From Bradyrhizobium symbiodeficiens (lineage in GTDB: Bacteria > Pseudomonadota > Alphaproteobacteria > Rhizobiales > Xanthobacteraceae), in assembly GCF_002266465.3 (NCBI RefSeq), contig NZ_CP029427.2:682001-746000 (forward strand): a DNA stretch of 64,000 nucleotides, given 5' to 3'. Shown in pieces: positions 1-64,000 of this stretch. The notes under the pieces are model-generated. The model was not told where the DNA came from, ran no database searches, and saw only the letters and a list, made by a program, of their open reading frames with translations. Made by a program: the position numbers and the translations under genes. Numbering within the stretch: position 1 is the first letter of the stretch; each line of letters starts with the position of its first letter.

Positions 1-987
1 GCTTTCCGAACCGAAATCGTCGCGCCAGGCCAGCGCTCGCAACGAATAGCGGTGAAGGATGTGCTCGAGGGTGAAGCCGATCGCGCCGTGCACCTGATGG
101 GCGATGGCGCCGCCTTTTTCCGCCGCTTCCGCGCAACGAATTTTTGCCGAGGCCGCTTCGAGATAGACCTCGTCGTTGAACGATGTTGCATTGGCGATAG
201 CGTCGGCGGCTGAGGTCGCGGCCGCAAGGGCCGCGGCGGATTCGCCGGCGAGCCGCGCCAGATTGTGCTGCACCGCCTGAAACTTGGAGATCTTCTTCTC
301 GAAGGCGACGCGCTCGTTGGAATAGCGCACGGAGATGTCGAGCATGGACTCCAGCGCGCCCGCGATCTGCAGGCTGCGCGCAACGCCGCCCATCAGCATC
401 ATCGTGGTCTGGTCAAACGCCTTCGGCGCGGATTTGCGAGTGACGGGCTGGACCTTGTCGAGCGTCACTGTGTCGCTGTGGTCGTAGCCGACATTGAGCC
501 CGGACTCGATCCGGACCTTGCCGGCATCGACCAGGGCGATCGAGACGCCCTCCTTGCCGTGCGCCAGCACCGCAAAATGCTTCGCCGCCTTGGCATAGGG
601 TACGCCGCGGGCGCGGCCGGAGAGCGAACCGTCGGCATCGAGGGTGATGCGGTCCTTCGGCGACGCCGGCAGCACCGTCATTTCGCCCTCGGGCGATGCG
701 ATCTTCGCCTGCGCCAGCAGCCAGCCGGCCAGCATGGTCTCGGCGAGCGGAACCGCGACCGCGAAACGGCCGGCGGCGTTCAGCAGGGCAAAGCCGTCGG
801 CAAGGCTCGCGCCGGAGCCGCCGAGATCATCGGGTACCCAGGACAATGGCAGGCCGGCTTCGCTCAGCGCCCGCCACAGCGGCGCCTGCCAGGCATTCTT
901 CTTGTCGTTGTTGATGGTTTGCGGATCGGCGAGATCGGCGAAGATCTTCTCCGCGGTCTCGACGACGATATTGTCACTCTCCGCCAC
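1..987 (-). CDS. Acyl-CoA dehydrogenase, C-terminus cut by window edge
   Basis: FAD-dependent alpha,beta-dehydrogenation of an acyl-CoA thioester in the cytoplasm; the substrate cannot be told from sequence. 329 residues are visible and the frame is still open at base 1. The family is recognised from RVAFEKKISKFQAVQHNLA near residue 230 (helix where the family has R-x-x-F-x-x-x-I-x-x-F-Q) and from QVHGAIGFTLEHILHRY followed by WRDDFG near the visible end. The start is a GTG at 987 with GGGGAA about six bases upstream; no ATG fits the frame. It is shorter at the N-terminus than canonical dehydrogenases, like the small-subunit or IpdE/FadE-type partners often encoded beside a second dehydrogenase, which would lie outside the window. 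It is divergent from the SDR at 1246. Confidence 0.85.
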   Translation of the reverse strand, partial: MAESDNIVVETAEKIFADLADPQTINNDKKNAWQAPLWRALSEAGLPLSWVPDDLGGSGASLADGFALLNAAGRFAVAVPLAETMLAGWLLAQAKIASPEGEMTVLPASPKDRITLDADGSLSGRARGVPYAKAAKHFAVLAHGKEGVSIALVDAGKVRIESGLNVGYDHSDTVTLDKVQPVTRKSAPKAFDQTTMMLMGGVARSLQIAGALESMLDISVRYSNERVAFEKKISKFQAVQHNLARLAGESAAALAAATSAADAIANATSFNDEVYLEAASAKIRCAEAAEKGGAIAHQVHGAIGFTLEHILHRYSLRALAWRDDFGSES

Positions 988-1150
988 AGCGTTCCCCGTG
1001 TTTTGCCGTTGGCGCGTCCCGCTTGGTGAGCGAACCGCGCAGGTCTTCTTGCGCCCGATGATCCGAAAAAGCCATGGCCCTGACAAGCGTTGATCGCAGG
1101 TCAACCTGCGGCTCCGGCATGGGCTGGGATCAATAGGAGGCTAATTCCGC

Positions 1151-1194
1151 TTAGCGGAGTTTGCTCGATTTGCAGGGCGCGGCAAACTCGCTAA
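1151..1194. promoter_or_regulatory. Inverted repeat in SDR upstream region
   Basis: Arms TTAGCGGAGTTTGC (1151-1164) and GCAAACTCGCTAA (1182-1194) are reverse complements except for one bulged G, with a 17-base spacer. It ends about 50 bases before the SDR start, so it could be an operator or a leader hairpin. Nothing in the sequence names the regulator. Confidence 0.45.
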
Positions 1195-1245
1195 ACAAGG
1201 CCAGCAACCTAAGGCTTGCATCAGAACCAGGGGAAGGAAATCCGG

Positions 1246-2031
1246 ATGGCCAAAGATAGTCTGTGCGCAATCGTGACGGGGTCTGCATCCGGCCTTGGCG
1301 CGGCAACCGCGGAAATTCTCGCGCGCAGCGGGGCGCGGCTCGTCATCAACTATTCGTCGAGCCAGAAGGAGGCTGAGGCGACCGCGGAGGTTTGCCGCAA
1401 GGCGGGCTCTCCGGAAGTTCTGGTCGCGCAGGGCGACGTTTCGAAGGATGACGATTGCCGCAAGATCGTTGCGGCAGCCAGCGGCTGGGGCCGGCTTGAC
1501 ATCCTCGTCAACAATGCCGGCACCACCAAGCATGTTGCTCACGCCGACCTCGACGGGTTGTCGGCGGAAGACTTCCAGCGCCTATATGGAGTCAACACCA
1601 TCGGCCCGTTCCAGATGGTGCGCGCCGCGCGCAGCCTGCTCGAGGCCGGTGCGAAGGCTGCGGGGCGCCCCTCCGCGGTGGTCAACGTGTCCTCGGTCGC
1701 CGGCATCAGCGGTGTCGGTTCGTCGATCGCCTACGCCGCGAGCAAGGGCGCGCTCAACACCATGACGCTGTCGCTGTCGCGTGCGCTGGCGCCGCTGATC
1801 CGCGTCAACACGGTATGCCCCGGCTATATCGACACGCCCTGGTTCACCAAGGGTCGCGGCGAGGCCGGCGCCAAGCAGGTGCGCGACAGCGTGGTGGCGA
1901 AGGTGCCGCTCAAGGTCGCCTCGACCGCCGAGGACATCGCGCAGCTGGTCTGCTTCCTGGCGATGCCGGCCTCCAGCAACATGACCGGCGAAGTCGTGCG
2001 CATGGATGCGGGGATGCATTTGATTACGTGA
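1246..2031 (+). CDS. Short-chain dehydrogenase/reductase (SDR)
   Basis: Classical 261-residue SDR, an NAD(P)-dependent alcohol/ketone oxidoreductase of the FabG-like type. Visible motifs are the cofactor-binding TGSASGLG (about residues 10-17), NNAG (about 89-92), the NVSSVAG strand with the catalytic Ser, and YAASK with catalytic Tyr and Lys. The C-terminal 'GEVVRMDAGMHL' is the usual SDR ending. ATG 1246 is chosen because AGGGGAAGGA precedes it by about six bases; a TTG ten codons upstream in frame has no such site. Substrate unknown. The neighbouring divergent acyl-CoA dehydrogenase suggests acyl-CoA or lipid metabolism, but that is only context. Confidence 0.88.
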   Translation: MAKDSLCAIVTGSASGLGAATAEILARSGARLVINYSSSQKEAEATAEVCRKAGSPEVLVAQGDVSKDDDCRKIVAAASGWGRLDILVNNAGTTKHVAHADLDGLSAEDFQRLYGVNTIGPFQMVRAARSLLEAGAKAAGRPSAVVNVSSVAGISGVGSSIAYAASKGALNTMTLSLSRALAPLIRVNTVCPGYIDTPWFTKGRGEAGAKQVRDSVVAKVPLKVASTAEDIAQLVCFLAMPASSNMTGEVVRMDAGMHLIT

Positions 2032-2053
2032 GGGGGCTCGACAAGCTCTCTCC

Positions 2054-2178
2054 GCGTCATGGCCGGGCATAGCCGTCCGAAGGACGGCGTCGCTTCCGCT
2101 CCGCCTATGCCCCGGCCATCCACACGTCACCGCGCAGTTCGAAAGACGTGGATGCCCGGGTCAAGCCCGGGCATGACG
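2054..2178. repeat. Palindromic intergenic repeat between convergent genes
   Basis: CATGGCCGGGCATAG (from 2058) is mirrored by CTATGCCCCGGCCAT near 2105-2119, and ATGCCCGGG (2152-2160) pairs with CCCGGGCAT (2166-2174) around a 5-base loop. It has the look of a REP/RPE-type element frequent in Bradyrhizobium genomes. It fills the gap between the SDR and the GlsB-like gene and may end transcription from both sides. Confidence 0.7.
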
Positions 2179-2216
2179 ATGAGAAGGCGGTGTGCCGCTC
2201 TCGTTGATTTGACGCG

Positions 2217-2489
2217 CTAACCCTTGATCACGCCCCTCGCCACCAGCCTGTTCCAGATGAACAGCACCACCACCGCGCCAATGGTGGCCATGATGAATCC
2301 CGCCCCCTGGTCGGGGCTGTAATGGCCGATCGCCTGGCCGATGAAGGTCGCCAGAAACGCGCCGGCGATGCCGAGGATGGTGGTGAGGATGAAGCCGCTC
2401 GGGCTGTTCGGTCCCGGCGCCAGCCAGCGCGCGATAAGGCCGGCGACGAAGCCGACCACGATGATCCACAACAGGCCGCCCATGCTCAT
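2217..2489 (-). CDS. GlsB/YeaQ/YmgE family small membrane protein
   Basis: 90-residue protein with three hydrophobic segments (about residues 5-22, 31-52 and 62-80) and the family's Gly-rich pattern, including GFVAGLIARWLAPG and GFILTTILGIAGAFLATFIG. The family is annotated as transglycosylase-associated but the members are small inner-membrane proteins often linked to stress; the biochemical role is unproven. The start at 2489 has GGGGAG about eight bases upstream; a second ATG two codons later is also possible. Confidence 0.88.
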   Translation of the reverse strand: MSMGGLLWIIVVGFVAGLIARWLAPGPNSPSGFILTTILGIAGAFLATFIGQAIGHYSPDQGAGFIMATIGAVVVLFIWNRLVARGVIKG

Positions 2490-2531
2490 GAGAGTGCTCC
2501 CCTTCCCGAGAACGCGTAGATCAAGGTTCGA

Positions 2532-3107
2532 TTAAATTCTGCCCGATAGCTCGTTCTCGGTCGGCAGCCGCCCGTCCGGCGTCAGGTGATCAACCACCTG
2601 CGGCAGATATTGGCTGAGGCCGGACAGCAGTTCGTCGCGCGACAGGCCGCTCTGGGCGGACAGGCTCTCGATCTGGTCGGCGCCGAGCGCCTTGGCGAGA
2701 TCGTCGGGCGCGATCGCCTTGTTCTCGCCCTTGCCGACCCAGGAATTCGCCGCTTCGCCGTGGCCACCCTGTTGGAGCTGGTTGAGCAGATCGCCGAGGC
2801 CCCCGCTAAGCACGGAGCCGGCCGCGCCGCCTGCGAGCAAGCCGCCGAGGCCGCCCTTGAGCAGGTCGCTAAGACCGCCACTCCCGCCTGTATTCACAGG
2901 CGTTGGAGGCGGCAGCGGAGCGCGCTGCTGCGGGGCAGGTGCCGCGTTAGGCTGGCCGGCCGTCAAATGCTTGAAGGCCTTCCACCCGAGCAGGGCAATG
3001 AGCGCCATGGTCATCGGCGACATGCCACCGGAGGATTTCTCGGAGCTCGGCGCGCTCGGGCCGCGCGGGCCGTTCTGCATGCCGTTGAGGACGTCGAGTA
3101 GACCCAT
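2532..3107 (-). CDS. YidB-like (DUF937) family protein
   Basis: 191 residues. The N-terminus MGLLDVLNGM, a central Gly/Ser-rich stretch with GGLSDLLKGGLGGLLAGGAAG, and a C-terminal region with SWVGKGENKAI, a DLAKALG motif, SGLSRDELLSGLSQYLPQVVD and LTPDGRLPTENEL fit the YidB/DUF937 family. Function is not established; members are small, probably soluble or peripherally associated proteins. The start at 3107 is chosen for AAGGAG eight bases upstream; a longer in-frame opening to 3173 has no such site. The 166 bases to the divergent reductase at 3274 hold nothing I recognise. Confidence 0.82.
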   Translation of the reverse strand: MGLLDVLNGMQNGPRGPSAPSSEKSSGGMSPMTMALIALLGWKAFKHLTAGQPNAAPAPQQRAPLPPPTPVNTGGSGGLSDLLKGGLGGLLAGGAAGSVLSGGLGDLLNQLQQGGHGEAANSWVGKGENKAIAPDDLAKALGADQIESLSAQSGLSRDELLSGLSQYLPQVVDHLTPDGRLPTENELSGRI

Positions 3108-3273
3108 GGTGCTCTCCTTTGGCGTCTCGTTCGGCGAGCGCTCGCCGCTGACTTGCCCCAAGGCCGAAAACATATGGGGCTCTCATGACCGTTACAAGTC
3201 GGATGCGACGCGATTGGTTGCCGGCCTTGCCTCTGCTATCGAAGGCGGATCGTTCAGGGAGCAAGGCGAGGTG

Positions 3274-4278
3274 ATGACGGATCGACCGATCGTGGTGGCC
3301 GGCGCGGGCGCCATCGGCTGTTTCGTCGGAGGCCAACTGGCCGCCTCGGGCCGCCGTGTCGCGCTGCTGGTGCGGCCGCGGGTGAAGACCGAGATCGAGC
3401 GGTTCGGCCTGCGGCTCACCGGCTTCGACGGTTCCGAGAAGAAGCTGGGTGCGGGCCAGCTCGCGCTGTCGGAGGATCCCGCGATCTTCCACAGCGCCGG
3501 CATCGTGCTGGTCACGGTGAAGAGCGCCGACACCGCCGATGTCGCGGATCAGATCGCGCAGCACGCGCCTGAGGATGCCGTCATCGTCTCGCTCCAGAAC
3601 GGCATCGGCAATGTCGCGGTGCTGCGCGAGCGCCTCGGCAGCCGCCGCGTGCTCGCCGGCATGGTGCCGTTCAACGTGATCGCGATGGGCGAGGGCCGTT
3701 TCCACCGCTCGACCTCCGGCGACATCCATGTCGGAGAGGATGCGGGGAACACGGCCGCGGCGCTCTCGGCGGCCGGTCTCACGGTGCGCGCGAGCAGTGA
3801 CATCACCGGCGTGCAATGGGGCAAGCTGATCATCAATCTCAACAACGCGCTCAGCGCATTGTCCGACTTGCCGCTTGCCGCGCAACTGGCAAACCGCGAC
3901 TGGCGCAGGCTGTTCGCCGATCAGATGGCCGAGGGGCTGGCCGCGCTGAAGGCCGCCGGCATCGCGCCGGTCTCGGCGACGCCGATTCCGATGAACTGGA
4001 CGCCGACGCTGCTGCGGCTGCCCGACGTGATCTTCAACGCGATCCTGGGGCGGACCATGAAGATCGATCCCGAGGCGCGCTCCTCGATGGGGCAGGATTT
4101 GAAACAGGGCCGCAGGACCGAGATCGACTATCTGCAGGGAGCGGTCATCGCGCTCGCCGAAAAAAACCATGTCGACGTGCCGCTGATGCGCCGCATTGTT
4201 GCGCTGATCAGGGAAGCTGAAGCCGCCGGCAACGGTCCGCCGCGGCTGACGCCGCAGCAGATCCGCGGCATGGCCTAG
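3274..4278 (+). CDS. Ketopantoate reductase (ApbA/PanE) family protein
   Basis: 334-residue NAD(P)H-dependent 2-dehydropantoate 2-reductase family enzyme. Rossmann motif GAGAIGCFVGGQLAASGRRV at about residues 9-28, then VTVKSADT with the cofactor-side Lys, VSLQNGIGN, and in the helical C-domain WGKLIINLNNALSAL with the conserved catalytic-type Lys and Asn. The start is ATG 3274; GTG 3271 directly before it is an alternative. A second family member at 23768 is clearly a different paralogue, so neither can be assigned to pantothenate synthesis from sequence. Many family members act on other 2-oxo acids. Confidence 0.83.
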   Translation: MTDRPIVVAGAGAIGCFVGGQLAASGRRVALLVRPRVKTEIERFGLRLTGFDGSEKKLGAGQLALSEDPAIFHSAGIVLVTVKSADTADVADQIAQHAPEDAVIVSLQNGIGNVAVLRERLGSRRVLAGMVPFNVIAMGEGRFHRSTSGDIHVGEDAGNTAAALSAAGLTVRASSDITGVQWGKLIINLNNALSALSDLPLAAQLANRDWRRLFADQMAEGLAALKAAGIAPVSATPIPMNWTPTLLRLPDVIFNAILGRTMKIDPEARSSMGQDLKQGRRTEIDYLQGAVIALAEKNHVDVPLMRRIVALIREAEAAGNGPPRLTPQQIRGMA

Positions 4279-4295
4279 GGACGATGGAGCATGCC

Positions 4296-4511
4296 ATGAG
4301 GTATTGTCTAGGGATTGGGCTCGCGCTCGCCGCGCTCTGCGGCGTCTCGACGCTGGCCTATGCGAGGCCGCCGACGGTGATGAACTCGCCCGGGTACGAT
4401 AGGCGATTGCAGGAGAGCCGGTCGCAGTTGGGGAGTTCGCCGACTGTCGCCGAGCCAGTGACGGCGCCGGTGGTCAAGCCGAAGCGCAGCAAGAAGAAGC
4501 AAGGCAATTGA
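4296..4511 (+). CDS. Small secreted hypothetical protein
   Basis: 71 residues with a clear signal peptide (MRYCLGIGLALAALCG, cleavage probably after LAYA) and a short basic mature part ending in KPKRSKKKQGN. GGAG lies six bases before ATG 4296, which favours it over the in-frame ATG at 4284. It follows the reductase by 17 bases, so it could be cotranscribed. I recognise no family. Confidence 0.6.
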   Translation: MRYCLGIGLALAALCGVSTLAYARPPTVMNSPGYDRRLQESRSQLGSSPTVAEPVTAPVVKPKRSKKKQGN

Positions 4512-4614
4512 GTTAGCGAAAGCGTGCCCACCATCTTTCTCTGTCTTGCCAGCGTCGTGGGCACGGTGCGCGAAGCGCGCGCCTTTGCTCACCCTACAAG
4601 CGAGTGCTAGAAAT
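4512..4614. repeat. Palindromic intergenic repeat between convergent genes
   Basis: GTGCCCAC (4524-4531) pairs with GTGGGCAC (4557-4564), followed by GCGCGAAGCGCGC and a GCTCACCCTAC end. The GTTAGCG...CCCACC wording is shared with the repeat at 31134-31228, so these look like members of one family. It separates two genes that end towards each other. Confidence 0.6.
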
Positions 4615-5235
4615 TCAGCCCTTCTTCGCCGGCTTGCTCGGGGGCGGATTGAACAGCTTCTTCAGATCGTTCAGGCTTTCCGACAGGCGCGGCCATTCGC
4701 AGGAGAACGAGCTCTTGGCGCAGGGCGCGCCTTTTCGTTGGCCGACGGTCTGCTGGACTTTCGGCCGCTCGACCGGGACAGGCACGCGCGCGACCTCGGT
4801 TCGTAGCGCGACCTGCTGGAGCTGCCGCGCCTGCAGTTCCTGCTGCTCGCGCTGCTGACGGGCGGCAGCCTCGGCCGCTTCGTTGTTGCGGCGCTCTTTG
4901 GCGAGATAGGCGGTATAGGCTGTGTCGATCTTTTTCTGCTCCTCCGGCGTCGGATTGGGGCCGGCGATGTCGAAGGTGCGATCCTGCAGGAAATCGTAGT
5001 AGGAGTAGCCGCCCCCCGGCTTGCGGCGACCGGCGAACTTGGCGTTGCAATCGGCGAGCGCGGATGTCTTCTCGGCCTTGGTCGCGGCCTTCTCGGCGGC
5101 GTCGGCGCATTCCTCGAAGTCGACCGGCGCGCGTTTCCACCATTGCGCCTGGGCATGCGGCATCGCCAGCAGGAGTAATCCTGCTGCGGTGACGGGAAGC
5201 AGCGCCGCACGAGGCCATGCAATTACGGGAGACAT
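4615..5235 (-). CDS. Secreted hypothetical protein with coiled coil
   Basis: 206 residues: signal peptide (AALLPVTAAGLLLLAMPHAQA, cleavage near residue 30), a Cys-containing region with FEECADAAEKAA and ALADCNAKFAGRRKPGGGY, then a long Glu/Gln/Arg-rich helix (about residues 100-150, EAAARQQREQQELQAR) likely to form a coiled coil, and a basic C-terminus. Probably periplasmic. No enzyme motif is visible and I do not know the family. The site before ATG 5235 is weak, so the start is less certain. Confidence 0.7.
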   Translation of the reverse strand: MSPVIAWPRAALLPVTAAGLLLLAMPHAQAQWWKRAPVDFEECADAAEKAATKAEKTSALADCNAKFAGRRKPGGGYSYYDFLQDRTFDIAGPNPTPEEQKKIDTAYTAYLAKERRNNEAAEAAARQQREQQELQARQLQQVALRTEVARVPVPVERPKVQQTVGQRKGAPCAKSSFSCEWPRLSESLNDLKKLFNPPPSKPAKKG

Positions 5236-5467
5236 TCTACGAGAGCATTCCTTGCAAAACTCAACCCAAACTGAGTCGAGTCGGATTTTTGCCCCTTTAT
5301 CGCCGGCTTGTCACCCATGGAACTTGGGAATTTCATGGCTGCAATGCTGACATTTTGCGCTTGACGTGGCGCAGGAGTCACAGCGTCGCTCCGGCTGGAT
5401 GCTACACTTCGCCTTGCGAGCGCCTCACTCCCGAGGCGACGCCAAGAAGACGAAATGGAAACGCCTG

Positions 5468-6985
5468 ATGTTGCTGCCCCTGTCCGACGTGCCGCGCTGG
5501 TACGCTGAACGCAAACCGCAAGGCACGATCGCAATCCGCCATGGGCAGGACACGCTGACATGGGACCAGCTCGAGCGCGGTGCCAACCGGCGGGCGCGGG
5601 CGTTCGCGGCCAAGGGCGTCAGGCCCGGCGATTTCGTTGCGATCGGACTGCCCAACGGCAATGCGTTCTTCGAGACATCCTTTGCAGTGTGGAAGTGTGG
5701 GGCGACGCCGACCTCGCTGTCATGGCGGCTGCCGCGCGGCGAGGCCGCTGCCGTGCTCGACATTCTCAAGCCCGCGCTGGTGGTCGGCGGCGAGGCCGAT
5801 TGGAACGCGCCGAATCGTCTGCCGGCGGATTTCGTACCGGAAGGATTTTCGGATGAGGCGCTCGCTCCGCCGGTGGCGCGCTACTGGAAGGCCATGACCT
5901 CCGGCGGCTCGACCGGCCGGCCGAAAGTGATCCTCGATCATCAGCCGGCCGTGACCGACACGGTCGCCGCGCCGCCGCTGAATATTCCCTTCGGGGTTTC
6001 GCTGCTCAACCCGGGGCCGCTCTATCACAATGCGCCGTTCATCGTGTCGCATTACGCGCTGTTCACCGGCGGCAAGCTCACCGGTCTTACCAAGTTCGAT
6101 GCCGAGGAGACGTTGCGGCAGATCGAACGCGAGCACGTGCAATGGATCAATTTCGTGCCGACCATGATGCACCGGATCTGGGCGCTGCCGGAGCAGGTGC
6201 GCAACGCCTATGATCTGTCGAGCCTGCAGACCGTGTTTCACATGGCGGCGCCCATGCCGCCCTGGCTGAAGGAGAACTGGATCGCCTGGCTCGGCCCGGA
6301 GCGGATCTGGGAGCTCTATGGCGGCACCGAGCGGCAGGGCGCCTGCATCATCTCGGGCACGGACTGGCTGACGCACAAGGGCTCGGTCGGCAAGATCGGC
6401 GACATGGCGAAGCTGCGCATCATCGGCGAGGATGGCAGCGACGTCGCGCCCGGCGAGACCGGCGAGATCTATTTCCTCAACAATGACGGCAGGGACGCCA
6501 CCTATCACTATCTCGGCGCCGAGCCGAAGCGGCGCAGCGACGGCTGGGAATCGCTCGGCGATATCGGCCAGCTGGATGCCGAAGGCTATCTCTATCTCGG
6601 CGATCGCCTCGCCGACATGGTGCTGCGCGGCGGCGCCAACATCTATCCGGCCGAGGTCGAGGCTGCGGTCTCCGAGTGCCCGGGCGTGCGCTCCTGCGTG
6701 GTGGTGGGATTGCCCGATCCGGAGCTCGGCCAGCGCGTGCACGCCATCATCGAGCCGGAGCCGGACAGCGATGGCCAGGCGATCGCCGACGGCATGGCGG
6801 AGTTCCTGAAGGACAGGCTCAGCCGCTACAAGCACCCTGAAAGCTTCGAGTTCGTCGGCGCGCCGCCGCGCGATGATTCCGGAAAAGTCCGCCGCACCCT
6901 GTTGCGCGACGAGCGCGCAGCGTGGATGAAGGAGGGGCGCGCCTTCCGGATATGGCCGGCGAAGGCACGGGCGCACGCTGAATAA
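5468..6985 (+). CDS. AMP-dependent acyl-CoA synthetase/ligase
   Basis: 505-residue ANL-family adenylating enzyme that makes acyl-AMP and then acyl-CoA from a carboxylic acid. P-loop MTSGGSTGRPKVIL at about residues 142-155, YGGTERQG (A5-type motif), a GDIGQLDAEGYLYLGDRLAD hinge region, GGANIYPAEVE, and the C-terminal DDSGKVRRTLL with the catalytic-type Lys. The short N-domain and wording resemble the BaiB-like branch. ATG 5468 is the first in-frame ATG with a plausible GGAAA site nine bases upstream. The RraA-like gene starts 25 bases downstream, so ligase, RraA-like protein, cupin and TctC may form one unit. Substrate unknown. Confidence 0.88.
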   Translation: MLLPLSDVPRWYAERKPQGTIAIRHGQDTLTWDQLERGANRRARAFAAKGVRPGDFVAIGLPNGNAFFETSFAVWKCGATPTSLSWRLPRGEAAAVLDILKPALVVGGEADWNAPNRLPADFVPEGFSDEALAPPVARYWKAMTSGGSTGRPKVILDHQPAVTDTVAAPPLNIPFGVSLLNPGPLYHNAPFIVSHYALFTGGKLTGLTKFDAEETLRQIEREHVQWINFVPTMMHRIWALPEQVRNAYDLSSLQTVFHMAAPMPPWLKENWIAWLGPERIWELYGGTERQGACIISGTDWLTHKGSVGKIGDMAKLRIIGEDGSDVAPGETGEIYFLNNDGRDATYHYLGAEPKRRSDGWESLGDIGQLDAEGYLYLGDRLADMVLRGGANIYPAEVEAAVSECPGVRSCVVVGLPDPELGQRVHAIIEPEPDSDGQAIADGMAEFLKDRLSRYKHPESFEFVGAPPRDDSGKVRRTLLRDERAAWMKEGRAFRIWPAKARAHAE

Positions 6986-7010
6986 GAGAAACACGGAAGG
7001 GTTCTGGGAC

Positions 7011-7649
7011 ATGACGATCACCATTGCAGCGAACAGCGTGCCGAAGCCGCCGGCCGGGATCATCGAGGGCTTTCGCGGTGCGCCAACCTCGGTCATTTCA
7101 GACAATCTCGCCCGCCTCCCCGGCGCGGTCGGGCTGAAGCCTTATCACCGCGGGGCCAAGCTGGTGGGCACGGCCTTCACGGTGCGCACCCGCCCAGGCG
7201 ACAATCTCGCCATCCACCGGGCGCTCGAACTGGTCGGCCCCGGCGACGTCATCGTAGTCGACGGCGGCGGCGACGAAACGCGCGCGCTGGTCGGCGAGAT
7301 CATGAAGAACATCGCGCAATGGCGCAAAGCCGAAGGCTACGTCATCGACGGCGCGATCCGCGATGTCGCGGCGTTCGCGGCCGACGATTTTCCCTGCTAC
7401 GCCCGTGCCGTGATCCACCGCGGTCCCTACAAGAACGGTCCCGGCGAGATCAACGTGCCCGTCACGATCGGCGGCAGCGTGATCTCGCCCGGCGACATCG
7501 TCGTCGGCGACGAGGATGGCGTGGTGTCGTTTCCCGCCGCGGGCGCGGCGGCGCTGCTGGAGGCAGTCCGCGCCCAGGTCGCGCGCGAGGAGGAGACGCT
7601 GAAGGCGATCCGCGAGGGCCGCTATCAGGGCTCGTATGGAAAATCCTGA
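7011..7649 (+). CDS. RraA family / HMG aldolase-like protein
   Basis: 212 residues of the RraA fold. Catalytic branches of this family (4-hydroxy-4-methyl-2-oxoglutarate/4-carboxy-4-hydroxy-2-oxoadipate aldolase, oxaloacetate decarboxylase) share G-x-x-x...R-D; here GEIMKNIAQWRKAEGYVIDGAIRD (about residues 101-124) keeps the Gly and the terminal Arg-Asp pair that binds substrate and metal. This favours a divalent-metal lyase over an RNase E inhibitor role, because the protein is in a catabolic context with a ligase, a cupin and a carboxylate-binding protein. GGAAGG lies about 11 bases before ATG 7011. Confidence 0.82.
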   Translation: MTITIAANSVPKPPAGIIEGFRGAPTSVISDNLARLPGAVGLKPYHRGAKLVGTAFTVRTRPGDNLAIHRALELVGPGDVIVVDGGGDETRALVGEIMKNIAQWRKAEGYVIDGAIRDVAAFAADDFPCYARAVIHRGPYKNGPGEINVPVTIGGSVISPGDIVVGDEDGVVSFPAAGAAALLEAVRAQVAREEETLKAIREGRYQGSYGKS

Positions 7650-7676
7650 TCAGGCGAGAACGAAGGGGAGGTTGGC

Positions 7677-8048
7677 GTGAGTCAGAAGGAAGAATTCCAC
7701 AATATCGACGATCCCAGCGACGGGCTGTTCCGCGAGCTCACGGCGGGGGTGACCACGCGCATCTTCTCCGGCGAGCAGGCGATGCTGTCGGTGGTGACGC
7801 TGGCCCCGCATGCGCAAGGCACGCTGCACCATCATCCCGAGGAGCAATGGGGCGTGCTGCTCGATGGCTCCGCGATCCGCGTCCAGGGCGACGAGGAGAT
7901 TGCGGTGAAGAAGGGCGATTTCTGGCGCACCCCGGGCAATGTGCCGCACACCATGCGCGCCGGACCCGAAGGTGCCCGGGTGCTGGACATCTTCAGTCCG
8001 CCTCGGCCAGAATACAAGAAAGCAGGATCGGGCTTCGGCACGACCTAG
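7677..8048 (+). CDS. Cupin domain protein
   Basis: 123-residue single-domain cupin. The first cupin motif is HHHPEEQWGVLLDGS with His/His/Glu metal ligands and the second is GNVPHTMRAGPEGARVLDIF with the final His. The start is GTG 7677 preceded by GGGGAGG; no ATG fits. It begins 28 bases after the RraA-like gene and 51 bases before the TctC-type gene, so it is probably in the same transcript. Small cupins like this can be isomerases, decarboxylases or sensors; the reaction is unknown. Confidence 0.83.
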   Translation: MSQKEEFHNIDDPSDGLFRELTAGVTTRIFSGEQAMLSVVTLAPHAQGTLHHHPEEQWGVLLDGSAIRVQGDEEIAVKKGDFWRTPGNVPHTMRAGPEGARVLDIFSPPRPEYKKAGSGFGTT

Positions 8049-8098
8049 CAAGCGCCAAAGGGCACAAAGCCGAGCGCAAGATAAAACGGGAGGGGACC

Positions 8099-9055
8099 AT
8101 GACGATCACACGACGCACGCTGCTGGCCGCACCGGCCATTCTCGCATTGACGCCGGCAAGCGCGCAGGCCGGAAAGATCACGCTGGTGGTGCCGTTTCCG
8201 CCGGGCGGCTCGACCGACGCGATGGCGCGGCTGTTGCAGGCCAGCCTGCAAACCAAGCTCGGCCGCATCGTCGTGGTCGAGAACAAGTCGGGCGCGGCCG
8301 GCGCGCTCGGCGCGGCGCAGGTCGCCAAGAGCCCGGCGGACGGCACCTCGTTCCTGGTCACCTTCGATTCCCACGCGGTGATCCCGTCGATCCTCGACAA
8401 GCCGCCGGTCGACGTCGAGCGCGAGCTGATGCCGGTGCTCCTGATCGGCACCGCGCCCTACGTGATCGCCGCCGGCGCCGGCCGTCCCTACAAGAGCTTC
8501 GCCGACGTGGTCGCGGCCTGCAAGGCGACGCCGGGCGCGGTGAAATACGCCTCGGTCGGCATCGGCACGCTCGGCCATCTCGCCATGACCGTGCTCGGCA
8601 GCAAGGCCGGCGTCGAGATCATGCACGTGCCCTATCGCGGCGGCGGGCCGGCGATGAACGACGTGCTCGGCGGCCATGTCGATCTCATCGCGGGATCGGC
8701 GGCGCTGGTCGCCGCCCAGCTCGGCACTAACATGCTGCATCCGATCCTGCAGCTCGGCCGCGAGCGGCTGCCGGCCCTGCCTGGCACGCAGACCGCGATC
8801 GAGGCGGGCTTTCCGGATTTCGAGACGCTGGCCTGGTGGGGCATCTTCGCGCCCGCAGGCACGCCGCCCGATGTCGTCGCAGCCTTCGCGGCGGCCTCCA
8901 AGGAAATCCTGAGCGAGCCCGCGACCGCCGCCCAGCTCAAGGACACTCAGCACATGACGCTGCTGCTCCAGGACGGCGCAGCCTTCAAGACCTTCTTCGA
9001 CAAGCAGGTCGCCACTTGGGGCAAGGTGGTGAAGGACAATAATATCAGGGCGTAG
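8099..9055 (+). CDS. TctC/Bug-type tripartite tricarboxylate transporter binding protein
   Basis: 318 residues. N-terminal TRRTLLAAPAILALTPASAQA is a signal peptide with a twin Arg, possibly Tat-dependent. Mature protein shows the family's strand-1 signature ITLVVPFPPGGSTDAMARLL, the VVENKSGAAGALGAAQVA segment, HVPYRGGGPAMNDVLGGHVD, and WWGIFAPAGTP. Binds carboxylates in the periplasm for TctAB. No TctA or TctB lies in this window, so it is an orphan, a common situation for the expanded Bug family. AGGGGA sits just before ATG 8099. A terminator-like hairpin follows. Confidence 0.9.
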   Translation: MTITRRTLLAAPAILALTPASAQAGKITLVVPFPPGGSTDAMARLLQASLQTKLGRIVVVENKSGAAGALGAAQVAKSPADGTSFLVTFDSHAVIPSILDKPPVDVERELMPVLLIGTAPYVIAAGAGRPYKSFADVVAACKATPGAVKYASVGIGTLGHLAMTVLGSKAGVEIMHVPYRGGGPAMNDVLGGHVDLIAGSAALVAAQLGTNMLHPILQLGRERLPALPGTQTAIEAGFPDFETLAWWGIFAPAGTPPDVVAAFAAASKEILSEPATAAQLKDTQHMTLLLQDGAAFKTFFDKQVATWGKVVKDNNIRA

Positions 9056-9085
9056 ACCCGCCCGCCGACGGCTGCATTGATCGCG

Positions 9086-9116
9086 GCGAGGGCTTCCGGT
9101 TTGGCCCTCGCTTTGA
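9086..9116 (+). terminator. Intrinsic terminator-like hairpin after TctC-type gene
   Basis: GCGAGGGC (9086-9093) pairs perfectly with GCCCTCGC (9104-9111) around a 10-base loop and is followed by TTTG. The T tract is short, so rho-independent termination is plausible rather than certain. A second hairpin, AACCCGC (9133-9139) with GCGGGTT (9145-9151), sits between it and the tRNA. Confidence 0.55.
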
Positions 9117-9155
9117 TATGTACACCTCAGGCAACCCGCGACGAGCGGGTTCCGC

Positions 9156-9232
<77 letters not shown>

Positions 9233-9345
9233 GCCTGCTCTTCTCTTGCGAGAGATAAGTCCGAGATCCGCGCAAGGCGCTTACGGTATTCGGCAGGCGT
9301 CACGAAATCGTGGCGTCCTGGAGCCCAATTTCGTAGTCCTTACGG

Positions 9346-10242
9346 ATGCGGCCTCGAAAGATCGATCTCAACCTGCTTGTGACGCTGGAGGCGCTCGTCG
9401 CCGAGAAGAGCGTGTCCAGGACGGCGCAGAGACTGGGCCTGACCCAGTCGGCTGTCAGCCATTCGCTGCGGCGGCTGCGCGCTGCGTTCAGCGACCAACT
9501 CTTCGTCCGCTCCCCGACTGGAGTGGAGCCGACGCGACGGGCGCTCGAGATTGCGAGCGCGACGCGGCTCGCACTGGAACAACTGGAGCAGACCATCGAT
9601 GGTTCTGCGGCCTTTGATCCCGCGACCGCGGAGCGGACGTTTTCCCTTCGTCTGTCCGAATATGTCTCGAGCCATCTGCTTCGGCGCCTGTGTCCGATCC
9701 TACGGCAGGAGGCGCCCGGGGTCCGCATTCTTGCAACCCATTTCACCGGCGATCCCCGTGAGGACGAAATCGTCGGCGACGAAATCCATGTGCGTCTTGC
9801 CGCTTCTGGCGGGGTGATCGGTCGCCGCGAACGGCTGCGTGTCGTCGACGAGAAGTTCGTCGTCCTGATGCGAAAGTCGCACCCCGCGCGCCGCAAGCCG
9901 ATGACTCTCGCGTCCTATGCGGCGCTTTCCCATGTGAAGGTGGTGGGAACGATCGGCTCCAACATCATCGACGATGCGCTACGCATTCGCGGACTTCGCC
10001 GGGATGTCGTCTTCAGCGTTCCGAGTTGGCGCGACGCGATCCATATCGTTGCCAACAGCGATCTGCTCGCTGCGATCCCCGCACGGTGGACCAGGGATCA
10101 GGAGCAGCCGGCGGAACAGGTCACGACGCGGCCCTTCCCCCTCGATGACGTGACCTTCGCGATCGATCTGGAATGGCATCCGCGATTCAGCGGCGACGCC
10201 GGCCATAACTGGTTTCGCAGGCTCGTTGCCGGGCAGTTCTAG
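9346..10242 (+). CDS. LysR-family transcriptional regulator
   Basis: 298 residues. N-terminal winged HTH (IDLNLLVTLEALVAEKSVSRTAQRLGLTQSAVSHSLRRLR, about residues 6-45) and a substrate-binding-like effector domain beginning near residue 90. The NodD/NahR-like branch is suggested by LNLLVTLEALVAEKSVSRTA. ATG 9346 has no strong ribosome site. CACGA-AA-TCGTG at 9301-9312 is a possible self-regulatory site. It reads in the same direction as the MFS gene that follows, an arrangement less common than divergence, with a 17-base palindrome in the gap. It probably controls the 10362-14658 genes. Confidence 0.9.
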   Translation: MRPRKIDLNLLVTLEALVAEKSVSRTAQRLGLTQSAVSHSLRRLRAAFSDQLFVRSPTGVEPTRRALEIASATRLALEQLEQTIDGSAAFDPATAERTFSLRLSEYVSSHLLRRLCPILRQEAPGVRILATHFTGDPREDEIVGDEIHVRLAASGGVIGRRERLRVVDEKFVVLMRKSHPARRKPMTLASYAALSHVKVVGTIGSNIIDDALRIRGLRRDVVFSVPSWRDAIHIVANSDLLAAIPARWTRDQEQPAEQVTTRPFPLDDVTFAIDLEWHPRFSGDAGHNWFRRLVAGQF

Positions 10243-10262
10243 CTCGCGAATGAATGTAGCTC

Positions 10263-10279
10263 ATGTTCGATATGAACAT
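10263..10279. promoter_or_regulatory. Palindromic LysR-type operator candidate
   Basis: ATGTTC-GATAT-GAACAT is a perfect 6+6 palindrome in an AT-rich stretch (10255-10300) that stands out from its GC-rich surroundings. It lies between the LysR gene and the MFS gene, about 85 bases before the MFS start, and contains a T-N11-A core as LysR sites usually do. Confidence 0.55.
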
Positions 10280-10361
10280 TATGAATTATATTTCTTAGTC
10301 CGTCCTGTGACATTGTCGGTCAACGTTCCCCACAACAAAGCAATGGAACGGGAGGGATACG

Positions 10362-11675
10362 ATGATTTCCAAGCGGCGCTACTGCGTTTACGTCGGCCTG
10401 TTCGTGCTGATGTTCATCAATTATCTGGACCGGGTGAACCTGTCGGTCGCGGCCAAGCCTCTGTCGGAGAGTTATGGCTTATCGCCCATCGATATGGGTT
10501 ACATCTTTTCTGCCTTTCTCTGGACTTACCTGATCTGCCTGATCCCCATGGGTCTGGTCGCCGACCGGTTCGGCGGTCGCGCCGTCACCTATGCGACGCT
10601 CGGCATCTGGTCGCTGGCCGGAATCTGGACCGGACTCGCCACGACCTATTCATCGCTCTTCGCGTCGCGCCTGGTGCTCGGCGTGGGCGAGTCCGCGAGC
10701 TATCCCGCCGGCGGCAAGATCATCCGCGAATGGGCGCCCGAGAGTGAGCGCGGCGTTGCCGCTGCGTTTCTCAATTCCGGCGCGCATGCGGGACTTTGCT
10801 TCGGCTCCGTGGTGGTCGGCTCATTGATCGTCGAGTTCGGCTGGCGTGAATCCTTCTATCTCACCGGCGCTGCCGGTGTCGCTCTCGCGCTGCTCTGGTA
10901 CCTGCTGTACCGGCAGCCGGAAAAGGCGGCGTGGCTGAGCGCCGACGAGCGCGACTTCATCGTTGCCAATCGTGGCGCGATCGCTCCGGGCGGTGCAGCG
11001 AGGCTGAACCAACTGGGCGCCTTGAAGGGCCTGCTCGGCAGTTCGTCGATGTGGGCGCTCGCCCTGACGCAGGGCTGCGCCGGCTACACGCTCTATCTGT
11101 TCATGACCTGGCTGCCGAGCTATCTGGCCGCGTCACGCGGCATGGACATCCTGAAATCCAGCCTGTTCTCCGCGATCCCGTACGGCGTCGCCGCGTTGCT
11201 CGGTCTTGGCCTGGGTTGGTTCAGCGACAAGCTGCTGAAGCGCTCGGGCGCCAGCAACAGCGACCGGCGGAAGCTGATCGCGGCGATGCTGCTGCTGTCT
11301 TCCGTGATCCTGGCGGCTCCATTCGTCGAATCGATCTGGCTGATCGAGACGTTGATCAGCGTGTCGCTGGCGTGCGTTGCGACCGCCATGGCAATGAACA
11401 TCGCCCTGACCGCCGATCTCATGACCGATGGCCGCTACAACGGCGTCGCCACCAGCCTGCTGATCATGGGCGGAAACCTGTTCGGCACCGCCGCGCCGAT
11501 CGTGACCGGCTATGTCGTCGCCGCGACCGGCGGCTTCTCCGGCGCATTTCTGATCGCGGGCGTCCTGCTGCTTGGCGGCGCGGTCGTGATCACCTTCGGG
11601 GCGCACAAGCCGATCACCCTGGCGGACGATGCCCAGGTTCCTGTGAAGCGGGCCAGCGCAACATCGATTGCTTGA
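10362..11675 (+). CDS. MFS transporter, anion:cation symporter type
   Basis: 437 residues with about 12 membrane helices. INYLDRVNLSVAAKPLSESYGLSPIDMGYIFSAF at residues 19-52 is the signature of the ACS (GudP/ExuT/phthalate-type) branch, followed by GLVADRFGGRAVT and RLVLGVGESASYPAGGKIIREW. This branch imports organic anions such as sugar acids, phthalate or tartrate, driven by protons. GGGAGGG precedes ATG 10362. Followed after six bases by the binding-protein-fold gene, so probably cotranscribed. It is the likely uptake route for the substrate of this cluster. Confidence 0.9.
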   Translation: MISKRRYCVYVGLFVLMFINYLDRVNLSVAAKPLSESYGLSPIDMGYIFSAFLWTYLICLIPMGLVADRFGGRAVTYATLGIWSLAGIWTGLATTYSSLFASRLVLGVGESASYPAGGKIIREWAPESERGVAAAFLNSGAHAGLCFGSVVVGSLIVEFGWRESFYLTGAAGVALALLWYLLYRQPEKAAWLSADERDFIVANRGAIAPGGAARLNQLGALKGLLGSSSMWALALTQGCAGYTLYLFMTWLPSYLAASRGMDILKSSLFSAIPYGVAALLGLGLGWFSDKLLKRSGASNSDRRKLIAAMLLLSSVILAAPFVESIWLIETLISVSLACVATAMAMNIALTADLMTDGRYNGVATSLLIMGGNLFGTAAPIVTGYVVAATGGFSGAFLIAGVLLLGGAVVITFGAHKPITLADDAQVPVKRASATSIA

Positions 11676-11681
11676 GAGGTT

Positions 11682-12599
11682 ATGCCGATGAAGAAGATCA
11701 CTTTCACCGCGGTCTCGCGCAACTACTTCAACCTGCCGCTCTGGATCGCCAAGCATAGCGGCATGTTCGCCGACGAGGGTCTCGACGTCGCCATCGAGCT
11801 ATACGAGGGCGTCGATGAGGTCACCAATCGCATCCGCGATGGCCGGGCCCAGCTCGGCTACGGCATCACCGAGCATGTCGTCCTCGACAGCGAGAGCGGC
11901 GGCTTTCTCGAGATCATCGGCGGCAACGTCAATCGGCTTCCTTTCTCGTTCGTGGCCGGAAAGAACGTCAGGGGGTTCGAGGGCCTGCGCGGCGGGACGA
12001 TCGGCGTGTCCTCGATCGAGGCAGGCAGCTCGTCGCTGGTGATGAAGCTGATGTCGGCGAGGGGGCTCGAATACCCGCGCGACTACAAGATGCAGGCCGT
12101 GGGTCCCATCCTGGCGCGGTGGCAGATGCTGCAGTCCGGCGAGATCGATGCGGGCCTGCAAGGCGCTCCGCTGAACTATATGGCGGTCGATCAGGGCTTT
12201 CCGAGCCTTTGCGAGCCGCGCCAGGAAGTGCCGTATTTCCAGTTTACTTCTCTGAACGTCGATGGCCGCTGGGCCAAGGCCAACCCGGACATCATGGCGC
12301 CCTTCATGCGCGCCTTCGTCAGAGCGCACCGATGGTTTTTCGACAATCGGGAGGGGACAACCGCGATCGCGATGCAGGAAACCGGTGTCGCCCAGCGCTA
12401 CGCCGAGCGCGCTTGGGATGAATACGTCAAGGACGAGATATTCCCTCGCGACGGTGACGCGAACAACGACGCGGTTCAGGCTTTGATCGAAATCAGCTCG
12501 CTGATCCGCGCCGTTCCGAACCGGGTCAAGTCGTCGGCGGCCGACTACATCAACCGGAGCTATCTCCACGCGGCACAGCACGAGGTCGCGGCGGCGTGA
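11682..12599 (+). CDS. NMT1/NitT-TauT-like binding-protein-fold protein without signal peptide
   Basis: 305 residues that read as the substrate-binding-protein fold of the NMT1/THI5/TauA group: TAVSRNYFNLPLWIAKHSGMFADEGLDVAIELYEG at the N-terminus, a GYGITEHVVL strand, GTIGVSSIEAGSSSLVMKLM and GEIDAGLQGAPLNYMAVDQGF. The sequence begins directly with MPMKKITFTAVSRNYF, so there is no signal peptide and no ABC permease or ATPase next to it. Known cytoplasmic relatives of this fold include 4,5-dihydroxyphthalate decarboxylase and THI5. It may be an enzyme or an intracellular binder. Its stop overlaps the next gene's GTG. Confidence 0.75.
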   Translation: MPMKKITFTAVSRNYFNLPLWIAKHSGMFADEGLDVAIELYEGVDEVTNRIRDGRAQLGYGITEHVVLDSESGGFLEIIGGNVNRLPFSFVAGKNVRGFEGLRGGTIGVSSIEAGSSSLVMKLMSARGLEYPRDYKMQAVGPILARWQMLQSGEIDAGLQGAPLNYMAVDQGFPSLCEPRQEVPYFQFTSLNVDGRWAKANPDIMAPFMRAFVRAHRWFFDNREGTTAIAMQETGVAQRYAERAWDEYVKDEIFPRDGDANNDAVQALIEISSLIRAVPNRVKSSAADYINRSYLHAAQHEVAAA

Positions 12600-13363
12600 C
12601 GATCATGAAGCTGCCGGACATCGATTACGGTAGCCGGCTTCGCGTCGGCTTGCTCGTTCCCTCCGGAAATTCGGTCGCCGAGCCGGAGATCCGGGCCATG
12701 CTCCCGGCCGAAGTCTCGTCGCTCGTGACGAGATTGCCGCTGCGCGGCAGTTCCAAAGCGGAGCTGATGCAGATGCTGGAACAGCTCGAGCCGGCCTCCA
12801 GGCTGCTCGCGGATGCTGGCGTCGATGTCATCGTCTTTCACTGTACGGCCGTGTCGACCTTTGCGCCGGACCTCGCCGAGGGTATTCGCGATCGGATCCT
12901 GTCCGCGACGAATACCCGATGCTTCACTACAGCCGACGCAATCGTCGAGGCCTTGAAGCGGCTCGACGCCAAGCGCGTGACGCTCCTCACGCCCTACATC
13001 GAGGAAGTTCACGACCGCGAAATTGCGTTTCTCAAGCAGAATGGCTTTGCCGTCGATGGCAGTGCGCATCTCGGAATCAATACGAATGGCGATATGGCAA
13101 AGCTGTCGCCGGACGAGATTCTCGAATGGGCGAAGGACAAGGTCGGCCCGCGTGCGGATGCCTGCCTCATCAGCTGCACGGCGATCAAATCTGCTTCCAT
13201 GATCGCTCACCTCGAGCAGCACGTCGGCGTCCCCGTGTTGACCAGCAACCAGTGTATGGTGTGGCATTTGCTGGCATCGAACGGGATCGACGAGTTGCCG
13301 GAGAGTTACGGCAGTCTCTTTTTGACGGGCGCTGGCGTGAGGCAGCCGGTACTGCAGGCCTGA
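12596..13363 (+). CDS. Maleate isomerase / arylmalonate decarboxylase-like Asp/Glu racemase superfamily enzyme
   Basis: 255 residues counted from GTG 12596. Two catalytic-type Cys are present in the right context: FHCTAVS (Cys83) and LISCTAIKSASM (Cys194), matching the Cys pair of maleate cis-trans isomerases; arylmalonate decarboxylases keep just one. N-terminal GLLVPSGNSVAEPEIRAML is the family's substrate-carboxylate loop (PSGN/PSSN). GTG 12596 overlaps the preceding TGA as GTGA; ATG 12605 is the alternative. Isomerisation or racemisation of a dicarboxylate or of an arylmalonate-like acid is expected, substrate unknown. Confidence 0.82.
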   Translation: MTIMKLPDIDYGSRLRVGLLVPSGNSVAEPEIRAMLPAEVSSLVTRLPLRGSSKAELMQMLEQLEPASRLLADAGVDVIVFHCTAVSTFAPDLAEGIRDRILSATNTRCFTTADAIVEALKRLDAKRVTLLTPYIEEVHDREIAFLKQNGFAVDGSAHLGINTNGDMAKLSPDEILEWAKDKVGPRADACLISCTAIKSASMIAHLEQHVGVPVLTSNQCMVWHLLASNGIDELPESYGSLFLTGAGVRQPVLQA

Positions 13364-13518
13364 CCTGGCCGCCGGCTCCTGTTGCCGGACAGCGCAGCGA
13401 GATTTTTGCGCACAAGACTGCCGTTTGCCGGGTGTGACGGCGTGAAAATTGCTAGAAGGGGGTCCTTCCTTCGGCCGATTGAGGGGCGGCTGCCTCATCG
13501 CGACATTCGGAGACCAGA

Positions 13519-14658
13519 ATGCCTTTCGACCTGATCCTGCGCGGCGGACGCGTCGTCGACCCATCCCAGAAGCTCGATGCCATAACCGACGTCGCCTTCG
13601 CCGGTGGCAAGGTTGCCGCGGTCGGGACCGGGCTCAAGGCTGATCCGGGGACCGAGGTGCGCGACGTCTCGCAGTTCATCGTGACGCCCGGGCTGATCGA
13701 TCTCCACACCCATGTCTATTGGGGCGGCACTTCGCTCGGGATCGACGCCGAGGAATTCTGCCGGCTCTCCGGCGTCACCACGGCGGTCGACACCGGCAGC
13801 GCGGGCCCCGGCAATTTCGCCGGCTTTCGCAAGCATGTGATCGAGCCGAGCCAGGTTCGCATCCTCGCCTATCTGCACGTCTCGCATGCCGGCATCTTCG
13901 GTTTCTCGCACCGGATCATGGTCGGCGAAAGCGAGGAGTTGCGGCTGATGAATCCGATCGAGGCCGCGAAGGTGGCGGACGCCAATCGCGATCTCATCGT
14001 CGGCATCAAGGTGCGCGTCGGCCTGCACTCGTCGGGGACCTCAGGGGCCGTCCCGCTCGACATCGCGCTCGAGGTCGCCAACGAGGTCGGCATGCCCTTG
14101 ATGGCGCATATCGACCATCCGCCGCCGAGCTATGAGGAGGTGCTGGCCCGTCTGCGTCCCGGCGACGTGCTCACCCATGCGTTCCGTCCCTTTCCCAACA
14201 CGCCGGCGACTGCGCAAGGCACGGTAAAGAAGGCGGTGCTGGACGCGCGCGAACGCGGCGTGCTGTTCGACATCGGCCACGGCAAGGGCTCGTTCGCCTT
14301 CAAGACCGCGCGCGCCATGCTCGCCAACGGCTTCTATCCGGACACGATTTCCTCGGACATCCACCAGCTCTGCATCGACGGCCCGGCCTTCGACCAGGTC
14401 ACGACCATGTCGAAATTCCTCTGCATGGGCATGGAGCTGTCCGACGTGATTGCGGCCTCGACGGTGAACGCGGCGATGGCGCTACGCCGCCCCGAGCTCG
14501 GCAGCCTCAAGCCCGGCAGCGTCGGCGACGCCACGCTTGTTACGGTGAAGCAAGGCCAGTTCGATTATGAGGACGTCGTCGGCGAGCATTTGATCGGCGA
14601 CCGCAAGTTCGTGTCCGAAGGCGTCGTCATCGGCGGCCGGTGGTGGCATCCGAAGTGA
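13519..14658 (+). CDS. Amidohydrolase superfamily metallohydrolase (dihydroorotase/deacetylase-like)
   Basis: 379 residues. Metal-site motifs in order: LIDLHTHVYWG (HxH, about residue 60), GIKVRVGLHSSGTSG with a Lys suited to carboxylation, MAHIDHPPPSY, LTHAFRPF and the final Asp of TISSDIHQLCIDGPAFD. The arrangement fits the EF_0837/AHA_3915-type amidohydrolase/deacetylase family with a binuclear centre. Hydrolyses an amide, lactam or acyl group; substrate unknown. GGAG lies seven bases before ATG 13519. It is 155 bases after the racemase-like gene, so it may have its own promoter; that gap holds a short GCCGGC...GCCGG repeat and nothing else I recognise. Confidence 0.85.
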   Translation: MPFDLILRGGRVVDPSQKLDAITDVAFAGGKVAAVGTGLKADPGTEVRDVSQFIVTPGLIDLHTHVYWGGTSLGIDAEEFCRLSGVTTAVDTGSAGPGNFAGFRKHVIEPSQVRILAYLHVSHAGIFGFSHRIMVGESEELRLMNPIEAAKVADANRDLIVGIKVRVGLHSSGTSGAVPLDIALEVANEVGMPLMAHIDHPPPSYEEVLARLRPGDVLTHAFRPFPNTPATAQGTVKKAVLDARERGVLFDIGHGKGSFAFKTARAMLANGFYPDTISSDIHQLCIDGPAFDQVTTMSKFLCMGMELSDVIAASTVNAAMALRRPELGSLKPGSVGDATLVTVKQGQFDYEDVVGEHLIGDRKFVSEGVVIGGRWWHPK

Positions 14659-14665
14659 GCGTATG

Positions 14666-15388
14666 TCAGTCGCGTCCCGCTTCCATGATGGCCTTGGCCA
14701 ACCGCGCCGGGTCGGAGAAGCATAGTTCGTGGCTTCCGGGCACCTGGACCAGCCGAAAGAGGCCGAGCTTTTCCGACAGCCGCGGATGCCAGGGATAGCC
14801 GTGCGGCATCGCGGTGTCTTCGGTGCAGTTGATGTAGGATTTTGCCAGCGGCATCTCGGCCGGATTGGTCTTGAGCGTGATGTCGGTAAAGGTCGCCAGC
14901 GGATGCGGATTGAGGACGTTATAGGCGCGCTGCGCCGTTTCCAGATCTGCATCGTTGATGAAAGCTTCCCGCCAGACCGGGAACGGCAGCACCACTGAGC
15001 CGTCGCCGCGTTCGGCCGCGATGGTGTCGAACAGTCCGATATAGTGCGGCGGCACCATGTCGTTGAGGCATTCGCCATTGTTGGGCACGAAGGCATTCCA
15101 GTAGACCAGGCGGCGGATACGCTCCGGCGCGAGGTCGGCAACGCCCGTAATGATCATGCCGCCATAGGAATGGCCGAGCAGGATGACGTCCTTCAGATTA
15201 TTTTCGGCAAGATAGTCGGCGATCGACTGAATCGCTTCCTTCAGTCCCGTCGTCTTGGCATCGCCCGGGCGGTTGCCCTTGATCGTAGGCGTGTAGACTT
15301 GGTGCCCGGCGGCACGGATCGGTGCCGCGACAGGCTCGAACTCGGCACCGGTGTGCCATGCCCCGTGAACGAGAACGTAGGTCGACAT
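14666..15388 (-). CDS. Alpha/beta-fold hydrolase
   Basis: 240 residues. MSTYVLVHGAWHTGAEFEPVA has the HGxW oxyanion region, LLGHSYGGMIITG carries the nucleophile Ser (about residue 80), and VPGSHELCFSDP the catalytic His near residue 218. It matches the small esterase/carboxylesterase group often annotated as alpha/beta fold hydrolase or salicylate-esterase-like (plant hydroxynitrile-lyase-like). AGGAGGGG precedes ATG 15388. It is divergent from the AraC-family gene, which probably controls it through the direct repeats between them. It converges on the amidohydrolase with seven bases between stops. Confidence 0.87.
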   Translation of the reverse strand: MSTYVLVHGAWHTGAEFEPVAAPIRAAGHQVYTPTIKGNRPGDAKTTGLKEAIQSIADYLAENNLKDVILLGHSYGGMIITGVADLAPERIRRLVYWNAFVPNNGECLNDMVPPHYIGLFDTIAAERGDGSVVLPFPVWREAFINDADLETAQRAYNVLNPHPLATFTDITLKTNPAEMPLAKSYINCTEDTAMPHGYPWHPRLSEKLGLFRLVQVPGSHELCFSDPARLAKAIMEAGRD

Positions 15389-15485
15389 GTTGTGGCCCCT
15401 CCTGAGGGTGTGGTTAGATCGACAGACGTAGGCCCCCTTGCGGCTCGCGCGAGGCACGCAGCGGACAATTCTTGTTGTGCGAAGT

Positions 15486-15551
15486 GTGAACCGGCTGGTT
15501 ATTTGCCGCTTGGCTGGAAGTGAACCGGATTGGTCTCGGAGTGAACCGATG
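15486..15551. promoter_or_regulatory. Three GTGAACCG direct repeats, AraC operator candidate
   Basis: GTGAACCGG at 15486-15494, GTGAACCGG at 15520-15528 and GTGAACCGA at 15541-15549, all in the same orientation, spaced 34 and 21 bases (about three and two helical turns). The first two continue with a TGG (CTGG, ATTGG). The third touches the ATG of the AraC gene. AraC-type proteins commonly bind direct repeats, so autoregulation plus control of the divergent hydrolase is a reasonable inference. Confidence 0.6.
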
Positions 15552-16529
15552 CAGGAGATCGAGCGCGCCGTTCCGTCACGCCAATCGGCCTGGGACACCG
15601 CGGATATCAGGCCAAGCGAGCAATTTGCCTACTACCGCGAGGCAGTCTGCCAGGCCTTTATGAAATTGACCCCGGAGCCGATGGCGGCCGCGGGCTTCCG
15701 CGCCAGTGTCGAGAATGTCAGGCTCGGCGATGCCGCGATCAATCGCGTCAGCTTTCCCGAGCACGTGGTGCGTCGTTCCGCGGCCGACATCGCGGCGTCC
15801 GACCGCAGTTGCTTCTATCTCAATCTGAAGCTGGCCGGCCGCTGCCGCATTCGGCAGGACGGCCGCGAGATCAGTCTGTCGTCAGGACAGGTCGGAATTT
15901 TCGACAGCGATCGGCAGTTCGCTCTTCTGCACGACCGTGGTCCGCAATTGCGGGTCGTCTCGTTCTGGGTGCCGGCGGAGGTTCTGCGCGAACGCTTGCC
16001 GGCGTCGTTCGACGTCGCCGCGTCCCGAGTCTCCGACGACCCCTTTGTCGGCCATCTCATCGTGGAGACGGCGCGCACGCTCAGCGACGGCGCGCTGCGC
16101 ATGACCGAGCAGGAGGGCGTGCGGTTGTTCCGGGCGCTGATCGAACTGGTCGCCGTGAGCCTGTCGCGGCGGAGTCGGGCAGGCGCTGCGGCGTCCGAGA
16201 GTCTTGCCGACGCAACCACCCTGGCGCTGAAGCGCGCCATTCACCGGCGGCTCCGCGAGCCCGGCCTTGCGGTCGCCGATGTCGCCGAGGCCGTCGGCAT
16301 CAGCGAGCGGTACGTGCACAAGCTGCTGGCACGATCGGGCTCCAGCTTCACCGATTATGTCATCGACCATCGGCTCGACGGAGCGGCCAGGGATCTCGGG
16401 GATCCCGAGATGGCGGCCCGTGCGATCGGCGCCATCGCCTTCGATTGGGGCTTCTCGGACCTCTCGCACTTCACCCGGCGCTTCAAGCAGCGTTTCGGCT
16501 GCCGGCCGCGCGACTGGCGTGCGCGTTGA
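15549..16529 (+). CDS. AraC-family transcriptional regulator
   Basis: 326 residues. An N-terminal sensory domain of the AraC_binding_2 type (about residues 25-195, including FYLNLKLAGRCRIRQDGREISLSSGQVGIFDSDRQF) and a C-terminal double HTH (about 225-325) with VADVAEAVGISERYVHKLLARSG and the signature AFDWGFSDLSHFTRRFKQRFGCRPRDWR. ATG 15549 is preferred; the frame is open further upstream but without a better start. Its own start overlaps the third direct repeat, consistent with repression of its own synthesis. Confidence 0.9.
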   Translation: MQEIERAVPSRQSAWDTADIRPSEQFAYYREAVCQAFMKLTPEPMAAAGFRASVENVRLGDAAINRVSFPEHVVRRSAADIAASDRSCFYLNLKLAGRCRIRQDGREISLSSGQVGIFDSDRQFALLHDRGPQLRVVSFWVPAEVLRERLPASFDVAASRVSDDPFVGHLIVETARTLSDGALRMTEQEGVRLFRALIELVAVSLSRRSRAGAAASESLADATTLALKRAIHRRLREPGLAVADVAEAVGISERYVHKLLARSGSSFTDYVIDHRLDGAARDLGDPEMAARAIGAIAFDWGFSDLSHFTRRFKQRFGCRPRDWRAR

Positions 16530-16530
16530 T

Positions 16531-17676
16531 CTACAGCGACCTCGCGATCAGCAGCTTCATGATCTCGTTGGTGCCGCCGTAGATCTTCTGGATGCGGGAA
16601 TCGATGAAGATGCGCGAGATCGGGTATTCCTGCATGTAGCCGTAGCCGCCGAACAGCTGGAGGCATTCGTCTGCGGTCTGGACCTGCTTCTCCGAGCACC
16701 AGTATTTCGCCATCGACGCGGTGACGGTGTCGAGGTCGCCTGCGACCAGGCGCTCGATGCACCAGTCGACGAAGACGCGCGCGATCATCGCTTCGGTCTT
16801 GCGTTCGGCGAGCTTGAAGGCGGTGTTCTGGAAATCCATCAGCGGCTTGCCGAAGGCTTTCCGCTCCTTGGTGTAGTCGGTGGTGAGTTTTATCGCGCGC
16901 TCCATCGCGGCGACGGCGCCAACCGCGAGCGCAAGGCGCTCCTGCGGCAATTGCTGCATCAGCTGGACGAAGCCCTGGCCTTCCTCCTTGCCGAGCAGGT
17001 TCTCGGGCGGAACCGTGACGTTGTCGAAGAACAGCTCCGACGTGTCGGAGGCATGCAGTCCGATCTTGTCGAGGTTGCGCCCGCGCTTGTAGCCATCGGC
17101 GCCCGCGGTCTCGACCACGATCAGCGAAATGCCCTTGGCGCCGACGTCGCCGGTGCGCGCGACCACGATGACGAGATCGGCGGCCTGGCCGTTGGTGATG
17201 AAGGTCTTCTGGCCATTGATGACGTAGGAATTGCCCTGCTTTTTAGCTGTGGTCTTGACCGCCTGCAGGTCCGAGCCGGTGCCGGGCTCGGTCATGGCGA
17301 TGGCGCCGACCATCTCGCCTGAGGCCATCTTCGGCAACCAGCGCTTCTTTTGCTCCTCCGAGCCGTAATTGAGGATGTAATGGGCGACGATGGCGCTGTG
17401 CACGGAGACGCCGGTGGTCAGCTCCGGCACCGTGCTTTCGAGGTCGTCCAGCACCGCGGCGTCATAGGCGAAGCTGGCACCCAGGCCGCCATACTCTTCC
17501 GGCACGCTCGCCAGCAGCGCGCCCATCTCGCCGAGGCCGCGCCAGGCGAAGCGGTCGACCATTTTCTGCTCGCGCCATTTCTCGGCGTGCGGCGCCAAAT
17601 CCTTGGCGAGGTATTTCCGGAACTGGTCGCGGAACGTGTCCAGCTCTTCGGTCATCCACGATGATCGGTAATGCAT
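16531..17676 (-). CDS. Acyl-CoA dehydrogenase
   Basis: 381-residue full-length FAD-dependent acyl-CoA dehydrogenase, last gene of the thiolase/MaoC/SDR unit. Signatures AIAMTEPGTGSDLQAVKTTA (about residues 126-145), FITNGQAADLVIVVAR, RKAFGKPLMDFQNTAFKLAE and the C-terminal QLFGGYGYMQEYPISRIFIDSRIQKIYGGTNEIMKLLIA. The position of the medium-chain-type catalytic Glu is Gly (IYGGT); the Glu in LPQERLALAV is where long-chain-type enzymes carry theirs. ATG 17676 has GAGG just upstream and lies 13 bases after the SDR stop; TTG 17697 overlaps that gene and is less likely. Confidence 0.92.
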   Translation of the reverse strand: MHYRSSWMTEELDTFRDQFRKYLAKDLAPHAEKWREQKMVDRFAWRGLGEMGALLASVPEEYGGLGASFAYDAAVLDDLESTVPELTTGVSVHSAIVAHYILNYGSEEQKKRWLPKMASGEMVGAIAMTEPGTGSDLQAVKTTAKKQGNSYVINGQKTFITNGQAADLVIVVARTGDVGAKGISLIVVETAGADGYKRGRNLDKIGLHASDTSELFFDNVTVPPENLLGKEEGQGFVQLMQQLPQERLALAVGAVAAMERAIKLTTDYTKERKAFGKPLMDFQNTAFKLAERKTEAMIARVFVDWCIERLVAGDLDTVTASMAKYWCSEKQVQTADECLQLFGGYGYMQEYPISRIFIDSRIQKIYGGTNEIMKLLIARSL

Positions 17677-17689
17677 CGGCGCCTCGCTT

Positions 17690-18517
17690 TCAGACAATCA
17701 GGCCGCCACCGGCGACGACCACCTGGCCGCTGATATAGTTGGATTCCGGGCTACAGAACAGATAGACGGCGTCGGCCGCCTCTTCCGGCGTCCCGCCGCG
17801 GCCGAGCGGAATCATCCGCGACATCGCTTCCAGCATGTGCGGCTGGACGCCGACCTTGATGTCGCGGCCGGCGACGTCGATGGTCTTCTGCTGCGCCTCG
17901 ATCGGCTCGGTCAGGCGGGTGTTGATCAGGCCGAAGGCGACGCAATTGACGTTGACCTTGTAGCGGCCCCACTCCTTGCACATGGTTCGGGTCAATCCGA
18001 TCAGGGAGGCCTTGGCCGAGGAATAGCTCGCCTGTCCGGCATTGCCGTAGAGGCCGGCGATCGAGGAGATGTTCACGACCTTGCGGAACACCTCGCGGCC
18101 CTCCTCGGCTTCCTTCCTGGCGAAGACGCGGATCGGCTCGGCCGCCGCGCGCAGGAGCCGGAACGGCGCGACGAGATGGACGTCGAGCATGGCCTGGAAC
18201 TGCTCGTCCGTCATCTTCTGGATGGTGGAGTCCCAAGTGTAGCCGGCATTGTTGACGATGATGTCGAGCCCACCGAACTTGTCCAGCGCGGCGCCGACAA
18301 AGCGGTCGGCGAAGCCCGTTTCCGCGACGCTGCCGTTGACGGCGACGGCATCGCCGCCGAGCGCCTTGATCTCCCCGACCACGGCGTCGCCGGGCCCGGC
18401 ATCGAGGTCGTTGACGACGATCCTGGCGCCTTCGCGCGCAAGCTTGAGTGCGATCGACCGCCCGATGCCGCGGCCCGAGCCGGTGACGAGTGCGACCTTT
18501 CCCTGCAGCCTTGCCAT
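17690..18517 (-). CDS. SDR-family 3-hydroxyacyl-CoA dehydrogenase-like protein
   Basis: 275 residues. TGSGRGIGRSIAL (about residues 11-23), VNDLDAG after strand 2, NNAGYTWDS, KVVNISSIAGLYGNAGQASYSSAKASL with catalytic Ser, Tyr and Lys, and CVAFGLINTRLTEP. The inserted stretch around FARKEAEEGREVFRK is typical of the MFE-like acyl-CoA branch. Given the flanking dehydrogenase, hydratases and thiolase, NAD-dependent oxidation of a 3-hydroxyacyl-CoA is the likely reaction. AGGAG sits about 11 bases before ATG 18517. Confidence 0.87.
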   Translation of the reverse strand: MARLQGKVALVTGSGRGIGRSIALKLAREGARIVVNDLDAGPGDAVVGEIKALGGDAVAVNGSVAETGFADRFVGAALDKFGGLDIIVNNAGYTWDSTIQKMTDEQFQAMLDVHLVAPFRLLRAAAEPIRVFARKEAEEGREVFRKVVNISSIAGLYGNAGQASYSSAKASLIGLTRTMCKEWGRYKVNVNCVAFGLINTRLTEPIEAQQKTIDVAGRDIKVGVQPHMLEAMSRMIPLGRGGTPEEAADAVYLFCSPESNYISGQVVVAGGGLIV

Positions 18518-18537
18518 TTGGATGTGTTCTCCTGCTG

Positions 18538-18945
18538 TTACAGCGCGATGACGGCGCTGCCGTCGAGCTTGACCTCGCCGCAATCGTCCCTGGTGGTGAG
18601 CGCGAGCCTTGCGCGCCGCTCGCCGTCTTCGGCGAAGAGCTCGGTCACGGTGCCCTCGCATGTCAGTCTGGCGCCGAGTTGGGTGATAGCGACGAAGCGC
18701 GTCGCAAAGGCGCGGAGCTTCGATGGCGGCACCGCATCGGTGAGCGCTTGGCCAAGGCAGGCCATCACCAGCATGCCGTGGGCGAACACGTCCGGAAATC
18801 CCGCCGCCTTGGCGAAGTCGATATCGACATGGATCGGGTTGTGATCGCCAGATGCGCCGCAATACAGCGCGAGCGTGTGGCGGGTGATCGGCGGAAAGAC
18901 CTTGTGGACGATGCGGTCGCCCGTCTTGATGTCCCCGGGTGCCAT
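18538..18945 (-). CDS. MaoC-like hotdog dehydratase, catalytic half
   Basis: 135 residues. The (R)-hydratase motif YCGASGDHNPIHVDIDFAKAAGFPDVFAHGM (about residues 29-59) contains the Asp and His used to hydrate enoyl-CoA. Its ATG overlaps the stop of the upstream gene as TGATG, so the two are translationally coupled. The upstream gene encodes the non-catalytic-type hotdog half; such pairs form heterodimeric hydratases (compare mycobacterial HadAB or ChsH1/H2-type enzymes). Likely step: hydration of a 2-enoyl-CoA in the beta-oxidation-like unit. Confidence 0.88.
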   Translation of the reverse strand: MAPGDIKTGDRIVHKVFPPITRHTLALYCGASGDHNPIHVDIDFAKAAGFPDVFAHGMLVMACLGQALTDAVPPSKLRAFATRFVAITQLGARLTCEGTVTELFAEDGERRARLALTTRDDCGEVKLDGSAVIAL

Positions 18946-19400
18946 CACGACGCCACCTCGTTGCGGACGACGATGGTGCGCGCGGTATCGGCGACATGCA
19001 CGCCGTGCTGGTTGGTCACCTCGCACCGGATGCCGATCAGCGTCATCGCGCCGCCTTTCTTGTCCGTAACGCTGGTCACGCTCGGACGAAACGTCAGGGT
19101 GTCGCCGACCAGAACCGGCGCGTGATAGACGAAGCTCTGCTCGCCGTGCAGCACACGGGCGAGATCGATGTCGAGCGCGGTGAACATTTCAAAGGGATCG
19201 TCGAGGTCCATCATCTCCAGGCAGAACAGATAGGTCGGCGGCACCGGCGTGCCGGCGAATCCGGATGCGCGCGCGGCATCTGCGTGGCGATAGACCGGGT
19301 TCTGTTCACCCAGCGTGTTGAGGAAGTAGCGAAGACGGCCCGGCTCCACACGCGCGGTGACGGGCGTGAAGCAGCGTCCTACGGCGGACTGATCGACCAT
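18945..19400 (-). CDS. MaoC-like N-terminal-type hotdog protein
   Basis: 151 residues of the FAS1/MaoC N-terminal dehydratase type: RLRYFLNTLGEQNPVYRHADAARASGFAGTPVPPTYLFCLEMM, HGEQSFVYHAPVLVGDTLTF and GAMTLIGIRCEVTNQHG. The catalytic D-x-x-x-x-H of its partner is replaced by GEQNPVYRHAD, so it is probably the acyl-binding subunit of a heterodimeric hydratase with the 18538 product. The stop overlaps the next ATG (TGATG). It starts nine bases after the thiolase stop. Confidence 0.85.
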   Translation of the reverse strand: MVDQSAVGRCFTPVTARVEPGRLRYFLNTLGEQNPVYRHADAARASGFAGTPVPPTYLFCLEMMDLDDPFEMFTALDIDLARVLHGEQSFVYHAPVLVGDTLTFRPSVTSVTDKKGGAMTLIGIRCEVTNQHGVHVADTARTIVVRNEVAS

Positions 19401-19409
19401 GGCGGGATA

Positions 19410-20591
19410 TCAGTGCCGCTTGTAGAGGGTGACGACGCAGGCGCCGCCGAGGCCCAGATTGTGCTGGAGCGCGACCTTCGCGCCCTCGACCTGCGTGGGG
19501 CCTGCCGTGCCGCGCAACTGCCGCGTCAGCTCATAGCACTGCGCAAGCCCGGTGGCGCCGAGCGGATGCCCCTTCGAGAGCAATCCGCCGGACGGATTGG
19601 TCACGATCCGGCCGCCATAGGTGTTGTCGCCATCATTGATGAACTTGCCGGCTTCGCCCTCGCCGCAGAGGCCGAGCGCCTCGTAGGTGATCAGCTCGTT
19701 GTGGGCGAAGCAGTCGTGCAGCTCGACCACGTCGAGATCGCCGGGCCCGACGCCGGCGCTTTCATAGACCCGGCTGGCCGCCTCCTTTGCCATGTCGTAG
19801 CCGACTAGTTGCATCATGTCGCCGGCCTTGAAGGTCGACGGCGTGTCGGTGGTCATGGCCTGCGCCGCGATCCGCACCTCTTTGCCGATGCCATGCCGGT
19901 CCGCAAACCGTTCGGACACCAGCACCGCGGCGGCGCCGCCGCAGGTCGGCGGGCACGCCATCAGGCGCGTCATCACGCCGGGCCAGATCACCTTGTCGTT
20001 CATGACGTCGTCCGCCGTGACCTCCTTGCGGAAGAGTGCGAGCGGATTGTTCTTGGCGTGGCGGCTCGCCTTGGCACGCACCTTGGCGAAGGCGTCCAAT
20101 GGTGTGCCGTACTTCTTCATGTGGCTGAGCCCGGCGCCGCCGAAATAGCGCAGCGCCAGCGGAATGCCGGGTGCGTCGATCAGCTCGTCCGCGGCCGCGT
20201 CGAATTCCTCGAACGCGCTCGGCCGGTCGGTGTAGACGCTGCCGAGCGCGCCGGGCTTCATCTGCTCGAAGCCGACCGCCAGCACGCAATCCAGCGCGCC
20301 GCTTGCGATCATCTGCCGGGCCATGAACAGCGCGGTCGAGCCGGTCGAGCAATTGTTGTTGACGTTGACGATGGGGATGCCGGTCATCCCGACATGGTAG
20401 AGCGCGCGCTGCCCGCACGTGGAATCGCCGTAGACGTAGCCGACATAGGCCTGCTCGACCTTGTCGTAACCGAGGCCGGCGTCGGCGAGCGCGAGCCTGG
20501 TCGCCTCGGTCCCCATCGCGTGATAGGGCGCGCTGGCGCCCGGCTTGGCGAACGGGATCATGCCGACCCCTGCCACGATGACGTCAGACAT
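19410..20591 (-). CDS. SCP-x-type thiolase / acetyl-CoA acetyltransferase
   Basis: 393-residue thiolase of the lipid-transfer (SCP-x) class that cleaves 3-ketoacyl-CoA. Nucleophile Cys in VNNNCSTGSTALFMA (about residue 85), ELHDCFAHNELITYEALGL, and the C-terminal SKGHPLGATGLAQCYELTRQLRG and LQHNLGLGGACVVTLYKR. This class often acts on branched, steroid or terpenoid side chains, but chain type cannot be read here. First gene of the minus-strand unit thiolase, MaoC-N, MaoC, SDR, acyl-CoA dehydrogenase, and divergent from the TetR gene with an operator-like palindrome between. Confidence 0.92.
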   Translation of the reverse strand: MSDVIVAGVGMIPFAKPGASAPYHAMGTEATRLALADAGLGYDKVEQAYVGYVYGDSTCGQRALYHVGMTGIPIVNVNNNCSTGSTALFMARQMIASGALDCVLAVGFEQMKPGALGSVYTDRPSAFEEFDAAADELIDAPGIPLALRYFGGAGLSHMKKYGTPLDAFAKVRAKASRHAKNNPLALFRKEVTADDVMNDKVIWPGVMTRLMACPPTCGGAAAVLVSERFADRHGIGKEVRIAAQAMTTDTPSTFKAGDMMQLVGYDMAKEAASRVYESAGVGPGDLDVVELHDCFAHNELITYEALGLCGEGEAGKFINDGDNTYGGRIVTNPSGGLLSKGHPLGATGLAQCYELTRQLRGTAGPTQVEGAKVALQHNLGLGGACVVTLYKRH

Positions 20592-20606
20592 CGTTCCTCC
20601 GATAAT

Positions 20607-20639
20607 TTACCCGTTGGACTTCTTCTTACCTGCGGGTAA
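20607..20639. promoter_or_regulatory. TetR-type operator candidate
   Basis: In the 87-base gap between thiolase and tetR genes. TTACC-TGCG-GGTAA (20626-20639) is a perfect palindrome, and TTACCCG (20607-20613) is a second half-site complementary to CGGGTAA (20633-20639). The shared half-site TTACCCG/CGGGTAA points to a repressor that covers both divergent promoters. Confidence 0.6.
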
Positions 20640-20678
20640 TATACCGGCCGATATCCTCCGGAGTCAACGCAGTCGAGC

Positions 20679-21422
20679 ATGGATTCAGCGCCGCCCACTC
20701 CGCCGTCATCCCCGCCATCCTCCCCCTGGCTGCCGTTCGAGAGCCGGCGCCGCGCCCGGGACGAGAAGCGCGAGGCGGTGCTGCGCGCCGCCGTGCAGCT
20801 GTTCCTGGAGCAGGGCTATCATCGCGTCACGTTGAACGAGGTCGCCGAGCGGCTGAACATCACCAAGCCCGCGCTGTACAATTACTTCCGGGGTAAGGAC
20901 GAGATCCTGTTCGAATGCTGGTCGATGGGCGCCGAGCTCGTCGACAGCGTCATCACCGAGATCAATGCCGGCAGCGGCTCGGGCCTCGCCAGGCTGCGCA
21001 AGCTGGTGCACGCCTATGCCGCGCTGATGGCGACCGATTTCGGTGCCAGCCTGGTGCGCTTCGACCTGCGCGACCTGACCGAGCGGAACGCCGCTGTCGC
21101 CCGCGCCGCCAAGAAGCGGATCGACGCCACGTTCCGGGACTATATCGCCGCAGGCATGGCCGACGGGTCGATCAATCCTTGCGATCCCAAGCTTGCGGCG
21201 TTCGCGATCGCGGGCTCGCTCAACTGGATCGGCCACTGGTATCGCCGGGACGGCGGATTGTCGCCGACCGCGATCGCCGACGAGTTCACGGCTCGGCTGA
21301 CCGAAGGCCTGGCGGCTGCCGGCCCGCAACACACGATAAAGAAGACGCCCGGGGCGCCGCAACGGCGCAACCCAGGAAACAAGACGACAGGGAAGAAGCG
21401 TACAGGAGGAGGAACGCGATGA
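20679..21422 (+). CDS. TetR-family transcriptional regulator
   Basis: 247 residues. A Pro/Ser-rich start (SAPPTPPSSPPSSP) precedes the HTH (REAVLRAAVQLFLEQGYHRVTLNEVAERLNITKPALYNYFRGKDEIL, about residues 30-76), then a ligand-binding helical domain and a basic tail (RRNPGNKTTGKKRTGG). Probably senses an acyl-CoA, as FadR/PsrA-like TetR proteins do, and represses the divergent thiolase unit plus its own unit. Its TGA overlaps the ATG of the ligase gene (ATGA), so regulator and ligase are cotranslated. Confidence 0.9.
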   Translation: MDSAPPTPPSSPPSSPWLPFESRRRARDEKREAVLRAAVQLFLEQGYHRVTLNEVAERLNITKPALYNYFRGKDEILFECWSMGAELVDSVITEINAGSGSGLARLRKLVHAYAALMATDFGASLVRFDLRDLTERNAAVARAAKKRIDATFRDYIAAGMADGSINPCDPKLAAFAIAGSLNWIGHWYRRDGGLSPTAIADEFTARLTEGLAAAGPQHTIKKTPGAPQRRNPGNKTTGKKRTGGGTR

Positions 21423-22975
21423 ACATCACGCACGGCCTGCGGCGCGCGCTGCAGATCAATCCGAACGGGCTCGCCACCGTCTACGGCCAGCGGCGTCGCA
21501 ACTGGGGTGACGTCGGTGAACGCGTCGCCAGGCTGGCCGGCGGGCTGCGCACGCGCGGCATCAGGGACGGCGAGCGCATCGCCATGCTGTCCTTCAACTC
21601 CGACCGCTATCTCGAGCTCTATCTGGCGACTGGCTGGGCCGGCGGCGTGATCGTGCCGCTCAACATCCGCTGGAGCGCGCTGGAAAACGAAGATGCGCTG
21701 CGCGACTGCCGCGCTTCCGTTCTGGTGGTGGACAAGGCCTTCGCGCAAATCGGCGCGCAGCTCGCCGGCGCCATTCCGGGGCTGAAGCTGATCTATGCCG
21801 ACGACGGCGAGGTGCCGGCGGGGATGGAGAGCTACGAGGACGTGGTCGCAGGCAGCGCGCCGGTTGCCGACGCCATGCGCAAGGGCGACGATCTCGCCGG
21901 CATCTTCTACACCGGCGGCACCACCGGGCGTTCCAAGGGCGTGATGCTCAGCCACCGGAATCTGATGGCCAACGCGCTCAATGCCCTCGGTGAGGGATTG
22001 TTTCCCGGGAGTGCGACCTATCTGCACGCGGCGCCGATGTTTCACCTCGCCAACGGGGCGGCGATGTATTCCCTGCTGCTCTCCGGCGGCTCCAACGTGA
22101 TCGTTCAGGGCTTCACGCCCGAAGGCGTGATGGCTGCGATGCAGAACGAGCGCGTCACCGACGTGCTGCTGGTGCCGACGATGATCCAGATGCTGGTCGA
22201 TCACCCCGCGATCGCAAACTACGACCTGTCGTCGCTGGAGCATATCATCTATGGGGCGTCGCCGATCAGCGAGGCCGTGCTCGACCGCGCCGCGCGCGCA
22301 CTGCCGCATGTGCGCTTCACGCAGGCCTATGGCATGACCGAATTGTCGCCGATCGCGACGCTGCTGCACCCCGACGAGCACGTCGGCGAAGGGCGCAGGA
22401 AGGGCCGTCACCGCGGCGCAGGCCGTGCCACGCTGGGATGTGAGGTCCGGATCGTCGACGAGAACGATCAGCCGGCGCCGGCAGGAAGCGTCGGCGAGAT
22501 CGTGGTGCGCGGCGACACCGTGATGATGGGCTATTGGGAACGGCCGGAAGAGACCGCGCGCGCCGTCGTCGATGGCTGGATGCACACCGGCGATGGCGGC
22601 TACATGGACGAGGACGGGTTCATCTACGTCGTCGACCGCGTCAAGGACATGATCATCTCGGGCGGCGAGAATGTCTACTCGGTCGAGGTCGAAAACGCGC
22701 TGGCACAGCATTCGTCCGTGCTGCAATGCGCCGTCATCGGGATTCCCAATGAACAATGGGGCGAGCAGGTCCATGCCGTGGTGGTGCGGCGCAGTGGCAG
22801 CGAGGTCTCGGCCGGCGAGCTGATCGAGTTCACGAAGACGTTGATCGCGGGCTACAAATGTCCGCGCAGCATCGATATCACCGAGACGCCGCTGCCGCTG
22901 TCCGGCGCCGGCAAGGTGCTGAAGCGCGAGCTGCGCAGGCCGTTCTGGGAGGGCCGGGACCGGCGGGTGAGCTGA
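21419..22975 (+). CDS. Long/medium-chain-type acyl-CoA synthetase (AMP-dependent)
   Basis: 518 residues. P-loop IFYTGGTTGRSKGVMLSHRN (about residues 160-180), QAYGMTELSP (A5), GEIVVRGDTVMMGYWERPE, DRVKDMIISGGENVYSVEVE and PLSGAGKVLKRELR with the catalytic Lys. Activates a carboxylic acid to its CoA thioester to feed the divergent beta-oxidation-like unit. GGAGGAGGAACGCG precedes ATG 21419, a very strong site, and the ATGA overlap couples it to tetR. Chain specificity is not readable. Confidence 0.92.
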   Translation: MNITHGLRRALQINPNGLATVYGQRRRNWGDVGERVARLAGGLRTRGIRDGERIAMLSFNSDRYLELYLATGWAGGVIVPLNIRWSALENEDALRDCRASVLVVDKAFAQIGAQLAGAIPGLKLIYADDGEVPAGMESYEDVVAGSAPVADAMRKGDDLAGIFYTGGTTGRSKGVMLSHRNLMANALNALGEGLFPGSATYLHAAPMFHLANGAAMYSLLLSGGSNVIVQGFTPEGVMAAMQNERVTDVLLVPTMIQMLVDHPAIANYDLSSLEHIIYGASPISEAVLDRAARALPHVRFTQAYGMTELSPIATLLHPDEHVGEGRRKGRHRGAGRATLGCEVRIVDENDQPAPAGSVGEIVVRGDTVMMGYWERPEETARAVVDGWMHTGDGGYMDEDGFIYVVDRVKDMIISGGENVYSVEVENALAQHSSVLQCAVIGIPNEQWGEQVHAVVVRRSGSEVSAGELIEFTKTLIAGYKCPRSIDITETPLPLSGAGKVLKRELRRPFWEGRDRRVS

Positions 22976-23088
22976 CTCTTCCGTCCGCGGTCCGGCGTGC
23001 AGGCCTCGGGGCAGGCGCCCGAAGTTTCGTGTTTCCAGATCGCGGTCGCGCAGCTACCAATGACGGGATTCATCGGGGACATCGGGTC

Positions 23089-23763
23089 TTGATCGAGACG
23101 CGTGAGCTGAAACTCGATATCGAAGCTGCAGACCCGGTCTCGGCACTGCTGCAGCTGCCGGCGAATGCGCGCGCTTGTTACGTTCTTGCGCATGGCGCCG
23201 GCGCCGATATGCGGCATGCGTTCATGGAGAAAGTCGCGGTGGGCCTTGCCGAGCGCGGCATCGCGACGCTCCGTTTCAATTTCCCCTATATGGAGAAGAA
23301 GCAGGGGCGCCCCGACCGGCCGGCCGTCGCGCACGCCGCCGTCCGCGCGGCGGTCGCGGAGGCGGCGCGGCTTTGTCCCGGGTTGAAGCTCGTCGCCGGC
23401 GGAAAATCGTTCGGCGGGCGCATGACCTCGCAGGCGCAATCGAAGGAGCCGCTGCCCGATGTGAGGGGGCTCGCCTTCCTGGGCTTTCCCCTGCATGCCG
23501 ACAAGAAGCCGTCATCCGAGCGAGCCGAGCATCTCGCCAGCATCGCAATCCCTATGCTGTTCCTGCAAGGCACGCGCGACGGGCTTGCCGACCTCGGCTA
23601 CCTCAAGCCGGTCGTCCAGAAGCTCGGCGCGAAGGCGACGCTGCACGAGATCGAAGGCGGCGATCACTCCTTCGCGGTGCTGAAAAAGTCCGGCCGCAGC
23701 AACGAAGAGGCGCTCACAGAGGTGCTCGACACGCTCGCGGCCTGGATCGACGATCTCGCCTGA
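23089..23763 (+). CDS. KANL3/Tex30-type alpha/beta hydrolase-like protein
   Basis: 224 residues. YVLAHGAGADMRHAFMEKVA (about residues 26-45), RFNFPYMEKKQGRPDRP, KLVAGGKSFGGRMTSQAQ with the Ser in a G-x-S-x-G nucleophile elbow, LAFLGFPLHADKKPS, and a His in EGGDHSFAVLKKSG. This is the bacterial Tex30/KANL3 alpha-beta hydrolase group, whose activity is not established. The start is taken as TTG 23089 with GGGG ten bases upstream; no ATG or GTG fits the frame near the conserved beginning. The 113 bases before it show nothing recognisable. Confidence 0.78.
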   Translation: MIETRELKLDIEAADPVSALLQLPANARACYVLAHGAGADMRHAFMEKVAVGLAERGIATLRFNFPYMEKKQGRPDRPAVAHAAVRAAVAEAARLCPGLKLVAGGKSFGGRMTSQAQSKEPLPDVRGLAFLGFPLHADKKPSSERAEHLASIAIPMLFLQGTRDGLADLGYLKPVVQKLGAKATLHEIEGGDHSFAVLKKSGRSNEEALTEVLDTLAAWIDDLA

Positions 23764-23767
23764 CGGC

Positions 23768-24742
23768 TCAGGCGGAATAGAGCCCCTTGTCTCGCGCCTT
23801 CTGAATCGCGAGCGCCGCGATCAGGTCGAGCGTCGGTGTCGACAGGCCCGCGGTGCGCGCGAAGGCGGCGGGCGCCTTCACCAGCACGTCGATCTCCATG
23901 GTGCGGCCAAGCTCGTAATCCTGCAGCAGCGAGGGTTTGTGGTTGGGGGCGGGGCCGCTGCGCGTCACGCGCTTGACCTCGGGGATGAAGTGCTGCGCGA
24001 TGTCGTTGGCCTCGTTCAACATGCGCGGAATGACGTCTGCAAAGGCAGGGTCGTCGCGCACGCCGCGCGCGGTCTGGCCGGTGAGCAGGCACAGCACCGA
24101 CAGCGACATGTTGATCAACAGCTTCGACCAGATCGCCTCGCGGATCTCGGCGACCGGCGGCGATTCCAGTCGCGCGTCGTTGAAGACGTTGCGCAGCTTG
24201 GTGATCCGTTTGCAATTGCGATCGTCGCATTCCCCGATCAGCAGGCGGTTGCGGTCCGGGGTGAGATTCTGCACCACGCCGGGCGCGGTCACCTCGTTGG
24301 AGGAGAAGACGACGCCGCCGATGATCCGCTCTTTCGGGATGCAGGCGCGCAAGCGTCCGCCGGGGTCGAGGAAGGACATGTCCGGCGGTGTCGGGTGCCG
24401 CGGCGGCAGGCCGATCCCGTACCACCAGGGAATACCGTTCTGGGCAAAGACGATGGCGGTGTCGTCCTGAAGCAGCGGCTTGAGGCTGGCGACCAGTCCC
24501 GTCAGCGCGGTCGCCTTCAGCGTGGAGATCACGACGTCCTGCGGACCGAGCTGGGCCGGATCGCCCGAGGCGTTCACCTTGGCGGAGACCTCGGAATCGC
24601 CGACGCGCAGTTTGAGGCCATTGGCCCGGACCGCCTCCAGATGCGCCCCCCGCATCACGCATGAAACATCATGACCGGCGCGCGCCAGCCGGACCGCGAT
24701 GTGGCTGCCGACGGCGCCCGCGCCGAAAATGCAGATGCGCAT
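23768..24742 (-). CDS. Ketopantoate reductase (ApbA/PanE) family protein
   Basis: 324 residues. FGAGAVGSHIAVRLARAGHD (residues 6-25) binds NADP(H); IVFAQNGIPWWYGIGLP, and WSKLLINMSLSVLCLLTG carry the helical-domain Lys and Asn of the active site; EIDVLVKAPAAFARTAGLSTPTLD is the usual family ending. The NGIPWWY wording is typical of a catabolic paralogue branch, not of housekeeping PanE. AGGGAA precedes ATG 24742. It is divergent from the hydratase at 24893 (150-base gap with nothing notable) and converges on the 23089 gene with four bases between stops. Confidence 0.87.
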   Translation of the reverse strand: MRICIFGAGAVGSHIAVRLARAGHDVSCVMRGAHLEAVRANGLKLRVGDSEVSAKVNASGDPAQLGPQDVVISTLKATALTGLVASLKPLLQDDTAIVFAQNGIPWWYGIGLPPRHPTPPDMSFLDPGGRLRACIPKERIIGGVVFSSNEVTAPGVVQNLTPDRNRLLIGECDDRNCKRITKLRNVFNDARLESPPVAEIREAIWSKLLINMSLSVLCLLTGQTARGVRDDPAFADVIPRMLNEANDIAQHFIPEVKRVTRSGPAPNHKPSLLQDYELGRTMEIDVLVKAPAAFARTAGLSTPTLDLIAALAIQKARDKGLYSA

Positions 24743-24892
24743 GATGATTCCCTGGTCCCAAACTGTCGCCCGGCGCCACCATGACACAAGCCGCCATGCG
24801 ATGGGCGCGACCGCCCCACGCTGGAAAGATATGGATCGGGATGCGTTGCCTCGGCCATAGTGCAGGGCAAACAATGACCGGAGGGATCGCCG

Positions 24893-25696
24893 ATGACTGC
24901 CAGCCCCGTGCTGTGGACCCTTGACGAGCGAGGGGTTGCGACCGTCACGTTGAACCGGCCGGAGGTCAACAACGCCTATGACGGTGCGCTGATCGCGGGC
25001 GTGCTCGCGGCGATGGACGATCTCGGCAAGAAGCCCAACTTGCGCGTCGTCGTGCTCAGGGGAAACGGCAAGCATTTCCAGGCCGGCGCCGACCTCAAAT
25101 GGATCAACGGCGTGCGGCCGCAATCGGCCGAGGCCAACGAGGCGGCCTCGCGCGCGACCTTCGAGGCCGTGCAACGGCTCAACACACTGCCGATTCCGAC
25201 GGTCGCGCTGGTGCAGGGCGGCTGCTTCGGCGGCGGCACCGGCGTGATCGCAGGCTGCGACGTCGTGATCGCCGCGGACAATGCCCTGTTCTCGATCACC
25301 GAGGTGCGCTGGGGCCTGACGGCGGCGATCATCATCCCGCAGCTTTGCGATGCCATCGGCGTGCGCCAGGTCCGCCGCTACGCACTGACCGGCGAGCGCT
25401 TCGGTGCCGAGGACGCCCGCCGCATCGGTCTGGTCCACGAGGTGGTGCCGCTCGCCGATCTCGAAGTCGCCGGTGCCAAGGTGGTCGAGCAGCTGCTCGC
25501 CAACGGGCCGGAGGCGATGGCCGAGACCAAGAAGCTGGCGCTGGAGAGCTCGTTCGGCGGCATGGCGGTGGACGATGCGGCGTATGCGCGGCTCGTCCAC
25601 CTGCATTCGCTCAAGCGCCAGAGCGCGGAAGCTGCGGAAGGGCTGGCCTCGTTTGCGGAGAAGCGGGCGGGGAATTGGGGCGGCGGGAAAGGCTGA
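24893..25696 (+). CDS. Enoyl-CoA hydratase family, methylglutaconyl-CoA hydratase-like
   Basis: 267-residue crotonase. Oxyanion-hole segments FQAGADLKWINGV (about residues 62-74) and VQGGCFGGGTGVIAGCDVVIA (about 107-127). At the first catalytic Glu position of classical enoyl-CoA hydratase there is Gly (GGGTGV), while the second Glu is kept in SITEVRWGLTAAI. This one-Glu pattern is seen in 3-methylglutaconyl- and isohexenylglutaconyl-CoA hydratases (LiuC/AtuE), so a role in leucine or acyclic terpene breakdown is possible; no carboxylase genes are adjacent. GGAGG precedes ATG 24893 by eight bases. Confidence 0.86.
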   Translation: MTASPVLWTLDERGVATVTLNRPEVNNAYDGALIAGVLAAMDDLGKKPNLRVVVLRGNGKHFQAGADLKWINGVRPQSAEANEAASRATFEAVQRLNTLPIPTVALVQGGCFGGGTGVIAGCDVVIAADNALFSITEVRWGLTAAIIIPQLCDAIGVRQVRRYALTGERFGAEDARRIGLVHEVVPLADLEVAGAKVVEQLLANGPEAMAETKKLALESSFGGMAVDDAAYARLVHLHSLKRQSAEAAEGLASFAEKRAGNWGGGKG

Positions 25697-25699
25697 ACG

Positions 25700-25972
25700 T
25701 CAGCAGCCGCGGCAGATGTTGTTGATGCTGCGATAGACGGCATCGTCATCCTGTCGCATCTGGCGCAGCGTGTCGCGTGATTGGCCGTCATTGGCAGGTG
25801 CAACGGGCTTGCGCTTCGCGGCGAGCTCGTCCTCCTGCCGCTTGTAGCAGGCTTCGCGCTCGGGCTTGGCCTGGATGAAGCGGCAGCTTTGCTCCACGGC
25901 TGCGGCGGAAGAGGTTGAGATCGCGACGGCGACCAGGGCGGGCAGGGCGAATTTCAGGACTGTCGAATTCAT
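25700..25972 (-). CDS. Small secreted Cys-containing hypothetical protein
   Basis: 90 residues. Signal peptide (LKFALPALVAVAISTSSAAA), then a charged mature part with four Cys: QSCRFI, EACYKRQED and the terminal NICRGC. AAGGA lies six bases upstream of ATG 25972. The even Cys number suggests disulfides in the periplasm. It converges on the hydratase gene with three bases between stops. I recognise no family. Confidence 0.65.
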   Translation of the reverse strand: MNSTVLKFALPALVAVAISTSSAAAVEQSCRFIQAKPEREACYKRQEDELAAKRKPVAPANDGQSRDTLRQMRQDDDAVYRSINNICRGC

Positions 25973-26071
25973 GGCGGTCCTTCTCTCAGGTCCGTTGACC
26001 GAGGGCAACTGCCAACTTGACGGCGTGTAGTCCGGATGATCGAACCGATATCCGGGAATGCCGCGAGAAGT

Positions 26072-26097
26072 CCCGCATGTCGCTTCGCTCATGCGGG
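26072..26097. terminator. Hairpin downstream of the LysR gene
   Basis: CCCGCATG (26072-26079) pairs with CATGCGGG (26090-26097), 10-base loop TCGCTTCGCT. The CATGCGGGCTAC wording resembles a short repeat of Bradyrhizobium-type genomes. It lies 15 bases after the end of the minus-strand LysR gene and may end its transcript. Confidence 0.45.
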
Positions 26098-26112
26098 CTA
26101 CCGCCACCGGGC

Positions 26113-26997
26113 CTACAGCGACGGCGCGAGTGACGCTTTCAGCAGGGTGAGCAGCGCCTGCACCGCGGCGGCGTTGCGCCGCCGCTCGGGGATCGCGGCC
26201 TTCACCCACAATTCCGGAATCGGAAAGTCGCGCAGCACCGGCTTGAGCGTGCCGTCGCGCAAGGCGTCGGCCACGAGATAATGCGACAGCAGTGCGATGC
26301 CGTTGCCGGCGATGGCGCTGCTCGCCAGCACATGGCCCTCGTTGGAGGAGAGCAGCGGGCTGACCTGGATGCTGATGCGGCCCCGCGGTCCGTCGAAGAT
26401 CCATTCCGGGCCGGTCGGCAGAAAGCTGAGGCAGCGATGCTCGACGAGGTCGCGCGGGTGCTTTGGCGTGCCGTGCCTCTTCAAATAAGCGGGCGAGGCG
26501 CAGAGCAGCCGCTTCAGCGCGCAGAGCGGCTCGTCGATCACGCCGCCGAACGAATGCGGAAAGGCGCCGATCGCGATGTCGAATCCTTCGGTGACGGGAT
26601 CGACCGGGCGATCGATCAGCACGATGTCGAGCTTCAGCTTCGGGTTCTGGGTCTGGAACGCGCTGAAAGCGTCCGCGAGCCGAGCCACGGTCAGCGAGGT
26701 CGGCGCCTTGATGCGTAGGTGATCGACGAGATCGTGGCCCTTCTCGCCCATGCGCGAGAGCAGGTCGGTGGCATCGGTCACCACGCCTCGTGCGCGATGC
26801 ACATAGCGCTGTCCGGCCTCGGTCAGCCGCAACTGCCGGGTCGAGCGATGAAACAGCGGTGTGCCGATGCGCGTCTCCAGCTGTGTGACGCGCTTGGCGA
26901 CGACCGAAGTCGAAACGTTGAGCTTTCGCGCAGCGGCGGAGAAGCCGGCCGCATCCGCGGTGGCAAGGAAGGCCTGGAGGTTCACGAGAATATCCAT
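26113..26997 (-). CDS. LysR-family transcriptional regulator
   Basis: 294 residues. HTH DILVNLQAFLATADAAGFSAAARKLNVSTSVVAKRVTQLETRIG (about residues 2-45), continuing FHRSTRQLRLTEAGQRYVHRA, then an effector domain. The CrgA-like branch is likely from AARKLNVSTSVVAKRVTQLE. Divergent from the FAD oxidoreductase gene across 111 bases, the classic LysR arrangement, so it probably regulates that gene and the ABC transporter behind it. Confidence 0.9.
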   Translation of the reverse strand: MDILVNLQAFLATADAAGFSAAARKLNVSTSVVAKRVTQLETRIGTPLFHRSTRQLRLTEAGQRYVHRARGVVTDATDLLSRMGEKGHDLVDHLRIKAPTSLTVARLADAFSAFQTQNPKLKLDIVLIDRPVDPVTEGFDIAIGAFPHSFGGVIDEPLCALKRLLCASPAYLKRHGTPKHPRDLVEHRCLSFLPTGPEWIFDGPRGRISIQVSPLLSSNEGHVLASSAIAGNGIALLSHYLVADALRDGTLKPVLRDFPIPELWVKAAIPERRRNAAAVQALLTLLKASLAPSL

Positions 26998-27051
26998 CTC
27001 GACCTTTCTCGATTCGCGAAAACTGATCGCGTATTTTGGTGGATTGTACCG

Positions 27052-27089
27052 TCTCTTGCGTTAATTCATAGTCGAACCCAAGCAAGAGA
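27052..27089. promoter_or_regulatory. Inverted repeat in leader of FAD oxidoreductase gene
   Basis: TCTCTTGC (27052-27059) and GCAAGAGA (27082-27089) are perfect reverse complements with a 22-base spacer, followed by TTTTGGG and then the AAGGAA ribosome site. It may be the LysR binding region or a leader stem. Confidence 0.4.
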
Positions 27090-27108
27090 TTTTGGGAAGG
27101 AACGCGCC

Positions 27109-28473
27109 ATGCGGGCCACGATGATCGAAGAACCGGCACGACAGGTACCGCTCTATGGCGAATATGAAGTCGTCGTGCTCGGCGGCGGCCCGGCCGGCAT
27201 CGTCGCCGCGGCCTCAGCCGCGCGCGCAGAGCGAAAGACGCTTCTGATCGAGCGCTACGGGTTCCTCGGCGGCATGGGCACCGCTGCCGGTGTCACCAAT
27301 TTTTGCGGCCTGCATGGCAATGTCTACGGCCAGGCCCATCGCCTCGTGCAGGGCATGGCGTCCGAGCTGCTGGCGCGGATCGATCGGCTCAATGGCCTGA
27401 ACACGCCGCATCTGATCCTCGGCAAGGTCTTTGCCCAGGCCTATGACACCGCGGCCTACAAGATCGCGGCGGACCAACTGCTGGCGAGCCACAAGGTGCA
27501 CATCCTCTTCCACGCGCTCGGCGCCGGCGTGGTGATGGGCGACAACAGCCGCATCGACGCGCTGATGGTCGAGACCAAGGCCGGACGGCGGGCGGTGCGA
27601 TCAGAGATCTTCATCGATTGCTCCGGCGACGGCGACCTCGCCGTCTGGGCCGGTGCGCCATTCGACATCGGCGATGCGCACGGCCATCCGATGTATCCCT
27701 CGATGATGCTCCGTCTCAACGGCATCGATCCTGACAAGGCGGGCGCTGCCTGGCGCACCATTCCGCATTTGATGGAAAAGGCGCTTGCCGCCGGCACCCA
27801 CACATTCCCGCGCAAGAGCGCCATCGTACGGCCGCAGAAATCCGGCATCGAGTGGCGTGTGAACTTCACGCAAGTGGCGCGCGAGGATGGCCACGCCATC
27901 AACGGCGTCGAGCCCGACGATCTCACCCGCGGCGAGATCGAGGGCCGCAAACAGGCGCTCGCCGCGTTCGAATTCCTGCGCACCGTGCCCGGCTTCGAAA
28001 AGTCCTACATCGTCGACCTGCCGCCACAACTCGGCATCCGCGAGACCCGGCGTATCAAGGGCGGCTATCAGCTCAGCGGCGAGGACGTGCTCGGCTGCGC
28101 CTCCTTCGAGGACTCGATTGGCGTCAATGGCTGGCCGATCGAGGCTCACGTTCCCGGCGACGTCGTCTTCACTTTTCCACCGATCCCGGAGTCCCGCGGC
28201 TACAACGAGCTGCCGTATCGGATGCTGGTGCCCGAAGGTGTCGACAATCTGCTGGTCGCCGGCCGTTGCGCCTCGATGACCCACGAGGGCCAGTCCGCGG
28301 CGCGGGTCTCGGGGGCCTGTTTTGCGATGGGCGAGGCGGCCGGTTCCGCCGCTGCATTGGCACTCTCCGGAAACCGGATTCCACGCGACATCCCCATTGA
28401 AAAGTTGCAGGAAACATTGAAACAACAGGGCGCCTTCATCGGACGGGACCAGCCGGTGCCCGAGGGCCTGTAA
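27109..28473 (+). CDS. FAD-dependent oxidoreductase (FAD_oxidored family)
   Basis: 454 residues. Dinucleotide-binding VVVLGGGPAGIVAAASAARA (about residues 21-40), then LIERYGFLGGMGTAAGVTNFCG, the hallmark of the FAD_oxidored group, FIDCSGDGDLAVWAGAP (second GD motif), QLGIRETRRIKGGYQLSGEDV and NLLVAGRCASMTHEGQSAARV near the C-terminus. Substrates of this family are mostly unknown. AAGGAA precedes ATG 27109. A NitT/TauT-type ABC transporter follows after 35 bases, which suggests that the transporter imports the compound this enzyme oxidises, under control of the divergent LysR protein. Confidence 0.87.
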   Translation: MRATMIEEPARQVPLYGEYEVVVLGGGPAGIVAAASAARAERKTLLIERYGFLGGMGTAAGVTNFCGLHGNVYGQAHRLVQGMASELLARIDRLNGLNTPHLILGKVFAQAYDTAAYKIAADQLLASHKVHILFHALGAGVVMGDNSRIDALMVETKAGRRAVRSEIFIDCSGDGDLAVWAGAPFDIGDAHGHPMYPSMMLRLNGIDPDKAGAAWRTIPHLMEKALAAGTHTFPRKSAIVRPQKSGIEWRVNFTQVAREDGHAINGVEPDDLTRGEIEGRKQALAAFEFLRTVPGFEKSYIVDLPPQLGIRETRRIKGGYQLSGEDVLGCASFEDSIGVNGWPIEAHVPGDVVFTFPPIPESRGYNELPYRMLVPEGVDNLLVAGRCASMTHEGQSAARVSGACFAMGEAAGSAAALALSGNRIPRDIPIEKLQETLKQQGAFIGRDQPVPEGL

Positions 28474-28508
28474 CGGACTGCAAGATAAACGGCGGCGGAG
28501 GAAGCAGG

Positions 28509-29513
28509 ATGATCGGAATTGCGCGGCTCGCGGCAGCCAGTCTTTTGGCGATCATGGCGATGGGTACAGTCCATGCCGAGGATGCGCTGAAGGCCAGGAT
28601 CGGCGTGCTCCGTCTGTCCTCTTCCGCGCCGGTCTTCATCGCGCAGGACAAGGGCTATTTTCGCGAGGCCGGCCTCGAGGTCGAGCTGAAATTCTTCGAC
28701 GCGGCACAGCCGATCGCGGTCGCCACCACGTCGGGCGACGTCGATTTCGGCATCACCGCCTTCACCGCCGGTCTCTACAATCTCGCCGGCAAGGGCGTGC
28801 TGAAGGTGATCGGCGGCATGAGCCGCGAGAAGGCCGGCTATCCCCTGATCGGCTATTTCGCCAGCAACAACGCCTACGCGGCTGGATTGAAGACGCCGAA
28901 GGACCTCGCGGGCAAACGCGTGGCGATGACGCAGGTCGGCTCCTCCTTCCACTATTCGCTCGGCCTGCTCGCCGACAAATACGGCTTCAAGCTCGCGGAC
29001 GTGAAGATCGTGCCGCTGCAATCGTTGTCCAATGCCGCCGCCGCGCTGAAGGGCGAGACCGTCGATGCGGCGCTGCTGCCGATCTCGACGGCGCGAAAGC
29101 TCACGGACGAAGGCGGAGCGAAATTCCTGGGCTGGGTCGGCGACGAAACGCCGTGGCAACTGGGTGCGGTGTTCGCCTCGCCGAAGATGCTGACCAACAA
29201 GGCGCTGGTGACGAAGCTGCTTGGCGCCTTGGCGAAGGCGGACCGCGAATATCACGACGTCATCCTCGCCGCGATGAAGGGCGGTGTTGCGCCGATCAAC
29301 GACCAGACAAAGCCGCTGCTGGAGATCATCGCAAAGTACACCAACCTCCCGGTCGAGCAGGTGGTCGGCAATTGCGCCTATATCGATCCCGACGGCAAGC
29401 TCGACGTGAAGAACGTCGACAACCAGATCAAATGGCTGCAGGAGCAGGGCTTCGTCGACAAGGGCTTTGACGCGAACGCGATCATCGCCAAGGACTATGT
29501 GAAGGCGGATTGA
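28509..29513 (+). CDS. NitT/TauT-type ABC transporter substrate-binding protein
   Basis: 334 residues, signal peptide (IARLAAASLLAIMAMGTVHA, cleavage near 23). ARIGVLRLSSSAPVFIAQDKGYFREAGLEVELKFF is the NMT1-type N-terminus; DVDFGITAFTAGLYNLA, and GKRVAMTQVGSSFHYSLGLLADKYG follow. Periplasmic ligand binder for the ATPase and permease encoded next. GGAGGAAGCAGG precedes ATG 28509. Ligand unknown; an organic acid or amine related to the FAD enzyme is a guess from context. Confidence 0.88.
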   Translation: MIGIARLAAASLLAIMAMGTVHAEDALKARIGVLRLSSSAPVFIAQDKGYFREAGLEVELKFFDAAQPIAVATTSGDVDFGITAFTAGLYNLAGKGVLKVIGGMSREKAGYPLIGYFASNNAYAAGLKTPKDLAGKRVAMTQVGSSFHYSLGLLADKYGFKLADVKIVPLQSLSNAAAALKGETVDAALLPISTARKLTDEGGAKFLGWVGDETPWQLGAVFASPKMLTNKALVTKLLGALAKADREYHDVILAAMKGGVAPINDQTKPLLEIIAKYTNLPVEQVVGNCAYIDPDGKLDVKNVDNQIKWLQEQGFVDKGFDANAIIAKDYVKAD

Positions 29514-29529
29514 AAGCGGGACGCAACTT

Positions 29530-30303
29530 ATGGACCTGATCGCCAACCGCATCACTCATCGCTTCGGCGATCTCGCCGTGCTCGACGACGTCTCCTTCAC
29601 GGTCGGCGCTGGCGAGGTGGTGGCGATTGTCGGGCCCTCCGGTTGCGGAAAGAGCACGCTGCTGTCGATCCTCGGTGGCCTGCTGCAACCGACATCGGGC
29701 GCGCCGGAGCTGCGCGGCGCACCGCCGGCGGGCAGCCTCAATCCGCTCACCTTCGTGTTCCAGGATTTCGCGCTGCTGCCCTGGGCGAGCGTCGAGGACA
29801 ACGTCGAATTCCCGTTGCTGCACACTCAGCTCTCGGCCCCACAGCGCCGCGCGCTTGTCGACGATGCGTTGCGTCGCACGGGCCTGACCGATTTCCGCAA
29901 CACCTATCCCAAGCAACTCTCCGGCGGCATGCGCCAGCGCGTCGGCATCTCGCGCGCGCTCGCGGTGAAGCCCGCCATTCTGCTGATGGACGAGCCGCTG
30001 TCGGCGCTGGATTCGCAGACCCGCGAGCTCTTGGTGGAGGATTTCGTCCGCCTGCTCGCCGACGGCGGCATGGGCGCGGTCTATGTCACCCATAATCTCG
30101 AAGAGGCGGCGCGGCTGGCCGACCGCATTGTGGTGCTGTCGCGGCGGCCGGGGCGCATTCGCGAGGTCGTGACCGTGCCGATGACGCGCAGCGAGCGCGG
30201 CGAAGCTGCGGCGCGCGAAAAATTGCTGGCGCTGCAGAACCAGATCTGGTCGCTGATCCGCAACGAGGCCATTGATGCAGAGCGCGAGGTCCAGCATGCT
30301 TGA
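29530..30303 (+). CDS. NitT/TauT-type ABC transporter ATP-binding protein
   Basis: 257 residues. Walker A GPSGCGKSTLL (about residues 36-46), Q-loop FVFQDFALLPWASV, ABC signature LSGGMRQRVGISRALA, Walker B ILLMDEPLSALDSQTR, and the switch His in YVTHNLEEAARLADR. Cytoplasmic ATPase of the importer. Its last codons overlap the permease start. Confidence 0.93.
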   Translation: MDLIANRITHRFGDLAVLDDVSFTVGAGEVVAIVGPSGCGKSTLLSILGGLLQPTSGAPELRGAPPAGSLNPLTFVFQDFALLPWASVEDNVEFPLLHTQLSAPQRRALVDDALRRTGLTDFRNTYPKQLSGGMRQRVGISRALAVKPAILLMDEPLSALDSQTRELLVEDFVRLLADGGMGAVYVTHNLEEAARLADRIVVLSRRPGRIREVVTVPMTRSERGEAAAREKLLALQNQIWSLIRNEAIDAEREVQHA

Positions 30304-31117
30304 TCGCGCGGCGACTGACATTGCGAAGGACGGAGCGACGCGGCGCGTGCGGTTTCGCGGCGCCGGCTTTGTTCCCGCCAGCAGCCGTTTCGGCGGCTGG
30401 ATCGCGCTCGCTCTGGTCATCGCGATCTGGCAGGCGGCGGGCAGCACCGGCCTCGTCAATGCGCTATTTCTGCCGACGCCCGCTGCAATCGTGCGCGCGA
30501 TCTATCAGCTCGCGGTCTCCGGCGCGCTCTGGCAGCATCTCTCGGCGTCGCTGCTGCGCATCGGCGTCGGCTGGCTGCTCGGCACCGCGGCCGGCGTGGT
30601 GGTCGGCTTTGCCATCGGCCTCTCCCGACTGGCGCGCAGCGTCGGCATCACCTTCATCTCGGCGCTGTTCCCGATTCCGAAGATCGCGCTGCTGCCGCTC
30701 CTGATCCTCTGGCTCGGCATCGGCGAAGAGCCGAAGATCGCGACCATCGCGCTGGGGGTGTTCTTCTCGACCGCGATCTCGGTCTATAGCGGCGTCGACG
30801 CCGTGCCGCGCAATTTGATCCGCATGGCGCAGAGCTTCAACGTTCCCTTCGCCACCATCGTGCGCAAGGTGATCTGGCCCGGCGCGCTGCCCGCGATCCT
30901 CGCCGGCTTCCGCATCACCGCCTCGGTGGCGCTGCTGCTCGTCGTCAGCGCCGAGATGATCGGCGCGCAGTACGGCATCGGCGCCTTCGTGTTGCAGGCC
31001 GGCAATCTGATGCAGACGGATCAACTGCTCGCGGGCGTAGTGATCCTGTCGGTGTTCGGGCTGGCGGTGGGGAAAGTGATCAATCTGCTGGAGACGCGGT
31101 TGCTGCACTGGCGGTAG
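30296..31117 (+). CDS. NitT/TauT-type ABC transporter permease
   Basis: 273 residues with about six membrane helices. The EAA-type cytoplasmic loop is NLIRMAQSFNVPFATIVRKVIWPGALPAILAGFR (about residues 175-208), typical of the SsuC/TauC permeases. ATG 30296 is chosen because GAGG lies six bases upstream; it overlaps the ATPase gene by eight bases. ATG 30275 is an earlier in-frame alternative. Last gene of the LysR-linked ABC unit; a palindromic repeat follows. Confidence 0.9.
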   Translation: MLDRAATDIAKDGATRRVRFRGAGFVPASSRFGGWIALALVIAIWQAAGSTGLVNALFLPTPAAIVRAIYQLAVSGALWQHLSASLLRIGVGWLLGTAAGVVVGFAIGLSRLARSVGITFISALFPIPKIALLPLLILWLGIGEEPKIATIALGVFFSTAISVYSGVDAVPRNLIRMAQSFNVPFATIVRKVIWPGALPAILAGFRITASVALLLVVSAEMIGAQYGIGAFVLQAGNLMQTDQLLAGVVILSVFGLAVGKVINLLETRLLHWR

Positions 31118-31133
31118 CGGCAATCACTGGCCC

Positions 31134-31228
31134 CGTAGGGTGGGTTAGCGAAGCGTAACCCACCACTTCTAACTCCGCAGAAAGCAGAGCGGTGGATTAC
31201 GCCTTCGGCTAACTAATCCACCCCTACG
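31134..31228. repeat. Palindromic intergenic repeat between convergent genes
   Basis: CGTAGGGTGGGTTAG (31134-31148) is matched by CTAATCCACCCCTACG (31213-31228), and an inner stem GGGTTA/TAACCC (31142-31161) encloses GCGAAGCG. The GTAGGGTGGGTTAGCGAAGCG wording is a well-known high-copy pattern in Bradyrhizobium-like genomes. It separates the permease and the gentisate dioxygenase genes, which end towards each other. Confidence 0.75.
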
Positions 31229-31234
31229 AAACCC

Positions 31235-32275
31235 TCACGCATTGCCGCGATCTTCCCTGAACAAATCCAGCTTCTGCTGCACGGGCCGATCCGAGAAGCT
31301 GAACAGCACGGCGTCCTCATCCGCCTCGTGCGTGACCCAGTGCCAGCTCGGCACCACGAACAGATCGCGGGGACCCCATTCGAAGACCGCATCGCCGATG
31401 CGGCTGCGGCCCTTGCCCTCGATCGGGCAGAACACGGTCGCGTCAGTTGACCGATAGCGCGCGGTCTTGAAACCCTTGGGCAGCAGCTGGATGAAGGTGC
31501 CGATGGTCGGCATCGCGAAATCGCCGGTCTCGGGGTTGCTGAACTTCAGCTTCAGCCCGTGGCAGGCGTCCCACTCCTGGCTCGTGCGCGCCTTCTCCAG
31601 GGCTTCGCGGGTGTAGGCATAGGGATAGCTGAAGATCGGCGAGGTCTTCGAGTTGCGCTTGACGTCGACCGGCAGCAGATTGTGGCCGTAGCGCGCAAAG
31701 CTGTCGCCGGCGGGCTTCGTGATCTTCTGCTGATCTTCCTTCGAGCCTTCCGCAAAGGAGCAATCGAAGAACTGCACCAGGGGAATATCCAGGCCGTCGA
31801 GCCAGAACATCGGCTGATCGGTCTCGTTTGAATGATCGTGCCAGGTCATCGACGGCGTGATGATGAAGTCGCCCGGCTCCATCGCGGTGCGCTCGCCATC
31901 AACCGCGGTATGGGCACCCTTGCCTTCGAGCACGAAGCGCAGCGCGGACTGGCTGTGCCGGTGTGCCGGCGCGACGTCGCCGGGCACCACCATCTGCACG
32001 CCGGCATAGAGCGAGGTCGTGATCTTGGACTGGCCGCGCAGACCGGGATTCTCCAGCACCAGCACGCGCCGCTCGGCTTCCTTGGCGGTGATCAGTTTAC
32101 CGGCCTCCGTCATGTAGTCGCGGATGACGTCAAATTTCCAGAGGTGCGGCCGGCAGGCGCTCTTCGGCTCCGGCGTGATCAGATCGCTCATCACCGTCCA
32201 CAGCGCGGTGAGGTTTTCGCCATCGATCTTCTTGTAGAAGGCCTCGCGTTCCGGCGTCTTGGTCACGGCTTCCAT
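31235..32275 (-). CDS. Gentisate 1,2-dioxygenase
   Basis: 346-residue bicupin Fe(II) ring-cleavage enzyme converting gentisate to maleylpyruvate with O2. First cupin: PAHRHSQSALRFVLEGKGAHTAVDGE and TPSMTWHDHSN, giving the three His iron ligands (about residues 104, 106 and 145). The N-terminal ALWTVMSDLITPEP and PHLWKFDVIRDYM are family-typical, and the second cupin ends in VPSWHWVTHEADEDAVLFSFSD. GGGAG is well placed before ATG 32275. A promoter TTGACG-N16-TATACT overlaps an operator-like sequence upstream. It feeds the isomerase encoded divergently. Confidence 0.93.
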   Translation of the reverse strand: MEAVTKTPEREAFYKKIDGENLTALWTVMSDLITPEPKSACRPHLWKFDVIRDYMTEAGKLITAKEAERRVLVLENPGLRGQSKITTSLYAGVQMVVPGDVAPAHRHSQSALRFVLEGKGAHTAVDGERTAMEPGDFIITPSMTWHDHSNETDQPMFWLDGLDIPLVQFFDCSFAEGSKEDQQKITKPAGDSFARYGHNLLPVDVKRNSKTSPIFSYPYAYTREALEKARTSQEWDACHGLKLKFSNPETGDFAMPTIGTFIQLLPKGFKTARYRSTDATVFCPIEGKGRSRIGDAVFEWGPRDLFVVPSWHWVTHEADEDAVLFSFSDRPVQQKLDLFREDRGNA

Positions 32276-32300
32276 GGCGGCGCTCCCGTTCGTTTTGTTG

Positions 32301-32335
32301 ATTGACAGTATACTGACGGTCTAGGTAGCGTCAAT
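32301..32335 (-). promoter_or_regulatory. Promoter and MarR-type operator of gentisate dioxygenase
   Basis: Read on the minus strand, TTGACG (32334-32329) and TATACT (32312-32307) are 16 bases apart and make a good sigma-70 promoter ending about 30 bases before the dioxygenase ATG. Over the -10 lies GACAGTA-TACT-GACGGTC (32304-32321), an imperfect palindrome nearly identical to the one at 36453. The region also shows ATTGAC (32301-32306) opposite GTCAAT (32330-32335). Confidence 0.65.
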
Positions 32336-32365
32336 GCGACGAACAAGAACGTAAGGGAGGTTTCG

Positions 32366-32998
32366 ATGAAGCTGCACGGCTATTTCCGCTCCAGCGCCGC
32401 CTATCGGGTGCGGATCGCGCTGAACCTGAAGGGCCTCGGGGCCGAGCACCTGCCGCACCATTTGCGCAAGGGCGAGCAATGCGCGCCCGCTTATCTCGCG
32501 ATCAATCCGCAAGGGCTGGTCCCGACGCTGGAGAACGATGGCGGCGCGGTGCTGACGCAATCGGTCGCGATCATCGAATGGCTCGACGAGACCCATCCCA
32601 ATCCGCCGCTGCTGCCGAAGGATCCGCTGCGCCGCGCCAAGGTGAGGGCGTTTGCGCTGGCGATCGCCTGCGACACCCATCCGGTGCAGAACCTGAAAGT
32701 GCTGGCGCGGCTGCGCGAGCTCGGGCTGGCTGAAGAGAAGGTCCAGGACTGGGCGGCGTGGGTCAACCGCGAGGGACTGTCGGCCTGCGAGACGCTGATC
32801 CGGGACGAGCCCGGGCCGTTCTGCTTCGGCGATGCGCCGACGCTCGCCGATCTCTGCCTGGTGCCGCAGCTCGCCAATGCCCGCCGTTTCGGCGTCGATG
32901 TCTCGGCCTATCCTCGCCTGCTCGCGGCGGAAGCTGCCGCAAAGGCGCTCGCCGCGTTTGCTAATGCCGCACCGGAGAAGCAGCCCGATGCCGAGTAA
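32366..32998 (+). CDS. Zeta-class GST maleylpyruvate (maleylacetoacetate) isomerase
   Basis: 210 residues. The zeta-class signature FRSSAAYRVRIALNLKG (about residues 7-23) with the two catalytic Ser, INPQGLVPTLENDGGAVLTQSVAIIEWLDE for glutathione binding, and IACDTHPVQNLKVLARL in the helical domain. Isomerises maleylpyruvate to fumarylpyruvate (or maleylacetoacetate to fumarylacetoacetate); the gentisate dioxygenase next door favours the first. AGGGAGG precedes ATG 32366. Its end overlaps the MarR gene by 11 bases. Confidence 0.9.
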   Translation: MKLHGYFRSSAAYRVRIALNLKGLGAEHLPHHLRKGEQCAPAYLAINPQGLVPTLENDGGAVLTQSVAIIEWLDETHPNPPLLPKDPLRRAKVRAFALAIACDTHPVQNLKVLARLRELGLAEEKVQDWAAWVNREGLSACETLIRDEPGPFCFGDAPTLADLCLVPQLANARRFGVDVSAYPRLLAAEAAAKALAAFANAAPEKQPDAE

Positions 32999-33500
32999 GG
33001 CTTCTCCTCCCATCACGATCGATGCGGTCTATGCCGCGCCGGGCTATCTGTTCCGGCGCATGCAGCAGATCGCTGTCTCGATCTTCATGGAGGAGTGCAA
33101 GGCGTTCGATCTGACCCCGGTGCAATATGCGGCGCTGATCGCGATCCACACCCATCCCGGCATCGATGCCACGCGGCTGTCGGCGGTGATCGCCTTCGAC
33201 CGCTCCACGCTCGGCAGCGTGATCGAACGTCTCCAGGCTAAGGACTATGTCGAACGCAAGCCGGCCCCCGAGGACAAGCGGATCAAGCTGCTCCATCTGA
33301 CCAGATCGGGCGCCGCGATTCTGCGCGAGATCATCCCCGCGGTCGAACGCGCCCAGGCGCGCATGCTGGAGCCGCTCAAGCCGGCCGATCGCAAGACGCT
33401 GATGGGGCTTATGGTGCAACTCGTCGATCTCAACAACGAGGCGTCGCGCGTGCCGCTGCGGGCGGAGGACGCGCTGGAGCATCTGGGGAAGGCGGGGTGA
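32988..33500 (+). CDS. MarR-family transcriptional regulator
   Basis: 170 residues. GYLFRRMQQIAVSIFMEECKAFDLTPVQYAALIAI then the winged helix IDATRLSAVIAFDRSTLGSVIERLQAKDYVERKPAPEDKRIKLLHLTRSG (about residues 60-110). ATG 32988 overlaps the isomerase gene by 11 bases with GGAG ten bases upstream, so it is probably made from the same message. MarR proteins of this type usually respond to aromatic acids or aryl-CoA and repress catabolic genes. The two matching palindromes at 32304 and 36453 are the natural targets. Confidence 0.9.
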   Translation: MPSKASPPITIDAVYAAPGYLFRRMQQIAVSIFMEECKAFDLTPVQYAALIAIHTHPGIDATRLSAVIAFDRSTLGSVIERLQAKDYVERKPAPEDKRIKLLHLTRSGAAILREIIPAVERAQARMLEPLKPADRKTLMGLMVQLVDLNNEASRVPLRAEDALEHLGKAG

Positions 33501-33540
33501 GGGAAGTGAGGAAGGCGCCGCTGTTGCAAGAATAGAGGTG

Positions 33541-33640
33541 TCATTCCCCGCGGAGGCGGGGAATCCAGTACGCTGCGGCCTATCAGTTCAATCACAACTG
33601 TCTCGGAGTACTGGATCGCCCGCCTTCGCGGGCGAGGACC
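33541..33640. repeat. Palindromic intergenic repeat between convergent genes
   Basis: Three nested or adjacent stems: ATTCCCCGC/GCGGGGAAT (33543-33564, loop GGAG), CCAGTA/TACTGG (33565-33570, 33609-33614) and GCCCGC/GCGGGC (33618-33633). The layout matches rhizobial palindromic elements. It separates the MarR and CoA-ligase genes. Confidence 0.75.
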
Positions 33641-33685
33641 GCGGTTGTGTGGCGGCGTGAGCTGCGCTACTCGCCGCGGCCGCCC

Positions 33686-35299
33686 TCACATCCGCAGCAA
33701 CGCCTGCCGGTCGATCTTCCCCGTGCCCGTCTTCGGCAGCTCGTCGGTGAAGATCACCTCGCGCGGATATTTGTAAGGAAGCAGCTTGCCCTTGACGTAA
33801 TCCTGCAGCCGCCGCGTCGCTTCACTCCGGTCGGCGGTGCGATTGTTCATCACCACCACCGCCTTCAGCGTCATGCGCCGGTCCGGCAGCTCGGCGGCGA
33901 ACACCGCGCATTCGCGGATGTCGGGATGATCAGCGAGGCACAGCTCGACTTCCAGCGGGTAGACCCACTGTCCGGAAATCTTGATGAGATCGTCGGCGCG
34001 GCCGCGGAAGAAGTGGAAGCCATCGGCATCGCGGATGAAGCGGTCGCCGGTGTAGATCCAGCCGCCCTGCCGAATCGTCTCTGCGGATTTGTCCGGCCTG
34101 TTCCAGTAGAGCGGCGTGTTGGAATCGCCGCGCACCCACAAGATGCCTTCCTCGTTGTCGCCGACGTCGCGTCCATCTTTGTCGCGCAGCGCCACCTCAT
34201 AGCCGGGCACGCGCAGGCCGGCGGCGCCGAGCTTCTTCTGCTCGGGGCGGTTGGAGAGATAGATGTGCAGCACCTCGGTCGAGCCGAGGCCCTCGATGAT
34301 CTCCAGGCCCGTGATCGCCTTCCAGCCGTTGAAGACCTCCGCCGACAGCACCTCCGCCGCCGAAAGCGACATGCGCAGCGACGAGAAATTGGTCTTGTCC
34401 GCGCCTTCGGCCTTGGTGAGGGACGTGTAGAGCGTCGGCAGGCCGAAGAAGACCGTCGGCTTGTACTGTTCGATCGCTGCAAAGATCGACGCGGGCTTCG
34501 GCTGGCCCGGCAGCAGCAGCGTTGCGGCGCCCGCAGAGAAAGGGAAGGTGACGGAGTTGCCGAAGCCATAGGCGAAGAAGATCTTCGGCACCGAGAAGCA
34601 GATGTCATCGGGCGTCAGCTTCAGCACGTTCTGCGCAAAGGCGAGCTCGCTATAGGCCATGTCGTGCTGGAGATGCACGATGCCCTTGGGCCGGCCGGTC
34701 GAGCCGGACGAGTACATCCAGAACGCCATCTCGTTGCGATGGGTGTCCGCTTCCTCCAGATCGGCCGGGAATTGCTCGAGCCAGTCCGCCGCCGCAAGCG
34801 CGCTCGGCGCGGCGTGATTGCCCGCCTTGCCGTTGACGACGATCAGCGTGCGCAGGCGCGTGTCCTTGCAAGCCTCTGCATTGAAGTGGCCACAGAACTC
34901 GGCCTCCGCCACCGCAACACTGGCTCCGGAATCGGCGAGGTAGAATTGCAATAGGTCCGGCGGCGTCAGTGTGTTGATCAGGAGCGGCACGAAGCCGGCC
35001 CGCACCGCGCCGAAGAACGCGGCCGGGTAGGCCGGCGTGTCGTCGAGAAACAGCAGCACGCGGTCGCCGCGTTGCAGGCCGAGCGATGCAAAGCCGTTGC
35101 CCCAGCGGCAAGCCTCGTCGCAGAGCTCGGCATAGGTCCGCGCGCCTGCCGCACCAATGAGCGCGACCCTTTCGCCACGGCCCTTGGCGAGATTGTCGAA
35201 CAGCACGCGGCTGGCGTTGTAAAGTTCCGGAACGGCAAAGCCGATCTCGCGCGCGCCCTCGCTGTCGGCGGGCACCTGGTCGAAAATCTCGTTGCTCAT
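33686..35299 (-). CDS. Benzoate/salicylate-type aryl-CoA ligase
   Basis: 537 residues of the benzoate-CoA ligase branch of ANL enzymes. P-loop MYSSGSTGRPKGIVHLQHDM (about residues 191-210), FFAYGFGNSVTFPFSAGA, GLGSTEVLHIYLSN (A5), GWIYTGDRFIRDADGFHFFRGRADDLIKISGQWVYPLEVE, and LPKTGTGKIDRQAL with the catalytic Lys. Forms an aryl-CoA from ATP, CoA and an aromatic acid; salicylate or another hydroxy/aminobenzoate is favoured because the partner gene encodes an aryl-CoA hydroxylase. ATG 35299 overlaps the TGA of the upstream hydroxylase gene (ATGA), so the two are translationally coupled. Confidence 0.9.
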   Translation of the reverse strand: MSNEIFDQVPADSEGAREIGFAVPELYNASRVLFDNLAKGRGERVALIGAAGARTYAELCDEACRWGNGFASLGLQRGDRVLLFLDDTPAYPAAFFGAVRAGFVPLLINTLTPPDLLQFYLADSGASVAVAEAEFCGHFNAEACKDTRLRTLIVVNGKAGNHAAPSALAAADWLEQFPADLEEADTHRNEMAFWMYSSGSTGRPKGIVHLQHDMAYSELAFAQNVLKLTPDDICFSVPKIFFAYGFGNSVTFPFSAGAATLLLPGQPKPASIFAAIEQYKPTVFFGLPTLYTSLTKAEGADKTNFSSLRMSLSAAEVLSAEVFNGWKAITGLEIIEGLGSTEVLHIYLSNRPEQKKLGAAGLRVPGYEVALRDKDGRDVGDNEEGILWVRGDSNTPLYWNRPDKSAETIRQGGWIYTGDRFIRDADGFHFFRGRADDLIKISGQWVYPLEVELCLADHPDIRECAVFAAELPDRRMTLKAVVVMNNRTADRSEATRRLQDYVKGKLLPYKYPREVIFTDELPKTGTGKIDRQALLRM

Positions 35300-36435
35300 G
35301 CCTCGTCCCCGCCGTTCCTGGCGGCCTCGTAACGCGCCATGAAGGCTGGCGACATGTGGCGCAGGCGTGCATCGTCGATGCGGCCGGAGCGGGTGATGTA
35401 GCTATAGGCGAAGTCCATCAGGCCCTGCTGCATGTGCTGGGCAAATTGCTCGTACCAGAAGGCGCTGGTGCGCGCGGCGTTGACGAGCTTCTGCACCACG
35501 GGCTTGCGCGCGGCCTGGTAGCGATGCAGTGCGGTCGCAAGATGCGCATCCGATTCCAGCGCCTTGACCAGCGCGATGGCATCTTCGATCGCGAGCCGCG
35601 TGCCCGAGCCGATCGAGAAATGCGCGGAATGCAGGGCATCGCCGATCAGCACCATGTTCTTGAACGACCAATGCTCGTTCCAGACCCAGGGGAAGTTGCG
35701 CCAGACCGATTTGTTGGAGACGAGGCAATGGCCGCCGAGCGTGTCCGCGAACACCTCTTCGCAGACGCCCTTGGACTGCTCGACGTCCTTGTAGGCGAAA
35801 CCATAGGCCTGCCAGGTCGCGTGGTCGCATTCGACCAGGAAGGTGCTCATGGCCGGCGAGTAGCGGTAGTGATGGGCGTTGAAGGCGCCGCGATCGGTCT
35901 TCACGAAGGTCTGCGACAGCGTGTCGAACCGCTTCGAGGTGCCGTACCAGACGAACTTGTTGGAGGAGTAGGACAGCGAGGTGCCGAAATCACCTTCGAA
36001 GGTGCGGCGGACCAGCGAGTTCAGCCCGTCCGCGGCAACGATCAGATCATATCCGTTGAGCTGGTCGACGGCCTGAATCTGCGTATCGAAGCGCGGCGTG
36101 ACGCCGACGTCGATCGCGTGCTGCTGCAGGAACCGCAGCAGCTCGAGCCGCCCGATCGAGGAGAAGCCGACCCCGTCGATGGCGACGCTGTCGCCGCCGA
36201 GGTTCAGCGTGATGTTCTCCCAGCTCTCCATGTGCGGCGCGATCGCGTCGACCGTCTCGGGGTCGTCGGCGCGCAGGAATTCCAGCGCCTGGTCGGAGAA
36301 CACGACGCCAAAGCCCCAGGTCGCGTCGGCCGGGTTCTGTTCGAACAGGTCGACCTGATCCTCGGGATGACGCTTCTTCCAGAGATAGGCGAAGTAGAGC
36401 CCACCGGGCCCCCCGCCAATCACGGCGATCCGCAA
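35296..36435 (-). CDS. Salicylyl-CoA 5-hydroxylase-like FAD monooxygenase
   Basis: 379 residues. FAD-binding VIGGGPGGLYFAYLWKKRHP (about residues 5-24), DLIVAADGLNSLVRR (DG motif) and VLIGDALHSAHFSIGSGTRLAIEDA (second FAD motif, about residues 278-302), the last closely matching salicylyl-CoA 5-hydroxylases and the monooxygenase part of 2-aminobenzoyl-CoA monooxygenase/reductase. Expected reaction: O2- and NAD(P)H-dependent 5-hydroxylation of an aryl-CoA. The start is TTG 36435 with AGGGAGG six bases upstream. The ring product would become gentisate after CoA loss; no thioesterase gene is adjacent. Confidence 0.85.
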   Translation of the reverse strand: MRIAVIGGGPGGLYFAYLWKKRHPEDQVDLFEQNPADATWGFGVVFSDQALEFLRADDPETVDAIAPHMESWENITLNLGGDSVAIDGVGFSSIGRLELLRFLQQHAIDVGVTPRFDTQIQAVDQLNGYDLIVAADGLNSLVRRTFEGDFGTSLSYSSNKFVWYGTSKRFDTLSQTFVKTDRGAFNAHHYRYSPAMSTFLVECDHATWQAYGFAYKDVEQSKGVCEEVFADTLGGHCLVSNKSVWRNFPWVWNEHWSFKNMVLIGDALHSAHFSIGSGTRLAIEDAIALVKALESDAHLATALHRYQAARKPVVQKLVNAARTSAFWYEQFAQHMQQGLMDFAYSYITRSGRIDDARLRHMSPAFMARYEAARNGGDEA

Positions 36436-36450
36436 ATTCTGCCTCCCTAA

Positions 36451-36475
36451 TTGACAGTATACTTACTATCTAGGG
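36451..36475 (-). promoter_or_regulatory. MarR-type operator upstream of aryl-CoA hydroxylase
   Basis: GACAGTA-TACT-TACTATC (36453-36470) is a palindrome with 6 of 7 matching arm positions. With its flanks it agrees at 21 of 24 positions with 32302-32325. On the minus strand TATACT at 36461-36456 could be the -10, about 21 bases before the start codon; a good -35 is not seen. Confidence 0.62.
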
Positions 36476-36626
36476 GTAGACTAATGTGCTCCAGCGGCCC
36501 GCGCCAGCGGAATTATCGGCCGAGCGCAGGCGCGCCGGGCGCATCTTTGGACACACTTTTTGCGCGTGTCCCGAAACCGTCAGGTCCGAAGCATAGCCAA
36601 ACCGCGCCGGGTTGGCCATCGTACCG

Positions 36627-36842
36627 TCAGACGCAGCGCTTTACGTAGACCCCGTTCACCAGGACCCTGGTGCAGCGGACCACCGGAACCGGCTTGCGGA
36701 CCACGACGGCCGCGTTCGGTCCGGCACAGCCGGCGCGATAGACCCCGCGAGCGCACACCACCGCATTGGCGTCGGTGGCCTCGAACGTCATGGTTGCGGC
36801 GAAGGCGAAGAGTGCAGAAGCAACCAGCAGCAATGAACGCAT
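36627..36842 (-). CDS. Small secreted Cys-containing hypothetical protein
   Basis: 71 residues: signal peptide (SLLLVASALFAFAATM...ANA), then VVCARGVYRAGCAGPNAAVVVRKPVPVVRCTRVLVNGVYVKRCV with four Cys spaced for two disulfides. GGAGG lies six bases before ATG 36842. The wording looks like a small exported family common in Bradyrhizobium, function unknown. Upstream, 36843-36965 shows nothing recognisable. Confidence 0.75.
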   Translation of the reverse strand: MRSLLLVASALFAFAATMTFEATDANAVVCARGVYRAGCAGPNAAVVVRKPVPVVRCTRVLVNGVYVKRCV

Positions 36843-36965
36843 GTTGTCCTCCCGGTCTTGTCGTCGATGAAATCGGATATCTGCAAAGGATTTGTCGTTG
36901 CAGGCGTGCGGAAATTCATGCGCACGCCGTTCGTCATTGTTGCGCGCCTTGGCGCGTGCGCTGCC

Positions 36966-37820
36966 TTATCTCGCCGCGAAGGGCGCGAGCACGTCCCTGC
37001 AGGCCGGCGACAGCGATGCCGCCCTGTTGGAAAGGCACTGTATGATGCGGCCGCCGCCTGGCGCCACGCCGGCGCAGACCGTGCGGATATCGGCGCCGCA
37101 GGCGGAGCGGGCGATGAACAGCTCCTCGCGCGGCAGTAGCGGGCGCAGGACGATCACGGTTGGCGCGGCCGCCGGTGCAGCTGCCGCCGCAGGCGCCGCG
37201 CCCGCGGGTACTGCCGTTGCCGCCGCGCTACCGCCGGCTGCGGCGCTGACGGCCTTCTCGCAGGCCGGTGACACCCTGGCCTTGTTCTTCTCCAGGCATT
37301 CGAGCGCCGCCGCGCCGCCCGGCGGCACGCTGGCGCACACCTTGGGATAATCGGTGCGGCACGCACTCTTGACCGCTGCGATCTCCGCGCTGCTCGGTTG
37401 CTTCGCCGCAGCCGCCTTCGGCGCCGGCGCGGCGGCGGGCTTTGCTGCGGGGGCGGAGTCAGCCTTCGGTGCGGCAGGCGCCGCCTCGGCTTTGGGTGTC
37501 GCTTCCTTGGGCGCAGCCTCGGTCTTCGGCGCCGCCGGAGCGGCCTCTGTCTTTGGAGGCGCAGCAGGCTCGACCGCGCTAACCGCGGTCTGGCATCCGC
37601 CCGACAGGCTCGACATGTTCTTCTTCAGGCATTGATATGCTTCCACGCCGCCGGGCGTCACGCTCGCGCAATGGGCCATGAAGTCCGAGCGGCATGCGGA
37701 GCGGATAGCGCTCTTCTGGGCGTCGGTCGGCGCTTGTGCGAACGTGCCTGTTGCAGTTGCGAAGAGCGTTGCCGCCAGCACCGCCGTGCGCGTTGACGCA
37801 TGTTTCAACGTGTTGAACAT
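36966..37820 (-). CDS. Secreted protein with three Cys-rich (GLG1-type) repeats
   Basis: 284 residues. Signal peptide to TFAQA (about residue 29). Three homologous repeats of about 40 residues at roughly 39-80, 150-190 and 238-280, each starting SAC, then a second Cys after 7 residues, C-A-x-V-x-P-G-G, a Cys-Leu pair and a final Cys (SACRSDFMAHCASVTPGG, SACRTDYPKVCASVPPGG, SACGADIRTVCAGVAPGG). They match the Cys-rich repeat of eukaryotic GLG1/FGF-receptor-like proteins and bacterial relatives. The linkers are Ala/Pro/Lys-rich and low complexity. Probably a periplasmic disulfide-bonded binding protein; function unknown. Confidence 0.8.
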   Translation of the reverse strand: MFNTLKHASTRTAVLAATLFATATGTFAQAPTDAQKSAIRSACRSDFMAHCASVTPGGVEAYQCLKKNMSSLSGGCQTAVSAVEPAAPPKTEAAPAAPKTEAAPKEATPKAEAAPAAPKADSAPAAKPAAAPAPKAAAAKQPSSAEIAAVKSACRTDYPKVCASVPPGGAAALECLEKNKARVSPACEKAVSAAAGGSAAATAVPAGAAPAAAAAPAAAPTVIVLRPLLPREELFIARSACGADIRTVCAGVAPGGGRIIQCLSNRAASLSPACRDVLAPFAAR

Positions 37821-37889
37821 TTGAATGAATTCCTGCCCTGTCGGTAACGCCGAAGCTTATCAAAAATGATGCAAAAAATCGTGGCGCGT

Positions 37890-37912
37890 GAAGCGGCATC
37901 TTTGGCCGCTTC
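37890..37912. terminator. Hairpin after the NADP-dependent reductase gene
   Basis: GAAGCGGC (37890-37897) pairs with GCCGCTTC (37905-37912), 7-base loop. A second palindrome, CGACGTA-AA-TACGTCG (37949-37964), directly follows the stop codon of the minus-strand reductase gene. Neither has a strong T tract on the minus strand. Confidence 0.4.
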
Positions 37913-37964
37913 TGCTTCTGCCGCAAGTCGATATTGCGGGCGCGATTGCGACGTAAATACGTCG

Positions 37965-38966
37965 TCAGAGCCTGACCATCCGTTTGCCGCGGTTCTCGCC
38001 CGCAAGCAATCCGATCAGCGCCTTCGGCGTGTTCTCAAGGCCGTCGATGATGTCTTCCTGTACCTTCAGTCTGCCGGATTTGACCCAGCCCTGCAGCTCG
38101 GCGAGCGCGCGCTGGCTCTCCTTCATGTAGTCCATCACGATGAAGCCCTGCATGACGAGCCGCTTCACCACGATCAGGCCCGGCACGCCGCGCGGTCCGT
38201 GAGCGGCAGGCACGCCGTCATATTGCGAGATCGCGCCGCAGCAGGCGATGCGGCCGTAATTGTTCATCTGCGGCAGGCAGGCTTCGAGAATGTCGCCGCC
38301 GACATTATCGAAATAGACGTCGATGCCTTTCGGCGCCGCCGCGCGCAGCGCCTTGAAGACCGCGCCGTCCTTGTAGTCGACGGCGGCATCGAAGCCGAGC
38401 TCGGAGGTCAGCCAGTTGCACTTGTCGGCGCCGCCGGCGATGCCGATCACGCGGCATCCCCTAATCTTGGCGATCTGCCCGACGATCGATCCGACCGAGC
38501 CCGCGGCCGCGGAGACCACGACGGTCTCGCCCTCCCGGGGGTTGCCGATCTCCAGCAGGCCGAAATAGGCGGTGAGGCCGGCGATGCCGAACACGCTGAG
38601 CAGATGCGTCATCGGCTCGAGCTTCGGCATCTTGGTGAGATGCTTTGCCGGCACCGTGGCAAACTCCTGCCAGCCGGTGTCGCCGAACACGATGTCGCCC
38701 GCCGCAAGCCCGTCGGCCTTCGAGCTGACGACCTCGGCAATGGCCCCGCCGGCCATCACGCTGTTCGCTTCGACGGCGGAGCGATAGGTGGCGCCGTGCA
38801 TCCAGGCGCGGTTGGCGGCGTCGAGCGAAATGTATCGCACGCGGAGCAGGACTTCGCCGTCCTTCGGCTCCGGCACTGTGCTCTCCACCATCTTGAAATG
38901 TTCGGGGCCGAGCTTGCCGCTGGGTTTTTCGACCAGCAAAATCTGGCGATTGACGTTGCCGCTCAT
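37965..38966 (-). CDS. NADP-dependent oxidoreductase, MDR superfamily (curcumin/alkenal reductase-like)
   Basis: 333 residues. VLLRVRYISLDAANRAWMH, GMTG-like IAGLTAYFGLLEIG, VVVSAAAGSVGSIVGQIAKIRG (cofactor-binding, about residues 152-173), GIDVYFDNVGGDILEACLPQM and YGRIACCGAISQYD. These fit the zinc-free medium-chain reductases (prostaglandin reductase/curcumin reductase group) that reduce alpha,beta-unsaturated ketones with NADPH. ATG 38966 has AGAGGGAA upstream; an in-frame opening to 39020 lacks a site. The 212-base gap to the divergent symporter gene shows nothing recognisable. Confidence 0.9.
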   Translation of the reverse strand: MSGNVNRQILLVEKPSGKLGPEHFKMVESTVPEPKDGEVLLRVRYISLDAANRAWMHGATYRSAVEANSVMAGGAIAEVVSSKADGLAAGDIVFGDTGWQEFATVPAKHLTKMPKLEPMTHLLSVFGIAGLTAYFGLLEIGNPREGETVVVSAAAGSVGSIVGQIAKIRGCRVIGIAGGADKCNWLTSELGFDAAVDYKDGAVFKALRAAAPKGIDVYFDNVGGDILEACLPQMNNYGRIACCGAISQYDGVPAAHGPRGVPGLIVVKRLVMQGFIVMDYMKESQRALAELQGWVKSGRLKVQEDIIDGLENTPKALIGLLAGENRGKRMVRL

Positions 38967-39178
38967 GGCGTTTCCCTCTTTGAATGTCTTGACGATTATT
39001 GAAGCAGCCGCCGCAAACAAAACGTGCAGGCCGCATGCGTTGTGCGCTGCATGAAGGCTAGAGCCCGGCGTTCCATTTCACAACGGGAACATCCGGCCAA
39101 CGCGGTCACACGCAAAGCGTGTTGCGTCGTCGTGATAACTGCGACATCATGAAGCGCCGGTGTACGCAGGGGTAAACG

Positions 39179-40477
39179 ATGTCGAACAGGTTTACGCAAT
39201 ACATTCTGGCGGCGATGGTGCTCGGCATCGTCATGGGGGCGGCGATCTACAACTTCCTGCCGGATACCCGCGGCGAGTGGGCGTCTGCCATCAACCTGAT
39301 CGCCATGATGTTCCTGCGCCTGATCAAGATGATCATCGCGCCGCTGGTGTTCGCGACCCTGGTCGGCGGAATCGCCCATATGGGCTCGGGCTCCAAGCTC
39401 GGCCGCATCTTCGCCAAGACCATGGGCTGGTTCATCAGCGCCTCCTTCATCTCGCTGCTGCTGGGCCTCATCATGGTCAATCTGCTGCAGCCCGGCGCGA
39501 ATTTCCCCGGCACGCTGCCTGCGGCGGGCCAATCGACCGGCCTGCCGGTCTCGGCCTTCTCGATCGAGAAATTCCTCACCCATCTGATCCCTACCTCGAT
39601 CGCGGATGCGATGGCGCAGAACGAGATCCTGCAGATCGTGATCTTCGCGGTGTTCTTCTCGGTGGCGATGGGCTCGATGCCCGAGCGCTCCAAGCCGATC
39701 CTGGCGATGATCGACGACATCGGCCACATCATGCTGAAGGTGACGAGCTACGTGATGCTGTTCGCGCCGCTCGCGGTGTGGGCCGCCATCACCGCGACGG
39801 TGGCCAAGAACGGCCTCGCCGTGCTCTGGAAGCTCATCGTCTTCATGGGCGGCTTCTATCTCTCGCTGATGATCCTGTGGGCCATCCTGGTCATCGTCGG
39901 CTTCATCGTGATCGGGCCGCGCTACAGCCATCTTCTGAAGCTGGTCCGCGAGCCGCTGATGATCGCGTTCTCGACCGCAAGCTCGGAAGCCGCGTATCCG
40001 AAGACGCTGGAGGCGCTCAATCGATTCGGTGCCTCGTCGCGGATCTCGAGCTTCGTGCTGCCGCTGGGTTATTCCTTCAACCTCGACGGCACGATGATGT
40101 ATTGCACGTTCGCGGCAGTCTTCATCGCCCAAAGCTACCACATCGACATGCCGCTCGGCACCCAGCTTGCGATGCTGGCGACCCTGATGATCACCTCGAA
40201 GGGCGTCGCCGGCGTGCCGCGCGCCTCCCTAGTCGTGATCGCCTCGACGCTGTCGCAATTCAACATTCCCGAGGCGGGCCTCTTGATGATCATGGGCATC
40301 GACACCTTCCTCGACATGGGCCGCAGCGCCACCAACGTGATCGGCAACACGCTGGCGACCTCGGTCGTGGCGAAATGGGAAGGCGAGCTCGGGCCCGAGC
40401 ATGCGATGGGACCTGATGATGCCGTGCCTGATGACATGATTCCCGGCGAAGTGCCCGCGATGGCCGGCCATGGGTAG
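39179..40477 (+). CDS. Dicarboxylate/amino acid:cation symporter (DAACS family)
   Basis: 432 residues with 8 main membrane helices and two re-entrant hairpins. IAMMFLRLIKMIIAPLVFATLVGGIAHMGS (about residues 41-70), the Ser-rich AFSTASSEAAYPKTLEALNRFG (hairpin 1), YSFNLDGTMMY (conserved NLDGT), SKGVAGVPRASLVVIASTL (hairpin 2) and MGIDTFLDMGRSATNVIGN with the Asp, Arg and Asn that bind substrate. Takes up C4-dicarboxylates or acidic amino acids with H+/Na+. A binding protein for amino acids follows after nine bases. Confidence 0.92.
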   Translation: MSNRFTQYILAAMVLGIVMGAAIYNFLPDTRGEWASAINLIAMMFLRLIKMIIAPLVFATLVGGIAHMGSGSKLGRIFAKTMGWFISASFISLLLGLIMVNLLQPGANFPGTLPAAGQSTGLPVSAFSIEKFLTHLIPTSIADAMAQNEILQIVIFAVFFSVAMGSMPERSKPILAMIDDIGHIMLKVTSYVMLFAPLAVWAAITATVAKNGLAVLWKLIVFMGGFYLSLMILWAILVIVGFIVIGPRYSHLLKLVREPLMIAFSTASSEAAYPKTLEALNRFGASSRISSFVLPLGYSFNLDGTMMYCTFAAVFIAQSYHIDMPLGTQLAMLATLMITSKGVAGVPRASLVVIASTLSQFNIPEAGLLMIMGIDTFLDMGRSATNVIGNTLATSVVAKWEGELGPEHAMGPDDAVPDDMIPGEVPAMAGHG

Positions 40478-40486
40478 GAGCGAACC

Positions 40487-41428
40487 ATGGGCCAGATATC
40501 GGCGAGGTCACTGACCTCAGGCGGCTTGCTACTTGCGGCATCGTTGCTCGCGACCTCCTTGTTCGCGACCTCGGCATTCGCGCAGACCGGCGGCGAAGGG
40601 CTCAGCCCGACGCTGGCGGCCGTCAAGAAAGCGCATACCGTGCGGCTCGGCTATCGCGAGAGCTCGCCGCCGTTCTCCTTCGTCGACCAGTCGGGCCGTC
40701 CGATCGGCTACAGCCTCGAGCTCTGCGAGGCGATCGTCGAGGAGATCGGCGTCGAGGTCGACGATCCCAATCTGAAAATCGATTACGTCAAGGTCACCTC
40801 GGACGACCGCATCGACGCCGTGCTGGCGAACAAGATCGACCTGGAATGCGGCTCGACCACCGCGAACGCGGAGCGCGGCAAGCGCGTCGCGTTCTCGCCG
40901 CTGATGTTCGTCGCCGGCACCAAGCTGATGGTGCCGAAAGCATCCAGCGTTCAGTCGCTGACCGATCTGAAGGGCAAGACCGTCGTGGTGACCAGGGGCA
41001 CCACCAATGAGCAGGCGATCCAGGCGGCGGACAAGAAATTCTCGCTGGGCCTCACCATCGTCACCTCTCCCGACCACGAGCAATCCTACCAGATGCTCGT
41101 CGACGGCAAGGCCGATGGGTTCGCAACCGACGACATCCTGCTCTCCGGCCTGATCGCGCGCCACAAGGCGCAGGACAAGTTTCGCGTCACCGGCGATTAT
41201 CTGTCCTACGACCCCTACGGCATCATGTTCAAGAAGGGCGAGCCGCAGCTCGCGGCCGTGGTCGATCGTGCCTTCCGCAAGCTCGGCTCCAACCGCGACC
41301 TCGTCCCGCTCTACAACAAATGGTTCACCGCACGGCTTCCGACCGGAGAACGTCTGAACGTGCCGATCTCGCTGCAGCTGGAAGAGGCGTTCAAGGCGAT
41401 GGACGATTCAGCGAGCGCGAATAATTGA
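40487..41428 (+). CDS. Amino-acid-type periplasmic substrate-binding protein
   Basis: 313 residues, SBP family 3. Signal peptide with an internal repeat (LLATSLFATSAFA), then TVRLGYRESSPPFSFVDQSGRPIGYSLELCEAIVE (about residues 51-85), IDLECGSTTANAERGKRVAFS and GKTVVVTRGTTNEQAI, which resemble glutamate/aspartate binders (GltI-like). No ABC permease or ATPase is next to it; instead it follows a DAACS symporter by nine bases. AGGAGC precedes ATG 40487. A hairpin follows. Confidence 0.88.
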   Translation: MGQISARSLTSGGLLLAASLLATSLFATSAFAQTGGEGLSPTLAAVKKAHTVRLGYRESSPPFSFVDQSGRPIGYSLELCEAIVEEIGVEVDDPNLKIDYVKVTSDDRIDAVLANKIDLECGSTTANAERGKRVAFSPLMFVAGTKLMVPKASSVQSLTDLKGKTVVVTRGTTNEQAIQAADKKFSLGLTIVTSPDHEQSYQMLVDGKADGFATDDILLSGLIARHKAQDKFRVTGDYLSYDPYGIMFKKGEPQLAAVVDRAFRKLGSNRDLVPLYNKWFTARLPTGERLNVPISLQLEEAFKAMDDSASANN

Positions 41429-41445
41429 AGGGTGGGCTCGCTGCA

Positions 41446-41479
41446 CCTTCTCCCCTTGTGGGCTCGCAAGGGGAGAAGG
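41446..41479. repeat. Perfect 13-base inverted repeat between convergent genes
   Basis: CCTTCTCCCCTTG (41446-41458) and CAAGGGGAGAAGG (41467-41479), 8-base loop. The CTTCTCCCC wording recurs at 49419 and 61919, a common short repeat type. Probably acts as a bidirectional terminator. Confidence 0.65.
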
Positions 41480-41500
41480 ATTTGCACTGAGCGCTAGGCT

Positions 41501-42304
41501 TCAGCCTTTTCCAAACACCCGGTCCAGCGCCGCGTCATACGCCGCCTGCACCAGCTCGGGATGCAGCTTCCCCAGCGCCTCCATCATCACGCCGGAATTG
41601 ATCTCGAGCGCGCGCCACTCGCCATCCACGCGCACCACGTCGATCGACGCAAAGGTGATGCCGACGGCGCGCGCGGCGTCGATCGCGAGCTTGACGCAGG
41701 CCGTTCGAACCTCGCCGTCCTCCAGCAACACCGGCTTTGCGCCGGCATCGAGATTATGTCGCCAATCCGTGCCGCGCTGCTTGCTGTAGACGACGAGGGG
41801 CCGCTCATCGAGTAGCACGACGCGCACCTCGTTCTCGATCGCGACGTAGGGCGAGATCACGAGCCCTGTGCTCATCGAAAACACCTCGCCGGCCGCGTGG
41901 TCGAGCTCCGTCTCCGTCGTCACCTTGAACACCGAGCGCCCCGACGTTCCCTCGTTCGGCTTGACCACCACGCCTTGCGGATGGTCGTGAAGCAGTTCGA
42001 GCATCGCCTGACGCCAGCCAGCGCCAACGACCTTCTCGCCCAGCTTCGGGTTGAGAAAGAGATGATGCGGAATGCTGGGCACGCCCGTAAGCGCCAGCGC
42101 TTCTGATGTCGCCGATTTGTCGTTGGCGAGGCGATGCGCGATGGAGCTGTTGAGGCCAATGTCGTAGCCGAAGGCGAAGCGCCGCTCATCGCCGCGGCGC
42201 ATCGCGATCAGCCAGCCATCGGCGCGGACGTCGACCGCGATGCCATGCTCCGCGCCATAACGCCTGATCGCCTGGACGAAAATTCGCTCGCCGCTTGCCG
42301 CCAT
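41501..42304 (-). CDS. ATP-grasp family protein (RimK/cyanophycin synthetase-like)
   Basis: 267 residues. The ATP-grasp order is visible: NDKSATSEALALTGVPSIPHHLF, the Lys loop GVVVKPNEGTSGRSVFKV (about residues 119-136), and the Mg-binding end FASIDVVRVDGEWRALEINSGVMMEALG with Asp, Glu and Asn. The C-terminal part resembles the ATP-binding domain of RimK and cyanophycin synthetase, which ligate amino acids. No N-terminal domain of cyanophycin synthetase is present. ATG 42304 lacks a clear site, and the frame is open to 42469, so the start is uncertain. Confidence 0.8.
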   Translation of the reverse strand: MAASGERIFVQAIRRYGAEHGIAVDVRADGWLIAMRRGDERRFAFGYDIGLNSSIAHRLANDKSATSEALALTGVPSIPHHLFLNPKLGEKVVGAGWRQAMLELLHDHPQGVVVKPNEGTSGRSVFKVTTETELDHAAGEVFSMSTGLVISPYVAIENEVRVVLLDERPLVVYSKQRGTDWRHNLDAGAKPVLLEDGEVRTACVKLAIDAARAVGITFASIDVVRVDGEWRALEINSGVMMEALGKLHPELVQAAYDAALDRVFGKG

Positions 42305-42688
42305 GTGCTTCTGTCGTGTTTCAGGCGTTCCTGGCGCCAAAAGCCGCAAAAATGCGGGGATCGGCGCCAAACCGAGGTGAAAGTCAGAGCTATTCTTAAT
42401 GAAATTATCGCGAGCGCGATGGAAATTAAGTGCTGCATTCGAGCGCCGCAGGGAAAAGAAATTGCCCACCGCGCGCGCCCGGCAGCATATTCATTAACAA
42501 TACGGACAATTCCGCCGCAAATGCCGATTTGACCGGCATCAATTGCATCCGGAACGAGGTTGATTATTGGTCTCAATGGCGTAGATCACACACGCGAAAT
42601 CCTCCGCCATGGCAATGGTGTCCGCCCGGTTTCAGGGCCGGGCAACGCTTTTGCCCTAAAACCGCAATTATTCGGAATATCGAAAATC
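42305..42688. other. Long AT-richer gap with nested palindrome
   Basis: 384 bases between divergent genes (ATP-grasp and fpr). It holds a nested palindrome at 42395-42430: outer CTTAAT/ATTAAG and inner ATCGCG-AG-CGCGAT. A second hairpin GCCCGG (42624-42629) / CCGGGC (42638-42643) is followed by AACGCTTTT and lies 45 bases before the fpr start. I see no coding potential. Confidence 0.5.
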
Positions 42689-43462
42689 ATGAGCGCGTTT
42701 TACCGAGAGAAGGTTCTTTCCGTCCAGCACTGGACCGACACGCTGTTCAGCTTCCGCGCCACGCGCGATTCCGGCTTCCGTTTCCAGAACGGCCAGTTCG
42801 CGATGATCGGCCTCGAGATCGACGGCCGTCCGCTGCTGCGCGCCTACAGCATGGCGAGCGCCAACCACGAGGAAGAGCTCGAGTTCTTCTCGATCAAGGT
42901 GCAGGACGGCCCGCTGACCTCGCGCCTGCAGAAGATCAAGGAAGGCGACACCATCCTGGTCGGCCGCAAGGCGACCGGCACGCTGATTACCGACAATCTG
43001 CTTCCTGGCAAGCGCCTGATGCTGCTCTCGACCGGGACGGGCCTCGCGCCGTTCGCGAGCCTGATCAAGGATCCCGAGGTCTATGACCAGTTCGAGTCCA
43101 TCGTGCTTGTGCACGGCTGCCGCCAGGTCTCGGAGCTTGCCTATGGCGAGAAGCTGGTCGCCTCCTTGCGCGAAGACGAGCTGTTCGGCGAGCTGCTCGC
43201 CGATAAGCTGATCTATTACCCGACCGTGACCCGCGAGCCGTTCAGGAATCGCGGCCGTATCACCGACCTCATCAGTTCCGAGCAGATCTTCAACGATATC
43301 GGGCAATCGCCGCTCGACATCGCAACCGACCGCATCATGATGTGCGGCAGCCCGGGGATGCTGGAAGAGCTGAAGGTGATGTTCGAAGGCCGCGACTTCA
43401 TCGAAGGCAGTGGCAACAAGCCCGGCCATTTCGTGATCGAGAAGGCGTTCGTCGAGCGGTAA
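42689..43462 (+). CDS. fpr: Ferredoxin-NADP+ reductase
   Basis: 257 residues, subclass I bacterial Fpr. GQFAMIGLEIDGRPLLRAYSMASANHEEELEFFSIKV binds FAD (RAYS motif, about residues 50-53), MLLSTGTGLAPFASLIKDPEVYDQFESIVLVHGCR is the NADP pyrophosphate region, and the end GSGNKPGHFVIEKAFVER shows the C-terminal extension typical of alphaproteobacterial Fpr. Transfers electrons between NADPH and ferredoxin or flavodoxin, often under oxidative stress. ATG 42689 has a weak upstream site. Confidence 0.93.
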   Translation: MSAFYREKVLSVQHWTDTLFSFRATRDSGFRFQNGQFAMIGLEIDGRPLLRAYSMASANHEEELEFFSIKVQDGPLTSRLQKIKEGDTILVGRKATGTLITDNLLPGKRLMLLSTGTGLAPFASLIKDPEVYDQFESIVLVHGCRQVSELAYGEKLVASLREDELFGELLADKLIYYPTVTREPFRNRGRITDLISSEQIFNDIGQSPLDIATDRIMMCGSPGMLEELKVMFEGRDFIEGSGNKPGHFVIEKAFVER

Positions 43463-43475
43463 GCTCCGGCCGCGG

Positions 43476-43532
43476 TCTCGTGCCCCGGACGCAGTGCAGC
43501 GCCCTTTCGGCGATGCGCTGCAGAGCCGGGGC
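43476..43532. repeat. Palindromic intergenic repeat
   Basis: GCCCCGG (43482-43488) pairs with CCGGGGC (43526-43532) and GCAGCGC (43496-43502) with GCGCTGC (43515-43521). The beginning CGTGCCCCGGACGC is repeated with one change at 63951 (CGTGTCCCGGACGC), so the two belong to one family. The rest of the gap to 43711 holds nothing I recognise. Confidence 0.65.
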
Positions 43533-43711
43533 CATCTCGCCATCTCGGATGCTGTGGCATTCTGGGTCTGCGACCGTCTCTGCTGCACTGCAAAACCCGA
43601 CCATCGGGCCGATTGATTTATCTCGGCCGAATTCGCTAGCCTGAAACAAGGGCCGCGTCATATCCGTATGACAGGCGAGGGCGTATCGTACCGCCTCATG
43701 CTGGCGAGAGG

Positions 43712-45424
43712 ATGGGAATCGTGGCCGACGACACCAAGACGCAGGACTCCTCCCAACACTCATCCCACAAGCGCCTGCCGCTGGCGGAGGAAGGGATCAT
43801 GGAAACCCTGCTTCTGCCATTCTCGCCGCGCTTCATCGTGCTGACGATCTGCGCGGTCGTCACCGCGCTCCTGATCGGCATCGGCATCGCCGACGGCAAG
43901 ATCTTCGACATCCTGCTGATTCCGATCCTGATCTTCGGCGCGTTGACGCTGCTCGGCGTCCGCGATCTGCTGCAGAAGAGCCACGCGGTGCTGCGCAACT
44001 ATCCGATTTCGGCGCATATCCGCTTCCTGCTCGAAGAGATCCGCCCGGAGATGCGGCAATATTTCTTCGAGAGCGAGAAGGACGGCATGCCGTTCTCGCG
44101 CGACACCCGCGCGGTGGTCTATCAGCGCGCCAAGATGGAGCTCGACAAGCGTCCGTTCGGCACCCAGGAGGACGTCTACCGCCAAGGCTATGAGTGGATG
44201 CATCACTCCGTCTCGCCGAAGACGCATGCCGAGGAGAAGTTCCGCATCAGCATTGGCGGGCCCGACTGCAAGAAGCCCTATTCGGCCTCGGTGTTCAACA
44301 TTTCCGCGATGAGCTTTGGCGCGCTCAGCCCCAATGCCGTGCGTGCGCTCAACGCCGGCGCGAAGAAGGGCGGCTTCGCGCACGACACCGGCGAGGGCGG
44401 CGTCAGCCCCTACCACCGCGAGATGGGCGGCGACATCATCTGGGAGATCGGCTCCGGCTATTTCGGCTGCCGTCATCTCGACGGCAGCTTCGATCCCGAG
44501 GCGTTCGCGCGCGTCGCGGGCGACGACCAGATCAAGATGGTCGAGCTCAAGGTCAGCCAGGGCGCCAAGCCCGGCCACGGCGGCGTGCTGCCGGCGGCGA
44601 AGGTCTCCGAGGAGATATCCAAGATCCGCGGCGTCGCGATGGGCGAGGACTGTATCTCGCCGGCCTCGCACCGCGCATTCTCGACCCCTGTTGGCATGAT
44701 GCAGTTCATCGCCGAGATGCGGCGCCTGTCCGGCGGCAAGCCGGCCGGCTTCAAGCTGTGCATCGGCCATCCCTGGGAATTCCTGGCGATCTGCAAGGCG
44801 ATGCTCCAGACCGGCATCTATCCCGATTTCATCGTGGTCGACGGCAACGAAGGCGGCACCGGTGCGGCGCCGCTGGAATTCATGGATCATTTGGGCATGC
44901 CGATGCGCGAGGGCGTCAATTTCGTCCACAACGCGCTGATCGGCATCAATGCGCGCGACCGCATCAGGATCGGTGCCTCCGGCAAGATCGCCACCGCCTT
45001 CGACATGGCGCGCGCCATGGCGATCGGTGCCGATTATTGCAACTCGGCGCGCGGCTTCATGTTCTCGCTCGGCTGCATCCAGTCGCTGAGCTGCCACACC
45101 GACCGCTGCCCGACCGGGGTGGCGACGCAGGACCCGACGCGTGCGCGTGCGCTTTACGTGCCGCTCAAGATCGACCGCGTGCACAATTATCACCACGCGA
45201 CGCTGCATTCGCTGACCGAACTGATCGCCGCCGCGGGCCTCGAGCATCCGCAGCAGCTGCGCCCGATTCACTTCAGCCAGCGGACGTCCACGACGCAGGT
45301 CCAATCCTTCGCGCGGCTTTATCCGGAGCTACGTCCCGGTGAACTGCTCGAAGGCACCGAAGATCCGCGCTTCCGCGAGGCTTGGCGGATGGCGCAGACC
45401 GACACGTTCCAGCCGGCCCTGTAA
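43712..45424 (+). CDS. Membrane-anchored FMN-binding glutamate synthase-like protein
   Basis: 570 residues. Two N-terminal membrane helices (about 40-62 and 66-85: IVLTICAVVTALLIGIGIAD and FDILLIPILIFGALTLLGV), then a glutamate-synthase FMN/2-oxoglutarate domain: NISAMSFGALSPNAVRALNAGA, DTGEGGVSPYHREMGGDIIWEIGSGYFGC, KPGHGGVLPAAKV, VVDGNEGGTGAAPLEF, GKIATAFDMARAMAIGADYCNSARGFMFSLGCIQSLSCHTDRCPTGVAT with the Cys of a 3Fe-4S-type cluster. No glutaminase domain, so it is not a full GltB. Start ATG 43712 or GTG 43721; GAGAGG suits the latter better. Confidence 0.87.
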   Translation: MGIVADDTKTQDSSQHSSHKRLPLAEEGIMETLLLPFSPRFIVLTICAVVTALLIGIGIADGKIFDILLIPILIFGALTLLGVRDLLQKSHAVLRNYPISAHIRFLLEEIRPEMRQYFFESEKDGMPFSRDTRAVVYQRAKMELDKRPFGTQEDVYRQGYEWMHHSVSPKTHAEEKFRISIGGPDCKKPYSASVFNISAMSFGALSPNAVRALNAGAKKGGFAHDTGEGGVSPYHREMGGDIIWEIGSGYFGCRHLDGSFDPEAFARVAGDDQIKMVELKVSQGAKPGHGGVLPAAKVSEEISKIRGVAMGEDCISPASHRAFSTPVGMMQFIAEMRRLSGGKPAGFKLCIGHPWEFLAICKAMLQTGIYPDFIVVDGNEGGTGAAPLEFMDHLGMPMREGVNFVHNALIGINARDRIRIGASGKIATAFDMARAMAIGADYCNSARGFMFSLGCIQSLSCHTDRCPTGVATQDPTRARALYVPLKIDRVHNYHHATLHSLTELIAAAGLEHPQQLRPIHFSQRTSTTQVQSFARLYPELRPGELLEGTEDPRFREAWRMAQTDTFQPAL

Positions 45425-45529
45425 GGGGCCGTCCACCGCATGATACCGCCGCGCTTTGCGGCGGCACAAAATCATCGCGAATGCACCGTGTATTAATGTC
45501 TGTGTCAGCTTTGGGTGTAGATTGTCGCT

Positions 45530-45769
45530 ATGGACGATCGACGCGACAAAGCCAGACATCGTGTGCTGAAGGCCGGAACGATCGAGTTCGGCGGCGGCGC
45601 GATCGACTGCACCGTCCGCAATTTCTCGGACACCGGCGCGGCGCTCGACGTCACCAGCCCGGTCGGAATTCCCGAACGTTTCACCCTGTTCATCCCGGCC
45701 GACGGAACACATCTCGCCTGCACCGTGGTCTGGCGCAAGGAGAAGCGGATCGGCGTGAAGTTCGGATGA
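45530..45769 (+). CDS. Small PilZ-domain protein
   Basis: 79 residues, essentially only a PilZ domain. The R-x-x-x-R cyclic-di-GMP box is seen as RRDKARHRVLKAGTIEF, followed by CTVRNFSDTGAALDVTSPVG, in the place of the D/N-x-S-x-x-G motif, and VVWRKEKRIGVKFG. Such short alphaproteobacterial proteins may bind c-di-GMP and act on partner proteins. It converges on the CorC-type gene. Confidence 0.85.
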   Translation: MDDRRDKARHRVLKAGTIEFGGGAIDCTVRNFSDTGAALDVTSPVGIPERFTLFIPADGTHLACTVVWRKEKRIGVKFG

Positions 45770-45802
45770 GGATGAGTTGGCGCTCGCATCAGCGCGCTCG
45801 AA

Positions 45803-47104
45803 CTACCCCGTCTCGACCTCACTCAACCGGCTCGCCAAAATCTTGTCGATCCGCCGCCCGTCGAGATCGACCACCTCGATGTGCCAGCCGCCGAAGTCGA
45901 AGGCGTCGCCGGTGTCGGGCAGCGCGTTGAACTGCTGCAGCACCAGGCCCGCCACCGTGTTGTAGCGGTGCGGCGGCAGTTGGAGACCGAGCAATTCGCC
46001 GAATTCGTCGACCGGCATCCAGCCGGCGATCAGAAGCGAATCGTCGGCACGCTTGACGAAGGCCGGCTCCGGCGGTCCCTCCTCCGAATGGAAGGCGCCG
46101 ACGATCGATTCGAGGATGTCGGCGGCCGTGACCATGCCTTCAAAGCCGCCGTATTCGTCGTAGACGAAACCGACGTGAACCGGCGCGGCCTTCAGGATGG
46201 TCACCACGTCGCGCGCGTCTGCCGACGCCGGGATGCCGGGCGCCTCGCGCACGAGCGCGCGCAGGTCCGGCGTCCGTTCGCTCATATAGGCGACCAGCAG
46301 GTCCTTGGCCTGGAGCACGCCGATCGGCTTGTCGCGGTCGCCGTCGGAGACGGGAAAGCGCGAATGCGGGCTCTTGGCGATGATCTCCTGGATGGCGGCG
46401 GGATCGTCGTTGAGGTCGATCTCGTCGACCTCCGTGCGCGGCGTCATCACCGCGCCGACCGGCCGGTCGCCGAGCCGCATCACGCCGGCGATCATCTCCT
46501 TCTCACCGGGTTCGAGCACGCCTGCGCTCTCGGCCTCGTTGACGAGGTGATGGATCTCGTCCTCCGAGACTTTCTCCTCAGACTTGCCGCCGCGGCCGAG
46601 CATGGTGAGGATCAGCTTGCCCGAAAGATCGAGCAGAAAGACCAGCGGCAGCGAGACCTTCGAAAGCACGTGCATGGCGGGCGCGACCCAGACCGCGATG
46701 CTTTCGGGGTCGCGCAGCGCCACCTGTTTCGGCACCAGCTCACCGACGATCAGGGTGGCGTAGGTGATGAGCGTGACGACGATGCCGACGCCGACGATGT
46801 CGGCAATGCCCGCCGACAGGCCGAGCTCGAGCAGCCATTGCGTCAGCCGCTGCCCGAGCGTCGCGCCGGAGAACGCGCCGGAGAGCACGCCGACCAGCGT
46901 GATGCCGATCTGCACCGTCGAGAGGAATTTGCCGGGATCGGCGGCCAGCGTCAGCGCCCGCTCGGCGCCGCGCACGCCCTTGGCGGCGAGCAGCGACAGC
47001 CGCGCCGGGCGGGACGAAACCACAGCCAGCTCCGACATGGACAAGAGGCCGTTGATGACGATCAGGACGACGACGACGACGAGTTCGACCGAGAGCATTG
47101 ACAT
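45803..47104 (-). CDS. HlyC/CorC family CBS-domain transporter
   Basis: 433 residues. N-terminal CNNM/DUF21 membrane domain with four hydrophobic stretches (about 5-25, 60-85, 95-120, 135-160) and ITYATLIVGELVPKQVALRDPE, a linker with EKVSEDEIHHLVNEAESAGVLEPGEKEMIAGV, a CBS pair (about 205-330: VMTPRTEVDEID, FPVSDGDRDKPIGVLQAKDLL, HVGFVYDEYGGFEGMVTAADILE) and a C-terminal CorC_HlyC domain. Related proteins move Mg2+/Co2+. The 229-base gap to the divergent chemoreceptor shows no clear motif. Confidence 0.92.
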   Translation of the reverse strand: MSMLSVELVVVVVLIVINGLLSMSELAVVSSRPARLSLLAAKGVRGAERALTLAADPGKFLSTVQIGITLVGVLSGAFSGATLGQRLTQWLLELGLSAGIADIVGVGIVVTLITYATLIVGELVPKQVALRDPESIAVWVAPAMHVLSKVSLPLVFLLDLSGKLILTMLGRGGKSEEKVSEDEIHHLVNEAESAGVLEPGEKEMIAGVMRLGDRPVGAVMTPRTEVDEIDLNDDPAAIQEIIAKSPHSRFPVSDGDRDKPIGVLQAKDLLVAYMSERTPDLRALVREAPGIPASADARDVVTILKAAPVHVGFVYDEYGGFEGMVTAADILESIVGAFHSEEGPPEPAFVKRADDSLLIAGWMPVDEFGELLGLQLPPHRYNTVAGLVLQQFNALPDTGDAFDFGGWHIEVVDLDGRRIDKILASRLSEVETG

Positions 47105-47333
47105 TCCGAGGTAAGGGAGTGTGTCCGGATGAACGGCACATCCCTTGATATAGGTATTTTGCGAGGGATTGCCGGCAATTTTTCCGCATCGGCGTCCCGG
47201 GAACAGCGCGACAGAACGCGGGCCGGCCGGCGTGCGCGCCCCGTGGAACTACGGGATGGCCGTTGTTTAACGCGCTCTTAGTGGCCAGCGGCTAGTTTTC
47301 GACATTGCAGAAATTTATTCGGGAGACCGCAAG

Positions 47334-49409
47334 ATGCGGATCGGGAAGCTTTTCGCGCTGTCGATGCTGACGGTGACGGTTTTCGCAGTCATCCTCGGCG
47401 CCGAGGTGCTGATACCTCAGACGCGCATCTTCACGAACCGCTCCGACGCGATCAGGACCGTCGATGCCTTTGGCGCCATGCTGACGGTCAGCCAGCACGT
47501 CGCCGGACTTCGTGCGCCCTACATCTCTCCCATCTTCCAGGAGGGCGCTGCGACGCAGGCCCAGAGCGAAGCTGCCGGGAAGGCTGCCAAAGCGGCAGAT
47601 GCCGCCTTCGAGGCCGCCCGGCGCGCCATCATGGCACTCGATGACAGCGCAGCGATGGTCGAAACCCTGGATCGCGCCGCCCGGCGGCTCAAGGACGTTT
47701 ATACGGCGGCAGATCGCGCGATGAGCGTGCCCCTGGCGGCGCGCGACAGCGCCGTGGTCAAGGGCTTCCTGCCCGCTGTTGCCGAGGTCATCAGCAAGAT
47801 CGAGCCCATCATGAACCGGCTCGAAGGGCAGGTCGTCAATGCCGATTCCTCGCTCGCGGCGTTTCTGGGCCTGGCGCGAACGGCGCAGGATCTGCGCGTC
47901 TCGGCTGGCAGCCGCGCCGCCACGCTGTCGCCGGCGCTGTCGGCACGTCGTCCGCTGGTGGCGGCCGAATTCTCGCTCATGGATCGCATGCAGGGACGTG
48001 TGGAAGCCGACCGCGAGCGTATCGAAGCCGGCATGGAGATGCTCGGCAATCCGCCCCGGATTGCCACCGCGCTGAAGGCGGCGACGGAGTCCTATTTTGG
48101 CAAAGCAGCGCTGGTCGTCGAAAAGGAGATGCCCGCAGCGAGGGGTGACGGCAAGTACGGCGTCGACGCCGACGAGCTGGCGAAGGTCATCGTGCCGGCC
48201 ATCCAGATGTTCTACGGCGTGCGCGATGCCGCATTGGCCGAAGCGGCCGACCGTGCCTCGGCCGCGCGCGATGGCGCACTGGCGATGCTCGCGCTCGCGG
48301 GCGTGGTGGTGCTGGCGCTGCTCGGGACGCTCGGTGGCGTGACCCTGATGCTGCGCAGGCGCGTGGTGGCACCGCTCGGCCGGATCGCGGACGTGATCGG
48401 AACACTCGCCGCCGGACAGCACGAGGTCGAGATCCCCGCGACGGGCCGCAAGGACGAGATCGGCCAGGTGGCGGGCTCGCTGCAGCACTTCAAGGATTCG
48501 CTGCTCGCCAAGAAGGCTGCCGACCAGGCGGCCGCGGTCGAAGCCGACGCGAAGCTCCGGCGCAGCCAGCGCATGGACCAGATCGCGCGCGAGTTCGAAG
48601 CCATGATCGGCGACGTGATCAACACGGTGTCGTCGGCTTCCTCGGAGCTGGAAGTGTCCGCGGGAACGCTGACGAGCACGGCCGATCAATCGGAGAAGGT
48701 CACCGCAACGGTCGCGGCCGCGTCCGAACAGGCCTCCACCAACGTGCAGACCGTCGCTTCGGCGGCCGAGGAGATGGCCTCGTCGGTCGACGAGATCAGC
48801 CGGCAGGTGCAGGACTCCGCGCGCATCGCCGGCGAGGCGGTGCAACAGGCCGGGCGGACCAACGACCATGTCGGGGAGCTTGCCAAGGCCGCGGGGCGGA
48901 TCGGCGACGTCGTCGAGCTCATCAGCCAGATCGCGGGCCAGACCAATCTTCTGGCTCTCAACGCCACGATCGAGGCCGCGCGCGCCGGTGAGGCCGGGCG
49001 CGGCTTTGCGGTGGTCGCCTCCGAGGTCAAGGCGCTGGCCGAGCAGACCGCCAAGGCCACCGGCGAGATCAGCCAGCAGATCACGGGGATTCAGACAGCG
49101 ACGGAAGAGTCCGTCGGCGCCATCAAGGCGATCGGCGACACCATCACCCGGATGTCCGAGATTGCGTCCGCGATCGCCTCGGCGGTCGAGGAGCAGGGCG
49201 CAGCGACGCGGGAGATTTCCCGCAACGTGCAGCAGGCGGCACGCGGCACCCAGCAGGTCTCCGCCAGCATCGTGGACGTGCAGCGCGGCGCGAGCCAGAC
49301 CGGATCGGCCTCCTCCAACGTGCTGGCGTCGGCCAGGTCGCTGTCCGGCGAGAGCAGCCGCCTCAAGGTCGAGGTCGGCAAGTTCCTGGACGCGATCCGG
49401 GCGGCGTAG
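47334..49409 (+). CDS. Methyl-accepting chemotaxis protein
   Basis: 691 residues. TM1 (about 4-24), a large helical periplasmic sensor (about 25-315), TM2 (about 320-342: [23 protein letters not shown]), HAMP ([28 protein letters not shown], about 343-395) and a signalling domain with the hairpin tip [46 protein letters not shown] (about 522-567). The sequence ends FLDAIRAA with no NWETF-type pentapeptide, so it lacks the CheR/CheB docking tail. Ligand unknown. A hairpin terminator follows ten bases after the stop. Confidence 0.95.
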
Positions 49410-49418
49410 AGCTGCAGC

Positions 49419-49440
49419 GCTTCTCCCCGCCGGGAGAAGC
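49419..49440 (+). terminator. Hairpin terminator after chemoreceptor gene
   Basis: GCTTCTCCC (49419-49427) and GGGAGAAGC (49432-49440), 4-base loop CGCC, ten bases after the stop codon. Only a short T tract follows (AATCGCATTT). Confidence 0.6.
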
Positions 49441-49470
49441 AATCGCATTTGAAGCGGGACGTGCCCGCGG

Positions 49471-49604
49471 CCCATCCTTCGAGACGCGCGCAAGTGCGCG
49501 CTCCTCAGGATGAGGACGGAGTGCGCGGTCGCAATTCGACAAGCACCGACGTGGCTTAGCCTCATCCTGAGGAGACCGCGAAGCGGTCGTCTCGAAGGAC
49601 GAGG
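49471..49604. repeat. Pair of inverted palindromic repeats between convergent genes
   Basis: CATCCTTCGAGACG...CTCCTCAGGATGAGG (49473-49514) is nearly the reverse complement of CCTCATCCTGAGGAG...CGTCTCGAAGGACGAGG (49560-49604). Each copy is itself a hairpin; in the second, ACCGC/GCGGT brackets GAA. The wording is a high-copy intergenic repeat in Bradyrhizobium-like genomes. The pair separates the chemoreceptor and porin genes. Confidence 0.78.
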
Positions 49605-49649
49605 CGCGCAGATCCTCTCGCCAAGCAGCCTTGCGGCTCGCGCCGCCGC

Positions 49650-51677
49650 TCAGAACTCGCCGTGCAGACGCCCCGAAAACACCGACACCGGTCCGCGGTC
49701 GGCGTTGTAGGCGGGGTTGACGATGAGCTGGTAGTCGGCGGTGAAGGTCAGCGCCTTGTTCAGCGCATAGGCGTAGTAGGTCTCCAGCACGCGCTCGCGG
49801 CGGTAGTTGAGCTGGCCGTCGCCGATCAGCGGACCGAGTCCGCCGGCTGCAATGAAGTCGCGATGGTCCTGCGACAGCGCGTTGATGGCGCCGGCGATGG
49901 CGACGACGTCGTCGGGCCGACCCCATTTCGCTCCCTTGACGGAGACGCCGCCGGACAGACTGCGATCGATGTCGGTGAACGCCATGATCTCGGTTCGGCC
50001 GTTGTTCCAGCTCCAGCGGCCGAACACGCCGATATCGTCGGTGATGGCCTGTTCGAGGTTGAGGGCGTAGCCGTATTTGATCCGGCCGCGACGGGTCTGG
50101 CTGATGTCGACGCCGAAGGCGGGATTGTCCAGCGTCTCGCGATAGCTGCCGGAGAACGCACTGTTGACGAACCCGAGCGTGCGCAGCTTGCCGGGCTGAC
50201 CGAACAGCGAATAGCGCAGCTCAAGCTCTGCGACATATTCGCCGCGGCGGCCGATATTCATGTCGAAATTGCTCGAGTTGGATACGGCGTCCATCAGGAA
50301 GTAGCCGCCGCGTATCGCCCATTGCTTCTGGTTCAACTCGGCTGTGGCCCCGTAACCGAGGCCGAGCTTGTCGGCGGCATAGTCGAAGGCGCCGGACGCC
50401 CAGATCGACCAGTTCATGAAATCCTTGCGCGGATCGTGCGCATAGGAATTGCCGTCGAACACGTCGACCACGGAGAATTTGCCGACCTGCAAGGTCAGGC
50501 GCGAGACGTCAACCTTGCTCGCGAGCTGAAGCTGGCCGCTGGCAAGCTCTTCCTGCTCGCCGCCGAAGCCGAAGGTGTGGCGTACGAACAGCCGGGAGGC
50601 ATTGAAATGCGGATAGGGGAAGCCGGACTTCTGCGCTTCGCCGTTGGGAAAGCCTGCAGCGCCCGTCGTGTTGTTGAAGCCGAAACCCTGCAACAGCTCG
50701 GGATTGAAATAGACCTCGCCGCCGTCCCAAAGCCGCGCGTTGAGATAGAGCGAATTGCTCCAGGTCTGCTGGAAATCCGGCGACGGGAGCAGGCTGTTCG
50801 GTCCGGTATAGGGCGCGCGGAACGCGGGGTAGCCCTGCCCCAGCACGGTCGACTGGCCGTGGATCTCCCAGCGGCTCGACTCGGTGTCCGTGACGTCGGA
50901 CCTCGGATTGTAAGTCGGCACGCCCGGCCAATCGATCTTGCGATTGAGGCCGATCCGCAAGCTGTGAAAGTCCATCGACGACGAATATTGCCCGCCGGAG
51001 GGAAAGGTGACGCTGGCGTTCTCGAACCTGCTGTAGAGATATTCGAGCCGTGTGGTCCAATGCGGCGCGAAGGCGTATTCGACGCCGCCGCCGGCGGTCC
51101 AGCCGAACCGCGTGTGCAGCACCCTTTCTTCAGCGCCACCCGTCGGCGTCGACAGAAAGCGCTCGCCCGTGAAGGCCGCGCCGCCTGTGGCATAGAGCAG
51201 CCAGTTGCCGGTGGCGTAACCGAGCCGCGCGCGCAGGCTCGCGACATAGTCCCAGCGTTCCTCCGCGCCCGACAGCGCGGTCGCCGCCGACGACACGACG
51301 TGGTTGGAAGGCATATAGTTCGGAAACGAGATGTCGCCTTCGACGCCGAGCAGCAGGCCCGAATTGAGACGCCAATTGTAGCCGGCCTGGACGCCGCCAG
51401 TCGCGCCGGTGAAGACGTTGTTGTCGGTTGCGAGCGTGGGATCGGCCAACGTCGCCGACGAGGTGCCGCGGGTGACGCCGACATGCCCGCCGATATAGAG
51501 GCCGGTCCAGTCATAGACCGCCTTCAGCGCCGGCGCCTTCAGCGGCAGATCAGCCGCGCGGCCTGCGGCGGGAAAAGCCAGCACGCCCGAGGCAATCGCC
51601 GCGGCCGTCCGCAAGTACTGGTAACGGTGACCTCTCAACGTCAAAACGCACGCCCCCAAAACACGAATGTATCCCAT
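49650..51677 (-). CDS. Outer-membrane protein: small beta-barrel fused to OprB-type porin
   Basis: 675 residues. Signal peptide (LRTAAAIASGVLAFPAAGRAA, about 23-43); residues about 45-250 are a Rop/Omp25-like 8-strand barrel (WTGLYIGGHVGVTRGTS, GVQAGYNWRLNSGLLLGVEGDI, RLGYATGNWLLYATGGAAF, GGGVEYAFAPHWTTRLEYLY); from about 270 an OprB carbohydrate-selective porin (WEIHGQSTVLGQGYPAFRAPYTG, LWDGGEVYFNPELLQGFGF, LTLQVGKFSVVDVFDGN). It ends in RLHGEF with the C-terminal Phe needed for barrel assembly. The first barrel may plug, extend or sit beside the second. Architecture is inferred from sequence; a start further downstream is possible. Confidence 0.85.
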   Translation of the reverse strand: MGYIRVLGACVLTLRGHRYQYLRTAAAIASGVLAFPAAGRAADLPLKAPALKAVYDWTGLYIGGHVGVTRGTSSATLADPTLATDNNVFTGATGGVQAGYNWRLNSGLLLGVEGDISFPNYMPSNHVVSSAATALSGAEERWDYVASLRARLGYATGNWLLYATGGAAFTGERFLSTPTGGAEERVLHTRFGWTAGGGVEYAFAPHWTTRLEYLYSRFENASVTFPSGGQYSSSMDFHSLRIGLNRKIDWPGVPTYNPRSDVTDTESSRWEIHGQSTVLGQGYPAFRAPYTGPNSLLPSPDFQQTWSNSLYLNARLWDGGEVYFNPELLQGFGFNNTTGAAGFPNGEAQKSGFPYPHFNASRLFVRHTFGFGGEQEELASGQLQLASKVDVSRLTLQVGKFSVVDVFDGNSYAHDPRKDFMNWSIWASGAFDYAADKLGLGYGATAELNQKQWAIRGGYFLMDAVSNSSNFDMNIGRRGEYVAELELRYSLFGQPGKLRTLGFVNSAFSGSYRETLDNPAFGVDISQTRRGRIKYGYALNLEQAITDDIGVFGRWSWNNGRTEIMAFTDIDRSLSGGVSVKGAKWGRPDDVVAIAGAINALSQDHRDFIAAGGLGPLIGDGQLNYRRERVLETYYAYALNKALTFTADYQLIVNPAYNADRGPVSVFSGRLHGEF

Positions 51678-51802
51678 CCGCCGCGATATCCCTGCCGATT
51701 CGCGGTGGTCCTGTCATCAGGTCTTGGTGGCTCGCGTCATCAATCGAGATGATCCCGATTCGACGCGATTTCGTCCCAAGTTCCTAAGCCCGCTGCGGAG
51801 TT

Positions 51803-51823
51803 TATTGCGACTAATTCGCAATA
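51803..51823. promoter_or_regulatory. Perfect palindrome upstream of porin gene
   Basis: TATTGCGA-CTAAT-TCGCAATA: two perfect 8-base arms with a 5-base centre, 126 bases before the porin ATG, in locally AT-rich DNA. Size and symmetry suit a dimeric repressor site. I cannot name the protein. Confidence 0.55.
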
Positions 51824-51905
51824 GCAACTGGTGCACTTTGCGACACAGGATGGTTCGCACCTCTGTGTGACGGGACGGCAACAAATTCCCGCGGCCCAAA
51901 GGAAT

Positions 51906-51937
51906 GACCCCGCCCGGGGGGACAGCCGGGCGGGGTC
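51906..51937 (-). terminator. GC-rich terminator of small secreted protein gene
   Basis: GACCCCGCCCGG (51906-51917) and CCGGGCGGGGTC (51926-51937), 12 perfect pairs around an 8-base loop. On the minus strand it is followed by ATTCCTTT, and it lies 77 bases after the gene ending at 52014. Confidence 0.65.
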
Positions 51938-52013
51938 GGGGGCACGACACGGGGTGGATGAGGCGCCCGTGTCGGACGCAGGATCCACGTAAGATCGGCC
52001 TCAGGTACTCAGA

Positions 52014-52277
52014 TCAGTAGCAGGTACGAACGCGGCCAATGTACTGGCCGAAAGCGTTGTACTGGGCGACCCAGCCGCAGCGGTGATAGCCGTGGTAATA
52101 GGGATCGTTGTTGGCGGCGATCGCGGAGCCGACGACGGCGGCGGTGGCGATGCCGGCACCGACACCCCAGACCCAACCGGGCGGCTTGGCTTCGGCCGAG
52201 GAGGTGGTGGACACGATGCTGCCGGTGACGGCGAGGGTCGCGAGCGCGAGAGCGGCAATCTTGGTCTTGATCGACAT
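52014..52277 (-). CDS. Small secreted hypothetical protein
   Basis: 87 residues: signal peptide (TKIAALALATLAVTGSIVST...AEA), then a short mature part with a hydrophobic Gly/Ala stretch (GWVWGVGAGIATAAVVGSAIAAN) and a Tyr/His-rich end (DPYYHGYHRCGWVAQYNAFGQYIGRVRTCY) with two Cys. Similar small exported proteins are common in Bradyrhizobium; function unknown. GGAG six bases upstream fixes ATG 52277 over the in-frame ATG at 52289. Confidence 0.72.
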   Translation of the reverse strand: MSIKTKIAALALATLAVTGSIVSTTSSAEAKPPGWVWGVGAGIATAAVVGSAIAANNDPYYHGYHRCGWVAQYNAFGQYIGRVRTCY

Positions 52278-52416
52278 GTGAAACTCCATCCGGGTTGAGG
52301 CGGTCCGTTGTGGCCCGCGTGCCCAGTTTGACGGAGGCTCCCCGCGTCCGGTTCGAATGCGGCAAATCCGCTCCCGGAGCGAGGAGTTTTCGAAAGTGAT
52401 TCCAATAGGATATGGG

Positions 52417-53223
52417 CTAACCGAGAGGTCCCTTGGCGAGCCTGTTCACGTCGAAGTTATCGACTTCGCCGAGGAGCTCGCAAAAAGCATGGGCGCCCTG
52501 ATCGATGAGCTGCTCGCCCTTCGCCGCCACGGCCAATGTCGCATTGCCGACGGCGCCGTTGGGGTTGAGATCCTGCGCCTGCCAGGCAAACGGCGCGGGC
52601 CGTTGCGTCGACAGCCAGCGATATTGCCGTTCCAGCGCGACGCTGCTCGCGGGAAAATCCGCGATCGCATCCTTGCGCACCTGCTCGGGATAACGCGCCA
52701 GCATGATCGAGGTCTCCACCGCGCCGCCATGAATGCCGTGGCGCACTTCGTCGGCCGGGAACAGTTTGTCGGCGCCTGACAGTCGCGACCACGACGTCGT
52801 CACCACGAACAGTTTTTGATGCGCGCGCAGATCCTGCGCGATCAGCATCATGGCCGCGCTGTTGCCACCATGGCTGGTGATGATGACGAGCTTCTTCACG
52901 CCGCGACGCGCGACCTCCTCGCCGATCCCGGTCCATCGCTTCAGGGCGGTTTCAGTCGCCAGAGTCTGCGTGCCCGGATAGTCGATATGCTCGGTGGAAA
53001 TGCCGACCGGTTCAACGGGGAGGAAACTGGCCGGAACACTCCGAGGCAACAGCTCGCGGACACGTGCGAGATAGGCGTCCGCGATCAGCACATCGGTCTC
53101 AAACGGCAGATGCGGGCCGTGCTGCTCGGTTGCCGCCAGCGGCAGCACCGCGATCCAGCGCGACGTGTCCGCGGGGGGCACATCGGCCCAGCGGATTTCG
53201 GTCCAGTCGCGGGATGGCATCAT
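52417..53223 (-). CDS. Creatininase-family amidohydrolase
   Basis: 268 residues. Metal ligands in the family's order: PLAATEQHGPHLPFETDVLIA (Glu, His, Asp; about residues 31-51), VIITSHGGNSAAMMLIA (His) and RHGIHGGAVETSIML (Glu). This family includes creatininase, the FAPy deformylase ArfB and mycofactocin peptidase MftE, all cleaving amide or formyl bonds with a binuclear metal centre. Divergent from an NMT1-type ABC transporter operon, so it may hydrolyse an imported amide; the substrate cannot be read. ATG 53223 is used; ATG 53220 and GTG 53262 are alternatives. Confidence 0.85.
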   Translation of the reverse strand: MMPSRDWTEIRWADVPPADTSRWIAVLPLAATEQHGPHLPFETDVLIADAYLARVRELLPRSVPASFLPVEPVGISTEHIDYPGTQTLATETALKRWTGIGEEVARRGVKKLVIITSHGGNSAAMMLIAQDLRAHQKLFVVTTSWSRLSGADKLFPADEVRHGIHGGAVETSIMLARYPEQVRKDAIADFPASSVALERQYRWLSTQRPAPFAWQAQDLNPNGAVGNATLAVAAKGEQLIDQGAHAFCELLGEVDNFDVNRLAKGPLG

Positions 53224-53275
53224 TGAGTATTCTTTGGAGGTTTCATTGCCCGAATTTGTCACGTAATTTGGGGTG

Positions 53276-53312
53276 TCAGGGGATGCGGGCCCGGCCGGCT
53301 CGCGTCCCCTGA
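53276..53312. promoter_or_regulatory. Long inverted repeat in divergent control region
   Basis: TCAGGGGATGCG (53276-53287) and CGCGTCCCCTGA (53301-53312) are reverse complements at 11 of 12 positions; the exception would be a G-U pair in RNA. Spacer 13 bases. It sits between the creatininase and ABC-transporter genes. Confidence 0.5.
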
Positions 53313-53387
53313 TGCCATGCGGTTTTATCGCGTTGCGCTCACATGAGCCAGACGCGATTGGCCGGAAGCGATCGACGGAGTGCCATT

Positions 53388-54410
53388 ATGACCCCCTTCC
53401 ATCTGCGGCGAGCGCTCATTGCAGGCTTGATGGCGGCTTTCGTCTGCAGCGTCGAGGCGCATGCCGAGACGCTGGACAAAGTGACCTTCGGCACCAATTG
53501 GGTCGCCGAGGCCGAGCATGGCGGCTTCTTCCAGGCGGTTGCCGACGGCACCTACAAGAAATACGGCCTCGACGTCACCATCGTCCCCGGCGGCCCCAAC
53601 GAGAACAACCGGATGCTGCTGATTGCCGGCAAGATCGATTTCTTCATGGCCGCGAACACGCTGATGTCGTTCGACGCGGTTGCCAACAACGTTCCCGTCG
53701 TGACCATCGCCGCGATCTTCCAGAAGGATCCGCAGGTGATGCTGACGCAGCCGGATGCCAAGGTCGGCAAGATCGAGGATCTCAAACCGCTGACGCTGTT
53801 CGTTTCCAAGGAGGGCATGGGCAGCTATTTCCAGTGGCTGAAGTCCGAATACGGCTTCAACGAGAAGAACGTCCGCCCCTATAATTTCAATCCGCAACCC
53901 TTCATCGCCAACCCCAAGAGCGCGATGCAGGGCTATGTCACCTCCGAGCCCTTCGCGGTCGAGAAGGCCGCCGGCTTCAAGCCGAACGTGCTGTTGCTCG
54001 CCGATTACGGCTTCAACACCTATTCGACCCTGATCGAGACGCGCCGCGAATTGGTCGGGAAGAAGCCTGACCTCGTCCAGCGTTTCGTCGATGCCTCCAT
54101 GATCGGCTGGTACAACTACATCTACCGCGACAATTCCGCCGGCAACGCCATGATCAAGCAGCTCAATCCGGAAATGACCGACGATCTGCTGGCCTATTCC
54201 GTCGCCAAGATGAAGGAGCATGGCATCGTCGATTCCGGCGACTCCCTGAAGAACGGCATCGGCGCGATGAGCGACGAGCGCTACGCCTCCTTCTTCAACA
54301 AGATGGTCAAGGCCGGCGTCGTGAAGGCCGATCTCGACTTCCGCAAATCCTACACGTTGCGCTTCGTCAACAAGGGCGTCGGCGTCGAGCTGCGCCCGAA
54401 CAAGCCGTAG
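53388..54410 (+). CDS. NMT1/NitT-TauT-type ABC substrate-binding protein
   Basis: 340 residues, signal peptide (RRALIAGLMAAFVCSVEAHA, cleavage near 26). DKVTFGTNWVAEAEHGGFFQAVADGTYKKYGLDVTIVPGGPNENN is the NMT1-type N-domain; GKIDFFMAANTLMSFDAVANNVPVVTIAAIFQKDPQVMLTQP and MQGYVTSEPFAVEKAAGFKPNVLLLADYGFN follow. Starts the coupled unit binding protein, ATPase, permease, dehydrogenase, Inh-like protein. GGAG lies nine bases before ATG 53388. Ligand unknown; relatives bind pyrimidine precursors or organic acids. Confidence 0.88.
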   Translation: MTPFHLRRALIAGLMAAFVCSVEAHAETLDKVTFGTNWVAEAEHGGFFQAVADGTYKKYGLDVTIVPGGPNENNRMLLIAGKIDFFMAANTLMSFDAVANNVPVVTIAAIFQKDPQVMLTQPDAKVGKIEDLKPLTLFVSKEGMGSYFQWLKSEYGFNEKNVRPYNFNPQPFIANPKSAMQGYVTSEPFAVEKAAGFKPNVLLLADYGFNTYSTLIETRRELVGKKPDLVQRFVDASMIGWYNYIYRDNSAGNAMIKQLNPEMTDDLLAYSVAKMKEHGIVDSGDSLKNGIGAMSDERYASFFNKMVKAGVVKADLDFRKSYTLRFVNKGVGVELRPNKP

Positions 54411-54420
54411 CGCAAGGTCG

Positions 54421-55236
54421 ATGTCATCAGGCAAAACCTCGCCCGCGGCCGACGTCGGCCTGACGCATCTCGCCGTCAGCCTGCGCGGCGTGACGAAGAT
54501 TTATGACAACGGCGTCATGGCGCTCGGGCCGTTCGACCTCACTGTCCGCAAGGGCGAGTTCATCTCGCTGCTGGGCCCGTCCGGTTGCGGCAAGTCGACG
54601 GTGTTGCGGTTGATCGCGGAACTCAGCGCGCCGTCCTCAGGCATCGTGCGGGTGGCCCATCGCGAGGGCGTGGTGCAGCCAGGTCACGGGATCGGCTTCG
54701 TGTTTCAGGAGCCGACCCTGATGCCCTGGACCAGCGTGCGCGAGAATGTGCGGCTGCCGCTGAGGCTCGCCGGCGTGCCGAAGGCGGAGGCGTGCGGGCA
54801 TGCCGACGTGGCGCTGGCCAGCGTCGGCCTTGCCGATTTCGCCGATGCCTTTCCGCGGGAGCTCTCCGGCGGCATGAAGATGCGGGTGTCGCTGGCGCGC
54901 GCGCTGGTCACCGAGCCGGATATCCTTTTGATGGACGAGCCGTTCGCCGCGCTCGACGAGATCACGCGCTTCCGCCTCAACAACGATCTGCTCGCGCTGT
55001 GGCGCAGCCTCGGCAAGACCGTGATCTTCGTGACCCATTCGGTGTTCGAATCCGTCTACCTGTCGCAGCGCGTGGTGGTGATGACGGCGCGGCCCGGCCG
55101 CATCCAGGCCGACATCCGCATCGAGACGGTCGAGCCGCGCGGCGAGGCGTTTCGCACTTCCGCGGCCTATTCCGATTACTGCCGGAAGGTATCGGCCGCG
55201 CTGGCGCCATCCTATTCGGGGCAGTCGACGCTATGA
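54421..55236 (+). CDS. NitT/TauT-type ABC transporter ATP-binding protein
   Basis: 271 residues. Walker A GPSGCGKSTVLRLIAE (about residues 52-67), Q-loop FVFQEPTLMPWTSV, signature LSGGMKMRVSLARALV, Walker B ILLMDEPFAALDEITR and FVTHSVFESVYLSQRVVVM with the switch His. The TGA overlaps the permease ATG (ATGA). Confidence 0.93.
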   Translation: MSSGKTSPAADVGLTHLAVSLRGVTKIYDNGVMALGPFDLTVRKGEFISLLGPSGCGKSTVLRLIAELSAPSSGIVRVAHREGVVQPGHGIGFVFQEPTLMPWTSVRENVRLPLRLAGVPKAEACGHADVALASVGLADFADAFPRELSGGMKMRVSLARALVTEPDILLMDEPFAALDEITRFRLNNDLLALWRSLGKTVIFVTHSVFESVYLSQRVVVMTARPGRIQADIRIETVEPRGEAFRTSAAYSDYCRKVSAALAPSYSGQSTL

Positions 55237-56051
55237 ACGCGCAGGCTCCCGTCACCGCGAAACCGCGATCTGCCCAAGCCGCGATGCGCTTCGTGCTTCC
55301 CGTCATCGTGTTCGCGGCCGGCATTCTCGCCTGGGAACTCCTGGTCCGCATCAAGGGCATCCCGCCTTACGTGCTGCCGGCGCCCTCCGTCATCGTCCTG
55401 ACGCTGATCAAGGATTGGGCGGTGCTGTCACAATCGCTCGCCACCACGCTTCTGACCACGCTCGAAGGTTTTGCCGCGGCCAGCATCGGCGGCATTGCGC
55501 TGGCGCTGCTGTTCAACCAGTCGAAATGGGTGGAATATTCGCTATTCCCCTATGCCATCGTCCTCCAGGTGACCCCTGTGATCGCGATCGCGCCGCTGCT
55601 GCTGATCTATCTGGAGCAGCAGACCGCGGTGGTGGCTTGTGCCTTCATCGTCGCCTTCTTCCCGGTGCTGTCCAACACCACGCTCGGACTGAATTCGGTC
55701 GATCGCAACCTCGCCGGCCTGTTCCAGCTCTATGGCGCCTCAAAGCCGCAGACGCTGCGCTTTCTCAAGCTGCCCGCGGCGTTGCCCTATATCCTCGGCG
55801 GCCTGCGCATCGCCGGCGGCCTGTCGCTGATCGGCGCGGTCGTGGCCGAGATCGCGGCCGGAACGGCCGGCGCCGGCTCCGGGCTTGCCTACAGGATCGC
55901 CGAGTCCGGCTATCGATTGAACATACCCCGCATGTTCGCAGCGCTGCTTTTGTTGTCGCTGGCCGGGATTGTCATCTATGGGGTGCTGGCGGTAGTTTCC
56001 CACCTCGTTTTACGGCGCTGGCACGAAAGCGCGCTTGGAAAGGAAAACTGA
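55233..56051 (+). CDS. NitT/TauT-type ABC transporter permease
   Basis: 272 residues, about six membrane helices. NLAGLFQLYGASKPQTLRFLKLPAALPYILGGLRIAGGLSLIGAVVAEIAAGTAG (about residues 165-219) is the EAA loop and following helix. It overlaps the ATPase stop (ATGA) at its start and the dehydrogenase ATG (TGATG) at its end, so translation is coupled on both sides. Confidence 0.92.
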   Translation: MNAQAPVTAKPRSAQAAMRFVLPVIVFAAGILAWELLVRIKGIPPYVLPAPSVIVLTLIKDWAVLSQSLATTLLTTLEGFAAASIGGIALALLFNQSKWVEYSLFPYAIVLQVTPVIAIAPLLLIYLEQQTAVVACAFIVAFFPVLSNTTLGLNSVDRNLAGLFQLYGASKPQTLRFLKLPAALPYILGGLRIAGGLSLIGAVVAEIAAGTAGAGSGLAYRIAESGYRLNIPRMFAALLLLSLAGIVIYGVLAVVSHLVLRRWHESALGKEN

Positions 56052-57040
56052 TGGCTGCCGGTTCGATTTCGTCCGAGAAGATCGACCTTCTGATCTATGG
56101 GCCCGTGCGGCCCATCCTCGAGAACGGATTTTCCGATCCTTTTGTCGTGCATAAGGCCGAGACGCATGGCGACCTCGAACGGTTGACGCCGGAAATTCGC
56201 GAGAAGATCCGCGGCGTGGCGGTGACCTATCACACCGTCCGCGCCGACAAGGGTTCGCTGTCGAAGCTGCCCAAGATCGAGATGGTGGCGAGCTTCGGCG
56301 TCGGTTACGACCACGTCGATGCGAAATACGCGGCCGAGCACAACATCATCGTCACCAACACGCCCGACGTGCTGACCGAGGAGGTCGCCGACGTCGCGAT
56401 GGGCCTGCTGATCTCCACCTTGCGCGAATTCATCAAGGCCGACCGCTACGTGCGCTCCGGCCTCTGGCAGACCCAGAACTATCCGCTCAGCGTCGGCTCG
56501 CTGCGCGACCGCAAGGTCGGCATCGTCGGCATGGGCCGGATCGGCCAGGCCATCGCGCGCCGGCTCGACGCCTCGCTGGTGCCGGTGGTCTACCACTCGC
56601 GCAATCCGTCCAAGGACGTCTCCTACAAGCATTATCCTGATCTGATCGAGATGGCGAAGGCGGTGGATACGCTGATGGTAATCGTGCCCGGCGGCGCGGC
56701 GACGAACAAGATGATCAATGCCGAGGTGCTGAAGGCGCTCGGCCCGCGCGGCGTGCTGATCAACGTCGCGCGCGGCTCCGTGGTCGACGAGCCGGCGCTG
56801 GTGCAGGCGCTGAAGTCCGGCACCATCCTCGCCGCCGGCCTCGACGTGTTCGCGGCCGAGCCGACCGTGCCGGACGAGCTCAAGGCGATGCAGAACGTGG
56901 TGCTGCTGCCGCATATCGGCTCGGCCTCGGTGGTGACGCGCAACGCCATGGACCAACTCGTGGTCGACAACCTCAAATCATGGTTCTCAGGCAAGGCGCC
57001 GCTGACACCGGTTGCCGAAACGCCGTTCAAGGGGCGCTGA
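56051..57040 (+). CDS. D-2-hydroxyacid dehydrogenase family protein
   Basis: 329 residues. NAD(P)-binding GIVGMGRIGQAIARRLDA (about residues 156-173), catalytic Arg in NVARGSVVDEPALVQAL, Glu in DVFAAEPTVPDELKAM and His in LLPHIGSASVVTRNAMDQLV. Reduces a 2-oxo acid such as glyoxylate or hydroxypyruvate, or oxidises the 2-hydroxy acid. The TGATG overlaps on both sides place it inside the ABC transporter unit, so a 2-hydroxy or 2-oxo acid is a likely product or ligand of the imported compound. Confidence 0.9.
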   Translation: MAAGSISSEKIDLLIYGPVRPILENGFSDPFVVHKAETHGDLERLTPEIREKIRGVAVTYHTVRADKGSLSKLPKIEMVASFGVGYDHVDAKYAAEHNIIVTNTPDVLTEEVADVAMGLLISTLREFIKADRYVRSGLWQTQNYPLSVGSLRDRKVGIVGMGRIGQAIARRLDASLVPVVYHSRNPSKDVSYKHYPDLIEMAKAVDTLMVIVPGGAATNKMINAEVLKALGPRGVLINVARGSVVDEPALVQALKSGTILAAGLDVFAAEPTVPDELKAMQNVVLLPHIGSASVVTRNAMDQLVVDNLKSWFSGKAPLTPVAETPFKGR

Positions 57041-57762
57041 TGATCGCACTTCGGGTCGTCGTATTCGCCGTCGCGGCCCACTTGGCCGCGATCGGCGCCA
57101 CCGCGGCCTCCTTGGCCGTGATCGGCATTGCGCATGCGCAGGATGCGACGACCCTGAAGAAGGAGATGCTCGGGCAGTGGGAGCTCTCGACCACCGAACG
57201 CAGCAAGACCTGCGTCGTCACGATCAAGGGCGATCCGGTCGCGCAAGGATTCAAGCTCGAACTCGAGCCGGCCTGCAAGACCGCGCTGCCCTTCACCAAG
57301 GATATCGTGGCCTGGAGCGTCAAGGGCCTCGACATCGTTCGCTTGCAGGATGCGACCGGTGAAGCCGTGATCGACTTCACCGAGGTCGAGGCCGGCATCT
57401 TCGAAGGCCTGCGCCAGGGCGAGGGCGTCTACATCCTGCAGGATCTCGCCGCCGCGCGCTCGATGGCCAAATCGATGGACCAGATGATCGGCGATTGGGC
57501 CATGGTGCGGGGCAACGGCCAGCCGGTCTGCGGGCTGACGCTGACCAACACGGAAGCGAGCCCCGACAATTTCCAGGTCTTCCTCAAGCCGAAATGCGAC
57601 GCGGCCGTCGCGCAGTTCAACCCGACGCAATGGCGGCTGGAGCGCGGCCAGATCATCCTGATGTCGAAATCGGGCGACGTCTGGCAGTTCGAGGCCGACG
57701 ACAACGCGCAGTGGCGGCGTGTCCCCGATACCGCCGATCCCCTGATCATGCTGCGTCAGTAG
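57040..57762 (+). CDS. Secreted protein with two AprI/Inh-like domains
   Basis: 240 residues: signal peptide (LRVVVFAVAAHLAAIGATAASLAVIGIAHA, about 3-33) and two similar beta-barrel domains of about 90 residues. Domain 1: GQWELSTTERSKTCVVTI...LEPACKTALPF...WSVKGLDIVRLQDATGEAV. Domain 2: GDWAMVRGNGQPVCGLTL...LKPKCDAAVAQFNPTQWRLERGQIILMSKSGDVWQFEA. Each has the Trp and two-Cys pattern of AprI/Inh metalloprotease inhibitors. ATG 57040 overlaps the dehydrogenase TGA (TGATG). No serralysin-type protease gene is near, so inhibition may not be its role. Confidence 0.82.
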   Translation: MIALRVVVFAVAAHLAAIGATAASLAVIGIAHAQDATTLKKEMLGQWELSTTERSKTCVVTIKGDPVAQGFKLELEPACKTALPFTKDIVAWSVKGLDIVRLQDATGEAVIDFTEVEAGIFEGLRQGEGVYILQDLAAARSMAKSMDQMIGDWAMVRGNGQPVCGLTLTNTEASPDNFQVFLKPKCDAAVAQFNPTQWRLERGQIILMSKSGDVWQFEADDNAQWRRVPDTADPLIMLRQ

Positions 57763-57925
57763 GCGGCGCCGATACCGCCGAGGGCGTGCAACGCTGGGTC
57801 GAGTCCGCACAGGACAAAATCGGATAGGCCAGGATTCGCTGATTTCGGAGCTTTTGCCAGTTTCGAACTTTTCTTGCGTGTCGAGTGACCAAGACAGGAC
57901 GGCTCAAACTCGATCGGGCTTTGAC

Positions 57926-58630
57926 ATGAAATTCGTTGCCCTGGCTTTTTCGTGCCTGCTGTTTCTCGCGATACCCGCCCATGCCGATGATGCCGGCACC
58001 TTCAATGCGATGGTGACCTTGGCTCATCAGGGAGACGCCGAGGCGCAATACCATGTCGGCATGATGTACAATAACGGCATCGGCACGCAGCAGGATCGCA
58101 GCCAGGCATTCGCGTGGTTTCAGAAATCGGCTGCGGCCGACGATCCGCTCGGCGCCTACAAGCTCGGCTGTTATTATGACGGGCAAGGCGCGGGCGTCGT
58201 CGCCGCCGACCCGGATCAAGCCTTGAAATACAAGCTTGTGTCCGCCAGGGCTGGCTATGCGCGTGCCCAGAACGATGTCGCCCTTCTGTACGACCGGCAG
58301 GGCAATCCGGAAGAAGCGCTGAAATGGTGGAAGATGGCCGGCGATCAGGGGCTTCCCTCCGCCCTCTTCAGCCTGTCCCGGGTCTATTCCGCAGGAAAGG
58401 GAACGCCGAGGGACCTGTCTCTGTCGTATGCCTATTTCAAGCTCTCGCAAATTGCGCCGCCGAAGAACGTGAACGAGATGGCCGGCCTGTTGTCCAAATC
58501 GGAACGCGAGAATGCGGAGAAAATTGTTTCCGGGTGGAAGCCGCAGCCGACTGCTCTGACGCTCAAGGCATTCGCCGGCATCACGGCTGCGGAAGACCAT
58601 CTGAAAGCCGCCAGGAAGCCGGCGATCTGA
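57926..58630 (+). CDS. Secreted Sel1-repeat protein
   Basis: 234 residues. Signal peptide (KFVALAFSCLLFLAIPAHA, cleavage near 20) and four Sel1-like (TPR-type) repeats: GDAEAQYHVGMMYNNGIGT, DPLGAYKLGCYYDGQG, GYARAQNDVALLYDRQG and GLPSALFSLSRVYSAGKGT. They form an alpha-helical scaffold for protein contacts, probably in the periplasm. The site before ATG 57926 is weak. It converges on radC with six bases between stops. Confidence 0.85.
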   Translation: MKFVALAFSCLLFLAIPAHADDAGTFNAMVTLAHQGDAEAQYHVGMMYNNGIGTQQDRSQAFAWFQKSAAADDPLGAYKLGCYYDGQGAGVVAADPDQALKYKLVSARAGYARAQNDVALLYDRQGNPEEALKWWKMAGDQGLPSALFSLSRVYSAGKGTPRDLSLSYAYFKLSQIAPPKNVNEMAGLLSKSERENAEKIVSGWKPQPTALTLKAFAGITAAEDHLKAARKPAI

Positions 58631-58636
58631 TCTGTG

Positions 58637-59350
58637 CTAGATCAGCCGCATCCCGCGCAGGCTCGCATGCCCGCTCTTGCCGACGATGATGTGGTCGTGC
58701 ACGGCGATCCCGAGCGGCTTTGCGATGTCGATGATCGCCTTCGTCATCTGGATGTCGGCCTGCGAGGGCGAGGGATCGCCGGAAGGATGATTGTGCACGA
58801 GGATCAAGGCGGTCGCCGATAATTCCAGCGCGCGCTTGATCACTTCGCGCGGATAGACCGGGGTGTGGTCGACCGTCCCGGTCTGCTGCACCTCGTCGGC
58901 GATCAACTGGTTGCGCTTGTCGAGGAAGAGCAGGCGAAACTGCTCCTTGTCGGCAAAGGCCATGCTGGAGCGGCAATAGTCGATCACCTCGTTCCAGGAT
59001 GACAGCGCGTTGCGGCTGTTGACCTCGCCCTTGGCCACGCGGCTCGCGGCGGCCGCGATCAGCTTGAGCTGGTTGATCGCGGCTTCGCCGACGCCGTCGA
59101 CCTCGCGCAAGCGCGCCACCGGCGCGTGCACGACCTCGGCGAACGAGCCGAAGGTCTTGATCAGCGTTTTCGCGAGCGGCTTGGTGTCGCGCCGCGGCAG
59201 CGCCGGAAACAACGCCATCTCCAGGAGTTCGTAATCGCTGAGCGCATCCGCGCCGGCATTGTAGAAGCGCTCGCGCAGCCGCTCGCGATGGCCGTGATAA
59301 TGCGGCTCGTCGGCAGGCTTGCTCTTGTCGTGGTCCGGCTTGGCGGGCAT
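58637..59350 (-). CDS. radC: RadC-family JAMM-domain protein
   Basis: 237 residues. N-terminal [18 protein letters not shown] and [13 protein letters not shown], a helix-hairpin-helix near [13 protein letters not shown], and the JAMM metal site [19 protein letters not shown] (about residues 186-204) with the two His and the Asp. The family is named for DNA repair but its biochemical function is unresolved. ATG 59350 is used; TTG 59395 is an in-frame alternative and neither has a clear site. Confidence 0.92.
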
Positions 59351-59440
59351 CGCGCGCCAAGCATCGCCGGGGAACTCCGCTTTTGCAACCGTCAATTGCG
59401 GCGACTGCTGTGGCTCATGCGGGGCCGCGGCGGAAAAGCA

Positions 59441-60259
59441 TCACCCGATCTGCTTCTCGCCGTGCCGCTCCGACAGCGTGAAGATCTCGACGCCCGTCGC
59501 GGTGACGCCGACCGAGTGCTCGAACTGTGCCGACAGCGAGCGGTCGCGGGTGACGGCGGTCCAGCCGTCGGAGAGGATCTTCACATGCGGCTTGCCGAGA
59601 TTGATCATCGGCTCGATGGTAAAGAACATGCCGGGCTTGAGCTGCACGCCTTCGCCGGGCCGGCCGATATGGATGATGTTCGGCTCGTCGTGGAACATGC
59701 GTCCCAAACCATGGCCGCAGAAATCGCGAACCACGCTCATGCCCTGCGGTTCGACGAAGCTCTGGATGGCGTGACCGATGTCGCCGGTGGTGGCGCCGGG
59801 CTTCACCGCCGCGATGCCACGCATCATCGCCTCATACGTCACCTCGATCAGCCGCTCGGCCTTGCGTGCGATCGGGCCGACCGCATACATCCGGCTGGAA
59901 TCGCCGTACCAGCCGTCGACGATGAAGGTGACGTCGATGTTGACGATGTCGCCCTCCTTCAGCGGGCGGTCGCCGGGCATGCCGTGGCAGACCACGTGGT
60001 TTAGCGAGGTGCAGGTCGAGTAGCGATAGCCGCGATACATCAGCGTCGCCGGATAGGCGCCATGGCTGAAGGCGAAGTCGCGGACGAACTGGTCGATGCG
60101 CTCGGTCGGCACGCCGGGCCCGACGATGTCGGTGAGCTCGTCGAGGCACTTCGCCACCAGCGCGCCGGCCTTGCGCATGCCGGCAAAGGCGCTCGGCCCA
60201 TGCAGCTTGATCTGTCCGGTCTTGCGCAGGGAGGTATCGGAGGCTTCGACGTAGCTCAT
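59441..60259 (-). CDS. map: Methionine aminopeptidase type I
   Basis: 272 residues. Metal ligands in order: NIDVTFIVDGWYGDSSRMY (two Asp), GHGLGRMFHDEPNI (His), MFFTIEPMINLG (Glu) and AQFEHSVGVTATG (Glu), with the His of LNHVVCHGMPGDRPL near the active site. Removes N-terminal Met from new proteins. No N-terminal zinc-finger extension, so the short bacterial type. ATG 60259 begins MSYVEASD; an in-frame ATG at 60307 is less likely. Confidence 0.95.
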   Translation of the reverse strand: MSYVEASDTSLRKTGQIKLHGPSAFAGMRKAGALVAKCLDELTDIVGPGVPTERIDQFVRDFAFSHGAYPATLMYRGYRYSTCTSLNHVVCHGMPGDRPLKEGDIVNIDVTFIVDGWYGDSSRMYAVGPIARKAERLIEVTYEAMMRGIAAVKPGATTGDIGHAIQSFVEPQGMSVVRDFCGHGLGRMFHDEPNIIHIGRPGEGVQLKPGMFFTIEPMINLGKPHVKILSDGWTAVTRDRSLSAQFEHSVGVTATGVEIFTLSERHGEKQIG

Positions 60260-60368
60260 GCGGGGCTGGTCTCGATGTCGGCGGAAAGGCTTGAATTCAG
60301 GCCCCAATCTAATGATTGCGGGCTTTCGCGCAAGCCAAGGTTGGCAGCCCTGCGCCCGAAAGCGGGCC

Positions 60369-61685
60369 CTAATTCGGGATTTCTACGGTGGTTTCCACCG
60401 GCAGCGCGCCGCCGCGGACCCGGATTTCGCGGACGGGGTAGGGAACCCGGATGCCCTCGCGCTTGAAGGCGTCCCACAGCGCCAGCATCACGTCGCTCTT
60501 GACGTTGTCCATGCCGTCGGGCTCCGCAATCCAGAAGGTCAGCGAGAACTTCATCCCGGCTTCGGCGAACTCGGTCAGGATGGCGTTCGGCGGCTTGCCC
60601 TTGGTCGCGCGCGGATGGGCGGCGGCAGTCTCGGCGGCGAGCCTGGTGACCAGGCGGGGGTCGGCGTCGTAATTGGTGCCGAAGGCGATCTTCACCAGCG
60701 TGTTCTTGTCGGTATAGGTCCAGTTGACGACCTTCTGCGTCACCAGATCCTCGTTCGGGATCAGGAACTCACGGCCATCGCCGGCGGCGACGGAAATATA
60801 ACGCGTCTTCATCGCGCTGATGCGGCCGGTATTGTCGCCGATGGTGACGAGGTCGCCGGGCTTCACCGATTTGTCGGCGAGCAGGATGATGCCCGAGATG
60901 AAGTTGGCGACGATCTTCTGCAGGCCGATACCGATGCCGACGCCGACCGCGCCGGAGAACACCGCGAGCGCCGACAAATCGATGCCGACCGCGCCGAGCG
61001 CAATGACGATCGCGATGGCAAGAAGCCCGATGCGGATGATCTTGACCAGCAGGACCTGCACCGACGGCGTCAGATCGGTGGTTGCGTTGATCCGGCTCTC
61101 GGCGAAATTGCTCGCGATGTTGGTCAGCCACAGCGCAATGAGAAGGAGCGCGCCGGCCTTGAGCACCAGCAACGGGGTCAGCCTGAGGCCACCGAGCACG
61201 ATCGCGAAGGAATCGAGCAGGTCGACGGTCGTATCGAGCTGGCCGAGGATGGACAGCGCGGCGACGATCCACGCCGTGATCGACACCAGGCGGACGATGA
61301 AGGCATTGCGCAGCACCGAGGTCACGAGCCGGATCGCGAGCCAGGCCAGCCCGAGCTTGGCGGCGACCATCAGCAGATAGGAGCGGCTCGGCCAGGTCGC
61401 GTGATACATCACCACGCGGGAGACGATCACGAGCAGCGTGAATATCGCCGTCGAGGCGCTGGAGACCATCACCCGGGCGAAGTGCCGGAGCGGCAGCGGC
61501 CAGCGCGTCGCCAGCGAACTCATGTCGACCCGGTTGCGGATGGCGGTGTCCGCGGCATAGGCAATGCCGGCCGCGGCCAGGATGAGACCGAATTGCAGGT
61601 AGAACCAGGGCGAGGAGATTTCCGCCCCGACGCTGCGCGCCGTGGTTTGCACGAACTCCATGAAGTCCTTGAGGTCCATGTCCAT
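60369..61685 (-). CDS. MscS-type mechanosensitive channel
   Basis: 438 residues. About six N-terminal membrane helices, then the pore helix and beta-domain of MscS: ALAVFSGAVGVGIGIGLQKIVANFISGIILLADKSVKPGDLVTIGDNTGRISAMKTRYISVAAGDGREFLIPNEDL (about residues 236-312). Opens under membrane tension to release osmolytes. ATG 61685 or the ATG six bases downstream (MDMDLKDFM) is the likely start; the frame is open to 61895 without a good site. Confidence 0.9.
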   Translation of the reverse strand: MDMDLKDFMEFVQTTARSVGAEISSPWFYLQFGLILAAAGIAYAADTAIRNRVDMSSLATRWPLPLRHFARVMVSSASTAIFTLLVIVSRVVMYHATWPSRSYLLMVAAKLGLAWLAIRLVTSVLRNAFIVRLVSITAWIVAALSILGQLDTTVDLLDSFAIVLGGLRLTPLLVLKAGALLLIALWLTNIASNFAESRINATTDLTPSVQVLLVKIIRIGLLAIAIVIALGAVGIDLSALAVFSGAVGVGIGIGLQKIVANFISGIILLADKSVKPGDLVTIGDNTGRISAMKTRYISVAAGDGREFLIPNEDLVTQKVVNWTYTDKNTLVKIAFGTNYDADPRLVTRLAAETAAAHPRATKGKPPNAILTEFAEAGMKFSLTFWIAEPDGMDNVKSDVMLALWDAFKREGIRVPYPVREIRVRGGALPVETTVEIPN

Positions 61686-62146
61686 CGGTCTCGTCGGCAA
61701 ACCGGGGGGGGAGAAATTGATTCGAGGGAGCCGCAGATTCCCACAAAGGCCGCGGCCGGGCCATCGATACACCGGCATGTGATGGGCGTTAAGGCCGTAA
61801 AACGCGGGCAGATTGCCGCGAGCAGCGAAAATGGGTTGGCGAGCCGCGGCTGCGACGATATGGATGCATAAGCACATGTTTTTGAGATGGGACATTCCGT
61901 CGAGGGCGGCGCACTTCGCTTCTCCCCGCGTGCGGGGAGAGGCCGAAATTCGAGCCCAGCTTGAATTTCGGGTGAGGGGGACTCTCCACGAGTCCTACTC
62001 TCACCGCCCTCGCGGAAACTCTCCCTCACCCTACCCTCTCAGGGTGAGCTATGCTCATCCCGACCCCGCAGGCGGGGCGAGGGAGTGCCCGGCCGGTGGC
62101 CCCCTGACCGAACTCGCCGACCACCTGGAGTAACCCGCAACACCGC
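61686..62146. repeat. 461-base divergent gap with three hairpin repeats
   Basis: TCTCCCCGC/GCGGGGAGA (61921-61940), CGAAATTC/GAATTTCG (61944-61970) and CTCACCCT/AGGGTGAG (62025-62048), with further CTCCCTCACCCT- and GGGGCGAGGGAG-type wording to about 62090. It lies between the MscS-type and antiporter genes, which diverge, so the antiporter promoter must be between the repeats or just after them. No coding potential seen. Confidence 0.65.
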
Positions 62147-63941
62147 ATGGCTTCCCTCGACTCCGTCAGCATCGCCATATTGCTCGGCGCCGTCCTCGTG
62201 ATGGCCGGTATCCTGTCGAGCCTGCTTGCGCTGCGCTTCGGCGCGCCCTTGCTGCTCGTCTTCCTTTTGATCGGCATGCTCGCCGGCGATTCCGGCCCCG
62301 GCCAGCTCCAGTTCGACGACGTCCGCACCACCTATCTGGTCGGCTCCGTCGCGCTGGCCCTGATCCTGTTCGACGGCGGCCTGAAGACGCGCTTTGCCAG
62401 CATCCGCACCGTGCTCGCGCCGTCCGTGGTGCTCGCGACCGTCGGCGTGCTCTTGACCGCGCTGATCACGGCGCCGTTCGCGAAATACGCGCTCGACCTC
62501 AACTGGACGGAGTCGTTGCTGGTCGGCGCCGTGGTCGCCTCGACCGACGCCGCCGCGGTGTTCCTGCTGGTGCACACCCAGGGCCTGCGCCTGCGCCCGC
62601 GCGTCGGTGCGACGCTGGAGGCGGAATCCGGCACCAACGATCCTTTCGCGATCTTCCTGACCCTGATGCTGGTCGAATACATCTCGCTGGGATCGAGCTC
62701 CGCAGGCCACGTGCTGATGGAGTTCGTCCAGGAGGCGGTGCTGGGCGCCGTCGTCGGCGTCATCGGCGGGCGTCTGGTCGTGCTCGCGCTCAACAAGGTC
62801 GCGCTGCCGCAGGGACTGCACGCGCCGTTCGTCACGACCGCGGCGCTCGTGATCTTCGGCGGCTCGCAGATCATGCACGCCTCCGGCTTTCTCGCGGTCT
62901 ATCTGGCCGGCATCATCATCGGCAATCGACCGACCCGCGCACATAATTCGGTGGTGACCTTCCTCGATGCCGCGACCTGGCTGGCGCAGATCGTGATGTT
63001 CGTGCTGCTCGGCCTGCTGGTCTCGCCGAGCCGGCTCGGCGCCAGCGTCTTGCCGGCGGTCGGGATCGCCTTCGTGCTGATGCTGGTGGCGCGGCCGATC
63101 GCGGTGTTCGTGTGCCTGGCGCCGTTCCGCTTCAACTGGCGTGAAAGGATCTTCATCGCCTGGACCGGCCTGCGCGGCGCGGGTCGCGATCTTCCTGGCC
63201 TCGATCCCGATGCTGGTCGGCCTGTCCAAGGCCTATCTCTATTTCGACGTCGCCTTCGTCGTCGTCATCATCTCGCTGTTGCTGCAAGGCTGGACGCTGG
63301 GGCCGGCGGCTCGCAAGCTGCACGTCGCGCTGCCGCGCGCCGAGCGTGGCCCGCGTCGTGTCGAGCTGGATCTGCCCGGCCAGCTCGAGCAGCAGCTGGT
63401 CGGCTATCCGGTGCGGCCCAAGAGCCTGTATTTCCGCCGCGGCCTGATCCCGTCCTGGTCCAGGCCGACGCTGGTGATCCGCAACGAGAACATCCTGACG
63501 CCGCTGGAGGCCGACCCGATCGCGCCCGGCGACTACATCTACCTGCTGGCCCCGCCGGAAAAGGCCGAGTCGCTCGACCGCTTCTTCGTCGACATGCAGC
63601 CGAGCTCGGCGCCCGATCCGCATCTGCTCGGCGACTTCTTGGTCTCCGGCGAGCACACGCTGGCCGAGCTTGCCGAGATCTACGGCATCAAGGTCGGCGA
63701 GGATGAGAGCAAGCTGACGCTCGCCGACTATTTCGACGTCCATCTCGACCGCGCCCCGAAAGAGGGCGCCGAGCTGCCGCTGGACGAGATCGTGCTGGTC
63801 GCGCGCAGCATCTCCGGCGGCCGCGTCAACGTCGTCGGCCTGCGCCTTCCGGAAGAAGACGAGACGCCGCCGACGCCGACGCGCGTGCAGGCGCTGCGAA
63901 AGAAGCTCGCGGAGGTCTGGACGTCGGTGGCGGGGGTTTAG
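62147..63941 (+). pseudogene. Potassium/proton antiporter (CvrA/NhaP2 type), frameshifted
   Basis: Restoring one base gives an intact 597-residue protein: CPA1-type membrane domain (about 1-390, with GDSGPGQLQFDD, LFDGGLKTRF, ASTDAAAVFLLVHTQGLRLRPRVGATLEAESGTNDPFA), then TrkA_C (about 415-490) and CorC_HlyC-type domains. In this sequence a GGG at 63181-63183 carries one G too many after ...WTGLRGA; the reading then moves from the 62147 frame to the frame ending at 63941, where VAIFLASIPMLVGLSKAYLY continues the family. Both parts remain well conserved, so this is a recent mutation, a sequencing error or, less likely, recoding. Exports K+ and/or Na+ for H+. Confidence 0.85.
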
Positions 63942-63950
63942 GGACGCTAT

Positions 63951-64000
63951 CGTGTCCCGGACGCGTTGCAACGCGTAAGCGTTGCTGCGCACAGCCGGGA
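63951..64000. repeat. Palindromic repeat cut by window end
   Basis: CGTGTCCCGGACGC followed by GTTGCAACGCGTAAGCGTTGC and CAGCCGGGA; the start matches the repeat at 43479 (CGTGCCCCGGACGC) and the end matches its GAGCCGGGG arm. It follows the antiporter gene by nine bases. Confidence 0.6.

Follow-up and report, generated by a model that had tools for sequence, protein, structure and literature searches.

Plant aromatic acids are broken down by way of intermediates such as gentisate. Among the regulators described for related routes, PcaV from Streptomyces coelicolor has been reported as a MarR protein that represses the pca operon for protocatechuate, a ring-cleavage pathway, and is induced by this free dihydroxybenzoate, and the CouR proteins from Rhodococcus jostii and Rhodopseudomonas palustris are MarR repressors of p-hydroxycinnamate catabolism whose inducer is p-coumaroyl-CoA. 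MobR from Comamonas testosteroni KH122-3s is likewise of the MarR type. It has been described as a 3-hydroxybenzoate-responsive regulator of the 3-hydroxybenzoate hydroxylase gene mobA (PMC4737184), and in Burkholderia xenovorans LB400 the MarR-type gene for MhbR lies beside a gentisate cluster, where a palindromic operator has been proposed between divergent promoters (PMC3572157).

The window analyzed herein, a stretch of 64,000 nucleotides, corresponds to positions 682,001-746,000 of the Bradyrhizobium symbiodeficiens genome, a single contig of 7,025,104 bases. As summarized in Table 1, it carries genes for a gentisate 1,2-dioxygenase, a zeta-class isomerase and a MarR-family regulator (MarR 32988), the last overlapping the isomerase stop by 11 bases, and, facing this isomerase-marR pair from the minus strand, genes for a ligase and an FAD hydroxylase. 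The hydroxylase was related to the N-terminal half of salicylyl-CoA 5-hydroxylase, its PRK08255 score lying below the whole-protein cut-off of 1078. Judging by the context, the isomerase, ligase, and hydroxylase would be a maleylpyruvate isomerase, a hydroxybenzoate-CoA ligase, and a gentisate-forming enzyme, respectively. Where the marR and ligase genes converge (33540-33650), there is a repeat-like, G+C-rich inverted sequence (GTCATTCCCCGCGGAGGCGGGGAATCCAGTAC ... GTACTGGATCGCCCGCCTTCGCGGGCGAGGAC) that resembles either a terminator or a dispersed palindromic element. Adjoining the cluster (26113-31117), a LysR gene (26113-26997) diverges from an operon encoding an FAD oxidoreductase and a sulfonate/nitrate-type ABC importer. 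Some relatives (L193, L198, L200, L201, and L215) also have the importer close to the cluster; in the B. symbiodeficiens genome, no MarR site was found at it.

Table 1. Genes, putative operators, and promoters of the gentisate cluster (window positions; a slash marks the dyad centre).
Feature	Position	Strand	Remarks
Gentisate 1,2-dioxygenase	31235..32275	-	TIGR02272, 632.8 bits (cut-off 442.1)
Zeta-class GST-type isomerase	32366..32998	+	TIGR01262 maiA, 267.3 bits (cut-off 171)
MarR-family regulator	32988..33500	+	PF12802, 48.2 bits (cut-off 27); PF01047, 43.8 bits (cut-off 24.6)
Benzoate-CoA ligase family protein	33686..35299	-	TIGR02262, 480.8 bits (cut-off 375)
FAD hydroxylase	35296..36435	-	PRK08255, 398.9 bits, positions 1-382 of 768
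Operator D (putative), TTGACAGTA/TACTGACGG	32302..32319		Dyad centre between 32310 and 32311
Operator H (putative), TTGACAGTA/TACTTACTA	36451..36468		Dyad centre between 36459 and 36460
33-bp block at D, TTGACAGTATACTGACGGTCTAGGTAGCGTCAA	32302..32334		Length equals that of the inverted-repeat element of other genera
Dioxygenase promoter	32307..32334	-	-35 TTGACG (32334-32329), 16-base spacer, -10 TATACT (32312-32307)
Probable hydroxylase promoter	36456..36484	-	Weak -35 TTAGTC (36484-36479), 17-base spacer, -10 TATACT (36461-36456)

The initial annotation had drawn attention to two nearly identical, non-coding sequences on the two arms of this cluster, and its description proved accurate: TTGACAGTATACT is identical at exactly 32302-32314 and 36451-36463, the two sites share 21 of 24 bases when compared by ATTGACAGTATACTnACnnTCTAG, and both are intergenic. 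The first (site D) lies between the ATG codons of the dioxygenase (32275, minus strand) and the isomerase (32366, plus strand), and the second (site H) lies upstream of the hydroxylase start (36435, minus strand). Scanning of the window with up to two mismatches yielded these two matches against 0.08 expected, a number reached by none of 100 shuffles. The own genome was then searched by mismatch patterns, using the asymmetrical TTGACAGTATACTNACNNTCTA and the symmetrical TTGACAGTATACTGTCAA; with up to three mismatches, sites D and H alone were matched by either pattern, no further target was found, and the reversed control of TTGACAGTATACTNACNNTCTA gave no match. A wide occurrence at unrelated genes had been named beforehand as the outcome that would speak against a common operator; in this genome, both of the two places are at gentisate-pathway genes.

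As for the register of the dyad, the previously proposed palindrome GACAGTA-N4-TACTATC was recognizable at H (6 of 7 arm pairs) but not at D, and was rejected as a common register since it paired only 3.77 of 9 positions at D and 5.56 of 9 at H. Self-complementarity averaged over distinct loci instead peaked at AGTA/TACT, where 6.83 (D) and 5.92 (H) of 9 positions were paired, supporting a dyad centre at this position, 2 bp from the earlier register, with TTGACAGTATACTGTCAA as its ideal form. The perfect form occurs at D in one genome (G066), and in B. symbiodeficiens each dyad has one degenerate arm (6 of 9 pairs). The complementarity of the outer arms alone was clear at D, where 0.8% of random placements equalled it, and weak at H, where 11% did so.

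The placement of TATACT as a -10 element was correct for the minus strand at both sites. Operator D overlies the -10 box and start region of the dioxygenase promoter, which gave 10 of 12 consensus matches in the promoter scan (0.0 expected), and is at the same time upstream of the isomerase-marR operon; the outer TTGACG on the minus strand of the 33-bp block doubles as the -35 box and a degenerate second half-site. Operator H overlies the corresponding elements of the hydroxylase-ligase promoter, which was read from the sequence and is conserved, no promoter having been called at H by the scan. In 107 of 108 loci, a gap of 13-17 nt, exactly 15 nt in 84 of them, separates the end of the 20-base H site from the hydroxylase start codon downstream. 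At this distance the site covers the -10 box and the expected transcription start, and such a placement is that expected of a repressor and not of an activator.

These promoter elements also raise the question of whether the likeness of D and H merely reflects two core promoters, composed of a TTGACA-like box and TATACT, with no operator involved. TATACT does serve as the minus-strand -10 box at both sites, and TTGACG as the -35 box at D. However, the plus-strand TTGACA at H drives no gene, and the motif, unlike a generic promoter, is unique in the genome and tracks the gentisate genes between genera. Moreover, TGTCAAT at H, which lies between the -10 box and +1 and is no promoter element, is among the best conserved bases over the 108 loci. 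The promoter-only explanation was rejected on this last ground and is considered very improbable.

Conservation of the arrangement was pronounced in Bradyrhizobium, although the sequences, mostly from this one genus, are related, so that the counts below are non-independent observations. An ortholog of the MarR protein with at least 78% identity is encoded in 78 of 81 Bradyrhizobium genomes, and the motif is present within two mismatches in 76 of the 81. Three of the five motif-free genomes (G031, G042, and G049) are also without the MarR ortholog, and in the other two (G033 and G054) the D site carries three mismatches. Out of 135 distinct motif places in these genomes, 130 are at marR or the hydroxylase gene, that is, at gentisate-pathway genes, so that the motif is concentrated there in the relatives as well; the reversed control gave 14 places in all. 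The remaining five have no common target, one (G062) belonging to a paralogous MarR and those of G077 and G079 carrying one identical sequence. The D operator is found at the dioxygenase start in all 112 loci examined, with up to three mismatches to 17 fixed bases, and in a comparison of two Bradyrhizobium clades whose MarR proteins are 79-84% identical, 88-90% of the positions are retained in the 18-bp operator versus 30-38% further upstream. In the divergent clade, site H varies in its outer bases and mostly retains CAGTA/TACTG (e.g., TAAACAGTATACTGTCGA, TTAACAGTATACTGCCAA, and TTGTCAGTATACTGCCAA).

Some divergent Bradyrhizobium have a 3-hydroxybenzoate 6-monooxygenase gene right after marR in the same operon (L173, 3507-4691; L182, overlapping the marR end). 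The L173 product reached 564 bits by profile (cut-off 459), the L182 gene is similar, and no such gene follows marR in the B. symbiodeficiens genome.

The near-identity of D and H, 4.15 kb apart, and their constant distance within one clade could also be taken to mean that the two sites cooperate through a DNA loop between the operons. However, the distance ranges from about 2.5 kb (G017, in which the ligase is absent) to 6.6 kb (L182), and the H site is unrecognizable or degraded in some of them. No MarR protein is known to need a loop, and cooperation of this kind appears extremely improbable.

Outside Bradyrhizobium, a 33-bp inverted repeat (e.g., TTGACAGTATACATTCGATCAGTATGCTGTCAA) was found between the dioxygenase and isomerase-marR genes. 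This repeat may be viewed as a pair of overlapping dyads, 15 bp apart from centre to centre, with the -10 box of each of the two divergent promoters under one of them. A search of 296 family genomes of 47 genera with up to three mismatches located this pattern at 12 places in 10 genomes, whereas its reversed control was found at none. All 12 places are at gentisate-pathway genes, 10 of them at a marR ortholog. In G119 (contig 6), the element lies between a dioxygenase gene whose product is 85% identical to that of the window and a divergent 3-hydroxybenzoate 6-hydroxylase-like gene, while marR is on another contig, at a locus that lacks the dioxygenase and has an element of its own. In G295, it precedes genes for a 3-hydroxybenzoate 6-hydroxylase-like protein, a gentisate-dioxygenase-like protein (34%), and a MarR protein (60%). 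These two cases thus indicated that the 33-bp element follows the gentisate genes even apart from marR. At seven loci (L208, L209, L210, L212, L213, L216, and L217), marR and the dioxygenase gene keep the element, and the ligase and hydroxylase genes are absent.

In G122 (L211), a hydroxylase-ligase pair is present without an H site, and another palindrome, TTGCACAATGTGCAA, lies upstream near position 9629, which suggests the mark of another regulator. The lack of the H site at this pair, albeit a single case, suggests that the hydroxylase-ligase operon may have been recruited to the regulon within Bradyrhizobium.

The operator core recurs at a second MarR protein, 44-48% identical to the gentisate MarR and encoded at C1:3452563 in B. 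symbiodeficiens, which has two CAGTA/TACTG-type dyads 15 bp apart upstream of its own gene in 21 of 21 genomes. The recognition helices of the paralog (AYDRTTITGVVDRL) and the gentisate MarR (AFDRSTLGSVIERL) are alike, and together with the common operator core this indicates that the present MarR branch reads this core, while the flanking bases may set the specificity between the two proteins. In the region G000:C1:3446563-3460563 (L226), the paralog gene (6004-6468, minus strand) adjoins that of a PRK08294-type monooxygenase (6572-8494, plus strand), which may be a MobA-like enzyme, and the two possibly form a MobR-MobA-like pair for 3-hydroxybenzoate.

It could accordingly be asked whether D and H are operators of another regulator, such as this paralog or a LysR protein. 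Cross-binding by the paralog is conceivable because its operators have the CAGTATACTG core in common with D and H, and a LysR gene does adjoin the cluster. Nevertheless, the flanks of the paralog operators differ (ATTGCTCAGTATGCTGACTATC), the paralog has the PRK08294-type monooxygenase as its neighbour, and the 33-bp element is confined to genomes that encode a gentisate-type MarR. LysR sites are usually of the T-N11-A form and upstream of the -35 box, which counts against such a protein at D or H. Assignment to another regulator is consequently regarded as very improbable.

The initial annotation had predicted one repressor for the dioxygenase and hydroxylase/ligase transcripts, with MarR 32988 as the candidate, and this prediction survived every sequence test applied. 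From the linkage of the sites to marR and the gentisate genes, MarR 32988 is very probably the shared, autoregulating repressor of both, and we consider it highly likely that D and H are its operators, through which gentisate formation and ring cleavage would be repressed together until a ligand is bound. In the proposed mechanism, the ligand-free dimer would sit on the AGTA/TACT-centred dyad and cover the -10 box and start region of the dioxygenase and hydroxylase-CoA ligase promoters, keeping RNA polymerase out, and binding at site D, which precedes the isomerase-marR operon by about 50 bases, would probably bring about autoregulation. One type of MarR dimer would in this way repress three transcripts. 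A pathway compound, most likely gentisate or a hydroxybenzoate precursor, would release the dimer, so that formation and cleavage are switched on together.

Regarding the inducer, MarR 32988 might bind both sites and respond to an aryl-CoA (hydroxybenzoyl-CoA or gentisyl-CoA), as CouR does to p-coumaroyl-CoA. CoA thioesters are the inducers of a number of MarR proteins that repress aromatic catabolism (PMC5487221), and compounds of this type are both formed and consumed by the products of the H operon. On the other hand, several other genera keep the element without a ligase or hydroxylase at the locus, the monooxygenase that divergent Bradyrhizobium carry right after marR is CoA-independent, and PcaV, the closest solved relative, binds free protocatechuate, which leaves an aryl-CoA a conceivable but unlikely inducer. 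Gentisate or a simple free hydroxybenzoate is the more likely candidate, because the conserved core of the regulon is ring cleavage, namely marR and the dioxygenase gene, usually with the isomerase gene, while the feeding routes at the locus vary among the hydroxylase-ligase pair (Bradyrhizobium), 3-hydroxybenzoate 6-monooxygenase (L173), and neither of them (several other genera). The own genome has 12 family matches of FAA-type hydrolases (candidate fumarylpyruvate hydrolases), all of them outside the window, and a thioesterase gene was not observed between those of the cluster; the route would thus be completed from elsewhere, and the regulon would not cover the whole of it.

As a tentative but realistic extension, these proteins may constitute a so far undescribed gentisate-sensing MarR family of the Nitrobacteraceae/Xanthobacteraceae, with the 33-bp two-dyad operator as the ancestral form and a regulon that follows ring cleavage wherever the gene moves, to which Bradyrhizobium would have recruited the CoA-dependent hydroxybenzoate route via a single-dyad operator, the end product gentisate thereby inducing its own upstream route. 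For aromatic-acid breakdown in this large group of bacteria from soil and root nodules, the locus offers a concrete, easily testable regulon of one repressor, two operators, and three transcripts, and it lends itself well to comparative work on how target operons are added to a regulon. As the operator is nearly unique per genome, the MarR protein and its operator could also be put to use as a gentisate/hydroxybenzoate biosensor once the ligand is known.

A literature search found no paper on a Bradyrhizobium gentisate MarR or its operator, and a search for the core CAGTATACTG returned only unrelated papers. In comparison with the known systems, MarR 32988 has the winged helix MarR domain by profile (PF12802 and PF01047) and a conserved palindrome, the D dyad, between its own operon and the divergent dioxygenase operon, in keeping with the operators of about 16-20 bp typical of the family, and it scored 66.5 bits against the Saro_0803 family (NCBIfam NF053777), below the cut-off of 200. 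PcaV (PDB 4fht, 4g9y), its closest solved relative by sequence, aligns over the full domain (residues 16-148, E 4.3e-13) and shares the N-terminal PG(H/Y)LxRRxQQ stretch, but the overall similarity is low, and the organism and pathway, gentisate in the present case, are different. MobR, likened here by its description, similarly regulates hydroxybenzoate catabolism, although the gentisate branch differs. The site proposed for MhbR (ATTGTTTCACAAACTAAT) is unlike TTGACAGTATACTGTCAA, and its proposed target is a transporter gene. CouR likewise acts on an aromatic-acid-CoA route, with another substrate, whereas the conserved regulon core described here is CoA-independent ring cleavage. MarR proteins that repress aromatic catabolism from operators overlying promoters are already well known, and D and H together with MarR 32988 represent a well-supported additional example of this class.
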